Part shown: positions 1-25,642 of the stretch, one piece after another
Position numbering within the stretch: position 1 is the first letter of the stretch
Layout of the letters: each line of letters begins with the position of its first letter
Origin: a virus
Virus record (IMG/VR): IMGVR_UViG_3300046689_000187
Span: 1-25,642 of that record
Length of the DNA stretch: 25,642 nucleotides
Strand: one strand, 5' to 3'
Notes under the pieces: model-generated
What the model saw: only the letters and a program-made list of their open reading frames with translations
Told to the model about the DNA's origin: nothing
Database searches by the model: none
Made by a program: the position numbers and the translations under genes

Positions 1-834
1 TAATCGTCCCCACATGTCGCCGCTCGTCTGCAATCGATCGGCCTCTCTGGCGCCCGTTTCGGTCACGCGTCGCCGCGTCGCCCACTCCGTTCTCAACCCT
101 TCCGCATCAGCCAGCAGGCAATCGACCGCATGGCGCTTCTGCACGTAGTACCGGTTGTTGCTCGACACGTACCAGGCGGCCACACCGGGCGCCTCGTCGC
201 TTCCAAGGCGCTTGATCAGCTGCGCCAGTTGCCCGTTCACCTTCGCATTCCTCACCGGTTCTGCGTCGTACCGAGCCTTGTAGGCAGTCGAATACGAATT
301 CCAAAGCTGGCCAGTCTCGGAAGCAGTCGCGGGATTTTTCGCGACTCGCAACTGACGAACCGGAGGTGAGTCGGAACTGGAATCAGGAATCAGGACATCA
401 GGAATCAGAGAATCAGAAGACAAGGAATCAGGAATCAGAGAATCAGCCCGAGCGCTTCCGATATTTTCGGAAGTCGTACCGATTTCCTCGGAAGTTGTAC
501 TAACCTTCTCAGGCTCAGGTATTTCAGATTCGGTCTCATTCTTGTGCGGATTCTGATGTTTTTCGAAGCTAATCACCTGGATATAGCGCTTTCCTGCCAC
601 CGCGTACCGAAGAATGAATTCGTTCTCGGCGAGCCAATTAAGCATGGCGTCAACGTCGAGGCCGTCCCGATACGGGAAAATTTCGCCCTTGATGCGCAAA
701 GGGCGATCCTCAAGACGGCCGGCGCGGTCAGCCAACAACCACAGACCCTCAAAAAGCAGGGTGTAGAGCGGGTCTGCGACGCCAAGAATCTCGTTCTTGA
801 ACAGTCCCGGCTTGATGTTTCTGGCCCTAGCCAT
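1..834 (-). CDS. Phage replication initiator protein (O-like), 3' end beyond window
   Basis: An open frame starts at ATG 834-832 and stays open to position 1, so 278 codons are visible and the C-terminus is outside. The start has GGAGG eight bases upstream and overlaps the HNH stop (ATGGCTAG). Residues 1-95 (MARARNIKPGLFKNEIL..., GLWLLADRAGRLEDRP, KHQNPHKNE) match the N-terminal winged-helix-like domain of the replication proteins found in many temperate phages. A Ser/Asp/Pro-rich linker (about residues 110-153) follows, built from the DNA repeats listed separately. A charged, helical C-terminal part follows (LWNSYSTAYKARYDAEP...). The position, last visible gene of the cro-cII operon, is that of lambda O. 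The family is recognised from motifs; origin binding is inferred. A DnaC- or P-like helicase loader would be expected further left. Confidence 0.75.
   Translation of the reverse strand, partial: MARARNIKPGLFKNEILGVADPLYTLLFEGLWLLADRAGRLEDRPLRIKGEIFPYRDGLDVDAMLNWLAENEFILRYAVAGKRYIQVISFEKHQNPHKNETESEIPEPEKVSTTSEEIGTTSENIGSARADSLIPDSLSSDSLIPDVLIPDSSSDSPPVRQLRVAKNPATASETGQLWNSYSTAYKARYDAEPVRNAKVNGQLAQLIKRLGSDEAPGVAAWYVSSNNRYYVQKRHAVDCLLADAEGLRTEWATRRRVTETGAREADRLQTSGDMWGRL
379..446. repeat. Iteron-like repeats inside the replication gene (set 1)
   Basis: The unit GGAATCA(G) recurs several times. A 20-bp block (ATCAGGAATCAGAGAATCAG) is repeated perfectly at 397-416 and 427-446, a 30-bp period that keeps the reading frame. 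On the minus strand it encodes D-S-L-I-P-D type repeats in the linker of the replication protein. Lambda's origin likewise consists of iterons in the middle of gene O, so this is a candidate replication origin. Confidence 0.6.
459..500. repeat. Tandem 21-bp imperfect repeat inside the replication gene (set 2)
   Basis: Two adjacent 21-bp units (459-479 and 480-500) agree at 17 of 21 positions and share the core TCGGAAGTYGTAC. They encode TTSEEIG and TTSENIG on the minus strand. They lie 12 bp from repeat set 1 and may be part of the same origin region. Confidence 0.55.
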
Positions 835-1147
835 TGCTCGACCTCCGGTTTCTTTGCATCGAGCCGCCGCCGTACGTATCCGTCTGGCGATGGCAGGAGT
901 TACAAAGAACTCTTCCGTTGCTCACTTCGAATTTCAATTCCGGAAACTTGCTCTGAGATTGAATGTGGTCAGCCTCAAGCCTTTCCGTGGAACCGCACAG
1001 AACGCACGCCTTCCCGTCTTTCGCGAAGACCGCTTTGCGCCAACGGCTATAGGCGCTCGGAACCGGCGGCTTCCTCGTCATCAAGCCAATCTCCAGCATC
1101 CGATCCAGCACAGAGCGAAGACGCCCAGCATCCAAAGGACCATCCAA
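827..1147 (-). CDS. HNH endonuclease-like protein
   Basis: The protein has a zinc-type HNH pattern. A first CxxC (C48, C51) is followed by E-A-D-H-I (residues 58-62, the catalytic His region), then SNGRVLC with the conserved Asn (N77) and a second CxxC-H (C82, C85, H86). HNH proteins of this size cut or nick DNA using one metal ion. The gene lies between the CII-like gene and the replication gene, overlapping the latter by 8 bp. The start is uncertain. The longest form begins with TTG at 1147. ATG at 1081 (MTRKPPVPSAYS...) has a GGAG nine bases upstream and gives about 84 residues with the whole HNH core. A role in replication or packaging cannot be decided from sequence. Confidence 0.7.
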   Translation of the reverse strand: MDGPLDAGRLRSVLDRMLEIGLMTRKPPVPSAYSRWRKAVFAKDGKACVLCGSTERLEADHIQSQSKFPELKFEVSNGRVLCNSCHRQTDTYGGGSMQRNRRSSNG

Positions 1148-1154
1148 TCTGCTG

Positions 1155-1559
1155 TCATGCCGCCCTCTTGACTGTTCGCATCAACACCGCCTGCGTCTGG
1201 ATCCGGTCCAGTGCAGCCGTCGCCTTGGCAAGCACGTCAGCGGCGCTCTGGATCGTCTCCGAGAGCTTCACGATGTCATCTTCAGGCGCCTTGCGATCCG
1301 GCCGCGCATGCATCGTTTCGTCGCAGAAGTATTCGAGCGCCTCGTATGAGTTGCAGAACTTGGCCAGCACGATCACCTGGCCGAACTTGAACTGTTCGTC
1401 ACCTTTCGGATTCAGGCAGGCCTTGAGCTTCGCGTATGCGCTCTCGGGCTTCATGTCGGGCCACAGGAAACCGGCGATCTCCTTGATCGACTTTCCGCTG
1501 TTGCTCACCATGAGCTGAAGCGCTTCGTGTTCGTCTTCGAAGAACAATTTTGTTTGCAT
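1155..1559 (-). CDS. CII-like phage regulatory protein
   Basis: 134 residues beginning MQTKLFFEDEHEALQLM. The N-terminal half (about 10-85) looks like a helical DNA-binding fold (SGKSIKEIAGFLWPDMKPES... KFGQVIVLAKFCNSYEALEYFCDE) of the kind annotated as the phage regulatory CII family in beta- and gammaproteobacterial prophages. The C-terminus (about 95-130) is a likely helical oligomerisation segment. It is the first gene after cro and the intervening terminator, the position of cII in lambdoid phages. If so, it would activate repressor-establishment and integrase promoters. Start ATG 1559 follows AGGACC and AGG elements. Family assignment is moderate; CII function is inferred mainly from position. 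Confidence 0.5.
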   Translation of the reverse strand: MQTKLFFEDEHEALQLMVSNSGKSIKEIAGFLWPDMKPESAYAKLKACLNPKGDEQFKFGQVIVLAKFCNSYEALEYFCDETMHARPDRKAPEDDIVKLSETIQSAADVLAKATAALDRIQTQAVLMRTVKRAA

Positions 1560-1676
1560 CCTGGTGGCTCGGTCCTAATCGTTGAAGTGGTCAGAACTGG
1601 CTCTGGTGGCCTGTTTCCGCCGTTTTCCCTTCGCGCCCCAAATTCTTAGGGGAGGTTAGGGTTTCTTGTGCAGCGC
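1560..1676 (-). other. Leader between the cro terminator and the CII-like gene
   Basis: This stretch has no credible ORF. It contains a weak CCCC-N9-GGGG inverted repeat near 1636-1652. It is the place where antitermination or CII-type signals would be expected, but none can be identified by eye. Confidence 0.3.
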
Positions 1677-1702
1677 AAAAAATAGAGCATGCGTACATGC
1701 TC
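1677..1702 (-). terminator. tR1-like terminator between cro and the CII-like gene
   Basis: On the minus strand a perfect 7-bp stem GAGCATG/CATGCTC (1685-1702) with a 4-base loop is followed by TATTTTTT (1684-1677). It reads leftward directly after cro and before the CII-like gene, the same place as lambda tR1. The plus strand has no T-tract after the stem. Confidence 0.75.
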
Positions 1703-1729
1703 ACTAAAACAAGAACTACTATGGATTCC

Positions 1730-2053
1730 TTACACAACCATCTTCGCCAGCTTCTCGTCGCCGGTCGTTCCGCCAACGGGCGGTTGAGCGTCATCCGAAG
1801 CCTTGGCGCGTTCGATGACATCGCTATCTGCGATCGATTGAGCGGACTCGCGGACGTATTTCCAGTTGACCGAGTCGTTGAGCTCTTCGCATGTGACTTC
1901 GCGATTGCTCCACTTTTCGATCTCCGGGCAATACTTCGGAGTAACCTTTTCTCCATTGAGCCATTGCCACACGCGGCCTTGGCTCACGCCGAGGTGATGG
2001 GCCAGCGCAATTTGGCTGATGGAGTGCTTGGCGAGGTAGTCGGCGAGTTTCAT
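1730..2053 (-). CDS. Cro-like repressor (YdaS/Cro-type helix-turn-helix)
   Basis: 107 residues from ATG 2053 (MKLADYLAKHSISQIALAHH...). The helix-turn-helix is at about residues 12-32 (ISQIALAHHLGVSQGRVWQW), followed by a short wing region (KVTPKYCPEIEKWSN) and VTCEELNDSVNWKYVR, typical of YdaS/Cro-type phage proteins. It is divergent from the CI-like gene and heads the operon toward the replication genes, as lambda cro does. Upstream ATGs in the same frame (2062, 2077, 2089) fall within or upstream of the promoter, so 2053 is preferred. With the predicted promoter the transcript would start one or two bases before this ATG, leaving no ribosome binding site. The tail after residue 70 is acidic and of unknown role. 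Confidence 0.75.
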   Translation of the reverse strand: MKLADYLAKHSISQIALAHHLGVSQGRVWQWLNGEKVTPKYCPEIEKWSNREVTCEELNDSVNWKYVRESAQSIADSDVIERAKASDDAQPPVGGTTGDEKLAKMVV

Positions 2054-2060
2054 AGTGAAC

Positions 2061-2089
2061 ATACTAGGAAAACTCATTCTGTTTGTCAA
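2061..2089 (-). promoter_or_regulatory. PR-like promoter of cro
   Basis: On the minus strand a perfect -35 TTGACA (2089-2084), a 17-bp spacer and -10 TAGTAT (2066-2061). The predicted transcription start is at about 2054-2053, the first base of cro. Operator copy A fills the spacer and copy B abuts the -35 box, so a bound repressor would block RNA polymerase. Confidence 0.75.
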
Positions 2090-2128
2090 CAGGAAAACTC
2101 GTTGCGGCTATCACTAGGAAATCTATAG
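2065..2128. promoter_or_regulatory. OR-like operator: three copies at 25-bp spacing
   Basis: Copy A is TAGGAAAACTCATT (2065-2078), copy B is CAGGAAAACTCGTT (2090-2103) and copy C is the weaker TAGGAAATCTATAG (2115-2128). Start-to-start distances are exactly 25 and 25 bp. Copy B lies between the -35 boxes of the divergent promoters, while A and C lie in their spacers and -10 ends. The same motif recurs inverted at 2976-3014 before the other early operon. This is the arrangement of lambda OR; which of CI or Cro prefers which copy is not visible. Confidence 0.75.
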
Positions 2129-2129
2129 T
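2102..2129 (+). promoter_or_regulatory. PRM-like promoter of the repressor gene
   Basis: -35 TTGCGG (2102-2107), a 16-bp spacer and -10 TATAGT (2124-2129). The predicted start is at about 2136, the A of the repressor ATG, so the message would be leaderless as lambda cI is from PRM. The weak -35 touches operator copy B, the place from which lambda CI activates its own promoter. Confidence 0.55.
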
Positions 2130-2135
2130 TCAGCC

Positions 2136-2540
2136 ATGGTCAAACAGAAACTAACGCAATGGCAGATAGACGACGCGAAGCGTCTCGATCGCCTATGGAG
2201 TGAGAAGCGCCCGGAAGGGATGACGCAGGAAAAGTTCGGCGTCGAGTTCGACATGGGCACTCAGGGGAACGTGAATCTGTACCTGAAGGGAAAGGCCAAG
2301 CTGAACCTGTACGCCGTTGGTCAGTTCGCCAAGGTACTGGGAGTCAAGATCGACGACATCAGCCCCGTGCTGGCCGATCAAGTGCGCGAGCTGTACCGGA
2401 ACTGCGACCAGGACCGTAATAGAGATTACGGGGTATCGCCGGAAACGAAAGAATTCATCCAGCAGGCGATCGCCGAAGAGATGGCCAGGCAACAACGGGC
2501 AAAAACGCCGCCAATCCCAAATAACGGCAAAAATTTGTAA
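2136..2540 (+). CDS. CI-like repressor with only the DNA-binding domain
   Basis: 134 residues. Residues 5-90 follow the lambda CI N-terminal domain closely (LTQWQIDDAKRLDRLWSEK, MTQEKFGVEFDMGTQGNVNL, YLKGKAKLNLYAVGQFAKVL, DISPVLADQVRELYRNC); the helix-turn-helix is at about 29-50. Lambda CI has about 236 residues. Here the S24 peptidase-like C-terminal domain, with its Ala-Gly cleavage site and Ser/Lys dyad, is absent, and the protein ends in a charged helix (SPETKEFIQQAIAEEMARQ). It could not be cleaved in the RecA-dependent way. No remnant of the missing domain is visible downstream. There is no Shine-Dalgarno before ATG 2136, which fits the predicted leaderless message. It should bind the operators at 2065-2128 and 2976-3014. 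Confidence 0.8.
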   Translation: MVKQKLTQWQIDDAKRLDRLWSEKRPEGMTQEKFGVEFDMGTQGNVNLYLKGKAKLNLYAVGQFAKVLGVKIDDISPVLADQVRELYRNCDQDRNRDYGVSPETKEFIQQAIAEEMARQQRAKTPPIPNNGKNL

Positions 2541-2641
2541 GTATTTACCCCATCTTTCAAATACCAGTTTGTAGGATGAATATTTGACTTGCACAGGGCC
2601 GTGCAGGCAATTTCTACCTTTCATGCGGGGTGTTTGAAACC

Positions 2642-2821
2642 ATGGATTTAACCAACAATAGAGACGAGGGAATCGAGGTTCCCTCCTTTTTGCAGCCTCC
2701 AAACGCAAACGATTGCGATGTTCCGAGCTGCCGGAACTGCGAAGCACTGAAGGACCGCTTGAAACAACTGTCGTACTGTCTGGCTGTGGCGCAACGCCTC
2801 ACCAACATCGAAGCAATCTAA
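2642..2821 (+). CDS. Small phage protein of unknown function downstream of the repressor
   Basis: 59 residues from ATG 2642 (MDLTNNRDEGIEVPSF...), with C-x4-C-x2-C (DCDVPSCRNC) then a short helix (EALKDRLKQLSYCLAVAQRL). The upstream CGGGG is only a weak ribosome binding site. Between it and the repressor stop there is a TGCAC-N6-GTGCA inverted repeat (2590-2605) and a TTGACT element (2584-2589), which may be a promoter with an operator. It may be cotranscribed with the repressor up to the terminator at 2905. No family is recognised. Confidence 0.45.
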   Translation: MDLTNNRDEGIEVPSFLQPPNANDCDVPSCRNCEALKDRLKQLSYCLAVAQRLTNIEAI

Positions 2822-2904
2822 GAACAAATTTGGGGCCGGCGCAACATAGATCAGCCACGCGCTCCCGCCTCCCTAGCCCCCACCCCCACACGCTAATTAA
2901 GACG

Positions 2905-2927
2905 CCCGGCAATTGACCGGGTTTCTT
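2905..2927 (+). terminator. Terminator ending the repressor transcript
   Basis: CCCGG (2905-2909), a 7-base loop CAATTGA and CCGGG (2917-2921) are followed by TTTCTT. Weaker pairing extends into the flanking AAGA/TTCT. It insulates the left early promoter region from the repressor operon. The same loop sequence occurs in the late terminator at 16681-16699. Confidence 0.6.
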
Positions 2928-2941
2928 GATCTCCTATCGCC

Positions 2942-2958
2942 GCTATCATTTCGATAGC
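2942..2958. repeat. Inverted repeat GCTATC-N5-GATAGC
   Basis: A perfect 6-bp palindrome with a 5-base spacer lies 18 bp upstream of the first left operator copy. GCTATC also occurs singly between the operators at 2992-2997 and 2107-2112. It could be a site for a second regulator or host factor; this is inference. Confidence 0.4.
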
Positions 2959-2975
2959 AAAATTTCACTCATTAT

Positions 2976-3014
2976 TACGAGTTTTCCTATTGCTATCGGT
3001 AACGAGTTTTCCTA
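2976..3014. promoter_or_regulatory. OL-like operator: two copies at 25-bp spacing
   Basis: TACGAGTTTTCCTA (2976-2989) and AACGAGTTTTCCTA (3001-3014) are inverted copies of the 2065-2103 motif, again exactly 25 bp apart. The first sits just upstream of the -35 box and the second covers the spacer and start of the -10 box of the predicted promoter, the same geometry as at cro. Confidence 0.75.
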
Positions 3015-3018
3015 TTAT
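2990..3018 (+). promoter_or_regulatory. PL-like promoter of the plus-strand early operon
   Basis: -35 TTGCTA (2990-2995), a 17-bp spacer and -10 TATTAT (3013-3018). The next gene starts at 3063, leaving a leader of about 38 bases. Confidence 0.6.
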
Positions 3019-3062
3019 AACTACATCAGCACCACGAACCACGAACAACCAGAGGTGAGCAA

Positions 3063-3227
3063 ATGGACCAGCGCAATCAGTACGAGATCACGTTCGCATC
3101 AAGGAACTTCGATGCGTTCGCCACGGTGGAAGTCAAGGCATTCGATGAAGCGCAGGCCGTTCGCCTAGCTGAATCGTGCATGCATGCCGACTTTGCTCCG
3201 CAGCTTCACCACATCCAAGCGAAGTGA
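3063..3227 (+). CDS. Small early protein, unknown function
   Basis: 54 residues (MDQRNQYEITFASRNFDAFA...QLHHIQAK). It is the first gene behind the PL-like promoter and has a strong ribosome binding site, AGAGGTGAG, six bases upstream. The alternation of strands and helix (YEITFASRNFDAFATVEVKAFDEAQAVRLAES) suggests a compact alpha/beta fold. First genes of such operons often encode host-takeover or anti-defence proteins, but nothing specific is recognised. Confidence 0.6.
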   Translation: MDQRNQYEITFASRNFDAFATVEVKAFDEAQAVRLAESCMHADFAPQLHHIQAK

Positions 3228-3235
3228 GGTGAGCC

Positions 3236-3373
3236 ATGTCTGTTCTCGCGAAAGACCTAATCGAACTGAACGCGCTGCCGCAGCCGCACGGCTGCCTGAC
3301 AGAGCATCTGTTGCGCGAGCTGGCGACCAACTTGATTGCGCCCGGCGTTCGCGATGAGCGCGAAGGAGGCTGA
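3236..3373 (+). CDS. Small early protein, unknown function
   Basis: 45 residues (MSVLAKDLIELNALPQPHGC...PGVRDEREGG) starting eight bases after the previous stop, with GAGGTGAG as ribosome binding site. Mostly helical (TEHLLRELATNLI). The last codons overlap the AGGAGG ribosome binding site of the next gene. Not recognised. Confidence 0.5.
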   Translation: MSVLAKDLIELNALPQPHGCLTEHLLRELATNLIAPGVRDEREGG

Positions 3374-3374
3374 C

Positions 3375-3566
3375 ATGAACGCACTCGACGCCTGGCGCTC
3401 CCGCCCTCTGACAGTCCGCACGCTGGTGCACTGCGACGGCTGCGAGACGCTGAAGACCGATGTGGAGAAGCGCTCGAATTACTGGCCGCATGTGCGCGAA
3501 ACGATGTGCTGCGGCGAGTGCTTCAAGACGCTGATTGCCGAGGCTCAGGGATTAATTGCGTGTTGA
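3375..3566 (+). CDS. Small protein with two Cys pairs (possible zinc ribbon)
   Basis: 63 residues from ATG 3375, preceded by AAGGAGG. HCDGC (residues 19-23) and CCGEC (45-49) give two C-x2-C knuckles about 23 residues apart, consistent with a single bound zinc. The start one base after the previous stop indicates coupling. Function unknown; a nucleic-acid-binding role is possible. Confidence 0.6.
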   Translation: MNALDAWRSRPLTVRTLVHCDGCETLKTDVEKRSNYWPHVRETMCCGECFKTLIAEAQGLIAC

Positions 3567-3576
3567 GGGGAATGAA

Positions 3577-3855
3577 ATGAGCAAGATTAAACATACGCCA
3601 GGGCCGTGGAACCAGAAAACGCGCCCGTCATCATGGGGAATGATTGATGACGGTATTTGCGGGCCAGATGGCGAGCAAGTGAGGGTTCATGGAATGACCC
3701 TTTCTTCATCAGATGAGGCTAAAGCCAACGCGAACCTGATTGCTGCCGCACCAGAACTGCTCGAAGCCCTCATTTCCGTTGTTTCCATAGCTGACCGCGC
3801 AACGGTTGAGTTCGACAAAGCCCACGCCGCGATCGCCAAAGCTACAGGAGCCTGA
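3577..3855 (+). CDS. Conserved phage protein (KHTPGPW... family)
   Basis: 92 residues from ATG 3577 (MSKIKHTPGPWNQ...), with GAGGGG nine bases upstream. The N-terminal KHTPGPW and the central ANANLIAAAPELLEAL are hallmarks of a very common phage and prophage family of unknown function, usually found in early operons near recombination genes. Length is normal for the family. The next gene starts after one base. Confidence 0.75.
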   Translation: MSKIKHTPGPWNQKTRPSSWGMIDDGICGPDGEQVRVHGMTLSSSDEAKANANLIAAAPELLEALISVVSIADRATVEFDKAHAAIAKATGA

Positions 3856-3856
3856 C

Positions 3857-4153
3857 ATGAGCGCAATTCCACTGGTCATCAATCGGACCATGAAAACGGG
3901 CGACTGGCTGTTCGACGAACAGCTAGAACGTGCCGACAACGCCGCATGCGTGCAGTACGACCGGCGCGAGGCGATTGCAAACGCTGTGAGCTTTGCTGAC
4001 GTGATCGAAGAAATGGCAAGCTTCAGCGATGCGCGTGCCGAGGAGTTCATGAGCGCACTGCGTCGCGGAATGCAGCCGGGAAAGAACACGATGTTTGTTC
4101 TCGTGGACCAAGCCATGGAACGTGTGATCGACGAGCGGATGAAGGAGGCGTGA
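3857..4153 (+). CDS. Hypothetical early protein
   Basis: 98 residues from ATG 3857 (MSAIPLVINRTMKTGDWLFD...), with AGGAGC as ribosome binding site within the end of the previous gene. Largely helical and acidic (REAIANAVSFADVIEEMASFSDAR). It overlaps the next gene by one base (TGATG). No family recognised. Confidence 0.6.
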   Translation: MSAIPLVINRTMKTGDWLFDEQLERADNAACVQYDRREAIANAVSFADVIEEMASFSDARAEEFMSALRRGMQPGKNTMFVLVDQAMERVIDERMKEA

Positions 4154-4332
4154 TGAACGAACTCTTTGACATCGTTCGACTAAATAAGCAGATCAGTGCC
4201 CCAATGGATTTGAGGCGCGGATTCTATTTTCATGACGTTGAATCGCTTGATGCGAGCGATCTGGTTCCGGCAGGATCGACCGAGGCACGTCTCACATTTC
4301 ACGTCAGTAGTTTCACGTTTCGGGGAGCATGA
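4153..4332 (+). CDS. Small hypothetical early protein
   Basis: 59 residues from ATG 4153 (MNELFDIVRLNKQISAPMDL...), with AAGGAGG five bases upstream in the end of the preceding gene. It ends one base before the next ATG. Not recognised. Confidence 0.55.
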   Translation: MNELFDIVRLNKQISAPMDLRRGFYFHDVESLDASDLVPAGSTEARLTFHVSSFTFRGA

Positions 4333-4333
4333 G

Positions 4334-4621
4334 ATGAGCGATTACTCAAGGCTTATCACGAGCGCAGAAGTCTATGCCGTAATCATGGCAAAGCATCGCG
4401 ACCAGATGGCGGCGTTCGGTTCATTCAGTGATCCCGATGGCACGTTCAACGGCGGCTCCGGCGCTGTCGGACGCATGGACACTATTTGGGGTATCGCAGG
4501 TTGCGACTATCCGATTCTTGAAATCCAGACGCGATGGGACATTGACCCTGAACAGCCGCACAAACGCATCAATCAGGATCATTCCTACTTCTTGCTGATG
4601 GCGATAAAGGAGGGATCGTGA
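4334..4621 (+). CDS. Hypothetical early protein
   Basis: 95 residues from ATG 4334 (MSDYSRLITSAEVYAVIMAK...), with GGGGAG eight bases upstream. It contains GTFNGGSGAVGRMDTIWGIAG and a C-terminal beta-rich part. It overlaps the tiny membrane-protein gene by four bases (GTGA). Not recognised. Confidence 0.6.
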   Translation: MSDYSRLITSAEVYAVIMAKHRDQMAAFGSFSDPDGTFNGGSGAVGRMDTIWGIAGCDYPILEIQTRWDIDPEQPHKRINQDHSYFLLMAIKEGS

Positions 4622-4692
4622 GCGGAATCGCAATCCTAGCCCTGCTAGTGCTGATCATTGGCGGCTGCGCTTATCTGGTGATGGGAGGTTGA
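4618..4692 (+). CDS. 24-residue single-pass membrane protein
   Basis: GTG at 4618 opens MSGIAILALLVLIIGGCAYL followed by VMGG and a stop, almost entirely one hydrophobic helix. AGGAGGG four bases upstream is a strong ribosome binding site and the start overlaps the previous stop (GTGA). The GGAGG of the next gene lies in its last codons. Its size and packing suggest a real membrane micropeptide; its role is unknown. Confidence 0.55.
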   Translation: MSGIAILALLVLIIGGCAYLVMGG

Positions 4693-4693
4693 T

Positions 4694-4909
4694 GTGAGCG
4701 AGATTAAGGATGGTGGGCCGGCGTTTCCGCATCCGGACTATCTGCATAGCGGCGACAACGGCATGACGCTGCTCGACTGGTTCGCCGGCCAAGAGCTTGC
4801 AAAGACGCAAGGCACAGCTATTTGCGACAGGCCCGAGATGTATGACCGACTTGCCGATCACTGCTACCGGATGGCCCGAGCCATGCTCAAGGCGAAAGGT
4901 GCCGCGTGA
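4694..4909 (+). CDS. Conserved phage protein (DGGPAFP... family)
   Basis: 71 residues from GTG 4694 (MSEIKDGGPAFPHPDY...GMTLLDWFAGQELAKTQ). The DGGPAFP and GMTL-x-D-W/Y-FA-x-Q signature belongs to a widespread small phage protein family of unknown function found in early operons. GGGAGG lies upstream. It overlaps the next gene by four bases (GTGA). Confidence 0.7.
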   Translation: MSEIKDGGPAFPHPDYLHSGDNGMTLLDWFAGQELAKTQGTAICDRPEMYDRLADHCYRMARAMLKAKGAA

Positions 4910-5115
4910 AATTCTTCCTAGCCCGCTTCGCCAGCCGCCTGCACCGCGCGTTCGCCGGAATCGACCGTGAGCCTATCGCGCATCCTGACTTCTTCGGTGC
5001 GGATGTTCTGCTGGTGATCTGGAGTGCACTGTTCGGGTCGTGTTTTACGGCGTTGGTCATGACGGCGCTGTTCTGGGATCGGGCGGTCAACGTTATTTGC
5101 GGAGAGGTGAGATGA
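4906..5115 (+). CDS. Small membrane protein
   Basis: 69 residues from GTG 4906 (MKFFLARFASRLHRAFAGID...). Residues about 32-56 (ADVLLVIWSALFGSCFTALV and following) form a transmembrane segment, and the N-terminus is basic. It overlaps both neighbours by four bases. Not recognised. Confidence 0.55.
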   Translation: MKFFLARFASRLHRAFAGIDREPIAHPDFFGADVLLVIWSALFGSCFTALVMTALFWDRAVNVICGEVR

Positions 5116-5270
5116 ACAAATACTGGATGCAGGACGTGAAGCATATCAAGCCGTCGCTGGCTGACCGGATCGACCTCGCGCTGATCAACTTTCCGATGCG
5201 TACCGCGCTGATGTTTTTCGCGCTGGCGTTCATAACGGTCATCGGGGCGAATCTGGCAGCGGCGCAATGA
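5112..5270 (+). CDS. Small membrane protein
   Basis: 52 residues from ATG 5112 (MNKYWMQDVKHIKPSLADRI...), preceded by GAGAGGTGAG. The C-terminal half (TALMFFALAFITVIGANLAA) is one membrane helix. The stop overlaps the next start (ATGA). Third membrane protein in this 650-bp stretch; function unknown. Confidence 0.55.
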   Translation: MNKYWMQDVKHIKPSLADRIDLALINFPMRTALMFFALAFITVIGANLAAAQ

Positions 5271-5449
5271 ACGAAGACGACGACTGGCGCCAGCAGCAGG
5301 AGCTTCAAGAATATTTGGAATGGATGAAAACCTACGGAGCAAACAATGGAAACGCAAAAGACAGGCCTTCAGAAACTGCGCGAGCCTTTTCCGCCACATC
5401 AGATCAGCACGCTTCCGAAGCCATACAAAAAGGATTCGCCGAAGAGTAA
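5267..5449 (+). CDS. Small acidic hypothetical protein
   Basis: 60 residues from ATG 5267 (MNEDDDWRQQQELQEYLEWM...). The start overlaps the previous stop (ATGA), so translational coupling is likely, but there is no clear ribosome binding site. Its last 104 bp overlap the Rad52-like gene in another frame, an unusually long overlap. The N-terminal helix looks protein-like, while the C-terminal half may only be constrained by the other frame. Real gene status is uncertain. Confidence 0.4.
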   Translation: MNEDDDWRQQQELQEYLEWMKTYGANNGNAKDRPSETARAFSATSDQHASEAIQKGFAEE

Positions 5450-5984
5450 ATGCAACATCTGCGGCGGCTTTCATGGGATGCCTGCCGTTCACCTGGATTA
5501 CGTCGGCCATGCTGCCCTGACTGATCGGCTGCTCGATTGTGACGAAAACTGGACGTGGGAGCCTGTCGCCTTCGGCGCTGACGGATTGCCCCTGCTCGAT
5601 CAGTTCGGCGGCATGTGGATCCGCCTGACGGTCTGCGGCGTGACGCGGCTGGGCTACGGCGACGCCCAAGGCAAGACCGGCCCCGATGCCATGAAGGAAC
5701 GGATCGGAGACGCCCTGCGCAACGCTGCAATGCGCTTCGGTGCGGCTCTCGACCTGTGGCACAAGGGCGATCTGCATAAGGATGAAGAGCCCGAAGAAAA
5801 GCCTGCATCGCTGCCAGAAAACGAACTTGAAGACCTCCAGATTGCCATGCGCGAGGCCGAGGACATGGAAGCGCTAGACCATGTTGCGGCTCCGCTCAAG
5901 ACGTTGCCGCTTTCGGAAGAGCAGCGGGCAACACTATCGGCGGCGTATTCGAAGCGCAAGCGCGAACTGAAGGTAGCCGCGTGA
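5346..5984 (+). CDS. Rad52/Sak-like single-strand annealing protein
   Basis: 212 residues from ATG 5346, with GGAG seven bases upstream. Residues about 45-140 contain HLDYVGHAALTDRLLDCDENW followed by a strand-rich stretch and GDALRNAAMRFGAALDLW, the order seen in phage Rad52-superfamily recombinases, which coat single strands and anneal them. A C-x2-C-x3-H (C36, C39, H43) precedes the core. The tail from about 143 on is acidic, as is common for phage annealing proteins. NinB follows two genes later, so this is the recombination module. The family call rests on motif reading; ring formation and activity are inferred. Confidence 0.55.
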   Translation: METQKTGLQKLREPFPPHQISTLPKPYKKDSPKSKCNICGGFHGMPAVHLDYVGHAALTDRLLDCDENWTWEPVAFGADGLPLLDQFGGMWIRLTVCGVTRLGYGDAQGKTGPDAMKERIGDALRNAAMRFGAALDLWHKGDLHKDEEPEEKPASLPENELEDLQIAMREAEDMEALDHVAAPLKTLPLSEEQRATLSAAYSKRKRELKVAA

Positions 5985-6262
5985 TGGACCTCTCGACCAT
6001 CGACCCGGCTGTCATCGAAGCGCGCGGCAAGTACGCGACTGTGAACGGCGAATACAAGACGCTCATGTCCACCATGCAGTCGTGGGCGCAGCAAGCTTGC
6101 GATGCGCTTCGGCATGGTCTGAACGATCCGGACCCGAAGGCTGCGGCAGACCTGTTCAACCAGGCTGAGAGCCTGAGCTATCAGCTTATGGTCAACGCAT
6201 CGACGGTGGCCGAGTTGAAGGCGCAGAAAGATGAGTTTTGGCAACTTGCTTGGGGGAAGTAA
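5984..6262 (+). CDS. Hypothetical protein in the recombination module
   Basis: 92 residues from ATG 5984 (MDLSTIDPAVIEARGKYATV...), overlapping the annealing-protein stop by one base (TGATG). Largely helical (WAQQACDALRHGLND, AADLFNQAESLSYQLMV, AELKAQKDEFWQLAW). The next gene follows immediately. Possibly a partner of the recombination proteins; no family recognised. Confidence 0.6.
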   Translation: MDLSTIDPAVIEARGKYATVNGEYKTLMSTMQSWAQQACDALRHGLNDPDPKAAADLFNQAESLSYQLMVNASTVAELKAQKDEFWQLAWGK

Positions 6263-6649
6263 ATGGCCATTTTCACGCTAAGAAATCGCGAAGCCGCAGC
6301 GGCAGCCTGGAAGTTCATTAAGGACAATGCGGCAGAACAGGCGCGTATAGGCCAGCCGCTGGTGGTGAGCGTCGATGCTTATCAGGCAAAACGGAGCCTT
6401 CAGGCCAACGCCCGCTACTGGGCGATGCTCGACGACATTGCCGAGCAGGCAGAGATCGAGGGAAAGCGCTTCAGCCGCGAGGCATGGCACACGTACTTCC
6501 GCGAACAGTACGCGCCGAAAGAAGACGGCCCAGCAGGCTTGGTAGCAATGAGTACCGCGCAGATGAATAAGGAAACGTTCAACAACTACGTTCAGCGCGT
6601 CGAGGTCTATGCAGTACAGGCGCTGGGCGTCGAATTTTTGGAAGTTTGA
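6263..6649 (+). CDS. ninB: NinB-family recombination protein
   Basis: 128 residues. The pattern matches phage NinB (lambda Orf family): an early basic strand-helix segment, LVVSVDAYQAKRSLQANARY, WAMLDDIAEQAEIEGKRFSR, EAWHTYFREQYAP and the C-terminal VEVYAVQALGVEFLEV. NinB/Orf proteins bind single-stranded DNA and promote loading of recombination proteins in place of RecFOR. Length is close to the family norm. It directly follows the annealing module and is the last gene before a terminator. Confidence 0.8.
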   Translation: MAIFTLRNREAAAAAWKFIKDNAAEQARIGQPLVVSVDAYQAKRSLQANARYWAMLDDIAEQAEIEGKRFSREAWHTYFREQYAPKEDGPAGLVAMSTAQMNKETFNNYVQRVEVYAVQALGVEFLEV

Positions 6650-6689
6650 ACCCCCGAAAACCGCGTGGTGATCTCCGCGCGTGTGTGTT

Positions 6690-6718
6690 GGCCGGCGTCT
6701 GCATGAGCCGGTCCTTTT
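6690..6718 (+). terminator. Terminator after the recombination module
   Basis: GGCCGGC (6690-6696), a 10-base loop and GCCGGTCC (6707-6714, with one bulged T) are followed by a run of T. It lies between ninB and the lipoprotein gene, so the downstream genes depend on readthrough, antitermination or a separate promoter. Confidence 0.55.
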
Positions 6719-6731
6719 TCTGAGAGAGAAC

Positions 6732-7112
6732 ATGAAACGCATAGCGCTTTTTCTGCTGATCGCATGCCTGTCTGTTTTGGCCGCGTGCAACGACGCCGAT
6801 GTAGCGTCCAGAAACCTGTCAACTGCGGCTGACAACTTCCAGATCTCACGACGGATCGTGTTCTACAACACGGTCGACAGCAGCTACATGATGACCATCG
6901 AAGGGCTTTGCTCCCTCGGTAATGCCGATAAGAGCGGCGAGCTTTCTGTGACTTGCAAGGTGGGCCCGACGAGTTTCAAGAAGCACTTTCTCGGCTTGTC
7001 GCGCAACGTGACCTACTTCGTCGAGCAAATGGATGCCGCTGAAGTCAGCCCGTATCACTACAAGGTGGTTTTCAAGCCGGCGCAGATTGTCCCGGACCTC
7101 GAAGTCAAGTGA
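6732..7112 (+). CDS. Phage lipoprotein (beta-sandwich type)
   Basis: 126 residues from ATG 6732, with GAGAGAA upstream. MKRIALFLLIACLSVLAAC is a lipoprotein signal peptide with lipobox L-A-A-C, so Cys19 should be lipidated and the mature protein anchored in a membrane. The mature part (SRNLSTAADNFQISRRIVFY, SSYMMTIEGLCSLG, KKHFLGLSRNVTYFVEQM, YHYKVVFKP) is a beta-rich conserved phage domain found in many Burkholderia and enteric phages. Its function is not established. Membrane anchoring makes superinfection exclusion or envelope modification possible, but this is inference. Confidence 0.7.
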   Translation: MKRIALFLLIACLSVLAACNDADVASRNLSTAADNFQISRRIVFYNTVDSSYMMTIEGLCSLGNADKSGELSVTCKVGPTSFKKHFLGLSRNVTYFVEQMDAAEVSPYHYKVVFKPAQIVPDLEVK

Positions 7113-7156
7113 ATCCGCGCAGCGCGCGAAACAATCGAACAATGAGTGAGGGCACC

Positions 7157-7603
7157 ATGACCACAATAGACGAGAAGCTTCAGATCCTGCGCGACGTCGC
7201 GCGCGACTTCATGAACCGCGACGGCCTGCGCCAACAGCGCGTGCTTGACCTGATCGAGGAGCTCGACGAGCAGATCGCACGGGAGATCGATGAGGCCTCG
7301 CCCACTCCCGCCGTGCAGGCAGAGGCGGTGCGTGAGCTGGTCTATCCCGCTGAATTCACCGATGAGTTGCAGTGGATTCTCGGCCTGATTTGCTTCCAGT
7401 GTATTCAGTACGCGCAGACGTTGCGCAAAGCTGGCCACGACATCCCGGCGAAGGCGGAAGCCGAACAAGCGGCCACCATCGACTGGATGCTGCGCCACTA
7501 CCTGCGCGATCCGGAGAACTGGCGCAAGACCGCAGTTGAGGAGATGCGCGCTATGGCCGCCCCTGCTTCATCTGCCGGGGATCAGGAGGCGAGCAATGGC
7601 TGA
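7157..7603 (+). CDS. Hypothetical helical protein
   Basis: 148 residues from ATG 7157 (MTTIDEKLQILRDVARDFMN...), chosen because GAGGG lies just upstream; ATG 7142 and GTG 7109 are in-frame alternatives with no better signal. Acidic and mostly helical. The middle (TDELQWILGLICFQCIQYAQ) is more hydrophobic and contains C-x2-C. It overlaps the next gene by eight bases. Not recognised. Confidence 0.55.
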   Translation: MTTIDEKLQILRDVARDFMNRDGLRQQRVLDLIEELDEQIAREIDEASPTPAVQAEAVRELVYPAEFTDELQWILGLICFQCIQYAQTLRKAGHDIPAKAEAEQAATIDWMLRHYLRDPENWRKTAVEEMRAMAAPASSAGDQEASNG

Positions 7604-7787
7604 TTTCAAAGCGCGCATCCGCCGCGAAGTGCCGAAAGAAGGCGAGACCCGGGTCGTTTTCTCGATTCGTACGGCACGCGGCACACGCATGGAACTGGAA
7701 GGCACGTTCAATGAAGAGACCGTGCTTAAGGCGTGGCAGGAGTTGCACGCTGACCTGTCGAAGCGCGGCGGAGCCGCGAAGCTATGA
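7596..7787 (+). CDS. Small hypothetical protein
   Basis: 63 residues from ATG 7596 (MADFKARIRREVPKEGETRV...), with AGGAGG upstream. The repeated short strands (TRVVFSIRTARGTRMELEGT) and a C-terminal helix suggest a small beta-plus-helix fold. Not recognised. Confidence 0.55.
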   Translation: MADFKARIRREVPKEGETRVVFSIRTARGTRMELEGTFNEETVLKAWQELHADLSKRGGAAKL

Positions 7788-7816
7788 CCGCTCCCACCCA
7801 TCCCGAAGGATTGAAT

Positions 7817-8719
7817 ATGACAGACAAGAAAACTCTGATGCGTGGCGGCTTCGAAGCTCAGCGTAAAGCGGGTATGAACGTCGATTGGTTCACGTGGCAA
7901 ATCGCCTGGCACGATGCGCTGTTCCAAGTGCATGACATTGCTGGCGACGCCCTGCTATCTGCAAGCAAGCCTGCCGCGCCGATGGGGGATAGGGAGTCGA
8001 TCATAGAAGCGATCGAGGGTGCGATCCGTGATGTAGGTCGCGGTGCTGACACGTACATGGCCGCCATGCTTGCTGCGGACAAAATGCTCGCCGCATTCCC
8101 TGCCGCGCCAGCGCAATCGGGGGAGCCGGTGACGATGGATGACGATGAGTTGGCCGAGTTCCGGCAAACAGCCGAGGACTTCGAGGATAACGGCGAAACG
8201 TCAACGCCCTACGACGTTCTGATGAACTGGGCAGAGCGCGGTTTCCTGGACTGCACTCATTTCGAATTGACCAATGCGGGGAAAGCGCTGATCGGCAAAC
8301 CCGTCGATGTTGTTCACTTCGCTACGCCGCAGAACCTCTCCGCCCCGCAGCCATCTCCGACTGCCGTGGTGCTGGACGATGAGCAGAGGATAGCAATTGA
8401 GGCTGCGGTTTCAATCAGCCTAGATATTGAGAATGAATGCCACGATGGCTCATTCCTTTCGGACGTTTCCGTGCAGGCGTTGCGCAATCTTCTCGACGTT
8501 GAGCAACCAGTAGCACAGACGCGGGCGCTGACGATGGACGAGTATCACGAAGATTACGGCAACGTGGTCTGGTGGACTTGGGAAGATGGGGAATGGCTTG
8601 GTGAGCCAGCATGGATCGGCACACCGAGCGACAGCGACTGGCCCGGTTATCACACGCACTGGACGCGTCACCCCGATTTCCCGGCCGCCGCGCTGGCTAA
8701 ACAGGCGAAGGGGGTGTGA
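7817..8719 (+). CDS. Modular phage protein with DUF551-like C-terminus
   Basis: 300 residues from ATG 7817, which has AAGGA at ideal distance; ATG 7784 (11 codons longer) overlaps the preceding stop and is possible. The N-terminus (LMRGGFEAQRKAG, WQIAWHDALFQ) is like a family common in phage early genes. The middle is acidic and variable. The C-terminal 60 residues (NVVWWTWEDGEWLGEPAWIG ... HTHWTRHPDFP) resemble the DUF551-type ending H-x-H/T-H-W-x-x-x-P. This kind of protein is assembled from swappable pieces in phages; its function is unknown. It overlaps the excisionase-like gene by one base. Confidence 0.6.
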   Translation: MTDKKTLMRGGFEAQRKAGMNVDWFTWQIAWHDALFQVHDIAGDALLSASKPAAPMGDRESIIEAIEGAIRDVGRGADTYMAAMLAADKMLAAFPAAPAQSGEPVTMDDDELAEFRQTAEDFEDNGETSTPYDVLMNWAERGFLDCTHFELTNAGKALIGKPVDVVHFATPQNLSAPQPSPTAVVLDDEQRIAIEAAVSISLDIENECHDGSFLSDVSVQALRNLLDVEQPVAQTRALTMDEYHEDYGNVVWWTWEDGEWLGEPAWIGTPSDSDWPGYHTHWTRHPDFPAAALAKQAKGV

Positions 8720-8928
8720 TGAGCGAAATCGAAATTGCAGAACGCGCGGTTCAGCTTTACGCTGGCCGTCACCCGCGGCCGGTACAGGTCACGATTACGC
8801 AGGCGGCAGAAATGCTTGGCCTGAGTCGCCATACTGTCTCGAAGATGGTCCGCGCCGGCCAGTTCAAGCTGAACCACTGTGGTCTGATCTCGATCGAGCA
8901 GGTAGATGCCGTACTGAAGCCGGTCTAG
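8719..8928 (+). CDS. Excisionase-like helix-turn-helix protein (candidate Xis)
   Basis: 69 residues from ATG 8719, with GAAGGGGG upstream. Residues about 25-65 (VTITQAAEMLGLSRHTVSKM, VRAGQFKLNH, GLISIEQVDAVL) form a MerR/excisionase-type winged helix. It is the last gene of the plus-strand operon and its stop overlaps the integrase stop by four bases (CTAG). A small DNA-binding protein next to int and under the early promoter is the expected position of the recombination directionality factor; that role is inferred. Confidence 0.65.
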   Translation: MSEIEIAERAVQLYAGRHPRPVQVTITQAAEMLGLSRHTVSKMVRAGQFKLNHCGLISIEQVDAVLKPV

Positions 8929-9938
8929 AGCCGTGCGGCGATATCCTCGGCTGATTCGCGATAGTACGTGTTCTGAAGGATGGACAGGTCTTTGTGGCCG
9001 CTTATCTTTGCCAGTGTCATTACGTCGACCTTACGCGACAGACGGGTCAATGCCTCGGCACGCGCATCGTGAAAGTGCAGCGTCGCAATAGAGGGGGTCG
9101 CCAGAGCAAGGCGATTCCTCTCTTTTCTGAATAGTGTAGATAACGATTCAGCCGTGATGGTGAAGCATCGCTCCCTTTCCATCATCGGCGTCAGTAGACG
9201 TACCGCATGACGCGTCAGCGGAACGACGCGTGGCTTGCCTGTCAGGTACTGCATCTTGTGTGAGAGCGTCGCTGTGCGCTTCTTCAGGTCTACGTTATCC
9301 CTACCCAAAGACATAATCTCACCAGCTCGCATGGACGTGCGCAGCGAGATCAGGAACGCATAGGCGATTTCCTGATACTTGCTGACCGGCGCGCGCCCGC
9401 TGACATAATTGAAGGCCCGGCAGATCGCCTTGACCTCGGCGGGTGTAACGCGGCGGTCACGCGGCGCCGGATCATTCGGGAAGCGGAAACCGGCGAACGG
9501 GTTGTGCGTCATCCAATGCCACTCATCGCGGGCGGTCAACAGCGCATTGCGTAGCCAGTTGATGTCGCGGTTCACCGTCGATCCCGAGACCGTTTTCAAT
9601 CTGGCATCCCGCCACGCGGCCAGAACAGGCGTCTTGACCTGAGCGAGCGGAAGATCGACTAAGGCAGGGAAATCCCGAATGAATGCCTTGATGCGCAGAA
9701 ATTCATGGCGGCTCCCCTTTTTATTCTCGGTTACCTCTTCGGCATACCGTTCGAGCGCCTGGCGAAGGGTGTGCTTCTCGTCCTCCGGTACACCTCTAAG
9801 ACGGTGCATTTCTTCCTCTCGTGAGGCCGCCCAGGTCTTCGCCTCGCGTTGCGTGCGAAAGACCTTGGTATCACGTTCGCCCTTGGCGAAAATCTGCGCG
9901 CGCCATTTGCCGTTTGGCTGCTGAGTGATCGATGCCAT
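8925..9938 (-). CDS. int: Tyrosine-recombinase phage integrase
   Basis: 337 residues. An N-terminal arm-binding-like domain (MASITQQPNGKWRAQIF..., residues 1-50) and a core-binding SAM-like domain (about 55-145) are followed by the catalytic domain. Visible catalytic residues are R204 (SMRAGE), K235 (TGKPR), H290 and R293 (HFHDAR), H315 (SGHKD) and the nucleophile Y325 or Y326 (NTYYRES). It integrates the phage at attB by strand exchange through a covalent phosphotyrosine. It is transcribed away from attP, which lies directly upstream at 10092-10115. There is no good ribosome binding site at ATG 9938. Confidence 0.92.
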   Translation of the reverse strand: MASITQQPNGKWRAQIFAKGERDTKVFRTQREAKTWAASREEEMHRLRGVPEDEKHTLRQALERYAEEVTENKKGSRHEFLRIKAFIRDFPALVDLPLAQVKTPVLAAWRDARLKTVSGSTVNRDINWLRNALLTARDEWHWMTHNPFAGFRFPNDPAPRDRRVTPAEVKAICRAFNYVSGRAPVSKYQEIAYAFLISLRTSMRAGEIMSLGRDNVDLKKRTATLSHKMQYLTGKPRVVPLTRHAVRLLTPMMERERCFTITAESLSTLFRKERNRLALATPSIATLHFHDARAEALTRLSRKVDVMTLAKISGHKDLSILQNTYYRESAEDIAARL

Positions 9939-9939
9939 G

Positions 9940-9997
9940 TGTGGAGCGCTCTGTGTGTGGAATGTGGAGCGAGTCTACCCAATTTCTCCACACAGCG
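9940..9997. repeat. TGTGGA repeats upstream of int (candidate arm-type sites)
   Basis: TGTGGA occurs at 9940, 9956 and 9963 and inverted at 9987-9992; two of these extend to TGTGGAGCG (9940-9948, 9963-9971). They lie between int and the att core, where integrase arm sites or int autoregulatory sites are found. Another TGTGGA lies at about 10159 on the far side of the core. Function is inferred. Confidence 0.4.
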
Positions 9998-10091
9998 GTC
10001 AATCGGTACTGTATGTATCGACAGCAGGGTTTCTCCAAGCCCTTGTTTACACATGTTTATACACACAACGGATAATTTGGTATATAGTCAG

Positions 10092-10115
10092 TGGTGCCGG
10101 GGACCGGACTTGAAC
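10092..10115 (-). other. Candidate attP core identical to a tRNA 3' end
   Basis: The minus strand over these 24 bp reads as a tRNA 3' end: T-loop TTCAAGT, T-stem strand CCGGT, acceptor strand CCCCGGC, then A and CCA. The 5' strand of the T-stem no longer pairs (ACATG where ACCGG is expected), and no D or anticodon arm follows, so this is only the attachment-site identity block, not a tRNA gene. The target tRNA should begin GCCGGGG (possibly a tRNA-Leu). The rest of 9939-10169 is non-coding, with A/T-rich stretches near 10043-10089. Confidence 0.75.
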
Positions 10116-10169
10116 ATGTAGGAAATATGGGAGTCGACGGATGCCGAGCATAAATAATGTGGATAAATC

Positions 10170-10700
10170 ATGCCCCGTCCAAGAAAGCCAGGAAAACAAG
10201 ATCTTCCCCAGAATTTGCACGAGCCGAGGACTGGCTACTACGTGTATCGAGATCCTCAAACAAAGAAGACTCGGGCGATAGGAAGAGATCGCGAGGTTGC
10301 GATTAAATATGCGAACAGGATGAACGATCTGATGGGCATAGGACCGGCAGCGCCAGTGATTCCAGCCGGTGATTTAGGGTTCTCGGGCACGCTGAGCGCT
10401 GAATATATTCTCGGTCTCGCAAAGCCAGTCAAGAAAACCTGTGGGGTCTATTTCTTGATGCTTGAGCGGGAAATCGTGTATGTAGGTCAGTCTACAAACT
10501 GCAACCTACGGATCGGGAACCATCTGCTGGACGGCCAGAAGGCCTTCGACTCCTATTTCGTGGTCGAATGCCCGACGAACCGACTCGACGAGATGGAGGC
10601 CAAGTACATCGTCAAGTTTCGCCCCAAGCACAACGTAACCATCCCGAAGGTTGCCAGCGAGATAGAAAAGCTGTACGCGCTCGTAGAGATCGGAGGTTGA
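10170..10700 (+). CDS. Fusion of lambda-Int-type arm-binding domain and GIY-YIG nuclease
   Basis: 176 residues. Residues 1-55 (DLPQNLHEPRTGYYVYRDP, TKKTRAIGRDREVAIKYANR) follow the N-terminal arm-type DNA-binding domain of lambda integrase (DLPPNLY...GYYCYRDPRTGK...GLGRDRR-AI). After a linker (55-88) comes a GIY-YIG domain: G92-V-Y94, Y104-V-G106, R114, H118, E143 and N155 are in the expected order, so the catalytic Tyr, Arg and Glu are present. No tyrosine-recombinase catalytic domain is present. It would bind a specific DNA sequence and cut or nick nearby. It starts 54 bp from the att core on the side opposite int, with only a weak ribosome binding site (GGAT). The role could be in att-site mobility, excision control or homing; none is shown. 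Confidence 0.75.
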   Translation: MPRPRKPGKQDLPQNLHEPRTGYYVYRDPQTKKTRAIGRDREVAIKYANRMNDLMGIGPAAPVIPAGDLGFSGTLSAEYILGLAKPVKKTCGVYFLMLEREIVYVGQSTNCNLRIGNHLLDGQKAFDSYFVVECPTNRLDEMEAKYIVKFRPKHNVTIPKVASEIEKLYALVEIGG

Positions 10701-10819
10701 ATCAAGCACTTACGCAGGGTTTTGAACAGGGACTTGCACCCTCAAGAAATCGGAGTATCGTGCCGATATTCAATAACCAGACAATTACGCATGCTGTTGG
10801 TGCGCGCCGGAGAGTAGAG

Positions 10820-12004
10820 ATGGACCAGACGAAAAATAGACCGACTGTAGCGGTCATCGTGCCCTATTACAATGGCTCGAAATGGATCGAGCGCGCGATA
10901 AAAAGCGTCGTATCGCAGACGGTCCCGCCGGATGAATTTGTGATCGTCAATGACGGCTCGAAGCCTGACGAGCGCGCGGCACTTGTCCCGCTGGCAACGA
11001 AATATGGATTTCGCATAATCGACAAAGCGAACGGCGGCCAGGGTTCAGCCCGTAATGCTGGCGTCGCTGCGACGAAGGCCGAGTTTATCTCCCTGCTCGA
11101 CCAGGATGATTTCTACCTGCCTCAGCATATCGAAGACTTGCTTGAGCTAGTCCCCGAACGAGATCTTCGGCTAGGCTACGTCTACGCCGATCTGTGCGAA
11201 GGCGACGAAGACGGCAACATCGTCCATTCGAACATGCTTCGCCAGCAGGTCGGGATGCACCCGAAGCAGGGCAATATCACCCACATGCTGGGCCATGATC
11301 TGCATGTCCTGCCATCAGCGTCGTTGATCCTGCGAAGCGCGTTTGAGGCTGTCGGCGGCTTCGATGAGCAGTTCATGGGCTACGAAGACGATGACCTGTT
11401 CCTGCGCCTGTTCCGCGCCGGATATACGAATTACTACCTGGACAAACCGGTAACGGTCTGGTGCATGCACACCGGGTCAACGTCGTGGAGCGTCAAGATG
11501 TCGCGCAGCAGGTTCAAGTATTTCAGGAAGCTGGTTGGCATATACGGGGATGAGCCGAAGAAAAACCGCTTCTACCTGAAAGACTGTCTGATACCGCGAT
11601 TCGGCCCGGCCTTCGTCAATGAAGCGAAAAAGGCGGACAAGGATAAATCACCGGATGCCTCTGAGCTGCTGGATATTCTGTGTGCCTACCGCGATATCGT
11701 CGAAGTCAACAAAAACGTCGAGGACGATTACAAGCGCTATCTGGCCCGCGTGATCAATATCATCAAGGGTGAGCCGGTAACGAAAGAGATATATGGCACG
11801 TATCAGGAATCGCTCTATCAATGCTACCTGTCAACGTCGTGGAAGATAACGTGGCCCCTTCGTCTGGGCAGCGAGGATCTGATACCCGATGACGAAGAGA
11901 CCGCATACGAGAGATTTATGCGTGTGCGCGCTTCGCTGTCGTGGAAGGTTGCAGCGCCGGTACGCATAGCAAAGCTGGCGTTGCGCCGGCTGGTCGTTAG
12001 TTGA
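10820..12004 (+). CDS. Family 2 glycosyltransferase (candidate surface-conversion gene)
   Basis: 394 residues from ATG 10820, with GGAGAG six bases upstream. Residues 8-220 form a GT-A fold: VAVIVPYYNGSKWIERAIKS, NDGS (44-47), NGGQGSARNAG, the DXD-like DQDD (94-97) and FMGYEDDDLFLRLFRAG with the likely catalytic acidic pair. No transmembrane segment is seen. The C-terminal part carries two S-W-K-x3-P-x-R motifs (340-348 and 374-382), a tail feature of some cell-surface glycan transferases. In P22 the serotype-converting gtr genes also lie between attP and the tailspike, so O-antigen or other surface modification of the lysogen is likely. GtrA and GtrB partners are absent. The last 8 bp overlap the convergent fibre-like gene. 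Confidence 0.75.
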   Translation: MDQTKNRPTVAVIVPYYNGSKWIERAIKSVVSQTVPPDEFVIVNDGSKPDERAALVPLATKYGFRIIDKANGGQGSARNAGVAATKAEFISLLDQDDFYLPQHIEDLLELVPERDLRLGYVYADLCEGDEDGNIVHSNMLRQQVGMHPKQGNITHMLGHDLHVLPSASLILRSAFEAVGGFDEQFMGYEDDDLFLRLFRAGYTNYYLDKPVTVWCMHTGSTSWSVKMSRSRFKYFRKLVGIYGDEPKKNRFYLKDCLIPRFGPAFVNEAKKADKDKSPDASELLDILCAYRDIVEVNKNVEDDYKRYLARVINIIKGEPVTKEIYGTYQESLYQCYLSTSWKITWPLRLGSEDLIPDDEETAYERFMRVRASLSWKVAAPVRIAKLALRRLVVS

Positions 12005-13211
12005 TACGCGTTGCGGTCAACGTTCCGTTCACGCCCATCGTGCTAGTGCCGAATACCGAGAACGCCACGCAGAAGACGGTCGTAGGGGCCGAGAACGATT
12101 GAGCAAAAATCGGCGTGGAAATGACCTGACTTTGCCCGGCAGTAAAACTTGCAGCCAATTGCGTTGCCTGAAAGTAGTTCGCCGGGAAAACTGCTGACGT
12201 TGTCGTAACCCCGCCATTGATAGAGCCGATCGTTGTTGTCGCGCCGGCAATAAAAGCGAACGAGCATTGTAGATTCCAGTTTCCTGCCGGCACGCTGAAC
12301 GAAGTCGCATTAGCCGCGGTGCCGGTCGTCAGGGATGTTCCGCTAGTGCTGTGCAGGATGGTCTGACCGACCATGCCGGAAGCTGCGAACGATCCTGACG
12401 TGCTGCCGGTTGACGTGACAACACCGGTGCCGCTTACCGAATACAGCGCGGTTCCGGAGTTGTTGTCCAGCCAAAATAAGCTCGCTCCGGCCGGAAAGTT
12501 ATTGGCTTGCGCCCACAGGCCGTTTTTCCAGCCAGTGCCGTTCAGTCCAATGGCTGCCGTGGCCGGATTAGCGAAGTTAGCCAACCACAGACCAACCTTC
12601 ATCTTCGTCGCGCCGAGCGGCGAAGCAACAGTCGAACCGTTGTTCACCACGTCGATTTCGTTACCGATAAGCTGACCGTCACCACTGGGGTTGATGGTTG
12701 CTATGTCGTTGCCGCCCCACGCGAAACCATTGGTGACAGTACCCGCGATAGCTCCGTCCCGGCGCGCGCCTACGGCATTCGTAAAGCCGTCGCCCGTCGC
12801 ATCGATGGCCTGAAACTGTGCACAGTCCTGCTCGGCCAGGGAAGTATTGGTCGGAGTGATATAGCACGCGACGTTAAACCCGACCTGGTGCCCGACTGCC
12901 GAATTGACCGAACCCCAACGCCAGAACGAATTCAACCAGCCGCTAAAGGTGGGTGAGCCCGGCGCCGCGCCGACAGTTTCGCTTGTCACCGCGCTACCAG
13001 AAAGAGCCTGGCCGATGGTGAAGGTTGAGGATGTCAACCCGTTAAGTATCGCATTGCCCGACCATGCCGGCGCAGTGCTTGCGCCAGTAGAGACGATTAC
13101 CTGTCCCGCCGTCGAGCCAGCAGGATTAAGCAGTTGGACCGGATTAAGTGTGGCCCCGAACGAAGCAGCGCAGACCAGAGCGAGGGCCGCGATAGTGAGA
13201 AGTCGTTTCAT
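11997..13211 (-). CDS. Fibre-like protein with Sec signal peptide
   Basis: 404 residues. MKRLLTIAALALVCAASFGA is a typical Sec signal peptide with cleavage likely near residues 17-20. The rest is rich in Gly, Ser, Thr, Ala and Asn and starts with the tail-fibre style segment AGQVIVSTGASTAPAW, then PTFSGWLNSFWRWGS and long beta-rich stretches. Four Cys are in the mature part. It reads like a phage tail-fibre or adhesin, but virion fibres do not normally carry export signals. It is the last late-strand gene, after the lysis cassette, and starts after the upstream small gene with AAGGA as ribosome binding site. It could be a secreted receptor-masking or adhesin-like protein of the lysogen, or a fibre with a fortuitous hydrophobic start. 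Confidence 0.6.
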   Translation of the reverse strand: MKRLLTIAALALVCAASFGATLNPVQLLNPAGSTAGQVIVSTGASTAPAWSGNAILNGLTSSTFTIGQALSGSAVTSETVGAAPGSPTFSGWLNSFWRWGSVNSAVGHQVGFNVACYITPTNTSLAEQDCAQFQAIDATGDGFTNAVGARRDGAIAGTVTNGFAWGGNDIATINPSGDGQLIGNEIDVVNNGSTVASPLGATKMKVGLWLANFANPATAAIGLNGTGWKNGLWAQANNFPAGASLFWLDNNSGTALYSVSGTGVVTSTGSTSGSFAASGMVGQTILHSTSGTSLTTGTAANATSFSVPAGNWNLQCSFAFIAGATTTIGSINGGVTTTSAVFPANYFQATQLAASFTAGQSQVISTPIFAQSFSAPTTVFCVAFSVFGTSTMGVNGTLTATRIN

Positions 13212-13215
13212 TATT

Positions 13216-13449
13216 TCAGTCCTTGATAACGGCGTCGTCGCCGATGGTCGATGTCAAAGCGTTGTCGCAGTGGCCGGGATTGATCCAGTTCAGTGCCTTG
13301 CAAAGCAGACAGCCCCATTCCCTGCCTTCATTGCGAGCTTTGGCCGCGCGCTCGCTGATGGTTTCGTTCGGCGATCCACCAGCTAGCGTGTTGCCGGCCT
13401 CGTCGAGCAGGATCAGCAGGTTGAGGAGATAGCGAAGGATCGGATTCAT
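13216..13449 (-). CDS. Conserved small phage protein near lysis genes
   Basis: 77 residues. A hydrophobic N-terminus (MNPILRYLLNLLILLDEAGN) is followed by TLAGGSPNETISERAAKARN and a C-terminal Cys/His-containing part (GCLLCKALNWINPGHC). Proteins of this pattern are common next to phage lysis genes; their function is unknown. It overlaps the holin gene by four bases (ATGA). It is not spanin-like: no lipobox and no long coiled coil. Confidence 0.65.
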   Translation of the reverse strand: MNPILRYLLNLLILLDEAGNTLAGGSPNETISERAAKARNEGREWGCLLCKALNWINPGHCDNALTSTIGDDAVIKD

Positions 13450-14009
13450 TGCGGCGCCCCCGGAGTCGATTGCGCGAGCAGTTCGGTTTTACGATCGCTG
13501 CCGGCAGAGCTGCCGAAGTAGTAAGCAATGACGCCGGTCCATGCCGTGCCGAGCGAGCCGAGCATCAGCATCAACGCGTCGTGCGTGGCCTGCGGAAGCT
13601 GATAGAACATCATCACAACCAGCACGCCGAAGAATCCGAGCGTCACGAACAGCGCGAGGAACGGCGCCGTCACGCTCTTGGTGCTGATCTGCATGGCGCG
13701 CGCGCTGGCCCGGTCCTGCACAGCGAGAGAGGCAAGCGTCTCTGTATCCTTGAACCCGGCTTGTGCCATTGCGAGCGCGTAGTCTTGGTCTTTCGAGCGC
13801 ATCGCTGCCAGTTGCTCCGGCGTCGCACCGCTGATCGCCGCGGCCAACGTGCTTTGCCGGTCGTCGGTCGACGCATCGGGCTTGGCAGTGATGCCGAACA
13901 CGCTTTCCAGCGCCATGACAGCGCCTCCGGCGAGCGGCCCACCCAATGCCGTTGCGATCGTTGGCGCCAGCGTCTTGACGACGTTCAATGCCGATGTCCA
14001 TGCGCTCAT
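13446..14009 (-). CDS. Holin of the GTA 3TM family
   Basis: 187 residues from ATG 14009 (MSAWTSALNVVKTLAPTIAT...), overlapping the endolysin stop by four bases. Two clear membrane helices at about 115-136 (APFLALFVTLGFFGVLVVMM) and 144-165, the latter followed by YYFGSSAGSDRK, identify the GTA_holin_3TM family. A further weakly hydrophobic N-terminal segment (about 14-34) may be the third. These proteins permeabilise the inner membrane at lysis. It is a second holin-type gene besides the one at 14485. Confidence 0.75.
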   Translation of the reverse strand: MSAWTSALNVVKTLAPTIATALGGPLAGGAVMALESVFGITAKPDASTDDRQSTLAAAISGATPEQLAAMRSKDQDYALAMAQAGFKDTETLASLAVQDRASARAMQISTKSVTAPFLALFVTLGFFGVLVVMMFYQLPQATHDALMLMLGSLGTAWTGVIAYYFGSSAGSDRKTELLAQSTPGAPQ

Positions 14010-14488
14010 GACGCGGCCCTTCGGAGGTTGTTTGCGATGCGATTCGACCAGCCTTTCCCGAAGTTCTCGAAAGTAGCCAGGCTCGTGTAATAAAGCAGGC
14101 GCGAGGCATTGAACAGGATGACGATCTTCATCGGATCTGCCGCGCGCACTGCGGCGACAGTGATCGAGCCGATCACGCCGTCTGCTGTGACGCCGGCCGC
14201 CTGCTGTAACCACTGCGCCGGGTGGCCGCCGTTATAGGCTGCGTCGAATACCTGAAAGCCAATGCGCGGGTCGAACTGGTCGCACTGGCATGGATCCCAA
14301 TAGAACTTCTTCGCAATGGCCTTGGCGGTATCGAGCGGAAGATCCTTCATATCGCCGGTGTAGCCCCAGCCGCGCGCAACGCGGGCCGTGATGCCCCACA
14401 TGGTTTCTTGACCGGGGTCAGCCGGATTATTCGAATAGCCGCCCTCATTGCCAATCAGCGCAGTGAAGGAATCATCGAAGCTGCTCAT
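14006..14488 (-). CDS. Endolysin, glycoside hydrolase 108 family
   Basis: 160 residues. Residues 12-35 (IGNEGGYSNNPADPGQET, MWGIT) are the GH108 signature, with E15 as the catalytic acid. The C-terminal half (about 85-160: LQQAAGVTADGVIGSITVAA...) matches the peptidoglycan-binding domain that usually accompanies it. It cleaves peptidoglycan at lysis. There is no signal sequence, so it needs the holin for release. It is flanked by the small holin (overlap of four bases) and the 3TM holin. Confidence 0.85.
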   Translation of the reverse strand: MSSFDDSFTALIGNEGGYSNNPADPGQETMWGITARVARGWGYTGDMKDLPLDTAKAIAKKFYWDPCQCDQFDPRIGFQVFDAAYNGGHPAQWLQQAAGVTADGVIGSITVAAVRAADPMKIVILFNASRLLYYTSLATFENFGKGWSNRIANNLRRAAS

Positions 14489-14658
14489 TCGCCACCTCTA
14501 CGCCCGCCATTGCGGATCAGGTAAAACGCCTGCAAGCCGATATAGACGATCGTCGCAGCGGCGACGTACCAGTTGATGTCGTGGCTCTCTATCCATAGCC
14601 ACCAGTTCGCCCCGATTGGTGGAACTGCCTTTACAGCGCTCGCTGCGATGTCTTTCAT
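14485..14658 (-). CDS. Small holin (HP1-like, single membrane helix)
   Basis: 57 residues from ATG 14658, which has GGGGA seven bases upstream; in-frame ATG 14679 and TTG 14691 lack this. AAVK/AVPP-like start (ASAVKAVPPIGANWWLWIES) then one transmembrane helix at about 27-48 (DINWYVAAATIVYIGLQAFY) and a basic tail (RNGGRRGGE). This layout is that of HP1-type phage holins. It directly precedes and overlaps the endolysin. Confidence 0.65.
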   Translation of the reverse strand: MKDIAASAVKAVPPIGANWWLWIESHDINWYVAAATIVYIGLQAFYLIRNGGRRGGE

Positions 14659-14687
14659 TTGATTCCCCGTTTTGGTCATCTGTTTTG

Positions 14688-16661
14688 TCAAAGCATCTTT
14701 ATCCGGACAGTGGTCGCGAAGTCAGCCGCAGCCCCTGATCCATTGGCTGTCTGTACAACTACCTGAGTCACGCCGGTCGCTATTCCGCTAGCCATAGCGA
14801 TGCCGGTTGTATTGGGAGTGACGTTGACAAGTGCATTTGTCGACGCAAGTTGAGGAACGGTCAGCACATATAGACCGGGACCAGTTTTCGAGCATGCAGT
14901 CACGCCTAAACTGTTCGAGAGAACGCCTGATGAACTGATCTGACAAACCGCTTCGCCGTCGATCAGTGAACTCGGAGTTACGGCCGGTTGCTCACTGGCG
15001 AAGCTGAACGTGTTGTCATTGAGCATGTCATTCGAACGGAATCCGAAATAACCGCTTCCACCCGGCGCCTGAACAATTGCGGGATTGTGTGGCACCAGGC
15101 CACCATTGAAAAATCCGTTGCCACGGATCTGCGCGTTGAACGGGCTCCCTACGGCGCCCAATGCCGATGCATCGATGAAGATATGGTTGGTGACGAATTT
15201 CGTCGCGTCGATCTTGTCGAATACGTTGCCCTCGACAACCATATTTCCGTGCGGCATGGGATTGACCAGCACCTGAAAGATGTCAGCCGGCCCGAAATTC
15301 CCTTCGAAATAATTGTTGTAGAAGCTGCTCGCCGCACAACCAGTCCCGCCGTTGTAGGTCAGAGTGAGCGTCGCCGCGGTGCCATTGCCATTGCCTTCAA
15401 ACGAGCAATTTCTGAACGCCACCACAGTGCCTAACAGAGACGTACCAGCGCTCTTGATATTTGAGTCAAATGCGCACGAATCCCATTCGATCAGGTTGGG
15501 CGGCGTTACCGTGCCCTGCTGAGCAAGGAATCCAAGGTTATTTCCAGACAGAGAAACCTTGACGAGCTTCATGCTATTGACATCGGTAAGCTGAAGGCCA
15601 GTATCGAAACCCGTAATGGCGATATCTTCAATGACGCCGTGAATCGTCGTGCTAACGAGCAGACCAACGCCAGCGGGAGTGGCAAACGGCCGGTTAATGC
15701 GAAAACCCTTGACGGTCATCAGATCCACAAAATCACCGGCACCGATCACCGAAAGAACGGGCGATGCACTCGCCCCGGTATAGAACAGCAACGTATCTTC
15801 GGAACCGTCTCCCTCGATGCGCGGTCGGCGCCCATGATCGTTGAGTCCACCACTGACGTTACTGAACTGAGCCACCAGCGGAGTGCCGATGATGTAGCAG
15901 CCAGATGGGATGACAAGACGACTGTTCTGGGAAATGGCGGTATTAAGTGCAACCTGAAACGCGGCAGAATCGTCAGTGACGCCATCGCCCTTCGCGCCGA
16001 AGTCCTTGACGCTGATTCGCTCCCTGAGCTTGCTCTGGACAGTCCGGGAGAGTGAGCCCGCATCGCCTTCGATGTACGCTAGCTTTGTGCTGTTGATGCC
16101 AGCGTTCGCCGCAACGGAGGCATCCGTCACAGCCCCCGTTCCAGGTGTGCCGATGGCGATCGTCGTCCCGATCTTGACAGTGACGAGAGTCACGCCGACC
16201 GGGATCGGCGAATTGAACGTCAGCGTCGTGCCACTCAGAGAGAGTTGGTTGTCAGCCTGATAGGTGCCATCGAAATACACCCACATGTTCTGGACAGAAC
16301 CAGGGGCGGTGGTCAGCGTGAGTTGTGTCGTAGTGCCAGGCGTGAAATTCGTGCCGGCAACGAACAGGTTGTCTGTCAGATCGCCAGTGAGGCCAGCATT
16401 CGGATCTTCGGTGATCTGATCCCAGATCGTGACGCCCGATGCATCCTTGACAATCTGCCGATAGATTCCATTTCCCCAGATGATCGCCTGACCGCGGCTG
16501 TCGAGCTGCACCGGGTTCGTGTTGGCGATCGTGCCGGCCGAGTCCTGAAACGTGGCCTTCGGGGTAAGCGTGCCAGGGAAGTAGAATCCGACTGTGCCGC
16601 TGGCAAGCGGTTGCCCAGCGGAGTCGATGAATTGACTCTTTGCGTTCGGCAGGATTTGCAT
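14688..16661 (-). CDS. Tailspike with pectate-lyase-type beta-helix
   Basis: 657 residues. Residues 1-90 form an N-terminal head-binding part (GQPLASGTVGFYFPG, VQLDSRGQAIIWGNGIYRQI). Residues 100-165 are a beta-sandwich (FTPGTTTQLTL, VYFDGTYQ, FNSPIPVG) shared with the gene at 22513. Residues about 203-235 (SLSRTVQSKLRERISVKDFG, AKGDGVTDDSAAF) start the right-handed beta-helix typical of tailspikes that bind and often cut host polysaccharide. The catalytic residues cannot be assigned. The C-terminal 100 residues are probably trimerisation or tip structures. It is separated from the ejection genes by two terminators and precedes the lysis genes, as gene 9 ends the P22 late region. Confidence 0.8.
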   Translation of the reverse strand: MQILPNAKSQFIDSAGQPLASGTVGFYFPGTLTPKATFQDSAGTIANTNPVQLDSRGQAIIWGNGIYRQIVKDASGVTIWDQITEDPNAGLTGDLTDNLFVAGTNFTPGTTTQLTLTTAPGSVQNMWVYFDGTYQADNQLSLSGTTLTFNSPIPVGVTLVTVKIGTTIAIGTPGTGAVTDASVAANAGINSTKLAYIEGDAGSLSRTVQSKLRERISVKDFGAKGDGVTDDSAAFQVALNTAISQNSRLVIPSGCYIIGTPLVAQFSNVSGGLNDHGRRPRIEGDGSEDTLLFYTGASASPVLSVIGAGDFVDLMTVKGFRINRPFATPAGVGLLVSTTIHGVIEDIAITGFDTGLQLTDVNSMKLVKVSLSGNNLGFLAQQGTVTPPNLIEWDSCAFDSNIKSAGTSLLGTVVAFRNCSFEGNGNGTAATLTLTYNGGTGCAASSFYNNYFEGNFGPADIFQVLVNPMPHGNMVVEGNVFDKIDATKFVTNHIFIDASALGAVGSPFNAQIRGNGFFNGGLVPHNPAIVQAPGGSGYFGFRSNDMLNDNTFSFASEQPAVTPSSLIDGEAVCQISSSGVLSNSLGVTACSKTGPGLYVLTVPQLASTNALVNVTPNTTGIAMASGIATGVTQVVVQTANGSGAAADFATTVRIKML

Positions 16662-16670
16662 GTGGGCCCC

Positions 16671-16700
16671 AAAACAAAAAGGCCGCTCAATTGGCGGCCT
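16671..16700 (-). terminator. Terminator upstream of the tailspike (second of two)
   Basis: On the minus strand AGGCCGC, loop CAATTGA and GCGGCCT are followed by TTTTGTTTT. Very strong stem-loop and U-tract. It lies 10 bp before the tailspike start. Confidence 0.8.
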
Positions 16701-16705
16701 ATAAT
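16700..16705 (+). promoter_or_regulatory. Possible -10 box for the plus-strand small gene
   Basis: A perfect TATAAT on the plus strand, about 36 bp before ATG 16741. No convincing -35 box lies 16-18 bp upstream, where the sequence is A-rich then GG. It overlaps the late terminators. Confidence 0.3.
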
Positions 16706-16729
16706 AAAGAAGCCCTCACTGGGAGGGCT
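16701..16729 (-). terminator. Terminator upstream of the tailspike (first of two)
   Basis: On the minus strand AGCCCTC, loop CCAGT and GAGGGCT are followed by TCTTTATTAT. Together with the next hairpin it should stop most transcription from the ejection-protein genes unless RNA polymerase is antiterminated. Confidence 0.65.
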
Positions 16730-16740
16730 CGGAGATTTCA

Positions 16741-16947
16741 ATGAATGGTGATCAGTTCTGGAATGCGGTCGTCAAGACGGTTGTTTTCTGCCTGCTTGTG
16801 GTAGTGATCCCCCCGATTTACCGCAGACTATTGCGGGCGTGTGATCGCATTGATGAGCGCATTGCCCGCAGGCGCGGCGAGTGGGACTCCGTAGCGGGAA
16901 AGCGCATTCCCTACTGGGACCGCGAAACCGGGCCGCGCCGTAAGTAG
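16741..16947 (+). CDS. Small membrane protein, opposite to the late operon (candidate moron)
   Basis: 68 residues from ATG 16741, with GGAG six bases upstream, an ideal ribosome binding site. MNGDQFWNAVVKTVVFCLLV plus VVIPPIY is one membrane helix, followed by a highly basic cytoplasmic-type tail (RRLLRACDRIDERIARRRGE). Its last 120 bp overlap the end of the gp16-like gene on the other strand. In P22 the immI region, including sieA (superinfection exclusion), lies at this same place between gene 16 and gene 9, so an exclusion-type function is plausible but unproven. It might also be a chance ORF. Confidence 0.5.
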   Translation: MNGDQFWNAVVKTVVFCLLVVVIPPIYRRLLRACDRIDERIARRRGEWDSVAGKRIPYWDRETGPRRK

Positions 16948-19173
16948 AGCTTGCGCAGCCTTCTGACCCATTGCCGTATAAGGAAGTGCGCCGACGCCCA
17001 TCGCAGCAGCCAGCGGCGCGGTATAGCCGGGCACGAATGCCTGACCCAACGCGGCCGGTCCCATCAGGGCGAGCAGCGCGCGACCCGGAGTGCCTGAATC
17101 CGGGTATTTCGACCCAAGCACGGATTGGCCAGCGCTTGAGAAGTCCTGCATCAGTGCGTTGCCTGTTGCAGTCGCGCCTTTCCCTGCTGACTTATCCGCG
17201 CCGCGCACTGCATTATTCAGTTGCGCCGCAGTGAAAACGCCTTCGTTGTTCATCGCCCCTTGCGAGCCGGCCGCCGCGCGCAGGCGCACGAAGTTGGCAT
17301 AGGCCGAATTCGCATTTGCCAAGTCCTGAACAGCATCCGACGCGTTGTTACGCGGCAAGGATTGCTCGACAAGGTTTTTCACCTCGCCGATAGCCTGTCC
17401 GAGCTGCTGATTATCGAAAGACGGATCGCCGGTCAGGCCGCGCGAGATACGGCCAAGTTCGCTTTGAACGCCCTTCAGCGTCGCGCCGTCCATTTCGCCT
17501 TGTGGCGACAGCTTGCCGACGATCTGGTTTTTCACCACGCTCATGAACTGGCCTTGCTGCGCCGGGGGCAGGTTCTGCGCCATGCTGGCAAGGTTTCCAA
17601 GGTCTGACTGGAACTGCGGATCTGCCTTGAACGTCAGTTTTGACAGCGCATCGTCATAGGCATTGCTGATCGTCTTCTGTACGGCGGCAACGCCTTCATT
17701 GCCAATCGGGCCATCATAGGTCTGACCGAGCGGCGCAAGCACCTCGTTATAGGTCGCCTTGTTGAATCCCTGCACGGCGCGTTGCTGGCCGTTTTTAATC
17801 ATGTCGCCGACGAATGGAACGCTGGTCAACTTGGCTTCGGTGCGCGCCGCGGCGCCCCCGAGAATCTGACCTGGTGTGAGCGGCACGCCGGCATCAAGAA
17901 GCTTCTGCTGAGCCGCGCCGACAGTGGGAGAAACCGCCGCGCCAATTGCTCGCATCAATGGATTGGCGACGCCGCCGACGATCGCGCCAGTCCCGGCTTG
18001 CTGCAATTTCTGGTTAGCGTACCCTTTCGACACGTCAGTGACGGGCTCAATCAGGCTATTGGCCGCACCAGAAAGCGCGCCAGCACCGATGCCGCCAATA
18101 ACGCCGCTGCCAGCCGGCATTGCTGCCGCGAGAGGGACAGCGCCGATTGCATTACCTACTCCGCGACCGATGTCTATGCCGGTGCCGCCGTTCGCCGCGC
18201 GCTGAGCCGCATATTGCGCATCCTGCGACTGGATGGTCTGGTCGATCTGCGGAACTGCTGCATTCAGGTCTTTTGTGAACTGCGCGTCGGGCGCGATCTT
18301 ATTCGCCAACCATGCGCCGCCGTGCGCGAGCGACTGAACGCCGCCTTTGATTGCATCGCCAATACCCATCGTGACCGCGCCAGGAGGCTGCCACGGCTTT
18401 CCGTTGACAGTCTGCTGCGCTGTCGTTGGCTGAACAGTCGCTGCCGGCGCTGTATCCTTTGCTGACATCACGCTGTTCGCCATCGCCAGGAGGGGATCAT
18501 CAGCGGCCTGCGCGGGCTGTGCCGATGCCGTAGGCGCTGCGGGAGTAGACGAAGACGCTGCGGAGCCTGATTGGACCGCATTCGCCATATCGAGCAATGG
18601 ATCACCAGTCGATGCCGGCGGCGCTGACGTGGGCGCGGCGGCCGGCTGTTTCGTAGCTTGCGGCATGATCTGTTGTCCTGTGGCCGAGATGACGGGCGCA
18701 CCGCTCATCTGTTGCGGGCTGAGTTCGGCTGCATTTGCGCTGCCAGAGATCGCCGAGGCAATCGCGTCCCCGAATTTCCTCACCATTCCGACCGCGCTCG
18801 ACAGCTTGTTAGCGTAGCCTGAATCTGTGGCATAGCCGCCGGCCTTCAGCGCCTTGCCATATGCAGACGCATCAGAGCCCGCACCTATGGCCCCTTTGTA
18901 GTTGCTGCTGATCAGGTTAGCAAAGTCATTGCCGAACGCCTGCGGGCTCGAATAGGCGCGGTACTGATCATTCGAGCCGGTCTGGTTATCCGTCGCGGCA
19001 ACGCCCGGCCCCTTGATGTTGCCGAGGTTGTTCGTGCCGGGAACGACCGACTTGCCCCAGCCGGTTTCGAGTCCCCACTGACCGAGCAGGACATCGGGCG
19101 CGACGCCGATCCGCTGGCTGACGCTGGCCGCGACCGGCGCGTACTGCTGGATGAACCCTTGAACGTTCGGCAT
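16828..19173 (-). CDS. Ejection protein (gp16 position) with glucosaminidase domain
   Basis: 781 residues from ATG 19173, overlapping the previous stop (TGATG). Residues about 5-95 (QYAPVAASVSQRIGVAPDVL, LGQWGLETGWGKS, NNLGNIKG, YRAYSSPQAFGNDFANL) form a FlgJ/GH73-like peptidoglycan hydrolase with E36 as likely acid. This would open the cell wall during DNA entry. A low-complexity Ala/Pro/Gln linker (about 150-270) follows. The long C-terminal part includes Gly/Ala-rich hydrophobic segments (AIGAVPLAAAMPAGSGVIGG...) that could insert into membranes. Order and size match P22 gp16, which is ejected with DNA. It ends opposite the small plus-strand gene. Confidence 0.7.
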   Translation of the reverse strand: MPNVQGFIQQYAPVAASVSQRIGVAPDVLLGQWGLETGWGKSVVPGTNNLGNIKGPGVAATDNQTGSNDQYRAYSSPQAFGNDFANLISSNYKGAIGAGSDASAYGKALKAGGYATDSGYANKLSSAVGMVRKFGDAIASAISGSANAAELSPQQMSGAPVISATGQQIMPQATKQPAAAPTSAPPASTGDPLLDMANAVQSGSAASSSTPAAPTASAQPAQAADDPLLAMANSVMSAKDTAPAATVQPTTAQQTVNGKPWQPPGAVTMGIGDAIKGGVQSLAHGGAWLANKIAPDAQFTKDLNAAVPQIDQTIQSQDAQYAAQRAANGGTGIDIGRGVGNAIGAVPLAAAMPAGSGVIGGIGAGALSGAANSLIEPVTDVSKGYANQKLQQAGTGAIVGGVANPLMRAIGAAVSPTVGAAQQKLLDAGVPLTPGQILGGAAARTEAKLTSVPFVGDMIKNGQQRAVQGFNKATYNEVLAPLGQTYDGPIGNEGVAAVQKTISNAYDDALSKLTFKADPQFQSDLGNLASMAQNLPPAQQGQFMSVVKNQIVGKLSPQGEMDGATLKGVQSELGRISRGLTGDPSFDNQQLGQAIGEVKNLVEQSLPRNNASDAVQDLANANSAYANFVRLRAAAGSQGAMNNEGVFTAAQLNNAVRGADKSAGKGATATGNALMQDFSSAGQSVLGSKYPDSGTPGRALLALMGPAALGQAFVPGYTAPLAAAMGVGALPYTAMGQKAAQALLTARPGFAVPVGNALSRYGVPLAAPAGNALINAITRPQ

Positions 19174-20669
19174 CAGAATGCCCCGAGTGCCTTCATGGCC
19201 TGATAATCCTTCGTCCACTGCTGCAACTTGCCGTCAGCCTTCATCTGCTGCATCGCGGCTTGTTGGTCTGCTGGATCACCGAGCGATCGGACGTAGGAAA
19301 CGTCAGGATTGAATGCCTGATTCCACTTCGTTTCGAACTGCGGAAGCTGGCTGGTGTTGTTGCCGTTCTGCGCGAGGAAATTCGTCGTCGCATTCGAGCG
19401 ATCGAGTACGGCTTGCTGCAAACCCTTCACGTGCTGAATGGACGAAAGAAGCGCGGGCGCGTTCATGTCGTGCGGATCGGGTTGCCCAGCCTTCGCTGCG
19501 GCAAGGCGCGAATCGCTGCCCGAGAGGCCGAGAGCGGACGCCGCCTGATCTGCTGCCCCATTCAGGTAATTGACGAGCAACTGATTGTTTTTGACCGTAT
19601 CGGACCCCGCCTGAATGCCGAATGTGTTGAGCAGCGCCGGCACGTTGAGCGCAGATGTTCCACCCTTACCCGGCAACGCCGCCTTAGCCGCCTGCGTCGC
19701 GAGGTCATAGGTCTGCATCATCGGCTTGGCCTGATTCGCCGCAGCCTGGAGCGTGCTGAAGCGCCCCCCGGCATCGTTCGCTACCTTGTCGGCACCGAGC
19801 GGAGGTGCAGCCGAGAATCCACCGCCGGGAAGCTGGCCGGGAAGTTGCGCCGGAGTGCCGCCGGCAGCACCAGGCGCACCACCTTGCCCGGAAGGTGCCG
19901 GTGCGCCGCCCTGCGCGCCAGCAAACTGCCCCTTCGTGATCATCGTCGGCTGGCCGTTCGCATTGACCGTGACCGGGCTCGCAGCATCGGACGGAGACAA
20001 ACCGTTCTGCACCGTGTAGCCGACCGTGCCGACGCCGCCGCCGGCCGCCATCGGGTTCTGATTGACTGCGACAGTCGCCGGGCCAGTGTTGATCTGCGCG
20101 TACTGCGGCAGCATCGCGTGAAGCTGGGTCTCACCGGATAGCGCTGACATGTAGTGCTGCGATACCCACTGGCGAAGCTGCTGCGGGTCTTGCGGCATCG
20201 ATTGCATTTCAGCCTGATATACCTGCGGCGTGATCGAGCCGGCCTGCAATTGCGTCGTCGCGAAGCCCTGCACGTCTTGAGGCGAGAGGTCGGGTTTGGT
20301 AAGCAGGCTGCCGAGCCCTTGGCGCAGTCCGGTTTGCGCCTTTATCGACTGATCAAGCTGGCCTGTTTGCAGCGTCTGTTGCTGCTGCTTCTGCGTGTTG
20401 ATGCCCTGAATCACATTGGGCAGGTTGTATGCCGCATCCTGATTCTGACTGAGAATGCCGACGAGCTTGTTGTTGTCGACCTGGCCGGTCGTCGGGTCAG
20501 TGGCCTGCTGATAGGCGGCCGACGTGGCGCGGTTCGCGGCGAGCTGCTGTTGAGCGGCCAGCCCGTTTGCATTGAGCGCGCGGTACTGCGCGATCGACAG
20601 CGCCTGCTGTAACGGATTGGCCGGCGCCGGTCGGTTTGAATTCAGTGCGATGCTTGGATCGATGGGCAT
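19173..20669 (-). CDS. Ejection protein (gp20 position)
   Basis: 498 residues (MPIDPSIALNSNRPAPANPL...). The N-terminal 120 residues are Gln/Ala-rich helix (ALNANGLAAQQQLAANRATS). The middle (about 245-295) is a Gly/Pro/Ala low-complexity linker. The C-terminal part is helical (LLVNYLNGAADQAASALGLS, HVKGLQQAVLDRSNATTNFL). Composition, length and position between the gp7-like and gp16-like genes match the P22 gp20 class of internal ejection proteins, which are delivered into the cell and form part of the DNA channel. Sequence similarity is weak, so the call rests mainly on context. Confidence 0.6.
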   Translation of the reverse strand: MPIDPSIALNSNRPAPANPLQQALSIAQYRALNANGLAAQQQLAANRATSAAYQQATDPTTGQVDNNKLVGILSQNQDAAYNLPNVIQGINTQKQQQQTLQTGQLDQSIKAQTGLRQGLGSLLTKPDLSPQDVQGFATTQLQAGSITPQVYQAEMQSMPQDPQQLRQWVSQHYMSALSGETQLHAMLPQYAQINTGPATVAVNQNPMAAGGGVGTVGYTVQNGLSPSDAASPVTVNANGQPTMITKGQFAGAQGGAPAPSGQGGAPGAAGGTPAQLPGQLPGGGFSAAPPLGADKVANDAGGRFSTLQAAANQAKPMMQTYDLATQAAKAALPGKGGTSALNVPALLNTFGIQAGSDTVKNNQLLVNYLNGAADQAASALGLSGSDSRLAAAKAGQPDPHDMNAPALLSSIQHVKGLQQAVLDRSNATTNFLAQNGNNTSQLPQFETKWNQAFNPDVSYVRSLGDPADQQAAMQQMKADGKLQQWTKDYQAMKALGAF

Positions 20670-20682
20670 TTTCTATCTCCGG

Positions 20683-21462
20683 TCAGACCGCTAGGCCGTT
20701 GCCTGCTGATGTAGAGGGAGTCCATCCGGGTATGCCGCCGCTTGCTCCCGCACCTCCAGCGCCTCCAGCATTGTTCGAGAGAAGCGCGTAACTTGTGATG
20801 CCGTTTGAGATACCATTCAGACCAGACGAAAGAGCATTCGCGCTGCCGATGGTGCCGGCCGCTTGTGCATTCGCGCCGCTCGTCAGAGAGTTGCCGATGT
20901 TGCCGGCCGCTGCCGCGCCCAGGCTACCATTTGTCGCTGCGGCGTTCTGGCCATTGCTCACGATGCCTTGCAGGCGATTGACCTGGTTCGACGCGCTGCT
21001 GTAGTTCGTGTTGAATGTCTGAAGTGCGCGGTTGAACACATCGTTATAGGTCGAGTCTGCTAGGCCAGTCGTATAGCCAGCGGCGCCCTTCAGTGCAGCT
21101 CCCGATACACCGAGCCCGCGCGCGGCTGCGCTGTTCTGTACCGACTTCAAACCCTGCTGAAGCGTGAACTGATAACCGGGCGACGCCTGCGCCTGTGCTG
21201 CCGTTGGTGCGCTGAATTGTTGCGTGAGCATCGGATTCGACAGCGCGCTCTGCAACGAATTGATATTGTTTGTGCCCAGGTCAATGAATGGCTTTAGATT
21301 CGCCTGAGTCTGGTTCCATTGATCGTTTTGCAGATGGGCTGCATCCTCAGACGCCTGCGCCTGCACATCTGCTGCATGTTTGGAGGCATTTGATGATTCA
21401 ACAGCCCCAACCGTGCCAGCTACTGCCGTCCCGACACCGACTGCTACCGCTGCTGCGACCAT
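20683..21462 (-). CDS. DNA transfer/ejection protein (gp7-like)
   Basis: 259 residues. A hydrophobic Ala/Val/Gly N-terminus (MVAAAVAVGVGTAVAGTVGA) is followed by helix, then the well-conserved block ASPGYQFTLQQGLKSVQNSA / ARGLGVSGAALKG / LADSTYNDVFNRALQTFNTN that marks the phage DNA-transfer (P22 gp7-type) family. The tail is Gly/Ala/Ser-rich. In P22 gp7 is packaged in the head and ejected first. Starts 10 bp after the GNAT gene and ends 13 bp before the gp20-like gene. Confidence 0.75.
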   Translation of the reverse strand: MVAAAVAVGVGTAVAGTVGAVESSNASKHAADVQAQASEDAAHLQNDQWNQTQANLKPFIDLGTNNINSLQSALSNPMLTQQFSAPTAAQAQASPGYQFTLQQGLKSVQNSAAARGLGVSGAALKGAAGYTTGLADSTYNDVFNRALQTFNTNYSSASNQVNRLQGIVSNGQNAAATNGSLGAAAAGNIGNSLTSGANAQAAGTIGSANALSSGLNGISNGITSYALLSNNAGGAGGAGASGGIPGWTPSTSAGNGLAV

Positions 21463-21472
21463 GATTTACCCC

Positions 21473-21925
21473 CTAGAGCCATTTTTCGTAAGTCGTTTCG
21501 ACGGGCTCGAAGTCGAGAAACTTGAACAGTGCCGATGCATCGTGCTGAACCTTGCTGCCGACTGCCCAGCGCTTCACACCGCGGCGCCGCAGTTCCTTCT
21601 CAACGAACCGGAACATACGTACACCGGCCAGGCCAGTCCGCTTGTCCTCGCGCACGAAGAAGATGTCTGGAGAGCAGGTCAGGCAGTCACGGTAATGCAG
21701 GCCCGGCGCGATGAAGCACACGAAGTAGGCGACGATTTCGCCCCGCTCGCGTCCAATGACCATCAGCAGCGAGCCGTCGAGTTCGCGCGCACGATAGACC
21801 TCGACAACCGGGTCGAGCGGCACGCCGTGATCCTTGTGCGTTGAGATCTCGCCGTAATGCGCGCGCAGAAGCGGCAGCAATTCGCCATAGACGCCCGAAA
21901 AAGGCTCAATCGTGAACGTGATCAT
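21473..21925 (-). CDS. GNAT-family acetyltransferase
   Basis: 150 residues. N-terminal FTIEPFSGVYGELLPLLRAH, then strands around LLMVIGRERGEIVAYFVCFI, the acetyl-CoA-binding-like segment VREDKRTGLAGVRMFRFVEK and a C-terminal strand-helix (VGSKVQHDASALFKFLDFEP) form a GNAT fold. Such proteins transfer an acyl group to an amine of protein or small molecule. It is coupled by ATGA overlap to the oxygenase gene. Position within the head-tail and ejection genes is unusual for an enzyme; similar phage GNATs are found in podovirus structural regions. Substrate unknown. Confidence 0.7.
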   Translation of the reverse strand: MITFTIEPFSGVYGELLPLLRAHYGEISTHKDHGVPLDPVVEVYRARELDGSLLMVIGRERGEIVAYFVCFIAPGLHYRDCLTCSPDIFFVREDKRTGLAGVRMFRFVEKELRRRGVKRWAVGSKVQHDASALFKFLDFEPVETTYEKWL

Positions 21926-22503
21926 CGCGAGGTCCGCACGTCGACGACCATCGAGACACGCTCATCGGCGCTGTTGTTTTCCACCGAATGCACCTGGCTG
22001 TTGTCAAACCAGAAACATTCGCCGGTCAGCATGTTGATCTGCTCGTCGCCAGCCTTCAGGACCGCGCCCGGCAGGCCATGCAGCACAATATGGAACCGCG
22101 TGTAGTAGCGCGTCTGCTCGGGCGTGTCGGCGTGCGCGAAGATCCGGCCGCCGGGCACAATCTTGTTGATCATCACGCGCCCAAGCCGCTCGCCGGCCAC
22201 GCGCGCCATCAGGTCGCGCACCAGCGGACGCGCTTCGTGCAGCACCTTGTATGGCGGGTAGTCGATCGCCTCATACTGGTCATACCCCGCAAGCTGATTC
22301 TGCTTGTACAGGTCAATCTGTTCCTCGGTCAGCCCCTCGACCTTCTCCGGAAAGCGCAGCATGATCGTTTCGGTCTCGCCGAACGGGCCCTGCGGATAGT
22401 GGCGAAGGAACGTGTCCTCTTTCCAGAGATCGGGCCGGCGGCGGATCGCGAGCATCAGCGGATTGACGTCGACACCGCTTGCGAGGAAATGGAAGTTTTT
22501 CAT
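21922..22503 (-). CDS. 2-oxoglutarate/Fe(II) oxygenase, aspartyl/asparaginyl hydroxylase-like
   Basis: 193 residues. The double-stranded beta-helix motif is clear in the C-terminal half: PGGRIFAHADTPEQTRYYTR with H124-x-D126 as two iron ligands, GECFWFDNSQVHSVEN with H172 as the third, and R182 (DERVSMVVDVR) to bind 2-oxoglutarate. These residues fit the Asp/Asn beta-hydroxylase family. The reaction would be hydroxylation of a protein or peptide residue, with 2-oxoglutarate and oxygen. The target is unknown; a capsid, tail or host surface protein is possible. It lies between the tail-needle-position gene and the GNAT gene. Confidence 0.75.
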   Translation of the reverse strand: MKNFHFLASGVDVNPLMLAIRRRPDLWKEDTFLRHYPQGPFGETETIMLRFPEKVEGLTEEQIDLYKQNQLAGYDQYEAIDYPPYKVLHEARPLVRDLMARVAGERLGRVMINKIVPGGRIFAHADTPEQTRYYTRFHIVLHGLPGAVLKAGDEQINMLTGECFWFDNSQVHSVENNSADERVSMVVDVRTSR

Positions 22504-22512
22504 TTAGCTGCT

Positions 22513-22860
22513 TTAGCCTCTCGCATAGACGTTTGACGTGCCGACCGGAATCGGCGACGTGAAAGTGATCGTGTTGCCGGAAACGCTGTATTGGTCTGTC
22601 GCCTGAAACGTGCCGTCGAAGTGCACCAGCACTGCGGCCCTCGACGCGTAGGCCTTCGAGAGCGTCAGGGTTGTAGTCGTGCCCGGCGTGAAATTCGTGC
22701 TGGCGGTGAAGATGTCCTCAACCGTAGTTGGCGGTACGCCGCCGCCCGTACGCTGGAACAATGCGAGCATGAAAGCCCACCACACCTGAGAAATACGGCC
22801 ACCCTGATCGAGAAACTGCACACCCGGATTCGGGATATTCGTGTTTGTCGCGTCGCTCAC
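22513..22860 (-). CDS. Short tail protein with tailspike-like beta-sandwich (tail-needle position)
   Basis: 115 residues from GTG 22860, overlapping the gp10-like stop (GTGA). Residues 10-40 (IPNPGVQFLDQGGRISQVWW...LFQRTGG) are a conserved phage segment. Residues 51-107 (NFTPGTTTTLTLSKAY, VLVHFDGTFQ, FTSPIPVG) closely match residues 100-165 of the tailspike at 14688. It sits where P22 has gp26 (tail needle) but is much shorter and has no long coiled coil. It may be an adaptor that carries the same sandwich as the tailspike, or a truncated fibre. Confidence 0.6.
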   Translation of the reverse strand: MSDATNTNIPNPGVQFLDQGGRISQVWWAFMLALFQRTGGGVPPTTVEDIFTASTNFTPGTTTTLTLSKAYASRAAVLVHFDGTFQATDQYSVSGNTITFTSPIPVGTSNVYARG

Positions 22861-24281
22861 GTGCGCGCCCTCGACACATCAACCCATGCGCCATTCAATG
22901 CAGTCTTTACCGGTGCGGACCACGACAGCTCGAACACGCGATCGCGCGCATAGCCGAGCCGCTGATACTGGATGGAGGTCAGGTATTCGCCGACCTTGCC
23001 GAGCGAGCCCACGACCCAATTGCCCCAGCTACGACCGCGGTCATCGGACCAGCGAAGCCGGATTTCAGGCGGCGCCGAGTCATCAGGCAGCCCGTTACCG
23101 ACTTCCATGTCTGCGATGAACTGGCGGAACAGCACGCGGTTGCCATCGGCACCGAGGATGTGCGGGAACGCGCGGACATATTCGATCGTCGCGCCGTTGT
23201 CCGTGTAGTTGTCCTGGTCGAGCATGTAGACGAGGCCCGTTTGCCAGTCTCCAACCAGATTGCGGCCACCGTTGAACGAATGGCAGTTCATACGGTGCCG
23301 GCTGAACGTGCCATCGGCTTCCAGAAAGCCGCGTTGCGCCCATTCGCCGGTTGCAACATCGAAGCACCACGTAGCATTCGCGGTCGGGAACGTCAGCACA
23401 TAGAAGGCGTGGCCGCCCTGCTGGTAGGAAAATCCGATCGCATCATCCACGCGCGAATAGGCCGACAGCGCTTCCTCGATGGCATGCGTCGAGATGCGCT
23501 CCGCAACGTAATTGCGACCGGCAAACACGATGTTCTGCCCTTGCAGATCCTGCCCGAGCCAGAACAGCGCCAGATCTATCTTCGCGACTGAATGCTTGGC
23601 CGCGCATCCATGCTCGATGAACACGCCAGGCATGCGGCCGAACGTGAAATCGGAGGCGCCAGTGTTGTACCAGACCTCTGTCGTCAATTCGCCGAACAGC
23701 CAGATTTCCCGGTGCATCACCGCGAGCGTGACGAGGTTGTCCGAATAGGTCGACTTCGATGCAATATCGAGCGGGTCGAACGTCACGTCATCGAACAGCG
23801 AGATATAGAACTGCTGTGTGCCGGGCCGGTTGAACAGAAAGAAACCGTCGACGAAATCGACCTTGTCAGCACCGAAAAATGCCGGATCACTCACCACCGA
23901 TACGACGTTCGTCGCCAGCTTGACCGTGAAGCCGCTCGCAGTTCCATCGACAATGAACAGGTCCGTGCCATTGTCGACCATGGAAACCGGGCCAGACGTT
24001 GAAACCAGTGAGCTGAGAACCGTATAGACGTTTGCTGCGCTTACCGTAAAGATCGTCGATCCGACGACCTCATAGCGGTTTCCGTTGCTCGCCGTGTATA
24101 TGCCGCGGCTTTCACCCGTAACCGGCGGCGTCGAGACGAGCGTCAGGCCCGGCGTCGGGTAATAGGTGAACGGGCACGGCGCGTCCTGCGGATTCTGTTC
24201 CGCGTATAGATTGACCGAGCGCTGAGCTTCGGCGATCACGCTGCGCGTCTGATAGGCGCCGGTTGTGAGCGGGACTCGCAT
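22857..24281 (-). CDS. Packaged-DNA stabilisation / tail hub protein (gp10-like)
   Basis: 474 residues. The start MRVPLTTGAYQTRSVIAEAQ, RSVNLYAEQNPQ and the repeated strands (GIYTASNGNRYEVVGSTIFT, LFIVDG, DIASKSTYSDNLVTL, WLFGELTTEVWYNTG) identify the P22 gp10 family, a beta-propeller that forms the tail nozzle. It follows the gp4-like gene (TGATG overlap) and precedes the gp26 position, the same order as P22. Length equals the family norm (about 470). Confidence 0.85.
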   Translation of the reverse strand: MRVPLTTGAYQTRSVIAEAQRSVNLYAEQNPQDAPCPFTYYPTPGLTLVSTPPVTGESRGIYTASNGNRYEVVGSTIFTVSAANVYTVLSSLVSTSGPVSMVDNGTDLFIVDGTASGFTVKLATNVVSVVSDPAFFGADKVDFVDGFFLFNRPGTQQFYISLFDDVTFDPLDIASKSTYSDNLVTLAVMHREIWLFGELTTEVWYNTGASDFTFGRMPGVFIEHGCAAKHSVAKIDLALFWLGQDLQGQNIVFAGRNYVAERISTHAIEEALSAYSRVDDAIGFSYQQGGHAFYVLTFPTANATWCFDVATGEWAQRGFLEADGTFSRHRMNCHSFNGGRNLVGDWQTGLVYMLDQDNYTDNGATIEYVRAFPHILGADGNRVLFRQFIADMEVGNGLPDDSAPPEIRLRWSDDRGRSWGNWVVGSLGKVGEYLTSIQYQRLGYARDRVFELSWSAPVKTALNGAWVDVSRART

Positions 24282-25000
24282 CAGTTCGATTCCGTGTCGC
24301 TGTAGATGTTGTAGCGCGACTTTGTCATCAGGCCGCGCGGCATCGTCAGTTGCGGAATCTGTACGTTCATCCGCTTCACTACGCGCTTGGCGTTCATCGC
24401 CAGTCGAACGAGAGCCGGCGAAGGATCAAGGCCATAGGACGGCGCTAGATAGACCGCGAGGTTGTAGCGGATTGCGGCCAGATATGGCGGCGGCAGGTTG
24501 ACTGCTGTCCCGGCGGTCGCAAGCTGCGGCAACGTGTCCATTGTCACGATATGCAGCTCGTAGCTGCTGTTCGGCACCGGATAGAGGAACAGGTTGCCGA
24601 GCGGGAACGCGGAATCGTAGAACGCATATTCCGGGAAGGAATTGAGCGTCTTCAGCGAGATCCGCGCGTAATCCTCGCGCGCGTCGATCATCGAGATCGG
24701 ATAGTCGACCGCGCTGCCGGCGCCGCTGCTCGCGAGCCGCGCATACGCCGCATTGATCTTGAACGGCCGCACGACGTTGAAGTCACCGCCGAGGCCGACC
24801 GTGTATGAAACCGACCCGTTCGCCTGGTGTGCAGTGTCGATCAGGTGGAAAACGCTCAGACGATCCACGGCCCACTGGCCGAGCATCATATTGAGCGTCG
24901 CCAACCCATCGGCCGTGTCTTCAGCAGAGACAGACTGACCGATACCGAGCGCGCCGATATCCTTCAGCGCTAGCGTGATCAGGTCGGTTCCCGTTGTCAT
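24281..25000 (-). CDS. Head-to-tail adaptor (gp4-like)
   Basis: 239 residues. MTTGTDLITLALKDIGALGI, VSAEDTADGLATLNMMLGQW, then FPLYP-like strands (FPLGNLFLYPVPNSSYELHI) and the C-terminal helix AIRYNLAVYLAPSYGLD match the P22 gp4-type tail accessory family, which binds the portal and seals the head after packaging. P22 gp4 is about 166 residues; the present family is longer. It is coupled by ATGA overlap to the upstream small gene. Confidence 0.8.
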   Translation of the reverse strand: MTTGTDLITLALKDIGALGIGQSVSAEDTADGLATLNMMLGQWAVDRLSVFHLIDTAHQANGSVSYTVGLGGDFNVVRPFKINAAYARLASSGAGSAVDYPISMIDAREDYARISLKTLNSFPEYAFYDSAFPLGNLFLYPVPNSSYELHIVTMDTLPQLATAGTAVNLPPPYLAAIRYNLAVYLAPSYGLDPSPALVRLAMNAKRVVKRMNVQIPQLTMPRGLMTKSRYNIYSDTESN

Positions 25001-25380
25001 GCCGACTCCAGCGCCGCGCGGATCTTGTCATTCGACCAACGCTTGTCGATCTTCACGCCCTTTTCATCGGCGATCTTGATCAGTGCCTCGCGCTCGTCGC
25101 TCTGCTCGGGCTCGGGCGCAAGCGCGGCTTCTTCCTCGGCGCTGTGCACGATCACGCCGTTGACCATCTTCGGGTAATGCTGGAACGTGTCGGCATCGAC
25201 GTGCACTTTCGGCGGGACGTGCTGATGATCCGACCAGCCTTCGCCGAGCGCTTCCAGTTCCTCGCGCGAATGCACAAGGCGTTCTTCCTTGCCTTTGCGC
25301 GTCCACTTCGGGAACTCCTGATATTCGTATGGCATGAACCACTCCAGCGGAAGGTAGGGACCGAAAGCAATTCCGAACAT
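24997..25380 (-). CDS. Head-tail region protein with HeH/SAP-like C-terminus
   Basis: 127 residues from ATG 25380 (MFGIAFGPYLPLEWFMPYEY...), with GGAG six bases upstream; ATG 25335 (MPYEYQEFPKWTRKG...) has an equally good GGAG and gives 112 residues. The N-terminal EFPKWTRKGKEERLVHSREE is charged. An acidic linker is followed by a helix-extension-helix segment (ALIKIADEKGVKIDKRWSND, KIRAALESA), of a type found at the C-terminus of small phage head-completion proteins. It comes before the gp4-like gene, directly downstream of a strong terminator. Confidence 0.65.
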   Translation of the reverse strand: MFGIAFGPYLPLEWFMPYEYQEFPKWTRKGKEERLVHSREELEALGEGWSDHQHVPPKVHVDADTFQHYPKMVNGVIVHSAEEEAALAPEPEQSDEREALIKIADEKGVKIDKRWSNDKIRAALESA

Positions 25381-25396
25381 TTCGGCTCCAGAAATG

Positions 25397-25419
25397 AAAA
25401 AGGCCCACCGAAGTGGGCC
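25397..25419 (-). terminator. Terminator with UUCG loop after the HNH gene
   Basis: On the minus strand GGCCCAC, tetraloop TTCG and GTGGGCC are followed by TTTTTC. Strong intrinsic terminator just after the HNH endonuclease stop (25439). The genes that follow would depend on antitermination or their own promoter. Confidence 0.8.
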
Positions 25420-25438
25420 CGCTTGTTTGCCTTGCGTC

Positions 25439-25642
25439 TCAGGTGACGTGCTTCCACGTCTGTCGTCGGCGTGCTGCGTAGATGCTCGACCGCGAGATGC
25501 CGTACCGTTTCGATAGCTGCGCATCAGTTTCATCGCTCACGCGAATCGCCCTGACTATTTCCTCAGTTAACTTGGCATTGCCATGCTTTTCGCCCAGCGA
25601 TACACCGTACACATGGCGACCTTTTTGCATCTTGTCGTCCAT
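25439..25642 (-). CDS. HNH homing endonuclease, C-terminal part (5' end beyond window)
   Basis: 67 visible residues. DDKMQKGRHVYGV is the usual end of a phage HNH domain (N-x-x-D-x-x-x-K-G-R), and GEKHGNAKLTEEIVRAIR followed by LSKRYGISRSSIYAARRRQT is the helix-turn-helix DNA-binding tail of these enzymes. The Met at 25642 is therefore probably internal, with the catalytic CxxC/HNH part outside the window to the right. It lies between the expected coat-protein gene and the gp4 region, a typical place for homing endonucleases to invade, and is followed by its own terminator. Confidence 0.7.
   Translation of the reverse strand: MDDKMQKGRHVYGVSLGEKHGNAKLTEEIVRAIRVSDETDAQLSKRYGISRSSIYAARRRQTWKHVT

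Follow-up and report, generated by a model that had tools for sequence, protein, structure and literature searches.

The window, which is the whole 25,642-nucleotide (25.6 kb) stretch of environmental DNA that forms virus record IMGVR_UViG_3300046689_000187, carries on its minus strand a module of head-closure, tail, and ejection genes in which a 2-oxoglutarate (2OG)/Fe(II) oxygenase gene and a gene for a GNAT-fold protein are embedded. The features of this module, in the order of their reading direction, are as follows.

24281-25000, minus strand: P22 gp4-like head-tail adaptor (phrog_637, 5e-11; weak match to P22_Tail-4, E=0.014)
22857-24281, minus strand: P22 gp10-like head closure/packaged-DNA stabilisation protein (phrog_578, 1.9e-113)
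22513-22860, minus strand: 115 aa protein encoded just ahead of the oxygenase, in the tail-needle position of P22 gp26
21922-22503, minus strand: 2-oxoglutarate/Fe(II) oxygenase of the AspH/cis-P4H type, 193 aa (PF05118, 1.2e-13)
21473-21925, minus strand: GNAT-fold N-acetyltransferase-like protein, 150 aa (phrog_1249, 6.4e-10; AlphaFold model)
20683-21462, minus strand: P22 gp7-like DNA ejection protein (phrog_598 'DNA ejection', 4.8e-35)
19173-20669, minus strand: large protein at the gp20 position, assigned to ejection from synteny alone
16828-19218, minus strand: protein in the gp16 position with an N-terminal peptidoglycan hydrolase domain (PF01832, 2.2e-20; phrog_3513, 1.6e-38)
14688-16661, minus strand: tailspike, downstream of the gp20- and gp16-position genes

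The homologues of gp4, gp10, and gp7 that define a P22-like ejection module are present in order, and P22 gp7 itself was recovered by an iterated profile of the gp7-like protein (8e-25), whereas the protein in the gp20 position matched no family in the Pfam or PHROG profile searches. The oxygenase and GNAT reading frames (22503 to 21922 and 21925 to 21473) share the bases ATGA, so that the TGA stop of the former overlaps the ATG start of the latter by 4 bases; the coupling of the two genes inside a virion module, as described in an initial sequence-only reading of this DNA, was thus confirmed. The oxygenase gene starts 9 bases past the stop of the upstream 115 aa gene, and the gp7-like gene starts 10 bases past the GNAT stop with its own Shine-Dalgarno sequence (AGGGGG). 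Because no promoter-like site was found in 20600-24400 and the gaps around the pair are 10 bases or less, the two genes appear to be part of the late operon.

Two further observations concern other features of the window. Over its C-terminal ~67 aa, the 115 aa protein shares 55% identity with a tailspike domain, which may mean that two tail parts carry one and the same domain for docking or modification. A family 2 glycosyltransferase gene (10568-12004) lies on the opposite, plus strand and adjoins a tail-like gene (11997-13211, minus strand); it possibly serves surface modification of the host.

Active sites of the oxygenase and the GNAT-fold protein

The oxygenase matches PF05118 well above the curated cutoff (51.6 vs 22.6 bits), and a PDB search with a profile of 44 relatives returned proline 3-hydroxylase, human AspH, and L-proline cis-4-hydroxylase (7e-07 to 3e-06). 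Its AlphaFold (AF2) model (pLDDT 89.7) has a double-stranded beta-helix fold, for which the best Foldseek match in the PDB is the L-proline cis-4-hydroxylase 4p7w (E=1.8e-10), followed by AspH. The metal ligands are H124, D126, and H172, with R182 as the 2OG-binding arginine (H124-x-D126 ... H172 ... R182), and these residues align with those of 4p7w and human AspH. Across 146 distinct sequences, H124, H172, N176, and R182 are invariant (146/146 each) and D126 is kept in 145/146; this conservation extends to sequences without a GNAT. The plain reading of these residues is that the protein would be an active Fe(II)/2OG hydroxylase. AspH is without the aspartate metal ligand, and because D126 is present here, the phage oxygenase is nearer to cis-P4H, with which it has the HxD...H facial triad in common. 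A second pair of residues, R136 and H138 in the cofactor/substrate pocket, aligns with residues of both AspH and cis-P4H. Phage oxygenases that lack a GNAT partner form a sub-type with Lys at R136 and Ala or Tyr at H138, implying possible differences in the pocket for substrate or cofactor.

Like other members of the PF05118 family (human AspH, 4p7w, proline 3-hydroxylase 1e5r, and LpxO), the phage protein combines the double-stranded beta-helix with a distal arginine. It differs from these relatives in its small size (193 aa), the absence of TPR domains, its own N-terminal ~95 residues, and its location in an assembly operon, and its identity to them is ~15-20% in fold alignments. Membership in the LpxO lipid A hydroxylases was rejected: the match reaches 15.1 bits vs a 500-bit equivalog cutoff and covers the C-terminal half only (match values of 0.0087 for P0002 and 1.2e-4 for PfAn1). 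A defence or anti-defence role was also dismissed, the match to DrmC being only marginal and meaningless.

The GNAT sequence alone falls below the cutoff for PF00583 (E=0.051), and its assignment comes from phrog_1249 (acetyltransferase, 6.4e-10) and from an AlphaFold model (pLDDT 93.5) that matches the RimI and AAC(3) folds with TM of about 0.73-0.76. Among 129 distinct sequences, the near-invariant residues are H23, E26, Y44, Y67, H77, D87, R96, and K125. Within the acetyl-CoA loop ([QR]-x-x-G-x-[GA]), R96 is kept in 128/129 and G/A101 in 126/129 distinct sequences, but most members have another residue in place of the middle glycine (L99 in the window). The claim that both enzymes have intact motifs therefore stands for the oxygenase (H124, D126, H172, R182) and only in part for the GNAT, in which R96 and G/A101 are retained and the glycine is not. 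Since this glycine of the pyrophosphate loop is missing in most members, catalysis by the GNAT is plausible but not certain from its residues. The median dN/dS is 0.062 for the oxygenase and 0.089 for the GNAT.

Conservation of the pair and of its position

To count neighbours, we used the 128 of 135 distinct oxygenase sequences that had at least 1.6 kb of downstream DNA. The GNAT gene lies directly downstream in 103/128 of these loci, an adjacency far beyond chance, and a gp7 homologue follows it in 98/103. Gene order is kept in all paired loci (103/103) over large divergence, and the 4-base overlap recurs in 85/114 paired loci (duplicates included). The conserved pairing that the sequence-only reading had suggested looking for in gene neighbourhoods, and whose absence would have counted against it, is thus present, and viral-contig searches with each protein separately led to largely the same loci.

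Carriers of the pair are phages and prophages from beta-, gamma-, and alphaproteobacterial hosts. Bacterial genomes that contain it (Achromobacter, Paraburkholderia, Massilia, Janthinobacterium, Cupriavidus, Acinetobacter, Rhodanobacter, Pseudacidovorax, and Sphingopyxis) mostly have it adjoining gp10 or gp7 homologues, and the isolated phages with the pair are Pseudomonas phage PfAn1 and Limnohabitans phage DC33. The DC33 record (PQ492659.1) is classified as Inoviridae, yet its 39 kb genome with the pair is more like that of a short-tailed phage. In Caenibius plasmid p1 (NZ_CP081845.1), a 38 kb phage-plasmid whose capsid is of the N4-gp56 type, the genes for gp4, gp10, small protein, oxygenase, GNAT, and gp7 follow one another as they do in the window, showing that the pair goes with the tail/ejection block and not with one capsid type.

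Oxygenase alleles that are ~80-99% and ~43-61% identical to that of the window alternate among phages whose GNATs are 70-98% identical to the window's. Pairwise oxygenase distances follow GNAT distances (partial r 0.30, 0/300 permutations), which implies that the two travel together and names no substrate. No correlation of oxygenase distances was found with those of gp4, gp10, gp7, or gp20, and nothing here points to the oxygenase having co-evolved with a virion substrate.

Each protein also occurs without the other. At six loci (L006, L395, L396, L398, L399, and L404) an oxygenase without a GNAT lies directly upstream of gp7-type genes, and a GNAT without an oxygenase is found in Zobellviridae and in a Manatee Spring phage. 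In the Massilia violaceinigra plasmid (NZ_CP024609.1), this slot is arranged in yet another, third way: the oxygenase gene is followed by genes for a cupin, for an ejection-like protein, and for a giant polyvalent protein of the PLxRFG type. Because either protein can be found there alone, it is the slot ahead of the first ejection gene that these modules have in common. These arrangements also argue against an obligatory two-step pathway, and the earlier suggestion that one target is hydroxylated and then acylated finds no support. Oxygenase-domain relatives with neither a GNAT nor a gp7 homologue nearby are present in cyanobacterial, alphaproteobacterial, and other bacterial genomes (L401, L403, and L405-L411), some of them within larger reading frames.

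GNATs have been described in this slot before, so that the sequence-only reading was mistaken in holding that it usually contains only structural genes. The cobavirus (pc40) GNAT was proposed as the T7 gp13 equivalent with a suggested role in virion morphogenesis (PMC6775973), Mareflavirus ZP6 encodes one in the same slot (ORF12; PMC8515928), and the slot GNAT of CRP-4/5 was interpreted as a host-metabolism gene (PMC6918029). In Zobellviridae, cobavirus pc40, CRP-4, and ZP6 alike, the GNAT is flanked by tail/head-closure genes on one side and by genes for internal virion proteins on the other. The Zobellviridae GNATs are homologous to that of the window (31-36% identity, phrog_1249), but no oxygenase adjoins them in the members examined. 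The corresponding small proteins of the model phages, T7 gp13 (PF11090) and P22 gp14 (PF11039), immediately precede the first ejection gene (T7 gp14, P22 gp7), as the GNAT directly precedes the gp7 homologue in the window and in 98 loci. Both are annotated as internal virion or head morphogenesis proteins, and neither is accompanied by an oxygenase.

The likeness to T7 gp13 and P22 gp14 is one of position. No similarity to the GNAT was detectable by sequence or profile: the GNAT has no PF11090 or PF11039 match, T7 gp13 and P22 gp14 give no Pfam acetyltransferase signal, and hhalign comparisons of families enlarged by divergent members scored no better than control proteins. A 'host range protein' of phage P694, retrieved by Foldseek as a possible link to gp13, proved to be another gene, located upstream of the portal. 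The GNAT is therefore the T7 gp13/P22 gp14 equivalent by position only.

A parallel exists in Burkholderia phage JC1 (Lessievirus), in which the slot GNAT (gp63) was classed as a moron; virion proteomics found the flanking gp61 and gp64 and did not detect the GNAT (PMC9144972), which fits an intracellular role. The JC1 GNAT translationally overlaps the next virion gene and, as in the window, the module (gp63-gp65) contains a second enzyme, but the GNAT belongs to another family (phrog_4470) and a PAPS reductase takes the place of the 2OG oxygenase. Similarity between the two GNATs is not detectable, and the JC1 protein is a positional analogue only. In the JC1 genome (OM283127, 3425-5590), the GNAT and PAPS reductase genes are embedded in the ejection module although they were classed as morons. 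Cyanophages carry many 2OG oxygenases, for which other interpretations were given (PMC3037559), and our literature search, mainly of openly accessible papers, found no description of an oxygenase-GNAT pair or of an ejection-linked oxygenase; a paper on the history of the Phi-GT1 podovirus likewise does not touch on the subject. The window contains a P22-like ejection module with a GNAT and a 2OG oxygenase in the gp13/gp14 slot.

Proposed role and alternatives

We propose, with a probability of roughly 0.5, that the pair is a late-expressed assembly/ejection cassette in which the oxygenase hydroxylates a neighbouring virion protein and the GNAT acts on the same intermediate. Late transcription would lead to both proteins being made together with the ejection proteins, and both would be active inside the infected cell while particles are being assembled. 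The residue that the oxygenase hydroxylates would lie in a neighbouring virion protein. The gp7-type ejection protein is the first candidate because its gene follows in nearly every phage module seen; the upstream small tail protein, or the gp20 or gp16 proteins, would be the next candidates. The GNAT, in the T7 gp13/P22 gp14 slot, would work on that assembly intermediate too, whether through acetylation or in the role of an assembly factor.

The gene arrangement can also be read with a smaller role for the GNAT, as a non-catalytic assembly factor that is the local counterpart of T7 gp13 or P22 gp14, leaving only the oxygenase enzymatic and the two proteins with a common slot and not a common substrate. 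The unconserved glycine of the acetyl-CoA loop, the morphogenesis annotation of the T7 and P22 proteins in the same slot, its occupation by unrelated GNAT families (phrog_1249 and phrog_4470), and the separate occurrence of oxygenase and GNAT are all consistent with this. We consider it rather unlikely, given that the near-invariant R96, G/A101, D87, H77, Y67, and K125 resemble an active site, that the middle glycine is present in some members, and that the predicted fold is very close to those of active GNATs.

Free amino acids and lipids are among the substrates of PF05118-type 2OG oxygenases as well. Both enzymes might target components of the host (metabolites, the ribosome, RNA polymerase, lipid A, or the envelope), either at a late stage of infection or during lysogeny, with the virion operon providing timing only. 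The relatives of the oxygenase whose substrate is free proline or lipid A (4p7w as the best fold match, LpxO as a weak one) point this way, as do the GNAT Rac of phiKMV, which is reported to act on host RNA polymerase (PMC7552054), and the description of slot GNATs as host-metabolism genes (PMC6918029). Such a role is unlikely when set against a position before gp7-type genes that is kept across differing capsids and hosts, the lack of a visible promoter of its own, and LpxO matches that are partial and far under the cutoff. Still further down in probability, and highly improbable, is a chance insertion of the pair as moron cargo in this phage lineage. The moron label given to the JC1 slot GNAT (PMC9144972) and the exchange of oxygenase alleles between lineages would suit it, but the order kept in 103 paired loci over large divergence, the translational overlap in an interval with no promoter-like site, and the strong purifying selection (dN/dS about 0.06-0.09) all speak against cargo.

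The assembly/ejection cassette thus remains our preferred reading, and two further forms of it are less probable. It is possible, though we regard it as doubtful, that the modification falls on the ejection proteins themselves. Equally tentative is the broader idea that phages widely possess a dedicated system for hydroxylating, and perhaps also acetylating, their DNA-ejection proteins ahead of packaging, and that maturation of the trans-envelope ejection channel requires this step.

With a slot GNAT joined to an oxygenase whose active site is fully conserved, the function of this slot becomes a chemical question that mass spectrometry can answer, namely whether ejection proteins bear modifications that depend on these enzymes. 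If they do, the pair would represent a new step of virion maturation and would provide a use for phage 2OG oxygenases without known substrates, and post-translational modification would be part of the assembly of short-tailed phages.
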